From a virus, in the IMG/VR virus record IMGVR_UViG_3300037245_000991, positions 1 to 53,734 of that record: a stretch of DNA of 53,734 bases. One strand, written 5' to 3'. Both the position numbers and the translations under genes were made by a program. Below are positions 1 to 53,734 of this stretch, one piece after another (the stretch's first letter is position 1; each line of letters opens with the position of its first letter). The notes beneath the pieces were generated by a model that saw only the letters and a list, made by a program, of their open reading frames with translations, had not been told where the DNA came from and did not search any database.

Positions 1-242
1 AGCGAATACTTCCACTTGCCGTTCTTTGTGCTGAAAGACCAATACTGCTTGATGAATGACCACTCATGGGGTGTACTATATTTCATGTCCATCGGGTAGA
101 GGAACTGGCGGATACCTCTGTCTATGATCCCATCGACTGTAGTTAGATTCGTTCCAGTCGGAACAACACCATTGCTAGTTAAAGCAAGGAAGTTTGAAAC
201 CCGTATTCTCAAATCATTATAAGGAAGAGTTAATTTACTCAT
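1..242 (-). CDS. Head-tail adapter protein, N-terminal part (cut by window edge)
   Basis: The first 80 residues of a protein matching the complete copy at 50994-51785; the rest lies outside the window. It starts MSKLTLPYND where the other copy starts MAKLTLSYAD, then shares RGIRQFLYPMDMKY and the PHEWSFI stretch. ATG at 240-242 overlaps the stop of the upstream HNH gene (ATGAGTAA, 8 nt), and the GAGG before it lies inside the HNH coding sequence, so translation is probably coupled to the HNH gene. The head-tail connector role is inferred from position between capsid and tail genes. Confidence 0.8.
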   Translation of the reverse strand, partial: MSKLTLPYNDLRIRVSNFLALTSNGVVPTGTNLTTVDGIIDRGIRQFLYPMDMKYSTPHEWSFIKQYWSFSTKNGKWKYS

Positions 243-759
243 TACAAACCTCAAAAACGCTTAAATCATTGTGTAACTCTCTATGACAATTTGAACATAA
301 CAAAATACATTTATCTAATTCTTTTTTGAACACAACCCACTTGCCTGTTTTTAATTTACTTGTTTCACCTTCTTTTTTACATGGGTCTATGTGGTGAAAC
401 TCAAGCGCCGCTAAACATTTATTGTATCCACAACACGAACACTTGCCACCTTTATAATCAACGGCTTTTTGTTTGTTCTTTTGTCTTCGTACAGAATTTT
501 GTTTAAGTCTCTTTATTTTTGATTCAGGCCGCTTTCTCCACTCCTTTTCATACGCCTTTCGTTCTTTTTGATGTTTTCGAGCATATTTTCTTTTCTTAAT
601 CTGTATCTGTGTTTTGTTTTCAGAGTAGTATTTCTTTTGTGCTGCTATCTCGCAAACTTTACAACGGGCTTTTGGTCGGGGTCTATCTGACCGCATATAG
701 AAATTATCCCAAGATTTTTCCTTATGGCACACAGAACATTTCTTGGTAAGTTTTGCCAT
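235..759 (-). CDS. HNH endonuclease (free-standing homing type)
   Basis: 174 aa. An N-terminal zinc site (CSVC near residue 8, CKVC near 33) is followed by a very Lys/Arg-rich linker at about 45-100, then a C-terminal HNH fold: CSCC, EFHHIDP, CILLCSNCHRELH. The HH pair and the terminal N..H supply the His-Asn-His metal site; paired Cys bind structural zinc. It probably nicks or cuts DNA to spread its own gene. The gene is absent from the second copy of this region (about 51.79 kb), so it is a recent polymorphic insertion. It starts MAKLT, the same five residues as the adapter gene it precedes, and uses that gene's leader (AAGGAACGACA before ATG). Confidence 0.9.
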   Translation of the reverse strand: MAKLTKKCSVCHKEKSWDNFYMRSDRPRPKARCKVCEIAAQKKYYSENKTQIQIKKRKYARKHQKERKAYEKEWRKRPESKIKRLKQNSVRRQKNKQKAVDYKGGKCSCCGYNKCLAALEFHHIDPCKKEGETSKLKTGKWVVFKKELDKCILLCSNCHRELHNDLSVFEVCNE

Positions 760-814
760 TGTCGTTCCTTAAATTGGGAGCGGGAGGAACGCACCGCTCC
801 CCGGAGACAGAGTC

Positions 815-985
815 TTAATTATTACCGTCCGGTTCTTTCTTCTTCGCTTCCTTCGGTGTGTCGTCACACTTTGTTGCTTCTGTCACAACTTGCATCGACT
901 GTTGTAGCACCACATGGTCTGTTCGTGTGCCTTTGAACTCAGAACACACCTGATCCAGATTACCTAATGCTTCTTTGATTTCCAT
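815..985 (-). CDS. Small lysine-tailed protein between decoration-like and adapter genes
   Basis: 56 aa, starting MEIKEALGNLDQVCSEFKGT and ending in a charged Lys/Glu-rich tail (EAKKKEPDGNN). ATG at 983-985 follows GGAGACAGAA. A homologue at 51849-52028 is nearly identical over the first 38 residues but has a different, 3-residue longer tail. Conservation of the first part with mostly silent changes shows it is a real gene. It lies in the head operon; function unknown. Small head assembly or chaperone proteins occupy similar places in other phages, but nothing here proves that. Confidence 0.8.
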   Translation of the reverse strand: MEIKEALGNLDQVCSEFKGTRTDHVVLQQSMQVVTEATKCDDTPKEAKKKEPDGNN

Positions 986-1038
986 TTCTGTCTCCTTAAA
1001 ATGGGGAGAGCCAGATTGCTCTCCCCGTGTTCATCTGA

Positions 1039-1860
1039 TTAACCGTGATCCGACATCATAAACAGCGGACCATTACCACCGATACTACCTGCGATGGCAT
1101 ACCCTGCGATTTGCGAACTATTCGCAGCTTGAACAGTAACACCTAACGCGGTATTGATGTCTGACACATTGCCATAGTCGTGCCACCAACCACTCGCATA
1201 TCCGCCAGAGTTGCCGAAACTACCCTGCGGAATAGGCCAACAAATTCCCTTGGTCTGGAGCCAGAAGTAATTGGCTGCAGCCGAAACTACGGTAGTGGGG
1301 ACACCAGCCTTTACCTGATCCCTCAGTAGAGACTCAACCATAACACTCCAGGGGTTCGCATAAACCTCTGATATGTGAGTACCAGCCACGATGGCTTGGT
1401 TAAGTTGGCCGTCTAGCTGAATGGTGAACGCTGCTCCATTATCAGCAGCGTTATTGCCAACGATTCCTCTGAGTGTGGTCTCGTAGTCTGTGGCACCGTC
1501 CATGATAATCACATATCCACCACGCAAGAAATCAGCAGTCAGGGCGTCATGTGTGCCAGCAGCAATTGTGATCTCCGTTGAACCAGCATCATGGGATGTG
1601 GCAAACGCAGTGTACCCCAAATAACCACTATCAGAGAAAGAGCACGCCCTTGACGCATAGAGAGCAGTAGCCCCAGTAGATTTGGCGTACCGATACTCCC
1701 TGCCGTCTGCCAATACAAGGCGATCACCAATGTCGAACTCCTTATCCTTGGTAGTCGTCGGGGTCACATACAAGAAATTGATATTGGGCACCTGCGTCTC
1801 GTAGATACCCTTCTTGAGAGTATCATCGAAATGCTTTGTGTAAGCAAAACCTTTAGCCAT
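1039..1860 (-). CDS. Capsid-associated structural protein, probably head decoration
   Basis: 273 aa, directly downstream of the major capsid gene. No transmembrane segment or signal. It is beta-rich in composition, with an early DIGDRLVLADGREYRYAKST segment and a Gly/Ala-rich end (AGYAIAGSIGGNGPLFMM). A second copy at 52083-52904 differs at about ten residues (for example YETT/YNTT, EVYANP/EVYQNP, VSDINT/VSDIET), while the DNA differs at many more, mostly third positions, so the protein is under purifying selection. The position one gene after major capsid and probable abundance suggest a decoration or second capsid component. I do not recognise the family with certainty. Confidence 0.65.
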   Translation of the reverse strand: MAKGFAYTKHFDDTLKKGIYETQVPNINFLYVTPTTTKDKEFDIGDRLVLADGREYRYAKSTGATALYASRACSFSDSGYLGYTAFATSHDAGSTEITIAAGTHDALTADFLRGGYVIIMDGATDYETTLRGIVGNNAADNGAAFTIQLDGQLNQAIVAGTHISEVYANPWSVMVESLLRDQVKAGVPTTVVSAAANYFWLQTKGICWPIPQGSFGNSGGYASGWWHDYGNVSDINTALGVTVQAANSSQIAGYAIAGSIGGNGPLFMMSDHG

Positions 1861-1892
1861 TTTCTTATTCCTTAAAAAGTGTTGTCACTCGA

Positions 1893-2990
1893 TTACGAAC
1901 TCGGATGTTGAGACACGAGGAAACCAGCGTTCTGTGGATCATTGCACCACATCTGATACCGGATGTAGACGAGTCGCTGCATCACAACAGCACGAGTCGG
2001 ATCAGTGCCAGTGAGTTCTTTGAAGTTCCAGTTCGAGTCAACGACCGGGAAGATGTTACTGTGGTTAAGACCGAAGATCGGGTCCGTGCCATACAGTGAC
2101 GTGCGGGCTGTGTCGAAGAGATCGACATACGCGAGCGGGATGCTCCTAAATGTGGGCGTACCCCAATGCGAATCTTCACGATACCCCATTTGATCGTCGG
2201 CCTTTGCGTAGAACGTGTTTAGTTTGGCGATCACGTTATCAGAGGTGTACATCGAAAAGTCGAGCAAACCGTTCTTGCCCTGACTCGGGTCCATTGGCAC
2301 AACAGGAGCCTGGAACCCAGTCTTGCGCACAGCACGATCCAACAGCGTGAGCAGAGACTCATCAATGTTGCCCAGATGGTCAGCGTAATAACTTGCCCAC
2401 CCAGAGTTGTTCGATGCGGACGAGTTCAAACCCGCCGTATCATAGGCTGTACCGGGGGTGCTGCCGTCGTTGTAGCGGGACTGATAACCAGTCCAACCAC
2501 CAGTACTGGAAGCAGTGCCAACTCGGAGCCAGGTGTTAATCGAGTTCGGGCTGAGGGAATCGTTTGCACCAGTAGGCCCAGTAAGCATCGAAAGATAAAC
2601 ACCTTCAAGGATGTCCTTCATCGCAGATCGGTACTGAGACGCTAGTACATCATAAATCTTCTGGGCACCGCTGTTGAGTGATGTTTCCATCGTGTTCCAA
2701 AGCATACCGCCCTTACCCTGACGCCAGTTGGCTGTATACCGCTTCTGGATGTTCACCTTTTTGAGTGTGTCCTGGTCCCAAATACCAACCAGCTTGAAGT
2801 TATCCTCTTTGTCAAGAGTGATATGACCCTCAAGATAGTCACCACTACTCTCTTTGGCCGCGTGCTGCCAGAACTTGTTGTACAACTGCCATCTTCGATA
2901 CGCGAACGTAGCCAAGGCGGGTTCTTTGGTTATGATATTCTGGAGTGTTGCATTCCAAATATCTGTTGCGAGACTAAAATCAGTAGCCAT
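1893..2990 (-). CDS. Major capsid protein
   Basis: 365 aa, probably the HK97-fold coat protein forming the head shell. It lies directly downstream of the scaffold gene, where major capsid genes normally are, and has the soluble, Trp/Tyr-rich composition of phage coat proteins with no signal or membrane segment. The region KWNTMETSL-like (about residue 100) and the C-terminal stretch FKELTGTDPTRAVVMQRL are strongly conserved with the partial second copy at 52937-53734, which differs at about a dozen residues over 265. ATG at 2988-2990 follows AAAGGAAC. The assignment rests on operon position and general resemblance, since no short diagnostic motif exists. Confidence 0.85.
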   Translation of the reverse strand: MATDFSLATDIWNATLQNIITKEPALATFAYRRWQLYNKFWQHAAKESSGDYLEGHITLDKEDNFKLVGIWDQDTLKKVNIQKRYTANWRQGKGGMLWNTMETSLNSGAQKIYDVLASQYRSAMKDILEGVYLSMLTGPTGANDSLSPNSINTWLRVGTASSTGGWTGYQSRYNDGSTPGTAYDTAGLNSSASNNSGWASYYADHLGNIDESLLTLLDRAVRKTGFQAPVVPMDPSQGKNGLLDFSMYTSDNVIAKLNTFYAKADDQMGYREDSHWGTPTFRSIPLAYVDLFDTARTSLYGTDPIFGLNHSNIFPVVDSNWNFKELTGTDPTRAVVMQRLVYIRYQMWCNDPQNAGFLVSQHPSS

Positions 2991-3007
2991 AATTGTGTTC
3001 CTTTATT

Positions 3008-3943
3008 CTAATCGTGTATTTCATGTCCGTGCCTCCGTGCTACTTCTTGAATGACTTCAGCACCAGACAAGTCTTTGCCACCACCTTCAGCTACTCCTTC
3101 GTGGCTCGAACGTCTACCGCCCAGCATCTGTTCATTCTTCTTCAATCCTTTTATGACATTCCGTTTTGTTTCTACCCCGAGGTTAGCACCCTTATAGGCA
3201 TTCAGGGAGATTTCCAGGACATCACCTAGTACTCCAGCCTCTTTGAGTTGCCGTGCCATACTGTAAACCTCAAGGCGGGCTTTCATCTGAGGACTGGTTG
3301 GTATAACCCGGCCATCAGGAAATTTTGGCAAGTCTTTCGTCTTGCCGAATACCTCGAAATCTTCAGACGTTTTGTCGAAGAGATCAGAAGCCCTCTGATC
3401 GAAACTGGCCTGCTCCTCTACTGCGGATTTTTCTTCACGGACACCTAAACGCTCTTTTAGGTCCGCAATATCCGCGAGGGCCTGCTTCAGTTCCTCGTCC
3501 TCCTGACTATCGTCAACCTTTTTCTCTTCTGTTTCAGTCTGAGTTTCCCCAGTCTTATCAGCGGTTTCCTCTGCCTTGGCAGTGTCCGCCCCAGTGAGTG
3601 AAGGTATCATTTCTAACAGTTGTTCGTTGGTATAGTCCCCGGCAAATTCTTCAATCTGCTCATCGGACCAACCCAACCCTGTTGCAGCAGTAGCGAACTC
3701 ATCAGAGATAATCTCTCCTTCATCACCACCACCAACAACAGCGTCTTTTGCGGCTGAGATCAGGGAACCGATTTTTTCTACGATTGATGTTTTGGTTTGC
3801 TCGGTCTGTTCAGTTTGCTCAATTTGCTCAGTTTGTTCGGTCTGTTCTGTTTGCTCGGTCTGTTCAGTCTGTTTGATCTGTACTGCTTGTGTTCCTTCCA
3901 CCTGTTCTGTCTGTTCTGTCTGTTCTGTCTCGTTCTCTGCCAT
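3008..3943 (-). CDS. Capsid scaffolding protein with Thr-Glu-Gln repeats
   Basis: 311 aa, highly acidic. Residues 5-50 are almost entirely TEQ triplets. A short amphipathic segment (SIVEKIGSLISAAKDAV) follows, then a region resembling a UBA-type three-helix unit (LGWSDEQIEEFAGDYTNEQL), then Glu-rich coiled coil at about 125-185 and a basic C-terminal part (KRNVIKGLKKNEQ, GGRRSSHEG, RRHGHEIHD). An acidic helical protein with a basic end immediately before the major capsid gene is the usual scaffold pattern: it guides procapsid assembly and then leaves. The stop codon lies 18 bp before the capsid start. The TEQ array is probably variable in length. Confidence 0.8.
   Translation of the reverse strand: MAENETEQTEQTEQVEGTQAVQIKQTEQTEQTEQTEQTEQIEQTEQTEQTKTSIVEKIGSLISAAKDAVVGGGDEGEIISDEFATAATGLGWSDEQIEEFAGDYTNEQLLEMIPSLTGADTAKAEETADKTGETQTETEEKKVDDSQEDEELKQALADIADLKERLGVREEKSAVEEQASFDQRASDLFDKTSEDFEVFGKTKDLPKFPDGRVIPTSPQMKARLEVYSMARQLKEAGVLGDVLEISLNAYKGANLGVETKRNVIKGLKKNEQMLGGRRSSHEGVAEGGGKDLSGAEVIQEVARRHGHEIHD
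3794..3931 (-). repeat. In-frame 9-bp tandem repeat (TEQ array) in scaffold gene
   Basis: On the coding strand this is a run of near-identical 9-bp units (ACA/ACT/ACC GAA/GAG CAA/CAG), interrupted by VEGTQAVQIK and a single IEQ. Third-base changes mix among units, so the array is not a fresh expansion. It encodes an unstructured acidic stretch. Confidence 0.85.
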
Positions 3944-4290
3944 TATTTATCCCCCTTATCACCAGCGACCTTCTTGGTCTCGGCATCGGCATCGCACACC
4001 TTGCACAACTCCTGCATCGGTTTGAGACGGAAGAATAGATTGTTGCATTTCTTGCATTCGTGACGAGTCAGACCAGCCTCGGTGAGTATCTCGTACACAA
4101 GCTCTTTGACTCGGTCTTCGTCCAGGGTACGGGCTTTGTTCTCATTCTTGACCTGGATGTCTTCCTGTTTGCGAGCCTTCGGCCACTTGTCTTCGCACGG
4201 TTGACACTTCTTCACGCCGCCGACACTCGTTACCAAAGCAGTGGGCCGAAAGTCAGCTTTGCACAGTACGCATTTTGTTTCTGTACTCAT
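3943..4290 (-). CDS. Double zinc-ribbon protein
   Basis: 115 aa with two Cys4 pairs: CVLC (7-10) with CQPC (about 29-32), and CKKC (about 79-82) with CKVC (about 94-97). A charged helical linker separates them, and the end is Lys-rich. The stop overlaps the ATG of the scaffold gene (TAATG). It lies in a group of small zinc proteins between portal and scaffold. The sequence supports metal binding; the role is unknown, possibly head assembly or host RNA polymerase control. Confidence 0.75.
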   Translation of the reverse strand: MSTETKCVLCKADFRPTALVTSVGGVKKCQPCEDKWPKARKQEDIQVKNENKARTLDEDRVKELVYEILTEAGLTRHECKKCNNLFFRLKPMQELCKVCDADAETKKVAGDKGDK

Positions 4291-4307
4291 TTTTGGTTGT
4301 CTCCCAT

Positions 4308-4646
4308 TTAATAATAGTCGTTATGTGAAATCATACCACGTTCTTTTTGTTGTCTCCTCTTGTCTCTAAGGTTTCCAACCCATACATCTCCTTTATCATT
4401 GTAAGTACTATTCGGGAATCGTTTTCTGAACTCATCCACTTGACCCGGTGGAACGCCCATCGCCATACTCCAATGTCCAGTGTCAGCAGCCACCTTGACA
4501 TCCCTCATTGATGCTAACTCGGATTCCATGTCTCGATTGGCCCTGCCACCACACTCACACTTTGTAGGTTTGTCCCGGTCATCCATCAGGATGCAGTCCT
4601 GGAATACAGCGTCACAATCCTCGCATCTGTAGGTGTAGGTCGGCAT
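4308..4646 (-). CDS. FmdB-type zinc ribbon protein
   Basis: 112 aa. The N-terminus MPTYTYRCEDC followed by CECGG is the FmdB-family zinc ribbon. The C-terminal half (PGQVDEFRKRFPNSTYNDKG, VGNLRDKRRQQKERGMI) resembles a conserved extension often seen in phage head operons. ATG overlaps the upstream stop. Nucleic-acid or protein contact through the zinc ribbon is likely; the actual task is unknown. Confidence 0.75.
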   Translation of the reverse strand: MPTYTYRCEDCDAVFQDCILMDDRDKPTKCECGGRANRDMESELASMRDVKVAADTGHWSMAMGVPPGQVDEFRKRFPNSTYNDKGDVWVGNLRDKRRQQKERGMISHNDYY

Positions 4647-4864
4647 TACTCTACCACCGTGCTGTCTACGTGGATCGGTGGGCCACTGTCAGTGATCTGA
4701 AGAACACGAGGACCATCCTCAGCGTCTCTGATCTCAATCTGATCCAGCATGTGTTGTCGCATCTGGACTGCTCGTTCCTGCTCTGCGAACTGGGTACACC
4801 AAAACACTACTTCCGCGTCACTCATCTCGTTTACTTGTTCTTTGGTTAGTTCATCTGCGTTCAT
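4646..4864 (-). CDS. Small acidic helical protein, head operon
   Basis: 72 aa; predicted helical N-terminal 45 residues (ELTKEQVNEMSDAEVVFWC, EQERAVQMRQHMLDQIE), then a short beta-like tail. Strong GGAGACAGAGAA site before ATG. No recognised family. It sits between two other small genes downstream of portal. Confidence 0.65.
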   Translation of the reverse strand: MNADELTKEQVNEMSDAEVVFWCTQFAEQERAVQMRQHMLDQIEIRDAEDGPRVLQITDSGPPIHVDSTVVE

Positions 4865-4875
4865 TTCTCTGTCTC

Positions 4876-5016
4876 CTATTCAACAAGTGAATACTTTTTA
4901 ATCATGGCCTCTGACGCCGCCGATAAATCAGGCGACAAAATGTCTTTCATTGGCTTCACCCACTCATCATAAAACTTTTGTAATCTTGCTTTCTTTTGTT
5001 CAAAAGTCACTTCCAT
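4876..5016 (-). CDS. Small helical protein, head operon
   Basis: 46 aa, starting MEVTFEQKKARLQKFYDEW. I chose ATG at 5014-5016 because GGAGACAGAGAA, the leader used repeatedly in this operon, lies just before it; a 14-residue longer start at 5058 would overlap the upstream gene and lacks such a site. Function unknown. Confidence 0.6.
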   Translation of the reverse strand: MEVTFEQKKARLQKFYDEWVKPMKDILSPDLSAASEAMIKKYSLVE

Positions 5017-5036
5017 TTCTCTGTCTCCAAATTCAA

Positions 5037-5414
5037 TTACGTTGTTCCAATTACCCACACCTCAAACACCGGCGTCTCCGCCGCACCATTGTTCTTCACA
5101 TGTGTCACCCCGGCTGGATTCGTTATCACCGCACACGGCCCTCCGGCCTTGATCGTCATATCAACATCAAACGAAGCGGCATAATCAAGATCAATGTCGA
5201 GATCGAGAGTGACGGCCCGGATGATGATGCACGTCGCTACGGCCACGTCACCCTGGTCAATGACCTCGTCGGCATCAGCCGTGGTTAGCGTCCGGTACTG
5301 TCGTCCAGTCGTGGCTGTCGGGGTCGTCCCGTCTGTCCCTTTGTCGAGAAACGATATATCCTGGCCGAGTCCTTGTAGCTCGGCGATAACTGATACGTCC
5401 AGAGTGGCGGCCAT
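5037..5414 (-). CDS. Small beta-rich protein after portal
   Basis: 125 aa, Thr/Asp/Val-rich, without membrane segments (for example TPTATTGRQYRTLTTADAD, VTLDLDIDLDYAASFDVDM). The ATG overlaps the portal stop, so it is translated with portal. The composition suggests a beta-sandwich structural protein, perhaps a head decoration or fibre subunit. No family is recognised with confidence. Confidence 0.65.
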   Translation of the reverse strand: MAATLDVSVIAELQGLGQDISFLDKGTDGTTPTATTGRQYRTLTTADADEVIDQGDVAVATCIIIRAVTLDLDIDLDYAASFDVDMTIKAGGPCAVITNPAGVTHVKNNGAAETPVFEVWVIGTT

Positions 5415-7186
5415 TATTTAACTCCCTTATCTGCGCCAATCGGCGATGCCGCCAACTGACCTTGCTTACTTGAACTATTAGCTTCACGACTCCCCACCAG
5501 AGCACCAAAACTATCGTTTCCCTGCCCAGGACTCTTATTACTCTCAGGTCGCTTCTGTCCAGTCGGCTGCATCGTGAATGGCACCACGTCGGTCTGACCT
5601 GGCACCGCAGTACGGTACAACTGATTGAAGTCATCGAACCCAAGATACGCTGCCATACGCTTGGTGGCTTCGGGTATGTCGAACTCAGCCCCTTGCTGTT
5701 CGGCCATCGGCATCGTGGGCAAAACCCACTGCGATGCAAACTGCATCATACGTTGATACTTGACTTCGGGTGACATGCGTTGCGTCGAGTATGGCACGAT
5801 CTTGAACACGAAGTCATAGAACTCACCGACCTTATCAGCCTGTGAGAAAACTTTCGGTAACGTCCCAACCCCAGGCACCTCATGGATCAGAGGGATGTAA
5901 ACTGTAGGATCAGTCCATATCCGCCAGGCCAGCTTCTTCAAGATCGAGGTCTGAAACCTATGGAACCGGGTGCCCATGTTGTTGATAATGCGGGATGCGT
6001 TTTGGTGAAGCATCTGATCCTGACCCAACGTGGGAGAGCCTGTTCCAGCCCCCCTCATAATCGGTTCAGTTCCACCTGATTTATCGAACACGCTCTCAAC
6101 GAAGGCCATCCATTCTGGTCCCGCAGGATTCATACCGCCGAGACTGATCTGTTTGATACCTTGTGTGTCCTTAACCTGCAACACGTCTACGTTCTTGGCG
6201 TTTGTGACCTGTTCGCCCAACTTCTTGTTCGGAGCTTCAGTCAAGATCAAATCCTTCTGTGACTCTGCCTGTTCTCTTGCTGTCTTACCAACGATGTTCA
6301 TCGACACATCAGCATCGTGCCAGAACCACGCCGGGGGTATTGGAACGGGATGGCCAGGGAAGTACTTGTACCCAAGATAATCGTAGGGCGATTCTTTGGG
6401 GCCGTCCTCTTCGACTGATCGTAGAATCTTGGCCGTCTTGCCCTCGGGCATAATCGTGACAGTACGATTCTCGTCGAACAGATAGATGTCAATGAATGTG
6501 GTCTGATCCCGAAGTGAGAGTTTGTTTCTGTTGAAATTGGGATCAGAGATTCTCTTCGGCGAGTAATCGCCAATCAATTTGCAATCGGGCTTAATGAGAT
6601 CAGCGTGCTTCGGGAACAACTCTTGAGCGTATGCGGTCGGTAATTTGTAGATGTCACCTTCAAAGGCGAAGTCTCCTCGATCTCTGGCTATTGGATCACC
6701 GACATAATCAGTATCGTGGATGACCTTGACAGTCGGTCGTCCGGCCTTGATGATCTCATCCTCCAATGTCACTCTGCGGTCGTACTCGGTGAACGTGCGC
6801 GTGATCGCAGCACCGAACATCGAGTTGATCGCCGCTGGGATCAATACTGTATCGGCGAGTTCCATCTGGCCGATGAAGAAGTTCAAGGCCAATTGGGTAG
6901 TGTACGCCCACGGCTTGTAATTACCAACCAGAGTTTCAACCATCACCTTCGGATCACCCTCGACCAGGAATGGAACGATAGTTCCTACGCCTCTGTCGAT
7001 CAGGTTGATGAGGTGTTCCCGGTTGTTGTTCGTGTTGAAGAACCCAGACGCCCAAAGCCGCAGCATCACCTGCTGGTGTTTGAACGGGGCTTCGTTCATT
7101 TGATACCACAGTTTAGTCAGCTTCTGTAGTCTCGCCGGGAAACTGAGTTTCTTGTTTAATTCGTGTATCGGGTGTGGGTGTGCCAT
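5414..7186 (-). CDS. Portal protein
   Basis: 590 aa. The portal forms the dodecameric ring at the head vertex through which DNA is packaged. Supporting evidence: size, position directly after large terminase (start overlapping its stop), the helical N-terminal region, an SLRDQTTFIDIYLFDE-type beta domain, a tunnel-like helical stretch around residues 300-330, and a typical disordered, Gln/Ser/Gly-rich C-terminus (KRPESNKSPGQGNDSFG, EANSSSKQGQLAASP). It is somewhat longer than T7-type portals and similar to other marine podovirus-type portals. The assignment is by context plus general resemblance. Confidence 0.85.
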   Translation of the reverse strand: MAHPHPIHELNKKLSFPARLQKLTKLWYQMNEAPFKHQQVMLRLWASGFFNTNNNREHLINLIDRGVGTIVPFLVEGDPKVMVETLVGNYKPWAYTTQLALNFFIGQMELADTVLIPAAINSMFGAAITRTFTEYDRRVTLEDEIIKAGRPTVKVIHDTDYVGDPIARDRGDFAFEGDIYKLPTAYAQELFPKHADLIKPDCKLIGDYSPKRISDPNFNRNKLSLRDQTTFIDIYLFDENRTVTIMPEGKTAKILRSVEEDGPKESPYDYLGYKYFPGHPVPIPPAWFWHDADVSMNIVGKTAREQAESQKDLILTEAPNKKLGEQVTNAKNVDVLQVKDTQGIKQISLGGMNPAGPEWMAFVESVFDKSGGTEPIMRGAGTGSPTLGQDQMLHQNASRIINNMGTRFHRFQTSILKKLAWRIWTDPTVYIPLIHEVPGVGTLPKVFSQADKVGEFYDFVFKIVPYSTQRMSPEVKYQRMMQFASQWVLPTMPMAEQQGAEFDIPEATKRMAAYLGFDDFNQLYRTAVPGQTDVVPFTMQPTGQKRPESNKSPGQGNDSFGALVGSREANSSSKQGQLAASPIGADKGVK

Positions 7187-9183
7187 TAGAACAGTTCTCT
7201 CCGCATCTCACGTTTATCCTTCGCTTCCTTCGTCTTCCGCTCATTCTCGTAGTACGCAAAACTCCCGAACGGTCGATCCACGGCATCCTCTGTGTTCCCG
7301 GCCTGTTGCTCCTTATACGCCAACACACACAGTCCCGCAGCAATCACGCGGTCGCCGTGGCGTTCCAAGGCCCCGGTCGAGATGTCGGCCTTCTTCGACG
7401 CGACGGCCCCCTTGCCCTTCTCGCGGAAGATGTAGTCGCACAACTCTTCGTGCAGTTCTTTATCACGGATCACCAACGCCTTATACTCACTCACATCTGA
7501 TAACCCACCACTCAGGGCAATCCCCAATTCGCCCAAAAGGGCGTCCTTGGTGTTCCCAGTCGCGTTCCAGCCGTACTTGTTGATCTTCTTCCTGGTCTTC
7601 GAGTCTTCCCGTCGCTGGGTGTAGACGTTCGTGTACCCTTGAAACGTAATCCGCTGGCCCATCATAGACCCACAACCACCTGTGCTCTCCCAGATCAGAT
7701 AGCAGTCGGCGATCCCACCTACCCAGATCGCCAAGGCCACCAGTTGATCGGCGAACTCCTCGGGCTTGGTATTGGCATCGACCCATGACCCGACCTGTTC
7801 GTGGGTGTTCACATCAACGATCACAGCGGCGGAGTTGGCCGATCCAAGCCCGTAGGACGGATCAGCCGCGATGATGTAGTTGTGCCTCTGGTCCGGCCTG
7901 CCGAACGGGAGTTCGCCCCACCAGCGAAACCGTTTGGCTCCCCGGCCTGGACAGAACACCATACTGTCCTCTACGACGCGGTCGTCATCCAGTTCGAAGA
8001 GGAGTTCTCCTTTGAGATCAGGGGGCCGAAGGTGTTTCTTTTTGATGTCGGCGAGGACCGCGTGGTCAAATGGAGCATCGCTGGCCCCTAGAGCAGTCCC
8101 ACAAACGTTACATTTGAAGTCTCGCACATCACCTTTACGTTCATCTTGCTGTCGATCGAACCACGGTGCTCTATGTGGTGACGGCACACCTTTAAGTCCA
8201 TCAGCGATAAACTGGACCCGTGTTTCTGTAGGACTCCACTCATCCACACTATCTAATATAAGTGCGGTAGACAAATCTTTATCTTTGTAATATGCCTCGT
8301 CAAGAATCTTATACTGTCCGGGTTCCGACGTATTGTATAAACCCATATTTTCGGTCGGGTTTTCATACCACATAAGAACAATATTTTTAACACTGGGTCG
8401 CAATAGTGCCTTGTTGAAGGAATGTTCTTGTCCGAGCCAATGCGTAGAACTGTATACAATACAAGGAGACACATCGTGGATCGACCCCTCGATGGCTTTA
8501 GCCGTACTGTGGTCAACACGACCGTATTCATCGAGAAGCATAGCCGTTGATCGGCTACCAGCACTGAAACTCTCATTCGTTGTCTCGCCGCTGATTCGAC
8601 TGTTGTTATAAGGAATGCGCATCAAGAGATGTGTACGATCAACATCCTTATTATAACCACATTGTTTTTTCCACCATGAGGGCAAATAAGTCATCACAGA
8701 GTCAGCTTTCGCAAATAGTGAATATAAATCACCTGACTTATCTACAAGTTTTTCCACCCTTGATCCGAGAATAAAATGGCTTAATTCTTCCAACAACGCC
8801 TTGGCCACAAACGTTTTGACACATATCTCTGACGCTCCTTCGCCACGATTCTTGTTAATACCGACATTGCGACCAGTGTCGATACATTCGACCAAATCTT
8901 CTACTGCTCGTATTTGGTTAGGCCGCAAATTAAAAGGTGGGTTTCGTTCAGACGGTTTTCTGGGTGGTCGAGGATCAAAGGTGAAGAACGACGTATTGAA
9001 CGCTATGGGGATGTACGCCCGACACATGCCGAGGAAAAAATCCTGTGCTTTCTGATCCGCAGAGAGATATTCATGCAGTTTGATTCTAAAGTCGCAGTTC
9101 TCGTACAGATCAGTCGGGATAATGTCGAAGAACGCCTGTGGTGAATCACAAAGAGCGAGAAGTTTGGCCATCTTCTTATTCAT
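7186..9183 (-). CDS. terL: Terminase large subunit
   Basis: 665 aa; the ATP-driven DNA packaging motor and headful or end-cutting nuclease. The N-terminal ATPase has a deviant Walker A (NKNRGEGAS, about 110-118, lacking the usual Lys before Ser/Thr) and Walker B with catalytic Glu (AMLLDE, 214-219). The C-terminal RNase H-like nuclease shows IIAADPSYG (Asp441) and LIWEST (Glu499) as metal ligands and a late GDRVIA segment. An extra CNVCG ... CPGRG Cys pair lies between the domains (about 358-414). The start ATGAATAA overlaps the small-subunit stop by 8 nt; the end overlaps portal. Confidence 0.95.
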   Translation of the reverse strand: MNKKMAKLLALCDSPQAFFDIIPTDLYENCDFRIKLHEYLSADQKAQDFFLGMCRAYIPIAFNTSFFTFDPRPPRKPSERNPPFNLRPNQIRAVEDLVECIDTGRNVGINKNRGEGASEICVKTFVAKALLEELSHFILGSRVEKLVDKSGDLYSLFAKADSVMTYLPSWWKKQCGYNKDVDRTHLLMRIPYNNSRISGETTNESFSAGSRSTAMLLDEYGRVDHSTAKAIEGSIHDVSPCIVYSSTHWLGQEHSFNKALLRPSVKNIVLMWYENPTENMGLYNTSEPGQYKILDEAYYKDKDLSTALILDSVDEWSPTETRVQFIADGLKGVPSPHRAPWFDRQQDERKGDVRDFKCNVCGTALGASDAPFDHAVLADIKKKHLRPPDLKGELLFELDDDRVVEDSMVFCPGRGAKRFRWWGELPFGRPDQRHNYIIAADPSYGLGSANSAAVIVDVNTHEQVGSWVDANTKPEEFADQLVALAIWVGGIADCYLIWESTGGCGSMMGQRITFQGYTNVYTQRREDSKTRKKINKYGWNATGNTKDALLGELGIALSGGLSDVSEYKALVIRDKELHEELCDYIFREKGKGAVASKKADISTGALERHGDRVIAAGLCVLAYKEQQAGNTEDAVDRPFGSFAYYENERKTKEAKDKREMRRELF

Positions 9184-9859
9184 TCAATGACTCCACGAAC
9201 TCCGTCTCGACAACCTCACCACCGAATGCTTTCAAAACTCCGGCACAGAACCCAGTGATCTCAGCTTTGGCATCGGCCTTGATCTCAACCGTCCGCTTGT
9301 CGATCTTGATCTCCTTGCGATCCATGAAGTACTCAGGCATCCGACTGGACAACAGACGAAAGAGTAGAGTTGAATCAGCGGACTGATGTTTCGGCTTCCT
9401 TCGTTTCTTGACAACCTTAAATTCTCCAGTCTCTGTTCCCTCTGCGTCCACCACTGGTTCAAGTTCTTCCTCTGTGTCTACCCAACTGTACCCAGTCGCA
9501 GCCTTCACTGCAACACGGATCAGATCGATGTCTGCTCGGGTCTTGGCAACCTCCAAGAACTCCGCCACAGACAGGCCCTGGGCTTTCAGTTCGGCCAACC
9601 AGTCCTCGCCGCACACTTCTGCACATCCAAGAATCACCCCGATGTCCGGTACTGTCCCACCCTCGCGGACGATGGCTTTAGTAATGAGAGCCAGATTCGT
9701 GGTCTCCTTGACCTTCCTCGTTCTGTTATGCTTCGCGGAGGTCCGTTTCTTCTGTGGCAGTCGCTTGGGTTTGTTCTTCTGTGGTCCCGTCTTGGGCGGG
9801 TTACTCACCCGAGCCAGGGCTCTGTTCAAATCAGTTGTCTTGGGGGATTTGGGGGGCAT
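9176..9859 (-). CDS. terS: Terminase small subunit
   Basis: 227 aa. A very basic, Pro/Lys-rich N-terminal 50 residues is followed by helical segments with an HTH-like part (TVPDIGVILGCAEVCGEDWL) and a C-terminal charged region (KVVKKRRKPKHQSADSTLLF, RMPEYFMDRKEIKIDKRTVE). The SADSTLLFRLL...MPEY phrase resembles small terminases or TerS-like phage DNA-binding proteins. Position immediately before terL, with overlap, fits. ATG at 9857-9859 forms a TGATG junction with the protease gene; a TTG one codon earlier is less likely. Confidence 0.8.
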   Translation of the reverse strand: MPPKSPKTTDLNRALARVSNPPKTGPQKNKPKRLPQKKRTSAKHNRTRKVKETTNLALITKAIVREGGTVPDIGVILGCAEVCGEDWLAELKAQGLSVAEFLEVAKTRADIDLIRVAVKAATGYSWVDTEEELEPVVDAEGTETGEFKVVKKRRKPKHQSADSTLLFRLLSSRMPEYFMDRKEIKIDKRTVEIKADAKAEITGFCAGVLKAFGGEVVETEFVESLNE

Positions 9860-10743
9860 CAATCAAATCCCGGCCACGCTTCGTACACGTCGTAGAGGTT
9901 GTCTTCCCACGATTGGCCCACCACTTCTCGCTCATAGCGATCCATTGCAAATAACAAAGAAATCATGGATATGTCTTTCACAAACACATCCACTGGAATA
10001 CAATAATGTACGTTGGGCTGTCGGCTCCCAACCCAAACACCAATAATCTTACCATCAAGAGTGAATAAAGGGCATCCGCTGTTACCGCCCCCACCTTCTG
10101 CTGTATTGCTGAACAAGATTGCCCATCGGTAATCAGGAGAACACCCAAAGTTTTCAAGATCGAGGTTCAAGGTTTGGATAATGCCCGTAGCAACTGCGTT
10201 AAAATGCCTCTTGCCCAATGTGCTGCCTATTGAATACACCCTCTGGCCCAACACACAATCCTTAATAGAACCGAGGCGAAGTGGAGTGAGTACAACCTTG
10301 TGTTCACCGAGAACAAAAGACCTCTCTTCTGTCCCACCTACCCAACCTACTCGCTCACAATCACCGGCTATACATGTGAGATCATCAATCCAAATATGGG
10401 CGACATCATTATCTTTATTGCTGTGCACTCTATTTGCCCGGACTTGATGACCGTCGTGTGTGGTTATCAGAACGTCCTCTATGTCGTTTACAACATGCCA
10501 CGCGGTCACAATATGTCGAGGTCCGACCACAAACCCACTCCCCTGCCGTGACGAGGCCTGGAGGTGAACGACGCCCTTGAGACTGGTCTGGACGAGGTCG
10601 GTGAAGTTCGGCTCTACGGCGGGTTGCGGATCAGGGTGATCGTAGACCAGACCCGTGATGAACCACGCTGCTATAACCAAGGTAGTCAATAACAACCCTA
10701 TCATCACTATATTCGCTATTTTATACACTCGCCACTCAGTCAT
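9859..10743 (-). CDS. Membrane-anchored trypsin-like serine protease
   Basis: 294 aa. One N-terminal transmembrane helix (about 10-33) anchors a chymotrypsin-fold protease domain. The triad is visible: His83 in AWHVV, Asp113 in KDNDVAHI, Ser222 in GGNSGCP, with GSGFVVGPRHIVT before the His as in HtrA/DegP-type enzymes. No PDZ domain follows. The short positive N-terminus (MTEWRVYK) makes topology ambiguous; the domain could be periplasmic or cytoplasmic. It lies between an SPFH gene (12 bp upstream) and terS (TGATG overlap), so all are co-transcribed. It could be a prohead protease, but chymotrypsin fold plus membrane anchor is unlike the usual S14/S49/U35 head proteases. Confidence 0.9.
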   Translation of the reverse strand: MTEWRVYKIANIVMIGLLLTTLVIAAWFITGLVYDHPDPQPAVEPNFTDLVQTSLKGVVHLQASSRQGSGFVVGPRHIVTAWHVVNDIEDVLITTHDGHQVRANRVHSNKDNDVAHIWIDDLTCIAGDCERVGWVGGTEERSFVLGEHKVVLTPLRLGSIKDCVLGQRVYSIGSTLGKRHFNAVATGIIQTLNLDLENFGCSPDYRWAILFSNTAEGGGGNSGCPLFTLDGKIIGVWVGSRQPNVHYCIPVDVFVKDISMISLLFAMDRYEREVVGQSWEDNLYDVYEAWPGFD

Positions 10744-10754
10744 CTCAGTCTCCT

Positions 10755-11285
10755 TTAGTCTATAGGCACTACCGACGTATCCCCTAGCACCCTGATGTTC
10801 CGTACCTTGCCTATGTCAGGCAAATACACCCGCATCAGCTTGATCCCCCATCCGCCCGCTGCTTCCCGCAGTCCCTTCCTGATCTCGGCCTTGATGGCCT
10901 CTCGGTCCTTCAACTCCTCGTAAGTGTGGGCCGAGACGAACTGCTCTATCACACCCCCAGCAACTGCTTCCAAACTCTTATCGAAGTTGTCGGTCTCGAA
11001 AATCGCCTTCTCAGCATCAGTGATCCGATAGAGGAGGGCTCCACGCACGGCCAGGTCCACCTCATCAGAGGTTGTGACTGACTGAGCCGCGAGCGTCAAA
11101 CCCTGTGTGGCCACATTCACCTTCACGAACTGGTGGATCAGAGGCCAATGGATATACCAACCGGGAGGTGTGGGGCTAACCCGACTCCCCAGCGTGATCC
11201 GCACTCCTGATTCATCAGGGTAGACGAAGTACAGTCGGGGTAGCCAACAGAACAGTAACTCGACCAGTTGGGTGATCCACGTCAT
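10755..11285 (-). CDS. SPFH / band-7 (stomatin-prohibitin-like) membrane protein
   Basis: 176 aa. A hydrophobic N-terminal segment (about 3-22) precedes an SPFH domain: YPDESGVRITLGSRVSPTPPG, then PGWYIHWPLIHQFVKVNVATQ, VTTSDEVDLAVRGALLYRI, the helical AGGVIEQFVSAHTYEEL and EIRKGLREAAGGWGIKLM, ending IGKVRNIRV. These are the successive elements of stomatin/HflK-HflC proteins; the long C-terminal coiled coil of cellular members is missing. Such proteins oligomerise on membranes and commonly pair with membrane proteases (HflKC with FtsH, stomatin with NfeD-type proteases). Here the next gene is a membrane-anchored serine protease, suggesting a functional pair. Confidence 0.88.
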   Translation of the reverse strand: MTWITQLVELLFCWLPRLYFVYPDESGVRITLGSRVSPTPPGWYIHWPLIHQFVKVNVATQGLTLAAQSVTTSDEVDLAVRGALLYRITDAEKAIFETDNFDKSLEAVAGGVIEQFVSAHTYEELKDREAIKAEIRKGLREAAGGWGIKLMRVYLPDIGKVRNIRVLGDTSVVPID

Positions 11286-11411
11286 CTCATAGTCCTAAAA
11301 GGACCGGAGGGCCGAGGGGCAGTCGTGCCCTACTCCGCCCGTCCGGTCTATACTGTACGCGCACGGGGTCTCGGCCTGTAAGCTGGACTCCCGTTATGAT
11401 CGCGGTTGTGG
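11286..11411 (-). promoter_or_regulatory. Structured leader or attenuator before SPFH gene
   Basis: Non-coding gap between a small gene and the SPFH gene. On the transcribed (-) strand a 7-bp outer stem (11348-11342 with 11308-11302, GACCGGA/TCCGGTC) encloses an inner hairpin GGGCA-CGAC-TGCCC (11330-11317). The outer stem is followed by CTTTT. This looks like a weak intrinsic terminator or attenuator. It is too short for a tRNA, and no T-loop motif is present. Confidence 0.45.
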
Positions 11412-11603
11412 TCATAGTAAACGCCCAGTCCGTTCAATCTCGTGGGCCTCTGAATCCTGCATCTGATGGGATATGATGCGGATCAGGTCATCTCTGGTAA
11501 ACTCTGTCAAGGGCACACCTCGATATGTCGGCATTTTACCTTCAGAAATATCTACTTCTTGTAGTAACATCTGCACTGCCCAAACCCGTTCTTTATCTGT
11601 CAT
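11412..11603 (-). CDS. Small protein, start of late operon
   Basis: 63 aa, mostly helical (MTDKERVWAVQMLLQEVDIS, LTEFTRDDLIRIISHQMQD). Strong GGAGACAGAGAG site before ATG. It overlaps the end of the preceding gene. Unknown function; probably among the first genes of the leftward block. Confidence 0.65.
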   Translation of the reverse strand: MTDKERVWAVQMLLQEVDISEGKMPTYRGVPLTEFTRDDLIRIISHQMQDSEAHEIERTGRLL

Positions 11604-11781
11604 CTCTCTGTCTCCTTTGTGATCTCATAACCCCGTCACATGTTCCGATATCCACCGGGCCCTCTATTCCTTGGTGCGCCACATGATGAGGAAACACTGG
11701 ATGCTTTTTGGTGTTGGTGCCGTCATCTATACTGCCGCACTTCACGCAGACCCAAAACCACTGCCCCAGTTCATCACTCAT
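11593..11781 (-). CDS. Small zinc-ribbon-like protein, first gene of the leftward block
   Basis: 62 aa with one clear CVKCG knuckle (12-16) and a later Cys (GTCDG), plus several His residues (KKHPVFPHHVAHQ) that could complete a metal site. ATG at 11779-11781 follows GGAGACAGAGAG. It is the last gene before the divergent control region, so it should be transcribed first in the leftward operon. Function unknown. Confidence 0.6.
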   Translation of the reverse strand: MSDELGQWFWVCVKCGSIDDGTNTKKHPVFPHHVAHQGIEGPVDIGTCDGVMRSQRRQRDDR

Positions 11782-12245
11782 CTCTCTGTCTCCAACTCAC
11801 TGCGTTCGTTCGGGTGTTCTTCCTGGAGGGATGTTGTGTCGTAAGCAAGCAACCGAAACGTCATCTGGTTACTACTCCGAACTATCGCGGGTTTTTAATC
11901 TCCTCTGCGACACGCCTCCCCAGGAAAAACGCACGTCCACTGTATATAGGCGAACGACCCACCCATTCAGTCGGACCTACCCCCCGTTCCTGACCCGTGA
12001 GTGCGGGTCGTCAAAAAATAAATATAATTTTTCTACAGAGAGGGCGAATATTGTTCTTGACAAGGGGCATCCTTAGTGTTTTCGGTGGAAAATCTGGCGT
12101 CCGGTCTCGCTGGCTATTCACCACCCCTACCAACCCGCCCACACACAAGCCCACCTCCCCCTACCCTCAGCACGACCCTCACAAGCCCTACACACGGCAC
12201 ACATAGGCGTGGCATGGATAAGGGCCGAGCGTACGCCAGGCCAAG

Positions 12246-12324
12246 CGCGTCCTATAACAGAGGGGTGTGTCAACGTGTACTCTCTTCCTCTTATGTGTGT
12301 GCGTATGTACACGCGTCCTATAAC
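12246..12324. repeat. 13-bp direct repeat CGCGTCCTATAAC, 66 bp apart
   Basis: CGCGTCCTATAAC occurs at 12246-12258 and 12312-12324. On the - strand each copy reads GTTATAGGACGCG, containing a TATAGG element that could be a leftward -10 box; the 12312 copy has GTGCAT 17 bp upstream. These could be paired late promoters or a regulator binding site. Confidence 0.45.
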
Positions 12325-12388
12325 CACATGCCCTAAGCCATGCACACACAATGGCTTACACCTATTTTCTTTTTATTTTATTTTGTTC

Positions 12389-12416
12389 TTGTATCTCTCT
12401 GATTGTATGTTATAGT
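12389..12416 (+). promoter_or_regulatory. Putative sigma70 promoter, rightward block
   Basis: TTGTAT (12389-12394), 16-bp spacer, TATAGT (12411-12416), ending about 40 bp before the first rightward start codon. It matches the bacterial housekeeping pattern at the expected place; not tested. Confidence 0.5.
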
Positions 12417-12454
12417 GTATGTAGGCAATGGTGCCTATGAGGAGTAGAGAGAAT

Positions 12455-12634
12455 ATGAAAGAGCAATTCGACGTACAAGATGTGATTGATGCAGGTTGCA
12501 CACTTGAGCCACTTGTTTGCCGATCATGCCAATCAACTAAGGTAATGTTCAATCAAGCAATAGGTGATGCGTATTGTGCCACTTGTGGTCACTGGCAATT
12601 AGGGTTAACCAAACCCAATCAGCTGAGGAGCTAA
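12455..12634 (+). CDS. Small zinc-ribbon protein, first rightward gene
   Basis: 59 aa with a clear Cys4 ribbon: CRSC (about 22-25) and CATC (about 41-44), in a form like many small phage host-takeover proteins. ATG at 12455 is preceded by GAGGAG with correct spacing; an upstream in-frame ATG at 12428 lacks such a site. As the first gene behind the early promoter it may act on host functions, but that is inference. Confidence 0.65.
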   Translation: MKEQFDVQDVIDAGCTLEPLVCRSCQSTKVMFNQAIGDAYCATCGHWQLGLTKPNQLRS

Positions 12635-12637
12635 ATC

Positions 12638-12718
12638 ATGACAACCTACACATACAACCGATGGTCGATCAGAAGTACGTTTTGGCTGGTGGTGGCCGCT
12701 TATGTGTCGTTGTGTTGA
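12638..12718 (+). CDS. Very small membrane peptide
   Basis: 26 aa, with a hydrophobic C-terminal stretch (FWLVVAAYVSLC). GAGGAG lies 8 bp before the ATG, and the gene starts 3 bp after the previous stop. Length and lack of homology make it tentative. Confidence 0.35.
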   Translation: MTTYTYNRWSIRSTFWLVVAAYVSLC

Positions 12719-12749
12719 ACGATCAAAGAGTAGATCAGGAGGAAGTGGG

Positions 12750-12908
12750 ATGAAAGTATTACCAGGGCTTAAAAACGTTGTTCGTGGTAACACAGCTGCA
12801 ACACAAGGCAGTCGGTTGTATTCAGGGCTCATGTGCCATCTTGCCCGTATGAACAAACCGCGGTGGATGAACAGAATCAATCAAAGACTGAAATGGACGA
12901 CAAGCTAA
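12750..12908 (+). CDS. Small basic protein
   Basis: 52 aa, strongly basic (MKVLPGLKNVVRGNTAATQG, MNKPRWMNRINQRLKW). AGGAGG precedes ATG at 12750. A longer in-frame start at 12702 lacks an equivalent site. Unknown function; possibly nucleic-acid binding from charge alone. Confidence 0.45.
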   Translation: MKVLPGLKNVVRGNTAATQGSRLYSGLMCHLARMNKPRWMNRINQRLKWTTS

Positions 12909-12992
12909 ACCCGCAAACCCGCAAACCGGGGCCATTGAGGCGGTCTCGGCTTATGGGTTTGTGCTGAATCAGAGAGTAGAGTAGGAGGTTAA

Positions 12993-13118
12993 ATGATGTG
13001 GAAAGTGCAATGGTGTAACAACTATGGGAAACTAGTAACGTTGGTTTTGTCAACTCGTACGATCATGAAGTGCTTAGCATACGATCACGATTATTATTAC
13101 AGTATTGAGCCTTGCTGA
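12993..13118 (+). CDS. Small hypothetical protein
   Basis: 41 aa, MMWKVQWCNNYGKLVTLVLS then a Tyr/Asp-rich end. TAGGAGG is well placed before ATG. Two hairpins follow directly after the stop. No recognised family. Confidence 0.45.
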   Translation: MMWKVQWCNNYGKLVTLVLSTRTIMKCLAYDHDYYYSIEPC

Positions 13119-13119
13119 A

Positions 13120-13154
13120 TACTACGGGGCGTAGTAGGTTGTACGTTTGTACAA
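13120..13154 (+). promoter_or_regulatory. Two adjacent hairpins after a stop codon
   Basis: Perfect inverted repeats TACTACG-GGG-CGTAGTA (13120-13136) and TTGTAC-GTTT-GTACAA (13139-13154). No T-run follows, so a classical terminator is unlikely. They could be an mRNA processing or stability element, or operator sites. Confidence 0.5.
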
Positions 13155-13198
13155 GGTGGAGTCTAGTCCCCTACATACAAGAAACAGGAGGCAGAACG

Positions 13199-13477
13199 AT
13201 GATTGTCAGAATCAGTACAGAACGCAAGCGTGTTAAATGGCTATGTGGTCTTATCAGCGAGTTTTTCGATGGGTTTACAGTCTACAAGACGACAGGCTAT
13301 TGGCAAGGTGTCCGTGAGAAGTCTATCGTATTTGAGATTGATACGCTGGGATTTTCCAGTACACAGACTCTGCTTCTCGATGCAAATATCAAAATGATAT
13401 GTCGCAAGATATGCGGTTATAACAGACAAGACGCGGTTCTTGTTCAGCGTATTGAATCAGAAACAGTATTATTGTAA
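13199..13477 (+). CDS. Hypothetical early protein
   Basis: 92 aa, mixed alpha/beta, with no membrane segment (MIVRISTERKRVKWLCGLIS...). AGGAGG lies before ATG at 13199; an upstream in-frame ATG at 13112 would run through the hairpin region and is rejected. Unknown function. Confidence 0.6.
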   Translation: MIVRISTERKRVKWLCGLISEFFDGFTVYKTTGYWQGVREKSIVFEIDTLGFSSTQTLLLDANIKMICRKICGYNRQDAVLVQRIESETVLL

Positions 13478-13491
13478 AAGAGGATAAAACT

Positions 13492-13728
13492 ATGTTTTTA
13501 GTACTCAAACGTTTTCCAATGGACGATGTACCAATAGGACTGTGTAAAACCAAACGCGAGGCATTGGCTCTGATAATAAAGGATCAAAGTAACGACACAT
13601 TTATGACAAACGAACAGAGTAAACTCATGCAGTTGGACGCCGGTTTAGCATATTGTGGTGCGTATTTACTCGTAGAGTTTAACAAAACAGGCGAACCAAT
13701 CAAGAGTTCAGTGGAGGTAACACAATGA
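13492..13728 (+). CDS. Hypothetical early protein
   Basis: 78 aa, MFLVLKRFPMDDVPIGLCKT; a compact alpha/beta protein. Its stop overlaps the next start (ATGA), supporting a real gene in an operon. No recognised family. Confidence 0.6.
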   Translation: MFLVLKRFPMDDVPIGLCKTKREALALIIKDQSNDTFMTNEQSKLMQLDAGLAYCGAYLLVEFNKTGEPIKSSVEVTQ

Positions 13729-13844
13729 AACAACCAGATCAGAATCAGAAGAACGTCAAGAAATGCCCGAAATGTGGTGATACTATGGGTATAAACGCCA
13801 AAGGTAAGCCTGTTTGTATTTGCCAGCTTGAACACGGCAAGTAG
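13725..13844 (+). CDS. Very small zinc-knuckle protein
   Basis: 39 aa with CPKCG (14-18) and CIC (31-33), a minimal Cys4 motif in a Lys/Gln-rich chain. GGAGG precedes the ATG, which overlaps the upstream stop. Function unknown. Confidence 0.5.
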   Translation: MKQPDQNQKNVKKCPKCGDTMGINAKGKPVCICQLEHGK

Positions 13845-13895
13845 AATGCCAAAATGACAGAGAATCAGGGAACCAGAGTATAAGAGGAGCTTATA

Positions 13896-14423
13896 ATGAG
13901 AGAAGACACAGTAACAACCAAAGTTTACAAATTCGATGAACTATCAGACGAGGCAAAAGAAACGACAATAGAGAAGCTGTACAACGTGAACGTCGATTAT
14001 GACTGGTGGGAATGCACCTACGAAGACGCGAGAACGATTGCGCTAACCCTCGAAGGGTTTGACCTTGACCGAAATCGCCATGCTACTGGCAAATGGCAAG
14101 AAGACGCGGAGGCCAGTGCAAACGCTATTCTTGAGAATCACGGAGAATCGTGTGAGACACACAAAGACGCTACAGAGTTTCTGTTTGCCATTGGTGAGGC
14201 AGCAATGGTGTTTGAAGCAAAAGACGACTACGATCCTGAATATGAGGAGTTCGACGAAACATACGAATACGAAACACTTTGCGCCGAGTTCCTCAAGACC
14301 ATACTGGAGGATTATTCGATTATGCTCCAAAAGGAATCCGAGTATTTACAATCAGAAGAGGCAATTATCGAGACAATTAAAGCAAACGAGTACGAGTTCA
14401 CAGTTGACGGAATTATGTATTGA
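13896..14423 (+). CDS. Acidic conserved phage protein (KFDELSDEAKE family)
   Basis: 175 aa, very acidic, helical. The N-terminal phrase YKFDELSDEAKETTIEKL followed by VDYDWWECTYEDA is a pattern I recall in many phage and prophage early genes of unknown function, occasionally auto-annotated as an antitoxin without proof. The C-terminal part is Glu/Tyr-rich (EYEEFDETYEYETLC). High negative charge could mimic DNA, a property of some anti-restriction proteins, but this is speculative. AGGAG precedes ATG. Confidence 0.75.
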   Translation: MREDTVTTKVYKFDELSDEAKETTIEKLYNVNVDYDWWECTYEDARTIALTLEGFDLDRNRHATGKWQEDAEASANAILENHGESCETHKDATEFLFAIGEAAMVFEAKDDYDPEYEEFDETYEYETLCAEFLKTILEDYSIMLQKESEYLQSEEAIIETIKANEYEFTVDGIMY

Positions 14424-14430
14424 GTAGTCT

Positions 14431-14447
14431 AGACTGTCGGACAGTCT
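14431..14447. promoter_or_regulatory. Palindrome, possible operator
   Basis: AGACTGTC-G-GACAGTCT, a perfect 8-bp inverted repeat with one central base, 8 bp after a stop codon. It is followed by a looser CTGTCTGGCGGTCTG. It could be a dimeric repressor site or short hairpin. Confidence 0.45.
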
Positions 14448-14506
14448 CACACCTGTCTGGCGGTCTGTACTAACGCGAAGCCGATCAGAATAATGGAGAA
14501 ACGACG

Positions 14507-14737
14507 ATGAAAATAGAGAAAACAGGCACGACAGTCAAACTATGGTTGTCGGCTAACGACACCTATAATTGGGCAAATGCCCCAGGCAGGCGGTGGCCAT
14601 GCAGTCAACTAGCTGGGAAACGACTGTTCGCTGAGTTCGATCGGGGTGATCTGGTGGATTATACTGTTGACGATAAAGACGGTGTGGATATACCGGGCGA
14701 TGAGTTCACGGCTATAACCGACGATTATCTTGATTGA
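14507..14737 (+). CDS. Hypothetical early protein
   Basis: 76 aa, beta-rich with an acidic end (YTVDDKDGVDIPGDEF). TTVKLWLSANDTYNWANAPG resembles short conserved phage proteins of unknown role. GGAGA lies before ATG. No function can be assigned. Confidence 0.6.
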   Translation: MKIEKTGTTVKLWLSANDTYNWANAPGRRWPCSQLAGKRLFAEFDRGDLVDYTVDDKDGVDIPGDEFTAITDDYLD

Positions 14738-14750
14738 GGAGAACAGAACG

Positions 14751-14939
14751 ATGAAAGAAGAGAAGATTAACATAGACGACCTCAAGCGTGAGTGTCTAGA
14801 GTGTGGCCAGGAGTTCATCCCAGACGAGTCTGGGCAAGAGTGTTGCGACAACGAGTGTGCGTCGGTGTACTACGGGTGGGATGAGGATGAGAACGACGGC
14901 CATGAATACGACTACGACTGCGATGAGGAGGGGATATGA
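14751..14939 (+). CDS. Acidic zinc-finger protein
   Basis: 62 aa. CLECG and CCDNEC form a Cys4-type site (17-38); the tail is extremely acidic (DEDENDGHEYDYDCDEEG). ATG at 14751 with GAGGAG before it; the next gene overlaps its stop. Role unknown. Confidence 0.6.
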   Translation: MKEEKINIDDLKRECLECGQEFIPDESGQECCDNECASVYYGWDEDENDGHEYDYDCDEEGI

Positions 14940-15145
14940 TAAAGACGTCAATTGAGATTATACAACACGACCACGACGAAACAGATTATCTCAAAGAGAT
15001 TGTATACCGACTTAATATACGGTTTACAACACAAGAGATAATGGAACAACGCTGGGAAATACATTGTCTTGCCATAGCAACAGAGCTTAATGGTACGATT
15101 TTAATTGCCAACAAAGGCCAGATTATGTTTGGTTTTACAGATTGA
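14936..15145 (+). CDS. Hypothetical early protein
   Basis: 69 aa, MIKTSIEIIQHDHDETDYLK, compact alpha/beta. The ATG overlaps the previous stop (ATGA-type), with GAGGAGG in front. No recognised family. Confidence 0.55.
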   Translation: MIKTSIEIIQHDHDETDYLKEIVYRLNIRFTTQEIMEQRWEIHCLAIATELNGTILIANKGQIMFGFTD

Positions 15146-15157
15146 GGATTAGAGACT

Positions 15158-15388
15158 ATGAAACACGACACACACAACACAGAACAGGTCTACATCTGCG
15201 ACGGATGGCCAGCTACGACCGACAGACCAGCGATCCCCTGCGGAGTACTACATCAGGAGTCCACAGTCGCCGTTAGAGAGACGTTCACGGATCAGGGTGT
15301 AGAACGGACTATGTACTGCGATCAGTGTGGCAGCGGGCGTCTGAGGCTCTGCGATGAGACGATGGCGGTCGAGCAGGGACGAGAGTGA
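15158..15388 (+). CDS. Small Cys-containing protein
   Basis: 76 aa. YICDGWPA, IPCGV, CDQCGSGRLRLC: five Cys, several suitably spaced for zinc. ATG follows GAGGATTAGAGACT. Unknown function. Confidence 0.5.
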   Translation: MKHDTHNTEQVYICDGWPATTDRPAIPCGVLHQESTVAVRETFTDQGVERTMYCDQCGSGRLRLCDETMAVEQGRE

Positions 15389-15460
15389 GAGGGAGAGAGT
15401 ACACCGGCCAGAGTGAGTGGTAGTATAATCAATATAATCGTTATAAGTGGAGGCAGAACC

Positions 15461-15604
15461 ATGAGAATAACGTCAATCAACATAGCAGTATTTGTAATCG
15501 TGCCATTTGCTATTTGGCTCGGCTATACTGGTCGAGTCGATTGGTGGGTAATCGGATTTGTTGCAGCGACACATTTTAGTATCGACCTAAAACTGAGGGG
15601 ATAA
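15461..15604 (+). CDS. Small two-helix membrane protein
   Basis: 47 aa with two hydrophobic segments, INIAVFVIVPFAIWLGY and WWVIGFVAATHFSI, separated by TGRVD. GGAGG precedes ATG at 15461; an in-frame start at 15413 has none. Likely inserted in the inner membrane. Role unknown. Confidence 0.55.
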   Translation: MRITSINIAVFVIVPFAIWLGYTGRVDWWVIGFVAATHFSIDLKLRG

Positions 15605-15608
15605 CACA

Positions 15609-15983
15609 ATGAACACACCACCAACCAATATGGACGACGTTATCGACAGTAGAGATGTGATTGAGCGAATCGAGGAGTTAGAAGCGGAACTGGCACCGGC
15701 TATCAACGTCGGTGGAGCAGACGCCGACGAAATCGAGGAACTCACCACACTCAAAGCTCTGGCCGAAGAGGGCGAAGGCTCACCCGACTGGGAATATGGT
15801 GAAACACTGATCCGAGACAGCTACTTCGAGGAGTATGCACAACAACTGGCCGAGGACTGCGGTATGGTGGTCGAGACTGGTTGGCCCAACAACTGCATCG
15901 ACTGGAAACAAGCCGCCGAGGAGCTACAGCAGGACTATATGAGTGTGGAGTTCGACGATGTGGAGTATTGGATTAGGGCATAG
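15609..15983 (+). CDS. Acidic conserved phage protein (SRDVIERIEELE family)
   Basis: 124 aa, acidic. SRDVIERIEELEAEL, PDWEYGETLIRDSYFEEYAQ, CIDWKQAAEELQQDY and VEFDDVEYWIR match a family I recall as common in phages and plasmids of proteobacteria, generally uncharacterised. Acidity and context beside other early genes could fit an anti-restriction role, but no evidence is visible. It pairs with the next gene, also from a family often found beside it. Confidence 0.75.
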   Translation: MNTPPTNMDDVIDSRDVIERIEELEAELAPAINVGGADADEIEELTTLKALAEEGEGSPDWEYGETLIRDSYFEEYAQQLAEDCGMVVETGWPNNCIDWKQAAEELQQDYMSVEFDDVEYWIRA

Positions 15984-16003
15984 AGTATACAGGAGAAACG
16001 ATC

Positions 16004-16198
16004 ATGTTAACCAGGAAACACTACAAGGCAATCGCGGAGATCGTGGAAACCACAACAGAGAAGCACAAGACTGAGGGTTTTGGTTCTTTGTTGTGCAACG
16101 AAGTCCGCAACAGTATTACAATTGAACTTGCCGACTACTTTGCGGCAGACAACCCACAGTTTGACCGGGATCGGTTCCTGGAGGCGTGTGGGTTGTGA
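16004..16198 (+). CDS. Small conserved phage protein (KHYKAIAEIV family)
   Basis: 64 aa. MLTRKHYKAIAEIVET at the start and NPQFDRDRFLEACGL at the end are recurrent in phage early genes; helical throughout. Function unknown. AGGAGA before ATG. Confidence 0.7.
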   Translation: MLTRKHYKAIAEIVETTTEKHKTEGFGSLLCNEVRNSITIELADYFAADNPQFDRDRFLEACGL

Positions 16199-16235
16199 GT
16201 GAGTGAGAGAGTGAGAGAGTATGGAGGATAGAGTG

Positions 16236-16448
16236 ATGAGATACGAAGCAGACTCAGACGCAGCAATGGCATACGACCGGCACAGACGCCAAGAAGAACG
16301 ACGGAGACGAAATCGAGAAGCAGTAAGAAAGAAAGCACGATACGACAAATACATCGAGATTACAGCCGAGGCCCAGATTCTAGGATACACCCTGGTCAAG
16401 CACTGCCCATACTGCAAGAGTATAAAGGCGTGTATGTGCAGCCGATGA
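16236..16448 (+). CDS. Basic protein with C-terminal zinc knuckle
   Basis: 70 aa, with an Arg-rich helix (RHRRQEERRRRNREAVRKKA) and a CPYC...CMC end. ATG at 16236 is chosen because GGAGG lies 7 bp upstream. It may bind nucleic acid, based on charge. A GC-rich hairpin (16464-16481) lies just after it. Confidence 0.55.
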   Translation: MRYEADSDAAMAYDRHRRQEERRRRNREAVRKKARYDKYIEITAEAQILGYTLVKHCPYCKSIKACMCSR

Positions 16449-16550
16449 CCACCCCCAGACCAACCGGGCACGGAGGCCCGGGGCGAGACCAGGAGACCCA
16501 CGTCCGATAACGAGATTTCATTTGTAAAAGAGCAAACAGTTTCAAAACCA

Positions 16551-16579
16551 TTACATATATATATGATATCTTGTATACT
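16551..16579 (+). promoter_or_regulatory. Putative sigma70 promoter
   Basis: TTACAT (16551-16556), exactly 17 bp, TATACT (16574-16579), in an AT-rich gap of 174 bp and 44 bp before the next start codon. Same -10 box as the elements at 17984 and 19651. Confidence 0.5.
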
Positions 16580-16622
16580 TGTTATATATCACACAGGCTA
16601 TTCTTTTATAAAGGAAAATACA

Positions 16623-16958
16623 ATGGAAACAGGAGCAAATAAAATATGGTTGAACGCTGGCCGAACACAATGGTTGTTTGGGGATGGCACTATCAGAGAG
16701 CGTAGACTCTGGCTTGACGACCTTCAAACACAATGGATAGATCGCAGAGGGGTTGTACATACCACTATGAGTACATACGCCCCACTCTCAGACCGAAACC
16801 GATGGCGTGTTCTTCGTCAATATTCGTCTGGATCGTTCACACTGGCCCAATTGGCCTATGAGTATGAGGTGAGTGTTGGGATGGTGTGGCATATCGTATC
16901 AGGTAAAGGATGGCCATTTATCAAAACAACCAAACAGAGTAGGAGGTATGAGAGATGA
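16623..16958 (+). CDS. Orphan helix-turn-helix protein related to HNH gene C-terminus
   Basis: 111 aa. The C-terminal part, WRVLRQYSSGSFTLAQLAYE then SVGMVWHIVSGKGWPFI, closely parallels the tail of the HNH protein encoded at 20988-21524 (RRLLIYQYSTRSFSRKELAT, SLATIDTIVSGKRWPFV). That tail is the DNA-recognition HTH of NUMOD-type homing nucleases. No HNH residues are present, so this is a nuclease remnant or a DNA-binding regulator derived from one. ATG at 16623 follows AAAGGAAAATACA. Confidence 0.65.
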   Translation: METGANKIWLNAGRTQWLFGDGTIRERRLWLDDLQTQWIDRRGVVHTTMSTYAPLSDRNRWRVLRQYSSGSFTLAQLAYEYEVSVGMVWHIVSGKGWPFIKTTKQSRRYER

Positions 16959-17242
16959 GTGAGAGAACAGAGAGGCCGTGGATAGTTCTACGCAACGATC
17001 AAGACGACTGTTTCGATATTGTAGGTGAACAACCAGATGGTTACACTTTCATTTGTGATACGCGGGGCGAGGACAGTGAGGCCAACGCCCAACTCATAGC
17101 CGCCGCACCCGATCTGCTGGCGGCGTGTAAGGAGGTTCGGGAAGATATGCTCTTTGACGCACAAAACAACAATTTAGATGAAGAGCGAGATTTGATGTTT
17201 AATAATATCGAAGCCGCCATAGCCAAAGCCGAGGAGGTGTAA
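16955..17242 (+). CDS. Small conserved phage protein (ANAQLIAAAPDLL family)
   Basis: 95 aa. RPWIVLRND at the start and ANAQLIAAAPDLLAACKEV in the middle are hallmarks of a very common phage early protein family of unknown function. The end is helical (IEAAIAKAEEV). The start overlaps the previous stop (ATGA). Confidence 0.75.
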   Translation: MSERTERPWIVLRNDQDDCFDIVGEQPDGYTFICDTRGEDSEANAQLIAAAPDLLAACKEVREDMLFDAQNNNLDEERDLMFNNIEAAIAKAEEV

Positions 17243-17244
17243 GG

Positions 17245-17403
17245 ATGAAATTTTACAATAGATGGTTACTCGTGATGGGTGTTGTACTCAGTTTCTGTGC
17301 TGTATTTGGCGGTCTGTGTTATGTGGCTACTGTACACCCTATATATTTATGTGTTATTCTTTTTCTCGTGTTTACTTTTATGGTAGCATATTGGATAGAT
17401 TGA
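17245..17403 (+). CDS. Small membrane protein
   Basis: 52 aa with two transmembrane segments: WLLVMGVVLSFCAVFGGLCY and IYLCVILFLVFTFMVAYW. GAGGAGG precedes ATG at 17245. Unknown function; size and topology allow a holin-like or membrane-modifying role, but an early location argues against lysis. Confidence 0.55.
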   Translation: MKFYNRWLLVMGVVLSFCAVFGGLCYVATVHPIYLCVILFLVFTFMVAYWID

Positions 17404-17415
17404 GGAGCCAACCCA

Positions 17416-17931
17416 ATGCCAAGACACAAACTAAAAACCCAGAAAATATGTGACCACCAGAACGGACTCTGTGCCCTGTGCAAACAGCCGATCCCAGAGG
17501 GACCGAACCGGATGTGCTACTACGAACCGAAGAATGTCGTGATCTGCCGGGTGTGCAACGTGGCAGTTCATAACTACGTGCGTCTGATCGAGCCTGGGGG
17601 TGTGTCGGTCGCCGATATGACCACGTTCCTGGAGCAGCCACGGACTGCGGACCCTGCACTTGCAACCAAACACAAGAAGCTGAACCCCGAGCAGTTGGCC
17701 AATAGACTCCTGGCTGCGAAGGGTGGGTGGACTCTGACCTTGGCCGAGCATGACGTGAGAACTGGCGGGTCCGGTCCAGTGATCGACCCTGATACCGAGT
17801 CGGAGTGGGTGAAGACAGAGGACTCACCACCTGATGCGAACGAAGAGAGCCGACAGTCTGATCGTCTGATGGTGGGTGGAGTAATGTGTGAGGTGGTTGA
17901 TGGGGAGTGGGTTCCAATCGAGAGTAAGTGA
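17416..17931 (+). CDS. Zinc-binding protein resembling recombination endonuclease VII / HNH
   Basis: 171 aa. The first 55 residues (ICDHQNGLCALCKQPIPEG, VVICRVCNVAVHNYV) have the paired CxxC and terminal N-H arrangement of endonuclease VII or HNH nucleases. The usual central DH.H catalytic stretch is not clear: NRMCYYEPKN stands in its place. The C-terminal two thirds are charged and unlike known families. Either a divergent nuclease or an inactive zinc protein. GAGGAG is placed before ATG; a promoter-like element follows the gene. Confidence 0.5.
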   Translation: MPRHKLKTQKICDHQNGLCALCKQPIPEGPNRMCYYEPKNVVICRVCNVAVHNYVRLIEPGGVSVADMTTFLEQPRTADPALATKHKKLNPEQLANRLLAAKGGWTLTLAEHDVRTGGSGPVIDPDTESEWVKTEDSPPDANEESRQSDRLMVGGVMCEVVDGEWVPIESK

Positions 17932-17960
17932 GATAAATTCGCAGAATCTGGAGAATTTAG

Positions 17961-17989
17961 TTGGCGAGTGGTCGTTTATGGTGTATACT
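17961..17989 (+). promoter_or_regulatory. Putative sigma70 promoter
   Basis: TTGGCG (17961-17966), 17-bp spacer, TATACT (17984-17989), in a 94-bp gap and about 37 bp before the next ATG. Confidence 0.5.
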
Positions 17990-18025
17990 ATAAGAAACGA
18001 AATTAGAGTAAGGGAGGTAACACAC

Positions 18026-18283
18026 ATGAACACAGTGAACACGAAACTAGTACCACCAATCACGAGCAAGACAACAGTGGGTGAGTTGATCGGCAGCAAT
18101 ATGCGAAGCCACGGACAGACTGCCTTTGTCGGTAGTATTGGTGGGGAGGAAGGGTTGTTCTTGATTACTTATGGGGCGGTTGTGAAGGCAAACCAACCGA
18201 ACCTGACCTGGAACTACAGTGGTAATCGCCGAGGTGTTGTCCACGTTGACCGCTACTGTGACGTGGTTATCACCGAAGAGTAA
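18026..18283 (+). CDS. Hypothetical early protein
   Basis: 85 aa, MNTVNTKLVPPITSKTTVGE, beta-rich. The GGGAGGTAACACACATG leader is nearly the same as the one before the gene at 18312. I extended nothing upstream of ATG 18026, because the promoter-like element lies there. Function unknown. Confidence 0.55.
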   Translation: MNTVNTKLVPPITSKTTVGELIGSNMRSHGQTAFVGSIGGEEGLFLITYGAVVKANQPNLTWNYSGNRRGVVHVDRYCDVVITEE

Positions 18284-18311
18284 ACCGAAACAGAACGAGG
18301 AGGTAACACAC

Positions 18312-18584
18312 ATGGCATCACTACACTGCAAAGACGGAACAGTGGTACAGATCAGTACCGAAACAGAGATAGAGTTGAGGAAGGCGTTCGGGTCAAAACA
18401 AAAGTTGCGACACGGCGACTATGGGTATTATATGGAATGTAAGACCGATCCGTGTGTTGTGTGTAATGTGGACGGTCAACTTCAGGTAGTAAACAATTAC
18501 AGTTTGTGTTGCTTCACACTGTCAAAACATGGCCATCAAAAGTTCGACCGTCGTGGAAACATCTTCGATGATCTGAAGAAGTAA
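18312..18584 (+). CDS. Hypothetical early protein
   Basis: 90 aa; MASLHCKDGTVVQIS, several Cys (CKTDPCVVC, CC), beta-rich. Its leader GGAGGTAACACACATG duplicates that of the gene at 18026. About 120 bp follow without a credible gene (only a 23-codon frame lacking a proper ribosome site). Confidence 0.55.
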   Translation: MASLHCKDGTVVQISTETEIELRKAFGSKQKLRHGDYGYYMECKTDPCVVCNVDGQLQVVNNYSLCCFTLSKHGHQKFDRRGNIFDDLKK

Positions 18585-18706
18585 ACCCACAAAGCCGGGC
18601 TGCATTGGAACGGCATGATCTCGTTTTTGACATGGACCGCCAACCCGAACACGCAGCCTGTGCCTTATGAGTTCGAGAGTGAATGAGTTGAATAGGGGAT
18701 AGAGAG

Positions 18707-18937
18707 ATGAAGATCAAACCAGCGATCAGAGGGCCGAAGAACTATTGTGATTACAGCGAGTTGGCCATCGGGGACACATTCATTTATCATGGAGCACTGT
18801 GGATAAAATCTGACGACACAGGTAGTTTTGAGCAAACAGCCATAAATCTTGCGACAGGTGAGTGGGACTACAACCTATGTGGCATCCAAGTCTTCCCCGT
18901 CGATGCCGTGATAACGTGGACCAAACAGAAGGAGTAG
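18707..18937 (+). CDS. Hypothetical early protein
   Basis: 76 aa, MKIKPAIRGPKNYCDYSELA; SELAIGDTFIYHG and INLATGEWDY suggest a small beta barrel. GGGGATAGAGAG precedes ATG. No function assigned. Confidence 0.55.
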   Translation: MKIKPAIRGPKNYCDYSELAIGDTFIYHGALWIKSDDTGSFEQTAINLATGEWDYNLCGIQVFPVDAVITWTKQKE

Positions 18938-18942
18938 AGAGT

Positions 18943-19077
18943 ATGGACACAGAAGAGACAACCCCACCACTGAACGAAGCAGAGTTAGCAGCACTGGACG
19001 ATCTGTTGAGTGAGAGTGACTGTCCGTGTGGGAGAGATTGTGGGGCGAAAGTGCCAACGAAACGGAGGGCCAAATGA
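18943..19077 (+). CDS. Small acidic protein with Cys cluster
   Basis: 44 aa. Acidic helical half (NEAELAALDDLLSESD), then CPCGRDC and a basic end (KVPTKRRAK). GGAGTAGAGAGT before ATG; the stop overlaps the next start. Possible metal binding. Confidence 0.5.
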   Translation: MDTEETTPPLNEAELAALDDLLSESDCPCGRDCGAKVPTKRRAK

Positions 19078-19175
19078 TCCGTTACATACTAGGACTACTC
19101 ACCGGACTCCTGATCTGTAATTGGAGTCCGGTGTGGGGACAAGTGATGGTTTGGTTGGAGGTAATAGAGAGATGA
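19074..19175 (+). CDS. Very small membrane peptide
   Basis: 33 aa, MIRYILGLLTGLLICNWSPV then an amphipathic end. The ATG overlaps the previous stop and its own stop overlaps the next ATG, so it fits the operon, but a 10-bp perfect stem (19101-19132) lies inside it and may be the conserved feature instead. Confidence 0.4.
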   Translation: MIRYILGLLTGLLICNWSPVWGQVMVWLEVIER

Positions 19176-19342
19176 TATTAGAGATAGTAGTATTGAGTTG
19201 GTTCGCCATACTGTTTCTCATTGGTGTTGGACAATGGATCGCGGATAATAGTGACGCTGATCTGATGCTCGGGGCTATTGTTGCCCTGGGGATACCAACC
19301 CTTATCGCGTTCGTAAGTCTGATCTGGAGGATAGTATCGTGA
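19172..19342 (+). CDS. Small two-helix membrane protein
   Basis: 56 aa; VVLSWFAILFLIGVGQWI and LMLGAIVALGIPTLIAFVSLIW are transmembrane, joined by ADNSDAD. Upstream GGAGG, ATGA overlap. Unknown function. Confidence 0.55.
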   Translation: MILEIVVLSWFAILFLIGVGQWIADNSDADLMLGAIVALGIPTLIAFVSLIWRIVS

Positions 19343-19593
19343 ACCACGACCAATGGAAAGAAGACATGCACGACGGGGTAGTCGCAGCAGAGAGACTGCC
19401 GTTTCCTATCGGGTTTAGTATGATTGAAGCCCGAGCGCTCCACAAATCCATCGATGCCCCCATCGACCCCGAGCGGATGAAGGACGATACAATCTTCAGA
19501 ACGAATGGGGTATGTGGGGTGAATAAAACAGAAAGAATCAACGGGATCGCTGAATCTTTTGCTACGTTAAACCAAGGTAGGGATGGGGGATAG
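19339..19593 (+). CDS. Hypothetical early protein, GTG start
   Basis: 84 aa, starting with GTG that overlaps the previous stop (GTGA) and is preceded by GGAGG. MNHDQWKEDMHDGVVAAERL; ERINGIAESFA. Soluble, charged; no recognised family. Confidence 0.55.
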   Translation: MNHDQWKEDMHDGVVAAERLPFPIGFSMIEARALHKSIDAPIDPERMKDDTIFRTNGVCGVNKTERINGIAESFATLNQGRDGG

Positions 19594-19627
19594 AGCGACA
19601 AGGGGTGTGTTGTTGAGGAAATTTTAG

Positions 19628-19656
19628 TTGCATTTGTGTGGTTTATGTGTTATACT
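19628..19656 (+). promoter_or_regulatory. Putative sigma70 promoter
   Basis: TTGCAT (19628-19633), 17-bp spacer with TGTGT directly before the -10 box, TATACT (19651-19656), 34 bp before the next ATG. Confidence 0.5.
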
Positions 19657-19690
19657 GTATACAGAGAAATACTTTTTGGAGATCAGAGAG

Positions 19691-20059
19691 ATGAGAAAAT
19701 TTGAAGTGAAAGAGTGCGATAACAGATGGGGCGCACAGGTATTCAAGATTGTCGATAACAACCACAACTACCTACACAGTGACGGGGTTGTGTATCCCTG
19801 TGGTGAATACTGGCCCACCCGAGAACAGGCCCAGGCCGTGTTGGATAAGTTCCAGCCTGCTCCTCCGCCGCATGTCTGGACGCATGGGGATGTGTTTGAG
19901 AATAGTGCCGGTGTATTTATTTATTTTGAGCCTTATGGTGGAAAGGTGACTATCAACGTTTTACGCTCCAAAGGCTCTGGCACACCTAACATACAACTGC
20001 CTGGTTCCACCTTCCTCTTCAACATCAAGGACGCCCTCTCTGACCGAGGACTCGTCTGA
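19691..20059 (+). CDS. Hypothetical protein, paralogue of the gene at 20482
   Basis: 122 aa. The C-terminal domain WTHGDVFENSAGVFIYFEPY through LPGSTFLFNIKDAL parallels WEHGDVFLHGDITMIYLTPY through LPEATFLFNIKDKL in the protein at 20482-20988. The N-terminal halves differ, so the shared module is about 60 residues. GGAGATCAGAGAG before ATG; the stop overlaps the next gene. Unknown function. Confidence 0.6.
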   Translation: MRKFEVKECDNRWGAQVFKIVDNNHNYLHSDGVVYPCGEYWPTREQAQAVLDKFQPAPPPHVWTHGDVFENSAGVFIYFEPYGGKVTINVLRSKGSGTPNIQLPGSTFLFNIKDALSDRGLV

Positions 20060-20217
20060 TGTTGAAGCTCCCCGCACAAGCCGTCAAGGCGACAGCCAAG
20101 AAGAAGTTCGATGCGTGGGTAGCGTCGTTGAGTTTGGCCAACGCCTTGGCGGTATCGACGGAGTTGCAACGACTACTCAAGGCTGAGAAGAAGAGACGTA
20201 AAGGGCTAGAGAAATGA
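20059..20217 (+). CDS. Small basic helical protein
   Basis: 52 aa, Lys/Ala/Leu-rich single amphipathic helix (QAVKATAKKKFDAWVASLSL, LQRLLKAEKKRRKG). ATGs overlap at both ends (TGATG, ATGA). Possible DNA- or membrane-contacting peptide; function unknown. Confidence 0.5.
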   Translation: MLKLPAQAVKATAKKKFDAWVASLSLANALAVSTELQRLLKAEKKRRKGLEK

Positions 20218-20456
20218 CACCGATCACGGACCTACAGTGGGAAGCGTACCGCCTGACCAATCAGGAGGGGTTGAGTCTCGAAGACGCAGCCAAGGAGATG
20301 GGGATATCCCCACAAGAATTGAGGTACATCTTGTACTCACTGCGGGCGAGAGAACCTGACCTCTTCACCGACATCAGTAGCGACGGTAGGAGATTCGACC
20401 ACGGTGTTTCGCGGTATGGTGGGTGGTGTGAAGATCAGATTGAAGAACGATTTTAA
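20214..20456 (+). CDS. Helix-turn-helix DNA-binding protein
   Basis: 80 aa. LTNQEGLSLEDAAKEMGISP followed by QELRYILYSLR is a sigma70 region-4-like HTH: a first helix, turn at MGIS, and recognition helix. Candidate transcription regulator of the early block. The ATG overlaps the previous stop. Confidence 0.65.
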   Translation: MTPITDLQWEAYRLTNQEGLSLEDAAKEMGISPQELRYILYSLRAREPDLFTDISSDGRRFDHGVSRYGGWCEDQIEERF

Positions 20457-20481
20457 TAGAAACGATTTAGGAGGCAGAGAG

Positions 20482-20988
20482 ATGAGAAAACTGTCAATAG
20501 ACGAAACATGGGACTACACCAAGCGGATGTGGAAGTGGGTTGCGTTTCAGGTAGAAGTGTTGAAGGATGAGCGGAGTGTGTTCACGTTGAAGAAGGTGTG
20601 GTTGGAAGAGAATGAGCCGGAGTTCACAGGAATGGTAAGTGATTGTTTTTTCTGTCAGAACCGTGTGGGTGACTGTGACACTACCTGCCCCGGATCATTG
20701 GTAGAGAAGGGCTTCAGTTGCTGCAATTTAGCCCATCACTACGAAGACCACCCCGGAGCCTTCTACCGCGAGATACTCCGCCTCGACGCGATCAGGACGG
20801 CCGTGCCACCGGAGCATCAGTGGGAACATGGGGATGTGTTCTTGCACGGTGACATCACTATGATATATCTAACCCCCTACACAGGGCCAGAACTTCGTAG
20901 TATTAGTTGTGAGTGTATGGGGTGTTGTGAACCAAAAAATTATTTACCCGAAGCCACATTCCTCTTCAACATCAAGGACAAACTCTAA
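20482..20988 (+). CDS. Cys-rich hypothetical protein, paralogue of the gene at 19691
   Basis: 168 aa. The N-terminal half has a Cys cluster (CFFCQNRVGDCDTTCPG, CC) that could bind zinc. The C-terminal 60 residues repeat the WxHGDVF...TFLFNIKD module of the protein at 19691-20059. GGAGGCAGAGAG precedes ATG at 20482. Function unknown; the HNH gene at 20988 begins at its stop codon. Confidence 0.6.
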   Translation: MRKLSIDETWDYTKRMWKWVAFQVEVLKDERSVFTLKKVWLEENEPEFTGMVSDCFFCQNRVGDCDTTCPGSLVEKGFSCCNLAHHYEDHPGAFYREILRLDAIRTAVPPEHQWEHGDVFLHGDITMIYLTPYTGPELRSISCECMGCCEPKNYLPEATFLFNIKDKL

Positions 20989-21524
20989 TGAAACAGATAC
21001 CAAGGTTTCCAAACTACTCAGTGACCAAGGACGGTAGGGTGTGGTCGAAGAGACGACATGGAACGCTTGGCGGGTGGATTGTATCTGCAAAAGACTCGTG
21101 GGGATATTTTCGTATTGGTCTTCGGCAAAATGGTAAGCGGCATACATGTAAAGTTCATCGCCTTGTCTTGGAAACCTATGTTGGTCCGTGTCCTGCTGGA
21201 ATGCAGTGCAGACATCTGAATGATGTTAAGACAGACAATTGGCTTGGCAATCTATGTTGGGGAACACCTAAAGAAAATATGCAAGATAGTATACAGAATA
21301 GTACCCATTATTTTTCTGGTACTTTCGGAGAAGAACACCCTCGGTCTAAACTTTCTAATCGAGAGCGACGGTTGTTGATCTATCAATATTCAACAAGGTC
21401 ATTTTCTCGAAAAGAATTGGCCACCCAATACAACATTTCACTAGCTACCATTGATACCATAGTATCAGGTAAGCGGTGGCCCTTCGTTGACGCGAGAAAG
21501 ATAAGGGAGGTTGCTCATGTATAG
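20988..21524 (+). CDS. NUMOD4-type HNH homing endonuclease
   Basis: 178 aa. NUMOD4 start (RFPNYSVTKDGRVWSKRRHG), HNH core (VHRLVLETYVGPCPAGMQCR, HLNDVKTDNWLGNL, WGTPKENM), and a C-terminal HTH (STRSFSRKELATQYNIS, TIVSGKRWPF). This layout matches free-standing homing endonucleases of T4 segment or I-HmuI-like type. Its start overlaps the upstream stop (TAATG), and its stop overlaps the RecG-like start by 8 nt, so it inserted exactly between two genes; the AGGGAGG for the next gene is inside its coding end. Confidence 0.9.
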   Translation: MKQIPRFPNYSVTKDGRVWSKRRHGTLGGWIVSAKDSWGYFRIGLRQNGKRHTCKVHRLVLETYVGPCPAGMQCRHLNDVKTDNWLGNLCWGTPKENMQDSIQNSTHYFSGTFGEEHPRSKLSNRERRLLIYQYSTRSFSRKELATQYNISLATIDTIVSGKRWPFVDARKIREVAHV

Positions 21525-23409
21525 CTGGACAACTCCAGTGCGGTACATCAGGAAGATTGGTCCCACGAAGGCAAAAGAACTCATGTCCTGTGGTATTGAA
21601 ACAGTTGGCGACTTATTAGAAAAGCAGCCACTTAGTTATATATTTCCTGGAACCACGGACATCGCTGATGCCAAGGAGGGCATGGTTGTCATCCGAGCGA
21701 AGGTGGTGAGTATCAAGCGAGCCTACGATCAGGTTGTGAAGGCGGAGATCAGTGATGACACAGGGACGATTGAAGTGATATGGTATCACAGTCCTTGGCT
21801 ACTTGAACAGCTTCGCCCTGGCACAACGGCTACGTTCTATGGCAAATACAAGAACAAGGTGCTTTTACAACCCAAATGGACAACAGTAGAGTCCACGATG
21901 GAGAATATTTATGGCGGGCAATACGGTGTCCACCATGATACGATCAGAGCAGCATTGAAGGAGGTGCTGTCTAATCTGGACGTACCGAGGATGTATAACG
22001 GTGATAGTCGAGTAGGCACATTTAAGTTGTTTCATTTTCCACCTGATAGTCGGTTACAACGAGCGGCTGTGTTCCATCTTAAAAAAGACGAAGCGTTGAC
22101 CTTGCAGACAGCCCTAGCCGAGAAGCGGAAGGGGAGAGAAGGGGTGAAGGTGCCTTACATTTGTATTGGGGGGCCTAAAACAATATCGTATTTTCCCTAT
22201 CAGTTTACGGGAGATCAGAAGAAAGCTATAAACACTATTCGTAAAAGTTTGACATCTGGTAGAGTAATGCAACACCTTGTTCATGGGGAAGTTGGGAGCG
22301 GAAAATCAGCCGTGGCTTTCTATTGTGCAATTGGTTTCGCTGAACAAGATAAACGCACCCTGATCCTGTGTCCGACTACGATACTCGCCCAACAGCACTA
22401 CGACACGTTGAGGGGTATGGGGTGGGAGGATGTTATGTTGTATACGGATTGGAAGTCCGTGCCAAAATTATTGCCTAAGATCATCATAGGCACCCACGCT
22501 TTATTGAATTGGGATTGGCTACTTGAAGATGTGTCTTTAGTTATTACAGACGAGTTCCAGAAATTCGGTGTGGCCCAGCGTGCCACTGCCCAACGTCATC
22601 ATCCTCACCTCCTCCTGATGAGTGCCACGCCGATTCCCCGGACACTTGCAGCAACGGTGTTTGGCGACCTCGACGTGAGCACCATCAGGGAACTCCCGAT
22701 CAAGCGGGGAACTGTGGTGACGAAGTGGGTGCTGCCTGAGAAGCGGGAAGCGATGTACGAGATCATCGAGAAGGAACTGGCGAAGGGGAAACAGGCGTAT
22801 GTGGTCTACCCGAGGATCAGTGGGGATGAGGATGTGGTATCAGCGATCAGTGGTCTCACTGAGATTAGAAAAAGGTTCAATTGGTGTACCGTTGAAATGC
22901 TCACTGGTACTTGTGTACCTGAACAAAAATCACAGTATCTACGACAATTCAAAGCAGGTCGTACACAGATACTGGTGAGCACCATCATAGCCGAAGTAGG
23001 TCTTGATAATTCTAACGCCACCGTGATGGTGATCGAAGGCGCTGATCGGTTCGGCTTGAGTTCCCTTCATCAGTTGAGAGGCCGTGTGTGTCGGTCTACT
23101 GATACAGCGTTCTGCTTCCTGGTATCAGAGACGAGCAACCCCACGTCCATCGCCCGGTTGGAGGTGATCGAGAAGTGCAATTGTGGGTTTACTATTGCAG
23201 AGGAAGACTTGCGGTTGAGAGGTGCTGGTGAGGTGTTCAGCACTCGACAGACAGGACTCCCCGCCTTGCGATGGTGTTCCGTAGTCGATGACTATGACCT
23301 GATGATCGAAGCCAAAGAGATAGTCAACGCCGGGTCCGTGGGATCAGGTGTGGTGGAGATGGTACGATTGAAGTATGGTGAGAGTTTAGAGTTGGGAGGT
23401 GTAGTGTGA
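21517..23409 (+). CDS. RecG-like superfamily 2 DNA helicase
   Basis: 630 aa. An N-terminal helix-hairpin-helix-like piece (YIRKIGPTKAKELMSCGI) and OB wedge (AKEGMVVIRAKVVSIKRAYD...) precede two RecA-like lobes. Walker A is HGEVGSGKS (about 257-265), motif II DEFQKFG where RecG has DEQHRFG, motif III MSATPIPRTLA with FGDLDVSTI as in RecG, then TIIAEVGLDNSNATVMVIEG and QLRGRVCR for motif VI. About 60 residues shorter than bacterial RecG. RecG regresses forks and branch-migrates D-loops; here it likely supports recombination-dependent phage replication. Note DEFQ instead of DEQH/DEXH. ATG at 21517 has AGGGAGG; TTG at 21511 is rejected. Confidence 0.9.
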   Translation: MYSWTTPVRYIRKIGPTKAKELMSCGIETVGDLLEKQPLSYIFPGTTDIADAKEGMVVIRAKVVSIKRAYDQVVKAEISDDTGTIEVIWYHSPWLLEQLRPGTTATFYGKYKNKVLLQPKWTTVESTMENIYGGQYGVHHDTIRAALKEVLSNLDVPRMYNGDSRVGTFKLFHFPPDSRLQRAAVFHLKKDEALTLQTALAEKRKGREGVKVPYICIGGPKTISYFPYQFTGDQKKAINTIRKSLTSGRVMQHLVHGEVGSGKSAVAFYCAIGFAEQDKRTLILCPTTILAQQHYDTLRGMGWEDVMLYTDWKSVPKLLPKIIIGTHALLNWDWLLEDVSLVITDEFQKFGVAQRATAQRHHPHLLLMSATPIPRTLAATVFGDLDVSTIRELPIKRGTVVTKWVLPEKREAMYEIIEKELAKGKQAYVVYPRISGDEDVVSAISGLTEIRKRFNWCTVEMLTGTCVPEQKSQYLRQFKAGRTQILVSTIIAEVGLDNSNATVMVIEGADRFGLSSLHQLRGRVCRSTDTAFCFLVSETSNPTSIARLEVIEKCNCGFTIAEEDLRLRGAGEVFSTRQTGLPALRWCSVVDDYDLMIEAKEIVNAGSVGSGVVEMVRLKYGESLELGGVV

Positions 23410-23645
23410 GTGAGAGAAAACTGGAATTAGACGCAGTAGTGGTGGTCTTGCCACACACGAAAAAGAGTGATCTTAAACCAGGTGATTTGGTTGTTACAGC
23501 CGAGATCATGGAAGTTAGAAAAGTGATGCGAAAAGATTTCATCGAGTGTGTTAATGTAGGTGAGCAGTGTGGGTTCATTAAACACGTAGGTTGGGGGCAG
23601 CAAGGTATAATGAAAGTGGTGGCGGGTGCAAGACGAAAAAAGTAA
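23406..23645 (+). CDS. Hypothetical protein, GTG start
   Basis: 79 aa, beta-rich: KPGDLVVTAEIMEVRKVMR, NVGEQCGFIKHV, ending in basic residues. The GTG start overlaps the RecG-like stop (GTGA). Size and beta pattern suggest a small barrel; no family known. Confidence 0.55.
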   Translation: MSERKLELDAVVVVLPHTKKSDLKPGDLVVTAEIMEVRKVMRKDFIECVNVGEQCGFIKHVGWGQQGIMKVVAGARRKK

Positions 23646-23656
23646 GGAGGTGTGAT

Positions 23657-24400
23657 GTGCCAGATCATTATTGTAAAAACTGTAAACACGATGGCGACAA
23701 TATTTGTGAGTTCACAGGGGTTCGCCACGACACGGGGATTACTTGTCCGAGCTTTGGGCAGAAGGAGAGTGAGATGTTTAAGGTTGGTGACCAAGTAAAC
23801 ATCATAGTGACTGATGGGTGGTTGGAAATATTAAGTATACAACCAAGGCCGGAACATGGGTTTGTTAAACAGATCGCAGCATTTGAGACTGTTACTCCAT
23901 ATTTGATAGACGTTGGCCCAAGGTCGTGGTGGTTTGCAGCACAAGACCTCGAACTGGTCGAGGAGAAGAAGGCAACACTGGGACACATAGAGGGTCACGA
24001 TCCGTTGGACAACCCCAACGCCGGTGTCACCCGCACGTTCGACAGCGGAGCCACGCGGGACACGGATCAGGGGAAGTTGGACTACGTGAAAGCTCTGTCC
24101 CCGATAGTCCTGCGTCGATACGTTCAGTACCTCGATAAGCATCGGAAACAGTCTGATGGGTCATACCGGGACTTCGACAACTGGAAGCAGGGGATTCCCC
24201 AAGAGGCGTACATCAGTGGTGGTGGGCGTCATTTTTTGGATACCTGGTTGTTGACCGAGGGCTATGCTACCGAGGACAACCACGGGCCAGTCGAGATTGA
24301 AGATGCGATCTGTGCCCAGTTGTTCAACCTGATGGGGCGGCTGCATGAGATGCTCGACGCCCAGCGTTGCAACGGGGGTGGGTCTGATGAATCCAAATAA
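23657..24400 (+). CDS. dATP/dGTP diphosphohydrolase N-terminal-domain protein with zinc knuckle
   Basis: 247 aa. First 35 residues form a Cys4 site (CKNC, C17, C30). A small barrel-like middle (FKVGDQVNIIVTDGW, 41-105) follows. The C-terminal domain (about 130-247), ATRDTDQGKLDYVKALSPIV, YVQYLDKHRKQSDGSYRDFD, GGRHFLDTWLL, EDAICAQLFNLMGRLHEML, matches what I know as the dATP/dGTP diphosphohydrolase N-terminal family found in many phages. Chemistry is not proven for this arrangement. GTG at 23657 has AAGGAGG 6 bp upstream; no ATG in frame is suitable. It lies just before a MazG-like gene and overlaps it. Confidence 0.75.
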   Translation: MPDHYCKNCKHDGDNICEFTGVRHDTGITCPSFGQKESEMFKVGDQVNIIVTDGWLEILSIQPRPEHGFVKQIAAFETVTPYLIDVGPRSWWFAAQDLELVEEKKATLGHIEGHDPLDNPNAGVTRTFDSGATRDTDQGKLDYVKALSPIVLRRYVQYLDKHRKQSDGSYRDFDNWKQGIPQEAYISGGGRHFLDTWLLTEGYATEDNHGPVEIEDAICAQLFNLMGRLHEMLDAQRCNGGGSDESK

Positions 24401-24752
24401 ATTCATTGAATTTGTAGAGTCACTTGAGAACAATGATCTCGATCTCTCAAATACTCGTGTGCTACATGCTGTTTTGGGTATAGCTGGAGAATCAGGAGAA
24501 CTGGTTGATCTTGTGAAGAAGTCAGTTGTGTATCATCAACCATTGAAAACTGGTTTGGTCAAAGAAGAGTTGGGTGATCTTCTCCATTATATCGCTATGT
24601 TGATAAGTGCGAGTGGTTGGACATTTGAAGAAGTAATGGAAGGAAATTCTGTGAAACTCAAGAAGAGGTATCCCAATGGTTACTCAAATGAAGCTGCTGT
24701 TGCCCGAGCAGACAAGGTAGACCGCACAGCCCCCACGCCGGGAGGTTATTGA
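24387..24752 (+). CDS. MazG-like nucleotide pyrophosphohydrolase
   Basis: 121 aa, all-alpha NTP pyrophosphatase fold. The metal-binding motifs are GESGEL (Glu35, Glu38) and KEELGDLLHY (Glu60/61, Asp64), followed by the typical end VKLKKRYPNGYS. Hydrolyses (d)NTPs to monophosphates; phage versions adjust nucleotide pools or remove alarmones. It overlaps the preceding diphosphohydrolase-like gene by 14 nt, implying co-translation. The Ala/Val/Asp tail (EAAVARADKVDRTAP) is extra. Confidence 0.9.
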   Translation: MNPNKFIEFVESLENNDLDLSNTRVLHAVLGIAGESGELVDLVKKSVVYHQPLKTGLVKEELGDLLHYIAMLISASGWTFEEVMEGNSVKLKKRYPNGYSNEAAVARADKVDRTAPTPGGY

Positions 24753-25030
24753 TGTGGCAGGATATAATCAATGGCTCGTTTGAATCAATGGGCTGCTTCT
24801 TCGTCCTGTTGCATGTGTTGAAGCTGCTGAAGGACAAGAAGGTGCGAGGTGTGAGTGTGGTAGCGACAGCCTACTTTACATTCTGGGGTTTCTGGAATTG
24901 CTATTACTACCCTCACCTCGGTCAGTGGGTTAGCTTCGTCGGCGGGACATCAATAGCTCTGATGAACAGTTTGTGGGTAGTGCTAATTATCCACTACATA
25001 CGGAAGGAAAAACATGAAAATCTATCTTGA
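24752..25030 (+). CDS. Membrane protein, PQ-loop-like
   Basis: 92 aa with three transmembrane helices: FESMGCFFVLLHVLKLL, VSVVATAYFTFWGFWNCY and FVGGTSIALMNSLWVVLIIHY. The layout resembles half of a PQ-loop/SWEET-type unit, seen in some phages, but the PQ pair is not evident. ATG at 24752 with GGAGG. Location among nucleotide enzymes hints at small-molecule handling; unproven. Confidence 0.55.
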   Translation: MWQDIINGSFESMGCFFVLLHVLKLLKDKKVRGVSVVATAYFTFWGFWNCYYYPHLGQWVSFVGGTSIALMNSLWVVLIIHYIRKEKHENLS

Positions 25031-25604
25031 CATGGACGGGGTGGTGGCTGACTTCACAGCGGGACTGTGCGCTGCATTCAACATACCCTTCACAAACCAC
25101 CCATATTCCATGCCACATGGGTTGTGGGACTACGTGGAGTACGTTAAAAAGCACTATGGCGTGCCTTGGGATCAGGTGAAACAGGCGTGTAGTGACCCGA
25201 GTTTCTGGACTGAGTTGCCTGCGTTGCCAAAAGCGGATCGGTTATACAATTACCTGAGCACACGTCACGATGTACAATTTTTGACTACACCTACTGGCGA
25301 TCCAACGTCAGTGTTTGGTGGCAAACGTAGGTGGCTGGAAAAGCGTGGGTGGGTAATGCCACATGACAAGCGGATGATCTTGTTGGAAAAAGGTGAGACA
25401 AAGGAACAGTATGCTCGGCCTGACACGGTGCTACTGGACGATCAGGATAAGAATGTTCAAGAGTTCAGACATGGTGGGGGGCTGGCCATCTTGGTTCCTC
25501 GCCCGTGGAATAACCGACATCGAGAGTGCAGGGGCAACGATCAGTTTCAAGCCTTTGGTGAGGCTAATGCGTTGGCCCTTGAAGAATTAAAGGAGATGTC
25601 CTGA
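25014..25604 (+). CDS. HAD-family 5'(3')-deoxyribonucleotidase
   Basis: 196 aa. DMDGVVADF (Asp6 nucleophile, Asp8 acid/base) at the start, an L-x-T-T motif II region (VQFLTTPTG), Lys in the middle and VLLDDQDKNVQEF as motif IV with metal-binding Asp pair. This is the 5'-nucleotidase C / dNT-1-like arrangement, dephosphorylating dNMPs. It would take the product of the MazG-like enzyme next door one step further. The start overlaps the membrane protein by 17 nt; the end overlaps the phosphoesterase (TGATG). Confidence 0.85.
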   Translation: MKIYLDMDGVVADFTAGLCAAFNIPFTNHPYSMPHGLWDYVEYVKKHYGVPWDQVKQACSDPSFWTELPALPKADRLYNYLSTRHDVQFLTTPTGDPTSVFGGKRRWLEKRGWVMPHDKRMILLEKGETKEQYARPDTVLLDDQDKNVQEFRHGGGLAILVPRPWNNRHRECRGNDQFQAFGEANALALEELKEMS

Positions 25605-26296
25605 TGAAAACACTCGTGATTGGAGACCCACATGAACCAGTTTGCCACCCTGGATACCGTCCGTGGTGCAGACACTTACGGAACAAATTCAAAACAACCA
25701 AAACAGTCATCATGGGTGACATCTGTGACCATCATGCAATCAGCTTCCATGCTGCGAACCCGATGTGTCCTGGTGCTGATGATGAGCGCATACTCACCAA
25801 GCACAAAATAAAAGGGTGGTACAGGGACTTTCCAAAAGCGATTGTTACTATAGGCAACCATGATGCACGGGTTATCCGTTTGGCTGAGTCAGTCAGCATT
25901 CCGTCCAAGTACCTACGCAATTACAGCTTTCAATGGAAGACCCCGAAGTGGAAATGGGTGGACGACATCATCATCGACGGTGTGTTCTACTTCCACGGCA
26001 CAGGCCGGAGTGGGTTGTACCCGGCATTCAACGCCATGAAGGACAACCTGATGTCCACTGTGATGGGCCATTGTCACAGCCAATCAGGGGTTAAGTGGCG
26101 AGCGAACCCCAATCAGAGGACGTTCGGCATGGATGTGGGTTGTGGGATCGACGTGACCGCTTGGCAGTTTGCCTATGGTAAGCACATGCGATCCCGTCCA
26201 ATCCTGTCTGCTGCTGTGATACTGGATGGCACACCTCAACACTTCATCATGCCTTGTGGGCGTGGTGAGAGATGGCACAGATCGAGGTTCGAGTGA
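25604..26296 (+). CDS. Calcineurin-like metallophosphoesterase
   Basis: 230 aa with the ordered metal motifs GDPHEP (about 7-12), GDICDHH (about 38-44), GNHDAR (about 85-90), MGHCHS (about 150). All dimetal ligands are present. Substrate unknown; in phages such enzymes may act on nucleotides, 2',3'-cyclic ends or DNA ends. Its end, VDVTAWQFAYGKHMRSRPI..., shows no extra domain. The stop overlaps the HNH start. Confidence 0.85.
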   Translation: MKTLVIGDPHEPVCHPGYRPWCRHLRNKFKTTKTVIMGDICDHHAISFHAANPMCPGADDERILTKHKIKGWYRDFPKAIVTIGNHDARVIRLAESVSIPSKYLRNYSFQWKTPKWKWVDDIIIDGVFYFHGTGRSGLYPAFNAMKDNLMSTVMGHCHSQSGVKWRANPNQRTFGMDVGCGIDVTAWQFAYGKHMRSRPILSAAVILDGTPQHFIMPCGRGERWHRSRFE

Positions 26297-26802
26297 TGGT
26301 TAAAGTTATTTTAGGTTTTCCAAATTACTCTGTTGCCAAAGATGGGCGAATGTGGAGCAAACAAAGGGCGGGTGCCAAGGGTGGTCGCATCCAAGGTGAA
26401 ACTTGTCGTGATGGACACATAAGAATGCGTTTGTTTAACCAGAATGGGTCTAAAAGAATAATGTTACACCGCCTCGTACTCGAAGCCTACGTTGGCCCCT
26501 GTCCAGAAGGAATGCAATGCAGGCATTTGAACGGGGACCCAGCAGACAATCGACTTGATAATTTGAAATGGGGGACACCTAAAGAAAATCATGCTGACGC
26601 TATCAGGCACGGGACGCATACTTGTTTGCACCAAGAGGGAGAGTTAGCTGGAAACCACAAATTGACTTCTAAACAAGTAGTTGAAATAAAGAAACTACTC
26701 ACGGAGGGGTTAACCCACAGGAAAATAGGGGTGTTATATAGGGTGGACAAAAGCACTATTGGTTTTATTAGCACAGGAAGGACTTGGAAACATGTGTGCT
26801 AA
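26296..26802 (+). CDS. NUMOD4-type HNH homing endonuclease
   Basis: 168 aa, the same family as the gene at 20988. FPNYSVAKDGRMWSKQRAG (NUMOD4), LHRLVLEAYVGPCPEGMQCR, HLNGDPADNRLDNLKWGTPK (HNH with N..H pattern), then an HTH (LTSKQVVEIKKLLTEGLTHR, YRVDKSTIGFI). ATG 26296 forms TGATG with the phosphoesterase stop; an upstream in-frame ATG lies inside that gene and is rejected. Its end overlaps the next small gene by 11 nt, again an exact junction insertion. Confidence 0.9.
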   Translation: MVKVILGFPNYSVAKDGRMWSKQRAGAKGGRIQGETCRDGHIRMRLFNQNGSKRIMLHRLVLEAYVGPCPEGMQCRHLNGDPADNRLDNLKWGTPKENHADAIRHGTHTCLHQEGELAGNHKLTSKQVVEIKKLLTEGLTHRKIGVLYRVDKSTIGFISTGRTWKHVC

Positions 26803-26965
26803 GAGTAATTGCGGACTACCCGCCAGGAGTGGGGCTACCCAGATGCAGATCAGCCGGGCACACTATGATCTTAACTGTGCGTATGGCGAGGGGATGATGA
26901 CGTTCGCTGAGTATCGGCGGAAGCTACTGGAATTGAAACGTAAAGGTTTAATTAAGAGGAGATAA
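26792..26965 (+). CDS. Small basic protein after HNH gene
   Basis: 57 aa, MCAKSNCGLPARSGATQMQI; the later part is helical and basic (TFAEYRRKLLELKRKGLIKR). Its ATG lies within the HNH coding end, where AGGAAGG is found. Function unknown. Confidence 0.55.
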   Translation: MCAKSNCGLPARSGATQMQISRAHYDLNCAYGEGMMTFAEYRRKLLELKRKGLIKRR

Positions 26966-26966
26966 A

Positions 26967-27326
26967 ATGATTGAAGAACTAATAGGCAAGATACTAATCA
27001 ACATCGACAATGAAAGCGATGAAATTGTTTTTCACACGGAAGCCGGTGAAATATGGCGAATGAACCACTGTCAAGATTGTTGTGAGTCTGTTACAGTCGA
27101 AGATATTTGTGGGGATTTGGAAGATTTATTGAATACTCCGATTGTGCAAGCCTTTGAAAAAACGAACAGCGACGAAAATCCCCCCGGTGTCACACTTGAA
27201 TATCAAGACTCATTTACTTGGACCTTCTATACCTTAGCTACTATCAAAGGGACTGTCACTATCCGATGGTACGGTGAATCAAATGGTTACTATTCGGAAG
27301 AAGTCAGTGTGACAAAGGACAACTGA
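26967..27326 (+). CDS. DUF7448-like conserved phage protein
   Basis: 119 aa. LIGKILINIDNESDEIVFHT, MNHCQDCCESVTVEDICGDL and SFTWTFYTLATIKGTVTIRW with YGESNGYYSEEV near the end match a widely distributed phage family that I know as DUF7448; QDCCESV is its signature. Function unknown; the Cys pair may bind metal. GAGGAG before ATG; it overlaps the polymerase start. Confidence 0.8.
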   Translation: MIEELIGKILINIDNESDEIVFHTEAGEIWRMNHCQDCCESVTVEDICGDLEDLLNTPIVQAFEKTNSDENPPGVTLEYQDSFTWTFYTLATIKGTVTIRWYGESNGYYSEEVSVTKDN

Positions 27327-29395
27327 TGACTGCCTCTACCACCTACCAAACCATCCTAGCCGAAGCGGGCTACCCAACCACAGTGTTGTGTTTGGACGCA
27401 GAGTCCTACTATACGACCGAGTACAGTCTGAGCAAGATGCCGACGATCAACTACATTACTGATCCTCGGTTTGAATCACTGGGCTGGGGATACCAGGTTC
27501 TAGGAGAGGGGCTTGGTGGTCCCGGTGAGGACACAGCAGCTTTCATTGAACCAGATGATGTCGCTCTGTATTTCGAGGGGCTCAGCGATCAGGGTGTGTG
27601 GGACAACACCACTATCCTCATTAAGCACGCCCGCTTCGACATCACGATCCTCCAACACCACTTTGGCATTGTGCCCAAGTTCATCGTTGATCTGGAAGAC
27701 CTCACCCGGCACTATGACAGTCGTATGAAGCACGATCTCAAGATACTGGCCAAATTGCACAAACTCAAACCCAAGGGCGAGACCGAGGACTTCAAGGGGT
27801 TGAGATGGGTAGACATGGATGAAGCTAAACGCAAGGCCCTCGCCGAATACACGATCACTGATGTCGAACTCGAAATGGAATTGTTCAAAATCTACCTCCC
27901 GAAACTCTCGAACCCCGCAACTGAGTTGCGTCTGGCACGCCACACGTTAGACCTCTGGCTGCACAAACGCTTCGCAGTGGACCTTGATCTCGCCTCCAAG
28001 ATCAAGGTCCAGATGCGGGGCAAGATCGCGTCGGCCATTCAGGCATCAGGCCACACCCCTAAAGAGTTGCGATCAGGGAAGTTTGTGGGCTGGCTTCAAG
28101 ATGCACTCCCTGATGGCGAGGACGTGCCGATGAAGCAAGGCAAGAAGAAAATGATCCCGGCGTTGGCGAAGGCTGATGAAGCCTGTCAGCAGTTGCTCGT
28201 CCACTCCGAACAGAAGGTTCGAGACCTCCTGATCGGTAGATTGGCAGCGAAGTCCTGGCCCACACACCTCAAACGGGTGGGCAGTTTGGTCTCGCAGCAC
28301 ATAGCCAATGGCGGATCGCTCCGGGTGCCACTCAAGTACTACGCTTGTCATACAGGGCGTTTTGGCGGGGTAGAAAAGATCAACCTCCAGAACCTCGGAG
28401 GCAGAGGCCGGGGGATCGAGAACGATTATCTGATCCAAGTGGTGAAGCAATTGATTGGTATCCCTGATGGCTACAAGCTCTGTGTAGCAGATTCAGCCCA
28501 GATCGAGGCCCGAGTCTTGGCCTGGCTTGCTGGACAACAAGACTTGCTCGACGGGTTCGCGGCTGGTGAAGATATATATTCAGAGTTCGCCAAGGGTTTG
28601 TTCCGTTGTGAAGTTCGCAAACCAACGAAAGACGATCTTCCTGATCTCGTTATCGAGTTGAAGATCAAACGTGGGTTCGGCAAGGACGCCATCCTCGGTG
28701 CTGGATATGGTATGGGTGCAACTCGGTTCTACAACAACTGTCTGGCTAACCCTGGCCTTCGACCTTTGTTTGACAGTGGGCAATATGATTTCAAGTTTGT
28801 CAAGCAGTTAATCGACTTGTATCGAAGTAAGTACTCCAAGATACCGGCGTACTGGACATCAGTGGAGAAGGTGTTCAAGCGGGTGATCCGGTTCCCACAC
28901 CTCGAAGTCAAGGTCGGATGTGTCACGTTCCGCAACGATCACGGTACGGTCGAGATCGAACTACCTTCAGGTCGGATACTCTACTACCGCCATTGTAAGA
29001 TTGACCGGAAGAACACGATTAAGTGGCATCATGGGACGTTGTGGGGTGGGTCGATCACGGAGAACATCGACCAGTCCATCAGCCGTGACCTGTTGGGGTA
29101 CTGGATTTTGAAGTGCGAGGACGCTGGGTTGCCTGTGGTGCTTCATGTCCATGACGATATTAAGACGTTGTCACCAGGTGAGTTGTTGACAGTGTGTCCT
29201 GAGTGTAGGTGCGAACGGTTGAACACAGGTGAGATCGGTCCAAATGGAAGTGGGTATATGTGTAGTGAGGAGGAGTGCAATTGGACACAGGTTGACCCTG
29301 ATCTAACTGAGCAGATGGCGATCATGCGGTCGTTGCCGGAGTGGGCGCGTGGTCTTCCGGTGGATGTTGAAGGTGGGTTGTCGAAAACGTTATAG
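27326..29395 (+). CDS. Family A DNA polymerase with 3'-5' exonuclease domain
   Basis: 689 aa replicative polymerase. Exonuclease: LCLDAES (Asp24, Glu26), KHARFD (Asp105), YTITD (Tyr175, Asp179). Polymerase: motif A ADSAQIEAR (Asp389), O-helix motif B from Arg449 with Lys453, Leu457, Tyr461, motif C HDD (Asp610-Asp611, usually HDE). Leu457 occupies the place of E. coli Pol I Phe762. After motif C a small Cys4 insertion (C624, C627, C646, C651) interrupts the C-terminal end. No 5'-nuclease domain, as usual for T7-like enzymes; ATG overlaps the DUF7448-like gene. Confidence 0.95.
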   Translation: MTASTTYQTILAEAGYPTTVLCLDAESYYTTEYSLSKMPTINYITDPRFESLGWGYQVLGEGLGGPGEDTAAFIEPDDVALYFEGLSDQGVWDNTTILIKHARFDITILQHHFGIVPKFIVDLEDLTRHYDSRMKHDLKILAKLHKLKPKGETEDFKGLRWVDMDEAKRKALAEYTITDVELEMELFKIYLPKLSNPATELRLARHTLDLWLHKRFAVDLDLASKIKVQMRGKIASAIQASGHTPKELRSGKFVGWLQDALPDGEDVPMKQGKKKMIPALAKADEACQQLLVHSEQKVRDLLIGRLAAKSWPTHLKRVGSLVSQHIANGGSLRVPLKYYACHTGRFGGVEKINLQNLGGRGRGIENDYLIQVVKQLIGIPDGYKLCVADSAQIEARVLAWLAGQQDLLDGFAAGEDIYSEFAKGLFRCEVRKPTKDDLPDLVIELKIKRGFGKDAILGAGYGMGATRFYNNCLANPGLRPLFDSGQYDFKFVKQLIDLYRSKYSKIPAYWTSVEKVFKRVIRFPHLEVKVGCVTFRNDHGTVEIELPSGRILYYRHCKIDRKNTIKWHHGTLWGGSITENIDQSISRDLLGYWILKCEDAGLPVVLHVHDDIKTLSPGELLTVCPECRCERLNTGEIGPNGSGYMCSEEECNWTQVDPDLTEQMAIMRSLPEWARGLPVDVEGGLSKTL

Positions 29396-29411
29396 AGTTT
29401 GGGAGGTAGAG

Positions 29412-29600
29412 ATGGCTGAGTTTTGCAATCAATGTGCAAGGAAACCAGATTTGGCACTGCCAGAAGGGGATTTCGCTGGTTTGTGTGCTGCTGCTGGTGC
29501 TGAATGGGTGTGGGTTTTGTGTGAGGGTTGTGGAGAAATGATTGTTGTAGACAACCTTGGCAACAGAGTAGATGGTGAGACTACGGAGGATACACAATGA
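29412..29600 (+). CDS. Small Cys4 protein
   Basis: 62 aa; CNQCARKP near the start and CEGCGEM in the middle make a zinc ribbon. GGGAGGTAGAG precedes ATG 29412, shortly after the polymerase stop. Its end overlaps the Tat-signal gene. Could bind DNA at the fork, but this is only context. Confidence 0.55.
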   Translation: MAEFCNQCARKPDLALPEGDFAGLCAAAGAEWVWVLCEGCGEMIVVDNLGNRVDGETTEDTQ

Positions 29601-29872
29601 ACCGCAGACAATTCTTCAAAACCCTCGCAGCTACCGCAGCAGGTGTCGTCGCAGTGGGTGTGGCTCCGAGGGTGGTTGTGGCGAACAGTATGGACAGGTC
29701 AGTGGTGTGGGGTGGAGCAACACGCCATCCTTCTCCAGGCAAAGGGTGTTATTGGTTATATGTTCCATATCAGGGAAAAGTGTTCAACTATTGCTGGGTT
29801 CGGACTAATGAACCTATCAAGAAGGGCCAAGCCCTCATCTGGAACCCTGATGGCACAGTGAGGGGAGCATGA
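29597..29872 (+). CDS. Tat-signal (twin-arginine) small protein
   Basis: 91 aa. MNRRQFFKTLAATAAGVVAV is a textbook twin-arginine signal (RRxFFK plus moderately hydrophobic segment), with likely cleavage near VANS (about residue 30). The mature 60 residues include YWLYVPYQGKVFNYCWVRTN, with one Cys and no known domain. Export in folded form through the host Tat pathway is predicted. ATGA overlap with both neighbours. Unusual among replication genes; surface exclusion or host-envelope modification are guesses. Confidence 0.75.
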   Translation: MNRRQFFKTLAATAAGVVAVGVAPRVVVANSMDRSVVWGGATRHPSPGKGCYWLYVPYQGKVFNYCWVRTNEPIKKGQALIWNPDGTVRGA

Positions 29873-30300
29873 AAACCAAAAACCAAAAACTCGCCGAGGC
29901 GCACACGCTCTACACCGCAGCCAAGGCTGGGTCTAAACCCCATCGTGGGACCAAAGACGGCAGTATCCTGACCCATCCAGTCGTGCCATGTCCTGATCTG
30001 CCGGAGAAGGAGGTGCTGAAGCAGTGCCTCGCGTGGCTTCGAGCACGCCGGGTGTTCTGTGATCGCCATGATTGTGGATCAGGGCCCGGTCATGCTCGGT
30101 ATGGGATCAAGGGGGCTGGGGACATCATTGGTGTTCTATCTACAGGCAGACATTTTGAGGTTGAGGTCAAGAAGGGTAAGGGCGGTCGGTTGAGTAAAGG
30201 TCAACAGAAGCGGATGGATGGTGTGCATTACGCAGGGGGGTATTACTTTGTAGTGCATGGGGTCAAAGAACTTGAGTTCTATTTCGAGGGGTTGATATGA
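29869..30300 (+). CDS. VRR-NUC domain nuclease
   Basis: 143 aa. An N-terminal helical part, then KEVLKQCLAWLRARRVFCDR, GIKGAGDIIGVLSTGRHFEV, VEVKKGKGGRLSKGQQKRM: the PD-(D/E)XK core with Asp in GAGDI and Glu/Lys in EVEVKK, and the Gln of KGQQKR. These are the VRR-NUC signatures. Phage members are thought to be structure-specific nucleases acting like Holliday-junction resolvases. Overlaps neighbours by ATGA. Confidence 0.88.
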   Translation: MKTKNQKLAEAHTLYTAAKAGSKPHRGTKDGSILTHPVVPCPDLPEKEVLKQCLAWLRARRVFCDRHDCGSGPGHARYGIKGAGDIIGVLSTGRHFEVEVKKGKGGRLSKGQQKRMDGVHYAGGYYFVVHGVKELEFYFEGLI

Positions 30301-30506
30301 AACACTACCAAGGGAAAATAGAAGTAACAACCACGTACACCATAGGGGTAGACGCTGAAGACCCTAAACACTGGAGAAGCATTGCGTGGAGCTTAGACAT
30401 GAACGAGATCGAGGCCCAAGGATCACCAGAGAGTACCGAGATCACAGCGGTCAGTGCTTTGAATGATATAGAAGAAATACAGCGGGAGGATGAGGAAGAT
30501 GAGTGA
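30297..30506 (+). CDS. Small hypothetical protein
   Basis: 69 aa, beta start (KIEVTTTYTIGVDAEDPKHW) and acidic C-terminus (IEEIQREDEEDE). Overlaps neighbours at both ends, supporting a real gene. Function unknown. Confidence 0.55.
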   Translation: MKHYQGKIEVTTTYTIGVDAEDPKHWRSIAWSLDMNEIEAQGSPESTEITAVSALNDIEEIQREDEEDE

Positions 30507-30666
30507 AGCATTATTTCTCATAGTTGGTATGCTGGTGGGTGGGCTACTTGTCCTAGCTTTTATGGTGTGGGGTGCCATCATCACCGGTGATCGTGCAGTT
30601 AAGCTCCGCATCTGGTCGTACAACGGCAAGGCATACGTGTTAAAGGAGGTGGAACCCAATGAGTGA
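30499..30666 (+). CDS. Small single-pass membrane protein
   Basis: 55 aa; LFLIVGMLVGGLLVLAFMVW GAII is one strong transmembrane helix, with a soluble basic C-terminus. AGGATGAGGAAG before ATG; its last codons overlap the nuclease start (ATGAGTGA). Unknown function. Confidence 0.55.
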   Translation: MSEALFLIVGMLVGGLLVLAFMVWGAIITGDRAVKLRIWSYNGKAYVLKEVEPNE

Positions 30667-31864
30667 CATAATCAAAATGAGTGCAACCAGCATCGCGTGT
30701 TTCAAGAAATGTCCATCCTTATACCACAAACGCTACATCCTGGGCCTCGCACCCATCGAGGACTCAGATGCACTGAGGGTTGGCACGAATTACCATCGCG
30801 TACAGGAGATATACGACGCCGAGCCGGGTGGGGTGTGTGAGTGTGTACACCCTGTACCAGAATTTGAGTGTCTGACGGGAACAGGTCCGCCGTGTGTCCT
30901 CTGTGAAGGCACTGGTGTCAACCCCCAAGACCCGATGGACGCCGTGGTCCGCCACCTCAACGAACGGTACTCGGTTCCACCTATGTCCAAGACCGTCGAG
31001 GAGTGGGAAACTGAGAAGATCACGATCCTCTACACCCTGATCGGATACCGCTGGTGGTACGAGCAGCAGGATGCCGACTACACGGTCGAGAGTCTGGAGC
31101 AGTCGTTCGACATCCCGCTGCTCTCGCCGACCACAGGTAAGCAGCTTAGAGGCAGACTCCGGGGTAAGATCGACCGGGTGTTCGCGTGTGGGGCCAACCG
31201 ATTCGTCCACGATTACAAGTCTACGTCCAAGGCCATCGACCCTGATTCGTCGTTCTGGTCTCACCTCACGCTGGACACGCAGACCCGGCTCTACACCTAC
31301 GCTGCTGCTCAGTTGGGTCTGGGCATGTGCGGTGTGTTGTACGACGCATGGCATAAGCCGGGGATCAAGCCGAAGAAGCTGTCGCAGGGGGATAGTAAGA
31401 AGTTCGTGGAAGGGGAAGTGGATCAGGAGACTGGGGATCGCATCCACGAGTACTGTGGAGAGGAATTTATCCTTGCTATGCACTGGCAGGGAAACAATTT
31501 ACTGAAACTTCTCGTCAACAATAAAGAAGCGGAGATCAAACCCGGAGCCAAAGAGGGCACGTTCCAGATAGGTGAGACCCCCCAGATGTACGGCGCACGT
31601 CTACTCGAAGACATCACCGAACGACCGGAGTTCTACTTCGCCCGGAAGGAAGTCGTTCACCACTCGACCAGCATCGAGGCGTTCAAACACCAGTTGGTCA
31701 GTATCTATCGCACGATTCGCCACATGACGAACACGAACAACTGGTATGAGAACGAGCATGAGTGTGAGGCAACTTATACTTGCCCATTCGTTGAGTTCTG
31801 CTATAACAATATCGAGTTGGGGCCTGATGAATGCCCTGATAATTTCACAAAGAGAGGGAGGTGA
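30659..31864 (+). CDS. PD-(D/E)XK exonuclease, Cas4/RecB-like
   Basis: 401 aa. CFKKCPSLYHKRY near the start and CPFVEFC at the end (last 30 residues) fit the iron-sulphur Cys set of Cas4/AddB-type nucleases. Core: HRVQEIYD, RLRGKIDRVFA, VHDYKSTSK (Asp and Lys of the motif), QTRLYTYAA (QxxxY). An unusual CECVHP...CLTG...CVLCEG cluster at about 60-85 may bind zinc. Predicted 5'-3' exonuclease preparing ends for single-strand annealing with the ATPase and ssDNA-binding candidates downstream. AAGGAGG site before ATG. Confidence 0.9.
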   Translation: MSDIIKMSATSIACFKKCPSLYHKRYILGLAPIEDSDALRVGTNYHRVQEIYDAEPGGVCECVHPVPEFECLTGTGPPCVLCEGTGVNPQDPMDAVVRHLNERYSVPPMSKTVEEWETEKITILYTLIGYRWWYEQQDADYTVESLEQSFDIPLLSPTTGKQLRGRLRGKIDRVFACGANRFVHDYKSTSKAIDPDSSFWSHLTLDTQTRLYTYAAAQLGLGMCGVLYDAWHKPGIKPKKLSQGDSKKFVEGEVDQETGDRIHEYCGEEFILAMHWQGNNLLKLLVNNKEAEIKPGAKEGTFQIGETPQMYGARLLEDITERPEFYFARKEVVHHSTSIEAFKHQLVSIYRTIRHMTNTNNWYENEHECEATYTCPFVEFCYNNIELGPDECPDNFTKRGR

Positions 31865-31869
31865 GAGAG

Positions 31870-32082
31870 ATGGAAGCGTTTGAGAAGTGGAAGAGGTCAT
31901 TCTATCGTGAAAATGATCCACTACCCACTCCTTCGGCAGAAGAAAGTTGGCGAGCCTTTGGAGAGTGGCTGCTGAGTAAGAACGGGCCACTAGATGAAAG
32001 AGTACAGAACTGCGATTATGTGAGAGCAAAAATCAGACAAGAATTGGAGGAAACCGATGCCACCACGACCAACACTACCTAA
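31870..32082 (+). CDS. Small protein, MEAFE family member 1
   Basis: 70 aa, MEAFEKWKRSFYRENDPLPT; WRAFGEWLLS and a helical charged end. GGGAGG is well placed before ATG 31870. It shares the DNA GAGATGGAAGCGT and general pattern with the genes at 36432 and 36735. Its end overlaps the ATPase gene by 26 nt. Confidence 0.6.
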   Translation: MEAFEKWKRSFYRENDPLPTPSAEESWRAFGEWLLSKNGPLDERVQNCDYVRAKIRQELEETDATTTNTT

Positions 32083-32911
32083 ACCCGGAGCCAACACAAC
32101 CAGACCGGGCAAAGCCCCAGCCAAAACCTTCACCATAGCCCCTTGGGACGGGTCCATGTCCGGTGAAAAGATTATCATCTACGGTGATTACGGTATGGGT
32201 AAAACTACCCTTGCGTCAATGGCCCCGAACCCGGTGTTCATTGGCCTGGATGACGGGGGCCGGAAGCTGCACAACCCCCAGACGGGTGAGTTGCTGGCCC
32301 ATATTCCCGGTGTCGATACATTCAAAGACGTTCGTGACGCCCTTGATGCCTGTCTCGACCTCGACTGTCAGACCGTCGTGATCGACACCATCACAGAGTT
32401 GGAGATACTGGCCGAACCGTACACGTTCGATACGGTTCCACTCCCCAAGAACGCTGCTCGTCGGAACCTTGAGGCATACGGTTACGGCAAGGGCCGCAAT
32501 CACATGTACGACACCATGCGGTTGCCTCTACTCAACTGCGACAAACTGATCGCGGCTGGTAAAAATGTCATCGCCATTGCCCAATTAAGTTGTAACACAC
32601 GTACTAACGACATTGGTGAAAAATACGTAAAAGAAGGACCACAGTTGTTTCACAGTGAGAAGGGTACGTCGGTCCTCAACTTGTGGTGTCGTTGGTCGGA
32701 CCACATCTTTAGAATCGCACCGCAGAACATCGTTGTCCCTGATGGCAAGAAGAAGGCTTACGGGGACGTTATCAGAGTCATCAACACAGTTGGAGGGTTG
32801 TCGTATGAAGCTAAGAGTAGAACACTGGAGGAGCCGGTGATCTCGTTTGAAACCAAGGAGGATGATTCGTTATGGGTTATGTTGTTTGGAGGTGGAGAGG
32901 ATGGCGCGTAA
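32057..32911 (+). CDS. Sak4-like RecA-fold ATPase
   Basis: 284 aa. Walker A GDYGMGKT (43-50); Walker B TVVIDTITE (Asp110); a polar motif near IAIAQLS (about 175) as in RecA-fold proteins. Pro/Lys-rich start, no HTH. The AAA_24/Sak4 pattern, next to an exonuclease and a possible ssDNA-binding protein, points to single-strand annealing or strand-pairing recombination. The ATG lies within the upstream gene, with GGAGG in front. Confidence 0.85.
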   Translation: MPPRPTLPKPGANTTRPGKAPAKTFTIAPWDGSMSGEKIIIYGDYGMGKTTLASMAPNPVFIGLDDGGRKLHNPQTGELLAHIPGVDTFKDVRDALDACLDLDCQTVVIDTITELEILAEPYTFDTVPLPKNAARRNLEAYGYGKGRNHMYDTMRLPLLNCDKLIAAGKNVIAIAQLSCNTRTNDIGEKYVKEGPQLFHSEKGTSVLNLWCRWSDHIFRIAPQNIVVPDGKKKAYGDVIRVINTVGGLSYEAKSRTLEEPVISFETKEDDSLWVMLFGGGEDGA

Positions 32912-33098
32912 GTTTCAGATAGGAGACACAGTTCGGGTTGTGCCAGGGGCGTGGGCGTGTAGGGAGTTTAAGGTCGGGCATAGAGGTAAAGTGACTGGGT
33001 TTAGTCGTAATTGTTACTTTCCATATACAGTAGAACGTAAAAACGGGTTCGATTATACTTTCAACGCTCGTGAACTCAAACTAATCAAGAAAAAGTAA
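32901..33098 (+). CDS. Small SH3/KOW-like protein
   Basis: 65 aa, basic. FQIGDTVRVVPGAW and GHRGKVTGFSRN look like an SH3-type barrel, and the end is NARELKLIKKK. It overlaps the ATPase stop by 11 nt, with GGAGAGG upstream. Possibly nucleic-acid binding. Confidence 0.55.
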   Translation: MARKFQIGDTVRVVPGAWACREFKVGHRGKVTGFSRNCYFPYTVERKNGFDYTFNARELKLIKKK

Positions 33099-33113
33099 CA
33101 GGAGACAGAAAAA

Positions 33114-33878
33114 ATGGGTTTAATCAATCAAGAAGGCTACTACAAAGGCGTGATCGTAAGTGGTGGATTCGGCGTCACCCAGAAGGGATTGCCCCAGTCA
33201 ATATGGATGCTCAAAGCATCAGAGGTCTATGATCCAGAGGGCGAAGAATACCTCCCCGCCGACAGTGAAGCAGACGAGATGACCGCATATCTGTGCATGT
33301 TCAACCATGACGGGAAAGAGAACTTCAATAATCCGAAGATCAAGAAGATCACAGGTTGGGACGGGGGAGATTTCAACGATTTGTCCGAAATGGATTTAGA
33401 AGGTGTCGAACTGTCGTTCCGAGTTGAGTATGGCAAGGGCGACTATGCTGACAGGCTTGGCGTCAACGGTGTTGACATGCCGGACGCCTCGCCAACACGC
33501 ACTGTAACCAAGCTCGACAAACCTGAGATAGACGCCCTCCAAGCTCGATTCGCTGGAGCACTGGCCAAGGGCAAGGCCCCGGTTAAGGCCGCGTCGGCGA
33601 AGGGTAAGGGCAAGGGCAAAGGGAAGGGGAAACCCACAGGCAGACCGACCGCTCTGAAGACCGAGGCGGCAGTCGTGGGCAAGTGTACGAGCCAGGAAGC
33701 ATACGATGAGTGCTTCGCCCTTAGTGGTTCAGAAGGTGGTGACGAGTTGGAAGATAAACTGAACCAAGTGTGGACAGAGGAGGCGAAGAAGGTCAACGTG
33801 GACGAGGACAAGATCACGGATGAGGAGTGGTTTGAAATCAAAGGACGTGTGAGCAAGCGGACCAGTACGGTCGGTTAA
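33114..33878 (+). CDS. Putative ssDNA-binding protein of recombination module
   Basis: 254 aa. A beta-rich N-terminal domain (YYKGVIVSGGFGVTQKG, FNHDGKENFNNPKIKKITGW, GVELSFRVEYG) resembles the DUF669-type proteins often coded beside Sak4 ATPases. Then comes a Lys/Gly/Ala linker with five consecutive GK dipeptides (about 160-172), and an acidic helical C-terminus (NQVWTEEAKKVNVDEDKITD). Beta barrel plus basic linker suits ssDNA binding, but no direct motif proves it. GGAGACAGAAAAA precedes ATG. Confidence 0.6.
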   Translation: MGLINQEGYYKGVIVSGGFGVTQKGLPQSIWMLKASEVYDPEGEEYLPADSEADEMTAYLCMFNHDGKENFNNPKIKKITGWDGGDFNDLSEMDLEGVELSFRVEYGKGDYADRLGVNGVDMPDASPTRTVTKLDKPEIDALQARFAGALAKGKAPVKAASAKGKGKGKGKGKPTGRPTALKTEAAVVGKCTSQEAYDECFALSGSEGGDELEDKLNQVWTEEAKKVNVDEDKITDEEWFEIKGRVSKRTSTVG

Positions 33879-33965
33879 GGGAACTTGGGTGGGGCGGTGG
33901 CTGTGAAGAAACCCGATGTACAGTCGAACGATAAATCCGCCCCACCTATTTTTGGAGTGATTGAG

Positions 33966-34115
33966 ATGGAACAATGTGAAGTATGGATAGAAGGAGTTGA
34001 AGCTAGGTGTCCCCATTGTCACACATACCACACATACTTGCATGTTGGTGATGTAGGTGACATAGTAGATTGCCGCGAGTGTAGCAAACAATTCCAACTC
34101 GGCGAACAGAGGTAA
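33966..34115 (+). CDS. Small zinc-ribbon protein
   Basis: 49 aa with CPHC (about 15-18) and CREC (about 38-41) and several His (CHTYHTYLHV). I start at ATG 33966 after TTTGGAG; a TTG 27 codons upstream is in frame but lacks a convincing site. It precedes the primase by 3 bp. Confidence 0.5.
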   Translation: MEQCEVWIEGVEARCPHCHTYHTYLHVGDVGDIVDCRECSKQFQLGEQR

Positions 34116-34118
34116 CTG

Positions 34119-36413
34119 ATGCCAGACATACAAAAAACCTACTCTTTCTACGCCGCTAACACAGCCCGTTTTCCAACTCTCTACGGCATACTCGCCTCCC
34201 AACTCGGGGTGAGTCCAGAGTCCGTTGCCAAGGCCGAGGTCGGGTTCATCCCTGTTGACCACAAAGGGAATCAGGCGTGGGCATTTGCTGAACGAGACGC
34301 CAAGGGCAGCACTGTCGGCATCCATCAACGACTCGACAATGGCGGCAAGTATGCAGTCCCTGGTTCCAAGCGTGGGTTGGCCTACATGGTCAACCGAGAC
34401 ACCACACAGTATGATGGAAACTATGGATGGGAGCGAACCTCGGCAGAGTATCCGTGCCCCCTTTGTAAAGGTGAAAGTTCTGATGGATCGTTCAAACCGA
34501 GTGGGTGTCTATACCCGAGAGACGAGTACACCAATCCCAACGCTGTGATCTGTGTCCGCACATCAGCAGGGGCGTCCAAGAAAATGGACCTTGGATATCT
34601 CCACATCTTCGATCTCGCCCGGCAGAAAGCGATAACCCAGAACTACTCATTCTTGTTACCTTCTGAGTATCCAGTTCTGATCGTAGAGGGGTGGACCGAT
34701 GTTCTCGCTGCCTATGACATAGGTTTCATAGCCGTGGGCAAACCATCAGGGGGTAGCAAGAAGACCGCTTCAGACCTTATCAAACTCGTCACTGATCGTG
34801 ATGTTGTTGTCATGGGCGAGAACGACGCCGGGGCTGGTATTGCTGGAATGGAAGCCACATCCATGTCGTTGATGAACGCCTGTAAAAACCTGACTAAGCT
34901 GATGCCGCCGAAGGGAGTGAAGGACATCAGGCAGTGGGTAGAGAAGGGACTGACCCAGGAAGAATTGCTGGGTCACATCGCAGGACGGGGCCAGCGGGTG
35001 ACAGATCGCCCTCTCAACGATGACCGATCTGTGACCATAGCTGATGTCTGGATCAAGGATCACAACACACTCGACGGCAAGCGGACATTCAGTATTCACA
35101 ACGAAGAGTACGTTGGGTTCGACGGGGTGGGTTACGAGCGACTACCCAAGAATAAAGTACATGGACAGTTATATCGTGACATTGGTAGTAAGTTATACTT
35201 GGATGGGGCCGGGGTAGTCAAACCTTACAAACTGACCCGCGCCAAGGTTCAGGATATTCTGGACGCCTGCACGGCAACCTGTCTTATCAATAATGATCCA
35301 CCATGCTGGCTCTCACCGGGGAATCATCCTGATCCGTCTCGGCTGATCGTATTCCAGAACGGCATCCTCGACGTGGATAGTTACTTTGCGGGTAAGGTTC
35401 ACATGATGAACCCTGATCCTAATTTCTTCACGTTCCACAAACTGCCTTACGCTTTCGATGAAGACGCCGAGTCACCACTATGGGACGACACAGCAGCGGA
35501 CATCTTCGGATCAGAAGACAAGATACAACTGGCATCAGAGTGGTATGGTTACAACCTCGTCCCTGATATGACCTACGAGAAGCTCGTCATACTCAAGGGA
35601 CTAACTCGTGCTGGCAAAGGGACTTATGGCAACACCTTACAAGCCTTGCTCGGGTACAAACCCAACTGCTCTGTCACCACCTTCCCCCAACTTGCAGGTC
35701 AGTTCGGTCTTCAGCCATTGAAGGATGCTCTGTCTGTTGTAGTTGGTGACGCCACCTCGACTGGTAGGCCGGGGAATGAGAACGCGATACTGCTGATGAT
35801 CCTGAATATCGTTGGCCGAGATCGAGGGATCGTCAACGTCAAACACATGAACCACCTCGACATGGTCAGATTTAGTTGTCGATTCACTTTCGCCATGAAC
35901 TTCTTCCCGACGTTCCGGGACGACAGTGGGTCACTTGAAGAACGTACCATGATCCTGACGTTTAATAACTCACACGCTGGCCGAGAAGACACCACACTCA
36001 AGGACGAACTCGAACGACAGGCATTAGAAGGTAGATTGATTAACTGGGCGTTGAAGGGGCTTGAACGACTGTATCAGAATCAAGGGTTCACAGTGCCTGA
36101 CGAATCAGCGGCAGCACTACAAGCGTTCGGCGAACTCGTGTCTCCACTCGGCCACTTCTCGCGTCGGTGTATCGAGCCTGATCCGACTGGGACTGGTGTC
36201 GTTGACGACACGGCGTATGATGTTTGGAAGATATGGTGCAAGAATGAAGGACTCAAGTATGGCGGTAAGAGCGACTTCATCCACAAGCTACTGGCTATGA
36301 CCCCAGGTATGATGCAGATTCTACCGGGTGAGGTCGGGAACGCCGAGCGGATGCTGATGGGAATCAAGATGACAGAGTGGGCCGAAGCGGTCCAGAATAA
36401 GGGAACAGGTTAG
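34119..36413 (+). CDS. TOPRIM primase / SF3-type helicase fusion
   Basis: 764 aa. N-terminal zinc region (CPLC at 113-116, C130, C145), TOPRIM domain with VLIVEGWTD (Glu190) and VVMGENDAG (Asp236), and a D5-like linker. The C-terminal helicase has Walker A GLTRAGKGT (494-502), then DALSVVVGDA and a late RFTFAMNFFPTF motif as in P4/D5-family helicases. It should prime and unwind DNA at the fork, working with the family A polymerase. The Walker A shows RAGKGT, typical of the P4 family. Confidence 0.92.
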   Translation: MPDIQKTYSFYAANTARFPTLYGILASQLGVSPESVAKAEVGFIPVDHKGNQAWAFAERDAKGSTVGIHQRLDNGGKYAVPGSKRGLAYMVNRDTTQYDGNYGWERTSAEYPCPLCKGESSDGSFKPSGCLYPRDEYTNPNAVICVRTSAGASKKMDLGYLHIFDLARQKAITQNYSFLLPSEYPVLIVEGWTDVLAAYDIGFIAVGKPSGGSKKTASDLIKLVTDRDVVVMGENDAGAGIAGMEATSMSLMNACKNLTKLMPPKGVKDIRQWVEKGLTQEELLGHIAGRGQRVTDRPLNDDRSVTIADVWIKDHNTLDGKRTFSIHNEEYVGFDGVGYERLPKNKVHGQLYRDIGSKLYLDGAGVVKPYKLTRAKVQDILDACTATCLINNDPPCWLSPGNHPDPSRLIVFQNGILDVDSYFAGKVHMMNPDPNFFTFHKLPYAFDEDAESPLWDDTAADIFGSEDKIQLASEWYGYNLVPDMTYEKLVILKGLTRAGKGTYGNTLQALLGYKPNCSVTTFPQLAGQFGLQPLKDALSVVVGDATSTGRPGNENAILLMILNIVGRDRGIVNVKHMNHLDMVRFSCRFTFAMNFFPTFRDDSGSLEERTMILTFNNSHAGREDTTLKDELERQALEGRLINWALKGLERLYQNQGFTVPDESAAALQAFGELVSPLGHFSRRCIEPDPTGTGVVDDTAYDVWKIWCKNEGLKYGGKSDFIHKLLAMTPGMMQILPGEVGNAERMLMGIKMTEWAEAVQNKGTG

Positions 36414-36431
36414 GATTGGGGGTGAGTGGAG

Positions 36432-36644
36432 ATGGAAGCGTTTGAGGATTACTGTAGGTTTGCCAGTCTAAATGGAACCGATGAACAATCAGTCGATAGA
36501 AAAGAACAACGCCGAATTGGTTTTTATACTGCTTTATTGTGGATGAAGAAAGAGGTCCAACGTTTCAACCGTGAAGAAGGATACCACCTGATAGATGTTT
36601 TTAAGTTGGCCAAGGTAATCGAAAAAGAACTGGAGACACCATGA
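36432..36644 (+). CDS. Small protein, MEAFE family member 2
   Basis: 70 aa, MEAFEDYCRFASLNGTDEQS; helical. The DNA around the start (GAGATGGAAGCGTTTGAG) is the same as at the gene at 31870. Its ribosome site is weaker. The stop overlaps the next ATG. Unknown function. Confidence 0.55.
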   Translation: MEAFEDYCRFASLNGTDEQSVDRKEQRRIGFYTALLWMKKEVQRFNREEGYHLIDVFKLAKVIEKELETP

Positions 36645-36748
36645 CCCAACTCCTAGCCCTACTCGTAGGAGCCCTGATAATCTGGCGGCTCGTGGATGTT
36701 GTGAAGCGGATCAAGAAGAAATTGGAGGATAGAGATGGAAGCGTGTGA
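36641..36748 (+). CDS. Very small membrane peptide
   Basis: 35 aa: MTQLLALLVGALIIWRLVDV followed by a basic helix (VKRIKKKLEDRD). ATGA overlap upstream; it also overlaps the next gene by 14 nt. Weakly supported because of length. Confidence 0.4.
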   Translation: MTQLLALLVGALIIWRLVDVVKRIKKKLEDRDGSV

Positions 36749-36902
36749 TAAACAATTTGAAGTGTATGAAGGACATGATTTACCTAAAGACCCTCTGGAT
36801 GTTTGGGAAGATGCTTGGCGAGCCGCCTTGGAGTGGGCGTTGAACTACGAAGTCCCATCAGAGATCAAAGAGCGTATCTTAGATGAATTAAAAAATACTT
36901 AG
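36735..36902 (+). CDS. Small protein, MEAFE family member 3
   Basis: 55 aa: MEACDKQFEVYEGHDLPKDP, then WEDAWRAALEWALNYEVPSE. The W.A..WAL pattern recalls the gene at 31870 (WRAFGEWLL), and both starts lie in GAGATGGAAGCGT. TTGGAGGATAGAG precedes ATG. Function unknown. Confidence 0.55.
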   Translation: MEACDKQFEVYEGHDLPKDPLDVWEDAWRAALEWALNYEVPSEIKERILDELKNT

Positions 36903-36919
36903 AAACAGGAGACAGAGAA

Positions 36920-37156
36920 ATGAAAATCGAAATATGGGACAAAGATCAGAAGGAAGAGGAGCAGCCATTGAGGTTGCGGTTAGAACGAGAATTTGGTAAT
37001 ATATATCTGAATGCCGTTGATGCTAAGGGGCATCGTATTATTCAAGGTAGACTACTTGTGTTCCGCCCAGATGGTTGTTTTGAAAGGTGCCATCGAGTCA
37101 ACACAACTCTTGGTTTACAACTTGATGATGTGGATAGAGTGGAGGTAATCCAATGA
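36920..37156 (+). CDS. Hypothetical protein
   Basis: 78 aa, beta-rich (MKIEIWDKDQKEEEQPLRLR, GNIYLNAVDAKGHRIIQGRL). GGAGACAGAGAA before ATG, the leader more typical of the leftward block. Overlaps the lipoprotein start (ATGA). Unknown. Confidence 0.55.
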   Translation: MKIEIWDKDQKEEEQPLRLRLEREFGNIYLNAVDAKGHRIIQGRLLVFRPDGCFERCHRVNTTLGLQLDDVDRVEVIQ

Positions 37157-37593
37157 AAACACTCAAAACACTATCAGCAGTACTGTGCCTCGCCGCGTTC
37201 GCCGTCCTGATGGGGGCGTGTGCGATGCAGGATTATCTCGTGCCGTGTTATATTGACGAGCGAATGGGTGAGTACACCGACGCGAACATGACCAGCCTGA
37301 ACCCCTTCTATACGACCCTCGCTGATGCGCAGCGGTTGGGCAGAAAGTTCAACTTCGTGAGTGTAGAGAAGCGGGAAGCCTTGTTACAAGAGATCGAGAA
37401 GGGTAGTCGATTCGATGCTTTCTTGGCTAAGGGACATGAGTTATACATGATCGACGCCAACGCCCTACGCGAGACAATGTTCGGTGCAAACGGAGTCGTT
37501 AGTGCAACAATGGGTATGTTGGGTCTCGGGGCTGGGTGGATGTTCCTGAAACGTCCTGGTGATCTACGTAAAGAAGATGTTGAGGAAGTGTAA
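37153..37593 (+). CDS. Putative lipoprotein with C-terminal membrane helix
   Basis: 146 aa. Signal peptide LKTLSAVLCLAAFAVLMGAC ends in a lipobox-like MGAC (Cys23; Met rather than Leu at -3). A soluble mid part follows (TSLNPFYTTLADAQRLGRKF), and a second hydrophobic segment GVVSATMGMLGLGAGWMFL lies near the C-terminus, then acidic residues. It could tether to a host membrane on both ends; a spanin or superinfection-exclusion function is possible but unproven. GGAGG before ATG. Confidence 0.65.
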   Translation: MKTLKTLSAVLCLAAFAVLMGACAMQDYLVPCYIDERMGEYTDANMTSLNPFYTTLADAQRLGRKFNFVSVEKREALLQEIEKGSRFDAFLAKGHELYMIDANALRETMFGANGVVSATMGMLGLGAGWMFLKRPGDLRKEDVEEV

Positions 37594-37608
37594 AGGAGGT
37601 GAGAAGAG

Positions 37609-37770
37609 ATGAGAACACTTAGAATGTATAAAAGGTCCGTGAAGTTCCTCTGTAGTTCGTGTGGCAACGCACAGACAGCAAAGACAACTTCACGCTGTTG
37701 TCGAGAAGAAAAGTGTTCACGGTGTTTGCAAAAACTGTATGAACTCGGTAAAGCAGCGTACTGGGGTTAA
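37609..37770 (+). CDS. Small basic zinc-finger protein
   Basis: 53 aa. CSSCGNAQ (15-18), CC (30-31), CSRC (36-39): a probable zinc site in a Lys/Arg-rich chain. AAGGAGG precedes ATG 37609. The stop codon TAA is inside the palindrome TGGGGTTAACCCCA. Confidence 0.55.
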   Translation: MRTLRMYKRSVKFLCSSCGNAQTAKTTSRCCREEKCSRCLQKLYELGKAAYWG

Positions 37771-37826
37771 CCCCACACCATCCCCCACACTCATCGGCCC
37801 CTTCGGGGTCGGTGGGTTGTGGGGTT
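37762..37826 (+). terminator. Palindrome plus hairpins, possible terminator or processing site
   Basis: A perfect 14-bp palindrome TGGGGTTAACCCCA (37762-37775) is followed by a stable GGCCCC-TTC-GGGGTC hairpin (from about 37796). A later TGTGGGG can pair with the CCCCACA of the palindrome arm. No long T-run follows, so termination is uncertain. Confidence 0.4.
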
Positions 37827-37843
37827 AGAGAAGGAGAAGAGAG

Positions 37844-38053
37844 ATGAAATCTCTGACAGAATTGCGTGCGTTAATTAAATTAACAGTAATAAATTGTCCT
37901 CTGCCTTGTATCGCCGACTTATTACAGAGTATAAGACCTGGTGATGTGGATGCAGAAACTATGTTTGATTTTATTAAATCACATTATACCAGAAAACAAA
38001 TGCTGATGGGGATAGAGGAATATCAAAAATGCACCTCAGATAATAATCAATAA
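37844..38053 (+). CDS. Hypothetical protein, near end of rightward block
   Basis: 69 aa, helical; MKSLTELRALIKLTVINCPL, FDFIKSHYTRKQMLMGIEEY. GAAGGAGAAGAG before ATG. Noticeably AT-rich compared with its neighbours, perhaps a recent arrival. Unknown. Confidence 0.55.
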   Translation: MKSLTELRALIKLTVINCPLPCIADLLQSIRPGDVDAETMFDFIKSHYTRKQMLMGIEEYQKCTSDNNQ

Positions 38054-38080
38054 GCGAATAATAAAGGGAGAGAGTAAAAG

Positions 38081-38263
38081 GTGAAACGTATGTGGGAATC
38101 TTATTACTTTGATATAGATGAGAACACGGATATAGAAAAAATCAAAGAGTTAAACCCAGACACCTGTTTGTTTGACATTTTACAAGGTCTCACTGACCCC
38201 ACCCAACCACTCAGCACACCCAGGCAGAGCAAAGAGGAAGACACCGACGACCAAAGCACTTAG
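38081..38263 (+). CDS. Last rightward gene, GTG start
   Basis: 60 aa: MKRMWESYYFDIDENTDIEK, acidic with a Pro/Ser/Thr/Asp-rich end. GTG at 38081 has GGGAGAG upstream; an alternative ATG is 9 bp later. Its last 84 bp are antisense to the holin-like gene on the other strand, and that low-complexity end may exist only because of the overlap. Unknown function. Confidence 0.5.
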   Translation: MKRMWESYYFDIDENTDIEKIKELNPDTCLFDILQGLTDPTQPLSTPRQSKEEDTDDQST

Positions 38264-38353
38264 GATGCCCATTGTCCAGCGTTGGTGGTAGATAAGTCCT
38301 TCGATCAGAGTCTCTACTCGGGCGAGTCTTTCTTTCACTGTTGGTTCGCTCAT
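38180..38353 (-). CDS. Small holin-like membrane protein (XhlA-type pattern)
   Basis: 57 aa. A short amphipathic helix (VKERLARVETLIEGLIYHQR) is followed by one transmembrane segment (TMGILSALVVGVFLFALPG). This order (coiled helix, then TM) is that of haemolysin XhlA/holin-accessory proteins. CAGGAGAATCCA lies before ATG, which overlaps the stop of the 1091-aa gene (ATGA), so it is the last gene of the leftward operon, a natural place for lysis. It converges with and overlaps the rightward gene ending at 38263 by 84 bp. Confidence 0.7.
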   Translation of the reverse strand: MSEPTVKERLARVETLIEGLIYHQRWTMGILSALVVGVFLFALPGCAEWLGGVSETL

Positions 38354-41300
38354 TGGATTCTCCTGAAGTCTTCAATCTGTGAGTTCATCAACAACTGAGC
38401 ACGAGCTTGATCTCGGACCATCTTAGCCACGTCTTCGATCAGCGTAGCCTTCATGTGATCTGGCATCCTGCTCCACAGCGGACGACTCCGCAGTCGAGTC
38501 AAATATTGGGTGAGCCCTTTCTGTATTTCCTTCTGATATGTCTTGTACCGTGCGTCGTTCAGATACCACCCGTTTGACACGTACCGACTCAGGCCAGGGA
38601 TTATCACATCAAGTCGGTCGATGTCATCTCGGATCGGAACTGGGAGTTTCTTTATGATGCCCTTCGTAACCGCGTGCTGTTCCTCCAATCGCCGGGCCAC
38701 CATATCGAAGTTCTCACGCTCACTCCGCCCCTGCCGTTCGAGCAGGGCGATGTCTGGGTTCCTCTCTCTGATATACGACTGCGCGAGTGGTCCGATCTGA
38801 TCCCAACCTATACCATACGCTTCTCGTGATTTCACGTCCTTGATCCGAGATGCCTCTGTGTTCGGTCGAACTGGATAAGTCATAGCTCCGATCCCGTGCA
38901 TGGCTAATGGAGCTACGATCCCGGCTGTCGTCAGGCCCTGATACCGGGCCGCGTCTACGACATCCTGGATGAATAAGGGGGTGAATCGCTCAAACGCTTG
39001 TTTGGTAATGCCCTCGGGCGTAAACTCAAGTTTTTCACCAAGGAAGGTCTCACCTTCAATCAAGTCCATAGTCATGCCAGACGCGGGGGAGAATTTGCTT
39101 TGGATAAAACGACGGATAACCAGACCACGATCAGTGGGCATGATCCGGCCTGTTGCTGTGCCCTTGGCTTCTGCTGTAATCAATCGGGCTGTCAACCGTG
39201 CGATCTGGGAATATCCACCCCAGAAGTCGATCCTCGTGTTGCCAAACCTGATCTTGCCGAAGTCCGAAGATCGAGGATCATCCTCGACATCGACACCCTT
39301 CATCAGACTGAGGAGTCCGAGGATGCCCGCACCACCGACGAAAAAGAACATGAGGTCTTGTGCGATGATCTTGCGAGTCGGGGAGAACTTCCCAGCTTTG
39401 ATGTCGCCAGTGGCCCCCTTGAACAGATCACCGAGAGCTTGGATGCGGCCCATCGTCAACCGAGGAGCGAAGAACAGGGCGTTCAGGGCAGGCATGAACT
39501 CTTCCAACCCTTTGACTGATCCTCGGCCTGTAGTGTGGTTGATGAACTTGGCCAGTAGCACGTAATCAGCATGGGTCTTGCCTGTACCCTGCCATTGCTC
39601 TGCGAATTTGACAAAGGTGTAGAATCGGAGGGCATTGAGCGTGGTCACATAGGCCCGCTCTGATGCCGGAATACCAGGGATTCGATGGGCAAGTTCAGAG
39701 ATGAAGACCTCTTCACCCTTGATAACGCTGCCCATCTCTGACAGGAATCCACCTACCTTTTTGAAAGTGGGGTACATCGGATGTGATTTGATCTGCAACT
39801 CATTATAGCTTGCATACTCAGGTGATGTCCATGCTCGATAACCAGCAGCTACTGCCTTAAACCATATTTTAGGAGCGATGGGTAGGAGCATCAAGCCCTG
39901 TCGGCCAGCGGCAGACATATCGAACGACGCCAATACGGCGCGAGGAAGGTTGGCAGCGTCGATAATTCTCTTAGATAGAGTATGAGACTCAGCCCGGAGA
40001 TCGTGCAGGGCCTTGGCGAACTCAGGTCCGAACACCTGTTCGAGCGCAGCGATCTGGTTGGGTTCCGGGAGCTTGATGTTGCCTTCAGCATCGGGGACGA
40101 ACAAGGCGTTGAGTCCTTCGTCGGCGTTCAGGGTCTCAAACGTATCGAGCCGAGCGGTCAGAACACGTTGTTTATAATAGGAAATTTGATTTTCATCGAA
40201 TTTCATCTGATTGAACCGTAGGCCGAGTTCCCCAGCTAGATGTGATCTGGCGGCGGCTGCTCGAATACTGGGGTGAATGTTCTCGTCAGCCATTGTTTTT
40301 TCCGCTGCTGCGATACGCTTGCCCTTCTCTTTCTTGATTTGGGCTTGGTGTTCCTCTCGGAATGAGGTGTCGATGTTCTTGACTGACTGGATCAGATGAG
40401 TGTCCCATTGTCGATTGAGAGCAGGGATTTCACCTTCAGGGGTTTTGGGGACTTCTAGTTCCGTTACGCCCTCAGTAGGCTCCCCAAACCGTAGGTCTAC
40501 TCGCAACTCCTCAAGTTGAGCCTTATGCAGTTCTTTTTGTTTGATTGTTAGATCGTCATACCCATCTATGGCGGCAATGGCCTTGTCAATCTCCTTATTA
40601 CTCGGACGTCCGATCTCGGGAGAAGCCCCGACCAAAGCACCACCCGCACCGAGAACACCACCGGCCAAAGCCCCGGCAGCAGCGGAGGCCCCAACCCGAT
40701 TGAGTATCTGGGACCAGTCCACCATACCGTTCGGCTTGCGGGGAACTTGTCCGCGTAGAGCAGCAGGAACACCGATAGACACACCCTCTTGGAAGGCTTC
40801 TTCTAACCCCTCTTCGATGGCGTGCTTGAGAACCTGACCGCCGAATTGTTTCGCATCTCCACCAACTAAGTCCCAGGCCCGGCCACGGACATTGCGGATG
40901 AAGGATCGGAGTGATCCAGCCCCGGTCTTGTGGAACTTCATAATAGACGAAATCTGTGCCGCCTCGATAGCTGCGTTAATCGTACCAACGATCAGGCGTT
41001 CAGCGTTGGCCTCATCCTCGGATGCACCTGTGGCGATGGCCTCGTCATAGGCGTTCTGGCCCTCGACGGCGAACCCTATTGATGCGGCTCCAGCCAGGCC
41101 ACCAGCGAACGCACCCTTGGCGATCCCGGCTCCAGCAGCCGCAGCGGCAGCACCAGTCAGCCCAGCAGTGCCTGCTCCAGCCGCAGCCCCACCTACAGCG
41201 GCTCCGGCGTATCCGCCAACCAGAGCGGCTCCCATGTATGGGAACGCCTCACCGAGTATCCGGCCAGCCCAACCAGCCCAGTTGCCATACTCCTGGGAGT

Positions 41301-41625
41301 AGTCAGCCTTGGCTGATTCGATCTTTCGTTTGGCTTCAATCAGGGATTCTTGTTTCCCAGGGATCAGGTACTCAGCCGTGCCAACGAGTCCGCCGCCCAC
41401 GTTGAAGAACCCCCGGACGAGACCTCGACCGAGTTCACCACCAAATGATTCGATGACTCCGCCTTCTTGGCTGATCCCGAGGGAAGCGTCTTGAGCAGAG
41501 GTAAACGTATTAGATGGTGTTATACCGAGGGCTGCGTCTTCATCGGATATGAAGCCGCCGCTGATAGGTGTTGTCGTGAGTCCACCAATGGGGGTGATGC
41601 CAAGTTCTTCGTCTGTTAATGCCAT
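38350..41625 (-). CDS. Large internal virion / DNA ejection-type protein
   Basis: 1091 aa. The first 55 residues contain three spaced LGI units (EELGIT, DAALGIT, DASLGIS). A long Gly/Ala-rich hydrophobic region (about 100-190: AALVGGYAGAAVGGAAAGAG, LTGAAAAAAGAGIAKGAFAG) could insert in membranes, and a second lies at about 305-335. Middle coiled-coil part (EEHQAQIKKEKGKRIAAAEK) and a long helical C-terminal half with another hydrophobic stretch (LMFFFVGGAGILGLLSLM). No lysozyme, transglycosylase or polymerase motif is evident. By position and size it matches ejection proteins such as T7 gp16 or large polyvalent proteins of phage particles. Confidence 0.7.
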   Translation of the reverse strand: MALTDEELGITPIGGLTTTPISGGFISDEDAALGITPSNTFTSAQDASLGISQEGGVIESFGGELGRGLVRGFFNVGGGLVGTAEYLIPGKQESLIEAKRKIESAKADYSQEYGNWAGWAGRILGEAFPYMGAALVGGYAGAAVGGAAAGAGTAGLTGAAAAAAGAGIAKGAFAGGLAGAASIGFAVEGQNAYDEAIATGASEDEANAERLIVGTINAAIEAAQISSIMKFHKTGAGSLRSFIRNVRGRAWDLVGGDAKQFGGQVLKHAIEEGLEEAFQEGVSIGVPAALRGQVPRKPNGMVDWSQILNRVGASAAAGALAGGVLGAGGALVGASPEIGRPSNKEIDKAIAAIDGYDDLTIKQKELHKAQLEELRVDLRFGEPTEGVTELEVPKTPEGEIPALNRQWDTHLIQSVKNIDTSFREEHQAQIKKEKGKRIAAAEKTMADENIHPSIRAAAARSHLAGELGLRFNQMKFDENQISYYKQRVLTARLDTFETLNADEGLNALFVPDAEGNIKLPEPNQIAALEQVFGPEFAKALHDLRAESHTLSKRIIDAANLPRAVLASFDMSAAGRQGLMLLPIAPKIWFKAVAAGYRAWTSPEYASYNELQIKSHPMYPTFKKVGGFLSEMGSVIKGEEVFISELAHRIPGIPASERAYVTTLNALRFYTFVKFAEQWQGTGKTHADYVLLAKFINHTTGRGSVKGLEEFMPALNALFFAPRLTMGRIQALGDLFKGATGDIKAGKFSPTRKIIAQDLMFFFVGGAGILGLLSLMKGVDVEDDPRSSDFGKIRFGNTRIDFWGGYSQIARLTARLITAEAKGTATGRIMPTDRGLVIRRFIQSKFSPASGMTMDLIEGETFLGEKLEFTPEGITKQAFERFTPLFIQDVVDAARYQGLTTAGIVAPLAMHGIGAMTYPVRPNTEASRIKDVKSREAYGIGWDQIGPLAQSYIRERNPDIALLERQGRSERENFDMVARRLEEQHAVTKGIIKKLPVPIRDDIDRLDVIIPGLSRYVSNGWYLNDARYKTYQKEIQKGLTQYLTRLRSRPLWSRMPDHMKATLIEDVAKMVRDQARAQLLMNSQIEDFRRIQ

Positions 41626-41637
41626 TCTCTGTCTCTC

Positions 41638-42465
41638 TTAGAACGTAAATGAACCCCGTTGGGGTTTGGCTGTTTCCTGTCGAACGATGTCGGGGAATTG
41701 TTTTTTCAACAACCCATCAGAGACACCTGACACACTCGGGAACGTAAATCGCCCCGTGTCTACAGCGTCTTTGGCTCGACCGATGGGTATCTCGACCAAT
41801 TCACCAGTGTCTTTCCGGCGTAGATATGTCTTACCTACAGCGGCTATCGCTTCCATGTGTTTGACAGTTAGTTCTCCAGTCGGAGGGGGTGGTCCTACAC
41901 CTGTGCCAAGACCAGTCGTACCACCACTGGCGTCGGCCTCACGCTGGCGCATCATCTGATCTAGTAATCGTTTCTGAGGATCAAGGGGTCTACTCGGGTT
42001 CTTAACACCATATCGTTGTTGTTCAAGATTGAATAACATACTCTCATACTCGAACTCCCGGCCAGTGAACATCCCGTCTTCCTGAGCTTTTTTAACTGCT
42101 GTGATCTTAGCATCAACCTGACCTATCTCCCTGATCCGCTCTTTCTCTTCCTGCTCAAAGTCTATGCGGGAACGGAGTTCCATCTTTTCGATGTCCCACT
42201 CTTTAGCCCGGTTGAACCGATCAAGGCTATATTGCGTGGTGCGGAGTTCCTGCTCGAACTCCTGTTGGGATCGCAATTGCATCTTCTGCAAGTCCCAGGC
42301 CATAGCTGTTTGCCGAGCTTTGCGTTGGGCAGCTTCCTGATCCGCACGAACCTGTTCACGTTCGACTCGGGCGCGGTCTTCCTTCTCTCGTGCGGCTGTG
42401 CCTACAACGACTCCAGTTGTGGCTGCTGCTTTGACTGCTCCGGGTTGTTGTTTTGTGATACCCAT
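41638..42465 (-). CDS. Coiled-coil structural protein with internal repeat
   Basis: 275 aa. Residues about 15-140 are highly charged coiled coil, with the unit AWDLQKMQLRSQQEFEQE repeated about 30 residues later as EWDIEKMELRSRIDFEQE. A Gly/Pro-rich hinge (TTGLGTGVGPPPPTGEL) leads to a compact end (GRFTFPSVSGVSDGLLKKQF). Located between the fibre-like and internal virion genes, it is probably a particle or ejection component. Confidence 0.65.
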   Translation of the reverse strand: MGITKQQPGAVKAAATTGVVVGTAAREKEDRARVEREQVRADQEAAQRKARQTAMAWDLQKMQLRSQQEFEQELRTTQYSLDRFNRAKEWDIEKMELRSRIDFEQEEKERIREIGQVDAKITAVKKAQEDGMFTGREFEYESMLFNLEQQRYGVKNPSRPLDPQKRLLDQMMRQREADASGGTTGLGTGVGPPPPTGELTVKHMEAIAAVGKTYLRRKDTGELVEIPIGRAKDAVDTGRFTFPSVSGVSDGLLKKQFPDIVRQETAKPQRGSFTF

Positions 42466-42473
42466 TCTGGCTC

Positions 42474-44744
42474 CTATGCGTAAAAGTCTGGCGTCCTGGA
42501 TTTGGTTCCGAAAACACCTGTTGTTTGATAATGGATGTCAACGTAGTGGATAAAAGGAATTGATGGCGTCCCAGTTAAATTAGTAGCATCCATCTCAAGC
42601 GTCAATTCAATCACCCCATCAGGCTCAAAATCATCTCGATCAAACAAAGCTCCTGTTGCTGTTGCCGCAGATATAGTGACTTCTGTAAGATGTTGTTGAT
42701 ACTGGGCTAATCCAGAGTTTCCGTCATTGATGTCAATGCTCGAAAACAAAGCTGTAATTGGAACAGCAGTAAAAGTTCCACCAGATACTCGGTTGTGTCC
42801 TTTGGCATAGATAGCTGTATATCTAAAATCAACAGTTCCACCAGTTGCCCCCGCGTTATTTTGACTCCAATGAACATGAAGGTGGATGTCTGTCCCCGCA
42901 ACATAATCATGTGGAATATGATATGTAATAAAGGCTTCATCACCATTTCCAAACAACCAAGCGTTGACCACTCCGTTGTATGCAGTCAACGTGGGACGGG
43001 TTCCACCTGTGTTCTTACTGAATTGGTCCCCTATTATATCAGCAAACCCAAACGTCGGAGCAGCGAGATCAACTTTAATACCAACCCCTGATGTTTTGTT
43101 AATCACCCAGTCGGCTGTACTCATTAATGCCAGAGTATCAACAACTCCTGATCCGGTATTGACTCCGAGGACCAACTTGGCGAGTTGATCGTTGACTCCG
43201 GCCCCATCATGGGACATGGTAATCGTGCCAGTCTCAGTTTCTGTCCCTGCTCCGTCTTCTCGCTTACCTCTGAGTTTCCATGCTCCGCTATCATCGTCGT
43301 TGCTGCGTGTACTGACGTGGCCTGTTATTGTTGGGGCAGCACCAGTAATTTCTACCAGGGTTTCCGGGTCTTTTTCGTGAATCCCGACATTCAAATCCCC
43401 AGCAAACCTCATTACCTCTGTATTGCTTGCACCAAATATAAGAGGCATACCAGCAGCCGTATTTACGAGTATCCCCACAAGGGAATTGAACTCAAAGAGC
43501 GCCATATTGGCCTTGGAAATTCCAAATATCGTGCCCGCATGATTAGAGCCGAACATACTAAGACATAAGGTTCTATTAGCATTGTTTGTTATTTCTACTC
43601 CTGAACTGCCAGTACTGCTATTCGTTTTTACACGCAAACGGAATGTAGTACCAAACATCTCAAAATCAGTAACTGGGCTATTTGTGCCGAAACCAATCCG
43701 TTTATTCGTTGTATCAATATTCAGAAGGGGAGTGCCACCTCCTGATGCCAACCACTGATAAGCAGTAGTAGAATCCACCGTAGGTTGAAAGACAACATCC
43801 CCCGTACTCTGAATCGTCCCGGCAGGCCACTTCTGAACAGCAGTTGTATATGTCGCCCCCGTGAAATCTATCCCATAATCAAAAGCCTTGTTTCCAGCAG
43901 AGAGATTAGTTCCCTTAAAATAAATCCCGGCGTCATAAGCCTGACCGTTCCCACCGACAGCTTCATTCTCAATGTAGAGTGCGTACCCAGTCCCGAACGA
44001 TCCATCATCAGCAGCATTACGAGAGTGACCCCTAAGATGTAGAGTTTTGAGATTGGTGACAGTATCCTTCGCTCCCCACTCGGTTCCGATTAGACCACCC
44101 CGCATCGTGGTAATAGTAGAAGCGTTGGAAGTTGATTTGCCTATGGCTTCCGCCATGAAGCCCATCAGGACACCAGCATCAACACCGTCGTTGTTCGCCG
44201 CCTGGAAAAGCCCTCCGAGAGCGGTCGCTGTAGTGTCAGTGGTGACTAACTGTGCCCGAGATCGGATGCCTGTCACATCGTAATCGTTGCCGGAGTAATG
44301 GAACTCCAAACCATACTTCCTTGTGTTGGTGACATCAATGGGTGAAGCCTGTGAGCCTCCGTCGAGTTTACCTGTCCAGGTAGTCCCCACCCATGTAGGC
44401 GATGAAGTTGTGTTGATGTCTTGGACTGTACCGACAGTAACCGAACCAGCACCGTTAGTTATTGTTGTCTGGTCGGCAGTAGCTGTGAGTGTAGCCAACA
44501 CAGGAGCCGCCCCTGTGGAGCCAATAGGTATCTTACCGTTCGCAGCTACGCCCAACGAAGTCAACAACCCAGACACAGGATAGATCAGAGAGTTATCGGT
44601 CAACCCTGAAATCGTCAGTGTTGTGGTGGTGACACCGAGGAACGTCGGTGTCGAGGTCGGCCCGAGTTTAGACGATCCAAGCCGGGCTATCGCCTGTCGT
44701 ACACTAATCCAATCCTTATCTTTGGTGTTAGAAGTTAGTCCCAT
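42474..44744 (-). CDS. Tail fibre-like protein
   Basis: 756 aa, Thr/Gly/Ser/Asn-rich and beta-rich. The N-terminal SSPTWVGTTWTGKLDGG, FLGVTTTTLTISGLTDN and IGSTGAAPVLATLTATADQT patterns are typical of phage fibre shafts. The centre has short repeated beta motifs (RIGFGTNSPVTDFEMFG, VGIHEKDPETLVEITGAAPT), and the end (FDRDDFEPDGVIELTLEM, VDIHYQTTG) looks like a beta-sandwich carbohydrate- or host-binding tip. Stop-start overlap with the upstream gene (TAATG). Target unknown; host range is probably set here. Confidence 0.75.
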   Translation of the reverse strand: MGLTSNTKDKDWISVRQAIARLGSSKLGPTSTPTFLGVTTTTLTISGLTDNSLIYPVSGLLTSLGVAANGKIPIGSTGAAPVLATLTATADQTTITNGAGSVTVGTVQDINTTSSPTWVGTTWTGKLDGGSQASPIDVTNTRKYGLEFHYSGNDYDVTGIRSRAQLVTTDTTATALGGLFQAANNDGVDAGVLMGFMAEAIGKSTSNASTITTMRGGLIGTEWGAKDTVTNLKTLHLRGHSRNAADDGSFGTGYALYIENEAVGGNGQAYDAGIYFKGTNLSAGNKAFDYGIDFTGATYTTAVQKWPAGTIQSTGDVVFQPTVDSTTAYQWLASGGGTPLLNIDTTNKRIGFGTNSPVTDFEMFGTTFRLRVKTNSSTGSSGVEITNNANRTLCLSMFGSNHAGTIFGISKANMALFEFNSLVGILVNTAAGMPLIFGASNTEVMRFAGDLNVGIHEKDPETLVEITGAAPTITGHVSTRSNDDDSGAWKLRGKREDGAGTETETGTITMSHDGAGVNDQLAKLVLGVNTGSGVVDTLALMSTADWVINKTSGVGIKVDLAAPTFGFADIIGDQFSKNTGGTRPTLTAYNGVVNAWLFGNGDEAFITYHIPHDYVAGTDIHLHVHWSQNNAGATGGTVDFRYTAIYAKGHNRVSGGTFTAVPITALFSSIDINDGNSGLAQYQQHLTEVTISAATATGALFDRDDFEPDGVIELTLEMDATNLTGTPSIPFIHYVDIHYQTTGVFGTKSRTPDFYA

Positions 44745-45268
44745 TATCGACTTGCCTGTGCAGCCATCGCCTGTATCAATTGATTATAATCAGGGTACGG
44801 GTCTTCGATTCGTTCCACGAATCCAGCCTTGCCTAACTTGAGTTCAGATGTCCTCTGTTGAATGATGTCTTCAAGTTTCAACCGGGACAGTGCAGCCTGG
44901 TTCTCGGCCTGAACTGGGATACTGGCAGCAGTGGTCGTACCATATAGTCCAGACGAGACTAACTGCTGTGTGCCAGCCCCGACCGCTCGGGTTTTGGATT
45001 GTTCGATGTCAGCGAGGCCAGCAGTTCGGAATGCTCCCTGGCCCTGACCGATCAGTTGGTCGTAGATTCCTCTGATCTCGGTCTCGCGTTTGACGTTGGC
45101 TTTCAATGCACCCGCTTCTCTTTTCTGAGTGTCCGCGTAGAGGGATGCGTAGTTGATACCGCCACCAGAAGTGGTTCTGGCTGGACCTCGACCAGGCATA
45201 TATCCAAACAATGCTTTTTTGTTTATTACTCCAAAACTACCGCCGCCGAATGCAGTTCCTAATGCCAT
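44744..45268 (-). CDS. Helical structural protein (internal virion or tail)
   Basis: 174 aa from ATG 45268, which forms a TAATG junction with the nozzle-like gene; an upstream in-frame ATG at 45322 is inside that gene. Gly-rich start (MALGTAFGGGSFGVINKKAL), then long helix (LYADTQKREAGALKANVKRE, LEDIIQQRTSELKLGKAGF). The composition resembles small internal virion or tail proteins of podovirus-type phages. Confidence 0.6.
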   Translation of the reverse strand: MALGTAFGGGSFGVINKKALFGYMPGRGPARTTSGGGINYASLYADTQKREAGALKANVKRETEIRGIYDQLIGQGQGAFRTAGLADIEQSKTRAVGAGTQQLVSSGLYGTTTAASIPVQAENQAALSRLKLEDIIQQRTSELKLGKAGFVERIEDPYPDYNQLIQAMAAQASR

Positions 45269-46815
45269 TATCGAACCCTTCCCGATTTCTGAGTGCCATA
45301 GAGCACTCGATTGATTGACCACGTTTCAGAGGCCGTGGAGTTATAGAGTTTCAGCCCCCAATATGCCCCCTTCATTCTTGGTTTTATTTTGCTCTTTCGT
45401 CCTGGACCCGACAGGGTATCAGAAGAAAAGGCAGTGTCTCCATCCACGATGGCTTCGAGAACAGTCTCCGCATCATCGCCTTTGTGGAGTTCGTATGTCA
45501 CTCCGTCGGTATCTCCAGCGTCTCCGCCAGAAGCTCCACCCGCCAGATCGAACACCAGTTCGGTCAGCTTACCGTTCTGATCGGCGATCTCGGACAGTAT
45601 ACCGTCTCGGCCTATACGTGCGGCCAACGGTGTGATTGGATACGTCACATAAGACGAGATCGCTTGATCTGATCCGCCGATGTCGTCGTCCTTGGCCGTC
45701 GTAAGGAACTTCCTGATGTATCCGTCCTTACACCCGACAAGGAGATCAGCAAAAGTAGTGTCGTTCGCGTCGTAGTAGAAAATCGAGTATGGCCCACACT
45801 CGTTGGGATAGGATTCGGGATAGAACCCCTTGGTCTTGAAACTGTAGAAGTAGTTCGAGTTCACTCCTGTTGCCAATACGGTGATGCACACCACGATTCC
45901 GTGCCGTTTCTTGTCATACCCCATTGTGATCCGGTGGGTTGTAGGATCAGCGGCTTCGTCGTCGATGATGTCTGGGAGGACCATCTCGGTCAAGTTCCTG
46001 ATCCCAGAGAAATCTGACTTGAGTTCATATAGACCACCCGACCCCCAGAAGTATAGATTACGGGAGTCATCGAAGCACCATGAGTTTGCTCCGAACATCC
46101 CGGTCGTATCACTGAGGTTGTCGAGTGAACCACCAGCCACCGGGTCGCCCCGGAGAACCCAGAGTGTCGAGGCGCAACCGAAGATCAGGTAATCGTCGTG
46201 GAAGGAGATCAGGGAGCGAACGATGTCTGGACACTGCCCGGCGTCGGCGTTGTTGCCTGCGACGGCAGACATAGGATCGTCTGCTCCATAGAGCCAATTG
46301 AATGGATCAGCGAGTTTCGACATGAACCATTGATTCGGATACTGTGGGTTGCCAGATAGAACCAAGCGACCTCGGTAGACTGTGATGAGGTATGCCTTCT
46401 CGGGCATCGCCCCAGATGTGCCACCAGGGTACACAGTCCAGTCGTACCAATGTGGCTGACTGGCCACAGCAGAGGGAACTCGTGTCGCGGGGTCCATGCC
46501 GCCACCTGACAGAGTGTATCCGCCAGTGGTAACGAACGTACCTGACGTGGTGTACCCATATATCTCGGTCTTGGCTGTATTCACGAAGTCCACGATCATG
46601 GTAGCTGTGGATGTAGCCTGAGTTACGATGGACCCCCGTGTGGGGGCAGTATCCAAGGTCGTGATCGTGAGTTTGGTGTTGATGAAGTCTGCCACCTTGA
46701 GGTTAGCCCCGTTGGCTATGAACACCTTCTGGAAGGCGGAGGCCATTGTGAGTTGGTCTGATGTGTCTATGTCATCTATGCTGTCTGTCAACACTACTTG
46801 AGTACCTGCTGCCAT
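45268..46815 (-). CDS. Tail nozzle / hub-like protein
   Basis: 515 aa. A beta-sheet protein with several YxxGxL-type blades: YLITVYRGRLVLSGNPQYPN, SLISFHDDYLIFGCASTLWV, SWCFDDSRNLYFWGSGGLYE, TTFADLLVGCKDGYIRKFL. This spacing recalls beta-propeller nozzle proteins (T7 gp12, P22 gp10) that close the short tail. The gene follows the other tail proteins. ATG 46815 (TAATG overlap) is used rather than the upstream ATG. The fold is inferred from spacing, not from a definite family match. Confidence 0.65.
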   Translation of the reverse strand: MAAGTQVVLTDSIDDIDTSDQLTMASAFQKVFIANGANLKVADFINTKLTITTLDTAPTRGSIVTQATSTATMIVDFVNTAKTEIYGYTTSGTFVTTGGYTLSGGGMDPATRVPSAVASQPHWYDWTVYPGGTSGAMPEKAYLITVYRGRLVLSGNPQYPNQWFMSKLADPFNWLYGADDPMSAVAGNNADAGQCPDIVRSLISFHDDYLIFGCASTLWVLRGDPVAGGSLDNLSDTTGMFGANSWCFDDSRNLYFWGSGGLYELKSDFSGIRNLTEMVLPDIIDDEAADPTTHRITMGYDKKRHGIVVCITVLATGVNSNYFYSFKTKGFYPESYPNECGPYSIFYYDANDTTFADLLVGCKDGYIRKFLTTAKDDDIGGSDQAISSYVTYPITPLAARIGRDGILSEIADQNGKLTELVFDLAGGASGGDAGDTDGVTYELHKGDDAETVLEAIVDGDTAFSSDTLSGPGRKSKIKPRMKGAYWGLKLYNSTASETWSINRVLYGTQKSGRVR

Positions 46816-47534
46816 TAGATTGCCTCGTACCAAATTTGATTATTGCCCGCCACTACCAACCGTTTTATCACGGCGGTTGGTTGGCTTATGTCAACTGTCT
46901 CTGACCCTAGCGATGAGGGGCCGACTGTACTCTGGGCTGCTATCGTCCCCGACAATTCGACGCCACCCCCTATTGACAAATTAGCATTTTCAACTACACT
47001 TTGTGCTGCAATGGTTCCAGATAATTCTGTGTAGTCAACTCCCGCTGAACTTGAAGCATATATACCTCTCACCCATGTTGCTTCGTTACTTCCAGCATCC
47101 CACGGATTAGGCAAAGCAGTGCTTGGAGTATGTGTACTAACACGGTCGGCAGTAATACTATAATCTGTTTCGGTAATTGTGTCAGTGTCGTCAACTTGTA
47201 TTGCTATCCAATAAGTTGTTCCTGGTGTAACTGCCCAATTGACTGAAACAATTTTCCAACCAGCATCAGTACCTTTTGCATTGACATTGTCTACAAAAAG
47301 ACGGGCGTCTGGTTTGTCATTTCCAACGTGATGACTATAAAGACCAACTTCAAAATTAGCCTCTTCTGTGTTATTATTACACCACCAGCCTATTTCTAAA
47401 ATAGTTGTAACACCGCCAGGAACCACATCTTTTACGGCCATATCATAGGCGTCTATAATAGTAAGTGTTCCACCTGGGTCAGCAACCGGAGGTGTAGCAA
47501 CAAAACCACAATTTGTTCCTAATACGAGTGCCAT
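46815..47534 (-). CDS. Tail-associated protein with shared IWYE C-terminus
   Basis: 239 aa, beta-rich. Contains ELSGTIAAQS twice (about 170 and 192) and ends KRLVVAGNNQIWYEAI, which parallels the end of the protein at 47932-48945 (RKLVAAAENRIWYEDI). Early part has TTYWIAIQVDDTDT, a carbohydrate-binding-like sandwich appearance. It likely belongs to the tail tip, with the shared C-terminus acting as an attachment or assembly tag. Confidence 0.6.
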   Translation of the reverse strand: MALVLGTNCGFVATPPVADPGGTLTIIDAYDMAVKDVVPGGVTTILEIGWWCNNNTEEANFEVGLYSHHVGNDKPDARLFVDNVNAKGTDAGWKIVSVNWAVTPGTTYWIAIQVDDTDTITETDYSITADRVSTHTPSTALPNPWDAGSNEATWVRGIYASSSAGVDYTELSGTIAAQSVVENANLSIGGGVELSGTIAAQSTVGPSSLGSETVDISQPTAVIKRLVVAGNNQIWYEAI

Positions 47535-47535
47535 A

Positions 47536-47931
47536 TTAGTCCAGCGTTATATCTAGTTCACCAATCCCAAATCTTGGAACTTGTGGAGATGTTATGACAC
47601 GAGAAGCGTCAAGAGTCCCGTGTGTCAACATATTTCCCCCAGATGAAGCGTCTGCCAAAAAGAAATGTGTCACAGTTCCCCACGCCCCGGACGCTTCTGG
47701 GAAAGTAACCACAGCAGCATTCGCAGTCGCTCCCCCAGACGCGGCATCCCAATCAGAACCTGATGTGGCAACACGAGCGTAGTTATTACCACTCGGTTCA
47801 GCGAGACCACTTGCATCATCAGTCGGGTCGGCAGTACTCAATCCTATATAAGCGGTCGGCTTGGTGAACGAAGTCTTGCCCGTGACGTGGTCAAGCACTT
47901 TGTTTTCTGTGTAGTTGTTGAAACTTCCCAT
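47536..47931 (-). CDS. Phage structural protein (YTENKVLDH family)
   Basis: 131 aa. NNYTENKVLDHVTGKTSFTK, PTAYIGLSTADPTDDASGLA, SGNNYARVATSGSDW, TVTHFFLADASSGGNMLTHG are phrases I recognise from a common phage structural family next to tail genes, often labelled tail fibre or hypothetical. Beta-rich, no signal. It starts just after the IWYE-tailed protein at 47932 and ends 2 bp before the next start. Confidence 0.75.
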   Translation of the reverse strand: MGSFNNYTENKVLDHVTGKTSFTKPTAYIGLSTADPTDDASGLAEPSGNNYARVATSGSDWDAASGGATANAAVVTFPEASGAWGTVTHFFLADASSGGNMLTHGTLDASRVITSPQVPRFGIGELDITLD

Positions 47932-48945
47932 TTATATATCCTCATACCAAATTCGATTTTCGGCTGCGGCTACTAGTTTGCGATTTGTTGACACAAAATT
48001 GGCTTCGTATCCAGCGGCCAAGTACACGTAGTCAGTGTTCTCCACACCCACACCAGGAGGATCGCCATACGTACCGTCGTCTTGGATCAGGAGACGATAG
48101 TATCGTCCTGTTGTCGGGTAGAAATAGTTCACACCAACAGGGGTAAATCGGATTGTGACAAATGACCATTCATCTCCAGTTGTGGTTCCAACTACATTCG
48201 TGGAGTCAACACGCCAGTATCGTGTTGACAGATAGGAGTATGGGGCACCATCAGTGATTCCAGTTACAGTAAACGAGGTTCCTGCCTGGGCTGAGGATAC
48301 GAGGGAGAGACTCCCAGACGTCGTCCCGTAGTACACGTTGTATGTATCAGCACCACCACCGTCTGTCCAGGCTATCGTTGCTTGATCGAGGGTGACAGAC
48401 GTGTTGGCGTTAGTCGGCAAGGGAGTGTTGGCTTTAGTGGGGGCACCTTCAGTAGCCCTGATGCTTATTGTTATTGTTTCTGGTGAAGCCCCTGATAATC
48501 TACCTAATTTAAGATTTACTGCTGTGATTGTGTATGATGATGTAGCAGTAAAAGTTTGTGCTGTCCACTGTGTATCATAAGAAATAGAAGAAGCCCCTGC
48601 CCAAACTGGGTTGTAGCTGTCTCTCAACACATTAAAACCAGCACTAGTATATGTTTTGAACCAACAATCCTCGGCATCGCCCGACCAAGAAGAACCACTA
48701 TTACTACTGAGAAATCTTTGTCCACCAGCATAGTCACCTGGCGATTTCATTTGACACAAGCAGGCATTACTAAACCCTACGCCAGCAGATCGAATAACTA
48801 TCGCATATACAACACCAGAGGTCAATGCAGTTCCTGCGCCAAAAGTTATTTTAGTATCCTGGGGTTCTGCTGGAGCTTGTGGTAAACCGTTACCGGCTGT
48901 TGTACCACTCGCTAAATCTCCGCCTGTTGGATCACCTGCTGCCAT
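47932..48945 (-). CDS. Tail-associated protein with fibronectin III-like domain and IWYE C-terminus
   Basis: 337 aa. An early beta part (about 30-170) contains SYDTQWTAQTFTATSSYTIT, VNLKLGRLSGASPETITISI (carbohydrate-binding-like). Residues about 183-265, TIAWTDGGGADTYNVYYGTT through RYWRVDSTNVVGTTTGDEWS, form a fibronectin III-type domain. The end, RKLVAAAENRIWYEDI, resembles the C-terminus at 46815-47534. Probably a tail or surface-exposed virion protein contacting the host envelope. Confidence 0.7.
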   Translation of the reverse strand: MAAGDPTGGDLASGTTAGNGLPQAPAEPQDTKITFGAGTALTSGVVYAIVIRSAGVGFSNACLCQMKSPGDYAGGQRFLSSNSGSSWSGDAEDCWFKTYTSAGFNVLRDSYNPVWAGASSISYDTQWTAQTFTATSSYTITAVNLKLGRLSGASPETITISIRATEGAPTKANTPLPTNANTSVTLDQATIAWTDGGGADTYNVYYGTTSGSLSLVSSAQAGTSFTVTGITDGAPYSYLSTRYWRVDSTNVVGTTTGDEWSFVTIRFTPVGVNYFYPTTGRYYRLLIQDDGTYGDPPGVGVENTDYVYLAAGYEANFVSTNRKLVAAAENRIWYEDI

Positions 48946-48957
48946 TCCGCCACTCTC

Positions 48958-49185
48958 CTACAATATCGCTGCCACGACGACCATCGCAACGACAGGCTGT
49001 TCACTTGAACCGATCTGAGTCCCCGCCCCCCATTTCTCAAGTCCCGGCCTTTGTCCCAGCCGGAGTCTTCGTTCGAGGGTGTCGATTGGTCTCACGTTGT
49101 TCGTGTACCCAGACGTAGTGGGCGGTTCCTTATCGACAGGAAGCCCCTTTGATACACCTTTGATCGGGGGAGTGAGTTCTAAAAT
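48958..49185 (-). CDS. Small tail-region protein with non-standard start after HNH gene
   Basis: About 75 aa, open from just after the HNH stop: ...LELTPPIKGVSKGLPVDKEP, TSGYTNNVRPIDTLERRLRL, GQRPGLEKWGAGTQIGSSEQ, ending VVAMVVVAAIL. The frame has no ATG, GTG or TTG near its beginning: it reads ATA ATC ATT TTA GAA. TTAGGAGA lies upstream with best spacing to ATT (49183-49185), which I take as start; ATC or coupled reinitiation are alternatives. Coding character and good fit between neighbours support a real gene whose start was altered by HNH insertion. Confidence 0.55.
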   Translation of the reverse strand: MLELTPPIKGVSKGLPVDKEPPTTSGYTNNVRPIDTLERRLRLGQRPGLEKWGAGTQIGSSEQPVVAMVVVAAIL

Positions 49186-49187
49186 GA

Positions 49188-49691
49188 TTATTCTCCTAAT
49201 GAAAAAGTATAAACGTTTCTAATGTGGGATAAAAACTGTGAGACAGTCAGTTGGTGTTTCATCATATTACATGTAGAGCAGCACGGCACACAATTTTCCA
49301 TTGTGTATCCCAGAGAATTGTCGGTTCGATCTACCCCGTTAAATTTCAGACCAAAATCTCGTGCGTACCCACGATACTTGTTTGTTGGCTCGATGCCACA
49401 ATAGAAACAGTTTCTACGAGTCAAGTCATCAAATTGTTTTCGGGTTAAATCAAAAGTGTAATGCCTATTGTGAGCCGCTTTGCTATAACTACGAAACAAC
49501 TGTTTCCTTGCTGCTTGATGATCTGGCAATTTGCGAGTGCCGCAATTGCCCGGCTGTAATCCGAGCTTTTTTGCCTTGCTTTGAACCGCCGCGTAACTGC
49601 GATTCAATAACTTTGCCGTTTCAGCGAGTCCCAGGGGCTTGTATTTTTCTTCTAACAGTTCAACTTCCTTTTTAGACCACGGCGATCCCAT
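49188..49691 (-). CDS. HNH homing endonuclease with N-terminal HTH
   Basis: 167 aa. An N-terminal Myb/HTH-like part (WSKKEVELLEEKYKPLGLAE, LNRSYAAVQSKAKKLGL) precedes an HNH core: CFYCGIEP, GVDRTDNSLGYTMENCVPCC, STCNMMK. Two CxxC pairs flank the catalytic D-R...N stretch, as in GVDRTDN-type HNH nucleases. Its ATG overlaps the upstream stop (TGATG), a precise insertion between tail genes. The gene behind it lacks a normal start codon. Confidence 0.88.
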   Translation of the reverse strand: MGSPWSKKEVELLEEKYKPLGLAETAKLLNRSYAAVQSKAKKLGLQPGNCGTRKLPDHQAARKQLFRSYSKAAHNRHYTFDLTRKQFDDLTRRNCFYCGIEPTNKYRGYARDFGLKFNGVDRTDNSLGYTMENCVPCCSTCNMMKHQLTVSQFLSHIRNVYTFSLGE

Positions 49692-49921
49692 CAGTCTTTC
49701 ATCCCTATCGCTTTTCTTTCTTTGCGTCTGAGATGTGCCGTGGCCGTAGTACTACCTGTGGCACCACCATAAGATGTTCTGCGACCACTACGTTCCCAGT
49801 GATACCGTGTCATTGGCTGTCGATCAGTACCAGTTCGTTTATTGTATTTGGATACATAGTCCAGATACTCTTTGTTGGTTTTGGTTTTTCTTTTAAGGCG
49901 TTTGGTTCGTACTGTAGCCAT
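49691..49921 (-). CDS. Small basic protein, tail operon
   Basis: 76 aa, very Lys/Arg/Thr-rich (MATVRTKRLKRKTKTNKEYL, HLRRKERKAIGMKD). Stop-start overlaps with both neighbours. Charge suggests nucleic-acid contact or packaging inside the particle; function unknown. Confidence 0.6.
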   Translation of the reverse strand: MATVRTKRLKRKTKTNKEYLDYVSKYNKRTGTDRQPMTRYHWERSGRRTSYGGATGSTTATAHLRRKERKAIGMKD

Positions 49922-50013
49922 TAGTACACCTTCGCTTTCTTACGCCTGAGTACTTTCTTCTTCATCTTACTCTTCGGTTTGATTTTCGGTCTATAGTCTG
50001 AAGTTTCTGGCAT
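49921..50013 (-). CDS. Very small basic peptide
   Basis: 30 aa, MPETSDYRPKIKPKSKMKKK then VLRRKKAKVY. AAGGAG is placed 6 bp before ATG 50011-50013, and the stop overlaps the next start (TAATG). Well connected, though short. Confidence 0.5.
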   Translation of the reverse strand: MPETSDYRPKIKPKSKMKKKVLRRKKAKVY

Positions 50014-50030
50014 GTCATACTCCTTACTCG

Positions 50031-50543
50031 TTAAGCCCAATTCTTTTGTTCATAAATCCAGCATACATCTACATAAACAGTTGTGCTGTCAAGGTCACTG
50101 GCAATGATAATGAATCTGTCATTACCAAGTGTTCGCATGTAGTAGGTGCCTATCATATTGGTCAAACTACTTTCGGTGCCCTCGAACAGAACGTCTTCAC
50201 TAGCCGGAGTGATCGTGTCGATGAAGTGAATCGTTGACGTGTCGGTATCCTGTGTGCCAGTGACTATTGTGAGTTGTGCGTTTCTGTTGTAGTGATCCCC
50301 TGCTCCTCTGGCATTATACATCTGAAGAATTGAATCCAGATCAGCCGCCCCGTCCGCCCGGAACCGCAACAACATAGCATACGGTCCAGGCAGAGGAGGA
50401 GTGAGTTTGACTGTCTTGGCTGCGGCGAGAGCATCAACAGTAACGACGTCCCGACCTGTCACCGCCAAAGCGGCGGTTTCACTTGTGATTGATCCCGCAA
50501 CGTTCCATTTGGCGGGGAAACTGATTAAATTTTGACCACGCAT
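50031..50543 (-). CDS. Beta-rich structural protein, tail region
   Basis: 170 aa from ATG 50543, which has GAGGAG in front; a longer start at 50624 overlaps the previous gene. Contains GRDVVTVDALAAAKTVKLTP and DRFIIIASDLDSTTVYVDVC, no membrane segments. It probably forms part of the head-tail join or tail, by position between adapter and nozzle genes. Confidence 0.6.
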   Translation of the reverse strand: MRGQNLISFPAKWNVAGSITSETAALAVTGRDVVTVDALAAAKTVKLTPPLPGPYAMLLRFRADGAADLDSILQMYNARGAGDHYNRNAQLTIVTGTQDTDTSTIHFIDTITPASEDVLFEGTESSLTNMIGTYYMRTLGNDRFIIIASDLDSTTVYVDVCWIYEQKNWA

Positions 50544-50572
50544 GTCATTTCTCCTCTTTACGTTATAGTCTT

Positions 50573-50947
50573 TTATGTAGCCGAAGACGAGATTAAACAC
50601 CAACCGATTGTGGCTCCATGCCACTCGAAGCGGTTGTATCCACCGGCTGCGGTGAGTTGAGTTCCGTTATCACCAGTAGTGGTAGTGACGTCTACCGTGT
50701 CAGTGCCACCCTCTACTTCTAGCAGGACGTCGAGCTTCTGTGCGTAGTAGGTGCCATCGGGGACTGTGATCGTCATATCAAAGGTGCTGGTCGTAGTGAC
50801 ACGGATAAAACGATCCTGGATAAAATTATCTGGCGACCCACCCATTCGAGCCGTATATGTTACCTCACCTGACGCCGTGACGAGAGCCACTGTCCGAAGA
50901 TCGTGGGCTTTACGTTTTGTTTCAAACCAATTGACTGCGGTTGCCAT
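50573..50947 (-). CDS. Beta-rich structural protein, tail region
   Basis: 124 aa, MATAVNWFETKRKAHDLRTV; beta strands with Thr/Val repeats (DTVDVTTTTGDNGTQLTAAG), ending EWHGATIGWCLISSS. TAGGAGTAAGGAC before ATG. Position right after the adapter suggests a head completion or tail subunit. No family recognised. Confidence 0.6.
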   Translation of the reverse strand: MATAVNWFETKRKAHDLRTVALVTASGEVTYTARMGGSPDNFIQDRFIRVTTTSTFDMTITVPDGTYYAQKLDVLLEVEGGTDTVDVTTTTGDNGTQLTAAGGYNRFEWHGATIGWCLISSSAT

Positions 50948-50993
50948 GTCCTTACTCCTAATAACTGGTTAATTTGGTGGCCACCTTTGGGCC

Positions 50994-51785
50994 TTATCCT
51001 TGACTGTAAATATCACTCTGATCCACATAAGCGAATCGTGTACACGGTCCACCTCCAGCATTCTCATCCAATCCGAGGCCCTTCCTTGTATAAAGGTTGC
51101 CTATCGTGCCTGTGTCTGCTTTGCCTGAATCAAACCGGATCGCGGTCTGAATCAACCGAGCTGCTTCCTGTTGGTGATGTGTGGACGTGTTGTCCTCTTC
51201 CTGGGTCTCGGCCACGGCCAGACATGATTCCAGGATCGCTTCGATGGCCATAATCCCACCGATCATCAGATCAGTGGTTGCCGCCAGCTTAACAGGATCA
51301 ATACGGTAGAAGCAGCTAAACGTATACTTCTGACTGGGGTTTGGGTAGAGCCACAATTCGTAAGTAGTCCCGATCTCGATGTCATATCGCTGGGGGATGA
51401 CGGCGTAGTATAAGGGCCATCCACTTGTGATCGTGTAGCTCCTCATCTCCTTGATCTGCTGTGCGCTTCGTTTGCGTGGGGGTCGCAGTGCTTGGCTGTC
51501 GTTGTGTGAGAGATCAGTGAGCATATCAGAGAAGTCCACAGGAAGCGAATATTTCCACTGTCCATTGACCGTGCTGAACGACCAATACTGCTCGATGAAT
51601 GACCACTCATGGGGTGTACCATATTTCATATCCATCGGATAGAGGAACTGGCGGATGCCACGATCAACGAGGTTTTTACACGTCGTTAGGTTGGTCCCTG
51701 TTGGGGCCGTACCATTGGGTGTAAGAGCAAGGAAGTTAGAGACTCGCGTGTATAGGTCAGCGTATGAGAGTGTGAGTTTGGCCAT
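50994..51785 (-). CDS. Head-tail adapter protein, complete copy
   Basis: 263 aa. RGIRQFLYPMDMKYGTPHEW, QYWSFSTVNGQWKYSLPVDF, YYAVIPQRYDIEIGTTYELW, then helical AIEAILESCLAVAETQEEDN with HHQQEAARLIQTAIRFDSGK. A helical protein with long C-terminal tail between capsid and tail genes fits a T7 gp11-like / P22 gp4-like adapter. ATG 51785 (MAKLTLSY) follows AAGGA with 6-bp spacing; the ATG two codons earlier has no room for one. The left copy (1-242) is split from this leader by an HNH gene. Confidence 0.75.
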   Translation of the reverse strand: MAKLTLSYADLYTRVSNFLALTPNGTAPTGTNLTTCKNLVDRGIRQFLYPMDMKYGTPHEWSFIEQYWSFSTVNGQWKYSLPVDFSDMLTDLSHNDSQALRPPRKRSAQQIKEMRSYTITSGWPLYYAVIPQRYDIEIGTTYELWLYPNPSQKYTFSCFYRIDPVKLAATTDLMIGGIMAIEAILESCLAVAETQEEDNTSTHHQQEAARLIQTAIRFDSGKADTGTIGNLYTRKGLGLDENAGGGPCTRFAYVDQSDIYSQG

Positions 51786-51848
51786 TGTCATTCCTTATCT
51801 TGATGCCAGCCGGGTAGTCCGCACCGGCCAACATCAGGAGACAGAGTC

Positions 51849-52028
51849 TTATTTCTTGTTGCCGTCTGATTCTTTTTTCTTGGGTTTGGCTTCTTTCGCA
51901 GTGTTATCCTGAACCGTAGCTGCTGTCACTACCTGCATCGACTGTTGTAATACCACATGATCTGTTCGTGTGCCTTTGAACTCAGAACACACCTGATCCA
52001 GATTACCTAATGCTTCTTTAACTTCCAT
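51849..52028 (-). CDS. Small lysine-tailed protein, second version
   Basis: 59 aa, MEVKEALGNLDQVCSEFKGT, the counterpart of 815-985. The first 36-38 residues are nearly unchanged, but the C-terminal tail differs (ATVQDNTAKEAKPKKKESDG). GGAGACAGGAA precedes ATG. The conserved/variable boundary suggests a structured N-terminal part and a free basic tail. Confidence 0.8.
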   Translation of the reverse strand: MEVKEALGNLDQVCSEFKGTRTDHVVLQQSMQVVTAATVQDNTAKEAKPKKKESDGNKK

Positions 52029-52082
52029 TTCCTGTCTCCTTAAAATGGGGAGAGCCGAATTGCTCTCCCCGTGTTCATCTGA

Positions 52083-52904
52083 TTAACCGTGGTCCGCCAT
52101 CATAAACAGAGGACCGTTGCCGCCAATACTGCCCGCTATGGCGTATCCAGCGATCTGTGAAGAGTTCGCGGCGACTACAGAGACGCCCAACGCAGTTTCT
52201 ATATCAGAAACGTTACCGTAATCGTGCCACCAACCACTCGCCAATCCACCGGAATTGCCGAAACTACCCTGCGGAATAGGCCAACAGATTCCCTTGGTCT
52301 GTAGCCAGAAGTAATTGGCCGCAGCCGAAACTATGGTAGTGGGAACACCAGCCTTTACCTGATCTCGCAAGAGGGACTCAACCATAACACTCCAGGGGTT
52401 CTGATAAACCTCTGATATATGAGTACCTGCCACGATGGCCTGGTTAAGTTGGCCATCCAACTGGATGGTGAACGCTGCCCCATTATCAGCAGCGTTATTA
52501 CCAACGATTCCTCTGAGTGTAGTGTTGTAGTCCGTAGCACCATCCATGATAATCACATACCCACCACGCAAGAAATCAGCAGTCAGGGCATCGTGTGTGC
52601 CAGCCGCAATCGTAATTTCAGTTGAGCCAGCATCGTGGGATGTGGCGAACGCAGTGTACCCCAAATAACCACTGTCAGAGAAAGAGCACGCCCTTGACGC
52701 ATAGAGAGCAGTAGCCCCAGTAGATTTGGCGTACCGATACTCCCTGCCGTCTGCCAATACAAGGCGATCACCAATGTCGAACTCCTTATCCTTGGTAGTC
52801 GTAGGAGTCACATACAAGAAGTTAATATTGGGCACCTGTGTTTCGTAAATACCCTTCTTGAGGGTATCGTCAAAGTGCTTTGTGTAAGCAAAACCTTTAG
52901 CCAT
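52083..52904 (-). CDS. Capsid-associated structural protein, second version
   Basis: 273 aa, the same length as the gene at 1039-1860 and about 96 percent identical at protein level by eye. Differences cluster near the end (VSDIETALGVSVVAAN against VSDINTALGVTVQAAN). Same role inferred: a decoration-like head protein. Confidence 0.65.
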   Translation of the reverse strand: MAKGFAYTKHFDDTLKKGIYETQVPNINFLYVTPTTTKDKEFDIGDRLVLADGREYRYAKSTGATALYASRACSFSDSGYLGYTAFATSHDAGSTEITIAAGTHDALTADFLRGGYVIIMDGATDYNTTLRGIVGNNAADNGAAFTIQLDGQLNQAIVAGTHISEVYQNPWSVMVESLLRDQVKAGVPTTIVSAAANYFWLQTKGICWPIPQGSFGNSGGLASGWWHDYGNVSDIETALGVSVVAANSSQIAGYAIAGSIGGNGPLFMMADHG

Positions 52905-52936
52905 TTTTCTATTCCTTAAAAAGTGTTGTCAATCGC

Positions 52937-53734
52937 TTACGAACTCGGGTGTTGGCTGACCAAGAACCCGGCGTTCTGTGGGTCGTTGCACCACATCTGA
53001 TACCGGATGTAGATGAGTCGCTGCATCACAACGGCACGAGTCGGATCAGTACCAGTGAGTTCTTTGAAGTTCCAGTTTGAGTCAACAATCGGGAAGAGGT
53101 TGCTATGGTTTATCCCGAAAATCGGATCAGTGCCATACAGTGACGTGCGGGCCTCATCAAAGAGATCGACATACGCGAGTGGGATGCTCCTAAACGTGGG
53201 CGTACCCCAATGCGAATCTTCACGATACCCCATTTGATCGTCGGCCTTCGCGTAGAACGAATTCAATTTAGCGATCACGTTATCAGAGGTGTACATCGAG
53301 AAGTCGAGCAAACCGTTCTTGCCCTGGCTCGGGTCCATCGGCACAACAGGAGCCTGGAACCCGGTCTTGCGCACAGCACGATCTAACAGCGTGAGCAGAG
53401 ACTCATCAATGTTGCCAAGGTGGTCGGCGTAGTAACTCGCCCACCCAGTGTTGTTCGACGCAGACGAGTTCAACCCTGCTGTATCATAAGCCGTGCCGGG
53501 GGTGCTGCCGTCATTGTAACGAGACTGATAACCAGTCCAACCACCAGTACTTGAGGCAGTGCCAACTCGGAGCCAAGTGTTAAGCGAGTTCGGGCTGAGA
53601 GAATCGTTTGCACTAGTAGGCCCAGTAACCATCGAAAGATAAACACCTTCGAGGATGTCCTTCATCGCAGAGCGATACTGAGACGCGAGTACGTCGTAAA
53701 TCTTCTGGGCACCACTGTTGAGCGACGTTTCCAT
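52937..53734 (-). CDS. Major capsid protein, second version (5' part cut by window end)
   Basis: 265 C-terminal residues of the coat protein matching residues 101-365 of the gene at 1893-2990. The window ends at an internal Met (METSLNSG), so the real start is outside. Substitutions are conservative (LTGPTG/VTGPTS, FGLNHSNIFPVV/FGINHSNLFPIV, DTARTS/DEARTS). Confidence 0.85.
   Translation of the reverse strand: METSLNSGAQKIYDVLASQYRSAMKDILEGVYLSMVTGPTSANDSLSPNSLNTWLRVGTASSTGGWTGYQSRYNDGSTPGTAYDTAGLNSSASNNTGWASYYADHLGNIDESLLTLLDRAVRKTGFQAPVVPMDPSQGKNGLLDFSMYTSDNVIAKLNSFYAKADDQMGYREDSHWGTPTFRSIPLAYVDLFDEARTSLYGTDPIFGINHSNLFPIVDSNWNFKELTGTDPTRAVVMQRLIYIRYQMWCNDPQNAGFLVSQHPSS

Follow-up and report, generated by a model that had tools for sequence, protein, structure and literature searches.

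Organization of the locus

The window analysed here is the whole 53,734-nucleotide stretch of the IMG/VR virus record IMGVR_UViG_3300037245_000991. Among its head and packaging genes, on the minus strand, lies a gene for a mini-SPFH (Band 7) protein of 176 residues (10755..11285, minus strand), which consists of an amphipathic N-terminal helix and an SPFH domain and was identified by Pfam (PF01145), sequence and fold. It is followed by a gene for a membrane-anchored, HtrA/DegS-type trypsin-like serine protease of 294 residues (9859..10743, minus strand), identified by Pfam (PF13365) and by PDB sequence and fold matches. The gap between the two genes is 11 bp; the preliminary description of this DNA was right that they are adjacent but gave the spacing as 12 bp. 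The stop codon of the protease gene and the ATG of terS overlap by one base (TGATG, 9861-9857), and the earlier placement of both genes directly before terS and terL is thereby borne out.

The terS candidate (small terminase subunit; 9176..9859, minus strand) was assigned from its position and from a 58% identical relative ahead of terL in the related locus L001; it has no Pfam or PHROG match. TerL, the large terminase subunit (7186..9183, minus strand), has tblastn matches in 109 phage records, the annotated ones being terminases. The portal protein (5414..7186, minus strand) was assigned from its position and conservation after terL and likewise has no Pfam or PHROG match. Relatives often have the protease gene immediately behind the portal gene. 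Many of them have terL split into two open reading frames with a gap or an overlap (L025:3922-6129 and several among L154 and L159-L173), which points to an intron, a homing element or frameshifts in this gene.

A strong RNA hairpin (11302..11348, minus strand) ends about 16 nt ahead of the SPFH start and is followed by CUUUU. Its folding energy is -35.1 kcal/mol (fold z -3.4), and only four U residues stand behind it. L001 has a hairpin of different sequence at the same place (z -1.9), whereas none is evident before SPFH in more distant relatives, and a terminator scan did not call the hairpin as a terminator. An attenuator had been proposed here, giving the two genes a dosage separate from that of the packaging genes. 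The hairpin itself is present, and it is possible that it acts as an attenuator or as a 5' stabiliser; a role in dosage is a reasonable guess in the window and in L001 but not beyond them.

The two ends of the window (1-2690 and 51544-53734) are collinear diverged copies of each other (88% over 1963 bp and 76% over 203 bp), and an HNH-like gene of 174 residues (235-759) is present in the left copy only. The arrangement resembles a circular or permuted genome of about 51 kb with ends derived from two strains, a genuine duplication of the capsid region being a possible alternative.

A predicted membrane-anchored protease related to HtrA and DegS

The window protease is a Trypsin_2 protein (Pfam, 3.7e-17), and HtrA/Deg proteases are its sequence matches in the PDB. 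The AlphaFold model built from the family alignment has a pLDDT of 82, and its closest PDB folds are Deg1, HtrA1, DegP and DegS, with DegS stripped of its PDZ domain among the best. No PDZ domain was matched by Pfam anywhere in the 294 residues; the sole C-terminal helix of the model ends at about residue 271, and residues 272-294 are of low confidence. The catalytic residues H83, D113 and S222 occur in the order His-Asp-Ser and are invariant in all 29 distinct family members, the window protein counted, so that the triad positions given in the preliminary description are exactly right. Its single membrane helix also agrees with our prediction of one N-terminal hydrophobic helix, with the anchor at about residues 12-30 and the model helix spanning residues 3-33.

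Every one of the 29 distinct family proteases has a hydrophobic segment near its N-terminus, preceded by positive charge, and two of them (in L001 and L032) carry a lipobox, the signal of lipoproteins. Cys163 and a second cysteine near residue 248, whose exact position varies by a few residues, occur together in 24/29 proteases and are both missing in the other 5/29; the covarying pair behaves as would be expected for a disulfide. Because the anchor is present in every copy, the lipobox in two, and the cysteine pair covaries, the phage protease is most likely exported, membrane-tethered and periplasm-facing, resembling a DegS without PDZ. This placement assumes a host with a periplasm. Elsewhere in the window (37153-37593), beside the replication genes, a predicted phage lipoprotein with the lipobox LMGAC fits a host that processes lipoproteins. 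One relative of the protease (L168:7046-7900) has a collagen-like GPQG/GEKG repeat between its anchor and the protease domain, possibly a spacer.

The phage protein thus has in common with the HtrA/DegS proteases a Trypsin_2 domain and a His-Asp-Ser triad, and its predicted N-terminal membrane anchor and periplasmic catalytic domain would match theirs. It differs from DegS and DegP in the missing C-terminal PDZ domain and in being encoded by a phage, within a head operon. A further difference lies in motifs such as GSIKDCVLGQ and GSPxGKxNFN, which most members of the phage subfamily have in common.

A mini-SPFH protein

The SPFH assignment made earlier is confirmed by the Band_7 profile (Pfam, 2.7e-23), by sequence matches to stomatin, QmcA and HflK in the PDB search, and by a model from the family alignment (pLDDT 74.5) whose fold matches stomatin (E 5e-14) and HflK (5e-12). 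By profile, sequence and fold alike, the phage protein therefore shares its SPFH domain with the stomatin/SPFH1 group (p-stomatin, QmcA); association with the membrane is predicted here. In contrast to stomatin, it has only about 176 residues and is without the C-terminal helical or coiled-coil part. The phage SPFHs of these related loci are about 160-185 residues long, the domain of the window protein stops near residue 158 of 176, and the C-terminal coiled-coil or helical region that would build a cage wall is missing from the phage SPFHs examined. In the tree they group as one clade, separate from the five cellular matches that were included (99/98).

The N-terminal hydrophobic segment claimed previously does correspond to a helix; it is, however, amphipathic and short rather than transmembrane (about 14 residues, with a conserved proline at its end and a maximal 19-residue hydropathy below 1.7). 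Since the phage SPFHs have no export signal, the cytoplasmic leaflet seems likelier for them than the periplasmic face. QmcA/YbbK has been reported on the cytoplasmic side, unlike HflK/C (PMC2636767).

Distribution among related phages

Scans of viral contigs with the protease profile gave 32 loci, and their ORF maps show the gene in one of two places, immediately behind the portal gene or upstream of terL. Against the bias that such an anchor brings, scans with terminase alignments were chosen as well, and 111 loci from these were annotated. Full flanks are available for 37 of the terL-anchored loci, of which 31 contain the protease and 8 contain SPFH. Within this uncultivated clade of tailed phages the protease ranks as a near-core gene.

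SPFH is present in 17/111 terL-anchored loci, some of them near-copies of each other, and a family protease is found nearby in 17/17, at distances of 2 bp to 1.7 kb. A scan anchored on an alignment of three SPFHs likewise found the protease wherever the contig has room, L050 ending at the contig edge, and Band_7 searches of whole contigs in 55 records found SPFH nowhere else. SPFH accompanies the protease in both genomic positions of the clade. For instance, in a phage contig from a Candidatus Aegiribacteria bin (L051) the order is protease, GroES-like gene, SPFH, terL, while in L147 and L168 the protease lies behind the portal gene and SPFH comes next, after 2 bp and 127 bp respectively. The expected conservation of the gene pair in relatives therefore holds for linkage (17/17), but not always for adjacency, the spacing reaching 1.7 kb; tight adjacency is seen only in the window, L001, L147, L168 and L036. 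Order and spacing vary, and most genomes with the protease are without SPFH.

The 15 SPFH rows with an upstream protease require at least 13 changes when mapped on the terL tree, and the distribution is patchy. SPFH has therefore been gained or lost many times, and its association with the protease has survived this turnover. The two genes are not evolving in step between the window and L001, because SPFH is 93% identical there while the proteases are 48-49% identical (terL, 74-75%). Across the loci, SPFH and protease distances corrected for terL correlate modestly, with r 0.35, a value tested against 2000 permutations (12/2000). The SPFH of L168 is 51-52% identical to the clade-2 SPFHs, its terL 26-28%. 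Transfer of SPFH between deep clades was considered; a single group is not rejected by the AU test (p 0.17), and we make no such claim. For neither the window protease nor the window SPFH did the phage GenBank collection yield a relative at 1e-5. Weaker matches obtained there with a family member as query are mostly HtrA-like and lie in other settings, some being apparently host-derived.

A cassette as the likelier unit

Two further kinds of gene accompany the protease. Cpn10/GroES-like genes always lie on the same side of terL as the protease (20 placements), and so do small HExxH genes (19 placements). The GroES/Cpn10 genes exceed the Pfam cut-off in three loci, and several such genes adjoin the protease (L035:8672-8986, L046:2068-2388, L037:2638-2997 and L051:5263-5601); none was detected in the window. 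HExxH genes of about 90 codons are located near the protease in L008 (589-870), L037 (4024-4296) and L028 (1719-2024). Their product is possibly a mini-metallopeptidase; the one in L008 matches no Pfam family. A conserved protein of about 110 residues with a DNxGNR-like motif near its start is often encoded shortly before the protease (L115:3752-4087, L120:1121-1471, L123:5303-5635 and L097:4254-4586) and is perhaps a virion decoration protein.

The joint position of SPFH and protease after the portal gene was considered as proof of a pair. The observation holds, but the GroES and HExxH genes used as controls show the same pattern. Because these genes track the protease equally, the locus is better described as an accessory cassette than as a private pair, and because the protease is nearly ubiquitous, its co-occurrence with SPFH is not statistically special. 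The two-gene module proposed in the preliminary description is thus not supported in that form, the protease occurring mostly without SPFH and in variable order and spacing. A functional link between the two proteins is possible and is kept alive by the residual correlation of their distances.

Relation to known systems

Archaea and bacteria pair stomatin with a membrane serine protease of the NfeD type (PMC2636767, PMC3795559). In this stomatin-NfeD (STOPP) operon the partner is NfeD, a Ser-Lys protease of the ClpP type or an OB domain, whereas the neighbour in the phage locus is a Trypsin_2 protein with a His-Asp-Ser triad and not of the NfeD/ClpP fold. HflK/HflC-FtsH shares with the phage locus the theme of an SPFH protein with a membrane protease, but HflK/C have a transmembrane helix and a coiled coil and face the periplasm, and FtsH is an ATP-dependent metalloprotease.

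Phages are known to encode each kind of protein singly. SPFH genes are carried by the T4-like phages Aeh1, 44RR and RB43 (PMC1524935) and, as here, a phage-encoded Band 7 domain is also found in the crAss-like cr128_1, where the gene, at 804 bp, is longer and has replication genes as neighbours, no adjacent gene being annotated as a protease. Trypsin-like proteases occur in Cluster N alphaproteobacterial phages (PMC10783043), and a trypsin-like or HtrA-like protease is phage-encoded in the Rhizobium phages AF3, P10VF and RHph_X2_25, as in our family. These proteases of other phages share 28-29% identity with one family member across part of the domain, lie in other genomic settings and have no SPFH annotated near them in the records read. 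In the open-access literature searched, neither a pairing of SPFH with a protease nor such a head-operon cassette with a GroES-like gene has been described in phages.

Possible role in the host envelope

We propose that the locus, as part of an accessory cassette, encodes an envelope protease that is made late and tethered to the membrane, with SPFH as an optional scaffold, and give this reading a probability of about 0.5. The cassette would sit inside the late head and packaging operon of an uncultivated clade whose gene content is podovirus-like. The DegS-like protease without PDZ would be its constant member, held in the inner membrane by its N-terminal anchor, or in a few relatives by a lipid anchor, with the catalytic domain in the periplasm. 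We infer that the protease is made late, together with the capsid proteins, and most likely cleaves envelope or periplasmic proteins of the host or the phage during assembly and lysis. SPFH would be an optional partner or tuner, a mini-stomatin bound to the cytoplasmic leaflet by its amphipathic helix. There it probably assembles into a ring or patch, or else enters host SPFH rings, and it may organise the membrane at the sites of action of the protease and of other late membrane proteins of the phage. A role in envelope or membrane proteostasis late in infection fits the head-operon setting, the export features and the GroES-like neighbours.

The strongest competing explanation holds that SPFH and protease are functionally unlinked late accessory genes that merely share a variable spot in the head operon, one which shifts as a block between two positions and gathers protein-handling genes. 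The equal behaviour of the GroES-like (20) and HExxH (19) placements points this way, as do the variable spacing and order and the many protease genomes without SPFH. On the other side, no SPFH was encountered apart from the protease, although six full protease-free loci give this little power; it is found nowhere else in the whole contigs of the 55 records; and the partial distance correlation speaks for some connection. We regard this explanation as a serious contender, if one that we would not bet on.

A narrower form of the envelope-protease proposal, overlapping with it, is superinfection exclusion or anti-defence, in which the protease would degrade a host receptor or an envelope defence sensor and the mini-SPFH would disturb host SPFH assemblies by entering them as a mini-subunit. 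The predicted periplasmic orientation of the protease is compatible with it, as is the optional and patchy SPFH, a pattern shown by host-interaction genes, and an SPFH without a coiled coil could conceivably cap host rings. A position in the head operon is less typical of exclusion genes, and we consider this form unlikely. We are similarly doubtful of a more elaborate version of the proteostasis proposal, in which a periplasm-facing protease, an optional mini-SPFH, the GroES-like protein and the HExxH protein would form one envelope proteostasis cassette made with the capsid, and the mini-SPFH would act across the membrane on the protease or insert into host SPFH rings (HflKC, QmcA), disabling or redirecting them.

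The preliminary description had envisaged a complex similar to HflKC-FtsH or stomatin-NfeD, in which an SPFH cage or ring encloses and regulates the protease. The fold matches to stomatin, HflK and QmcA, the gene linkage and the known pairing of SPFH proteins with membrane proteases (PMC2636767, PMC3795559) would suit such an arrangement. An HflKC-like cage is nevertheless not supported, because the phage SPFHs, at about 160-185 residues, have no coiled coil for a wall and only an amphipathic N-terminal helix where a transmembrane helix would be expected. SPFH and the protease domain are moreover predicted on opposite faces of the membrane, and most family proteases occur without any SPFH, which leaves this arrangement improbable.

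Substitution for a prohead protease, cleaving scaffold or capsid, was another earlier suggestion; although many relatives have the trypsin-like gene directly after portal and before the scaffold and capsid genes, and no other protease family was recognised among the window proteins scanned, it is highly improbable, because all copies carry export signals (membrane anchor or lipobox, alongside the covarying cysteine pair) and two long relatives of nearly genome length that keep the capsid gene have no Trypsin_2 gene (L111, 50.2 kb, and L139, 48.5 kb, contigs that may be incomplete), while other genomes keep the protease upstream of terL.

Single SPFH or trypsin-like genes were already known in phages; the protease-centred head-operon cassette would be the new element in the light of the papers found, and it suggests a phage family with its own tools for handling envelope proteins. 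A mini-SPFH without the cage wall would lend itself, as a naturally minimal system, to finding out what an SPFH domain by itself does at a membrane. Should the protease act in the envelope during late infection, it would provide a concrete route to remodelling of the host envelope or to protection of phage membrane proteins.
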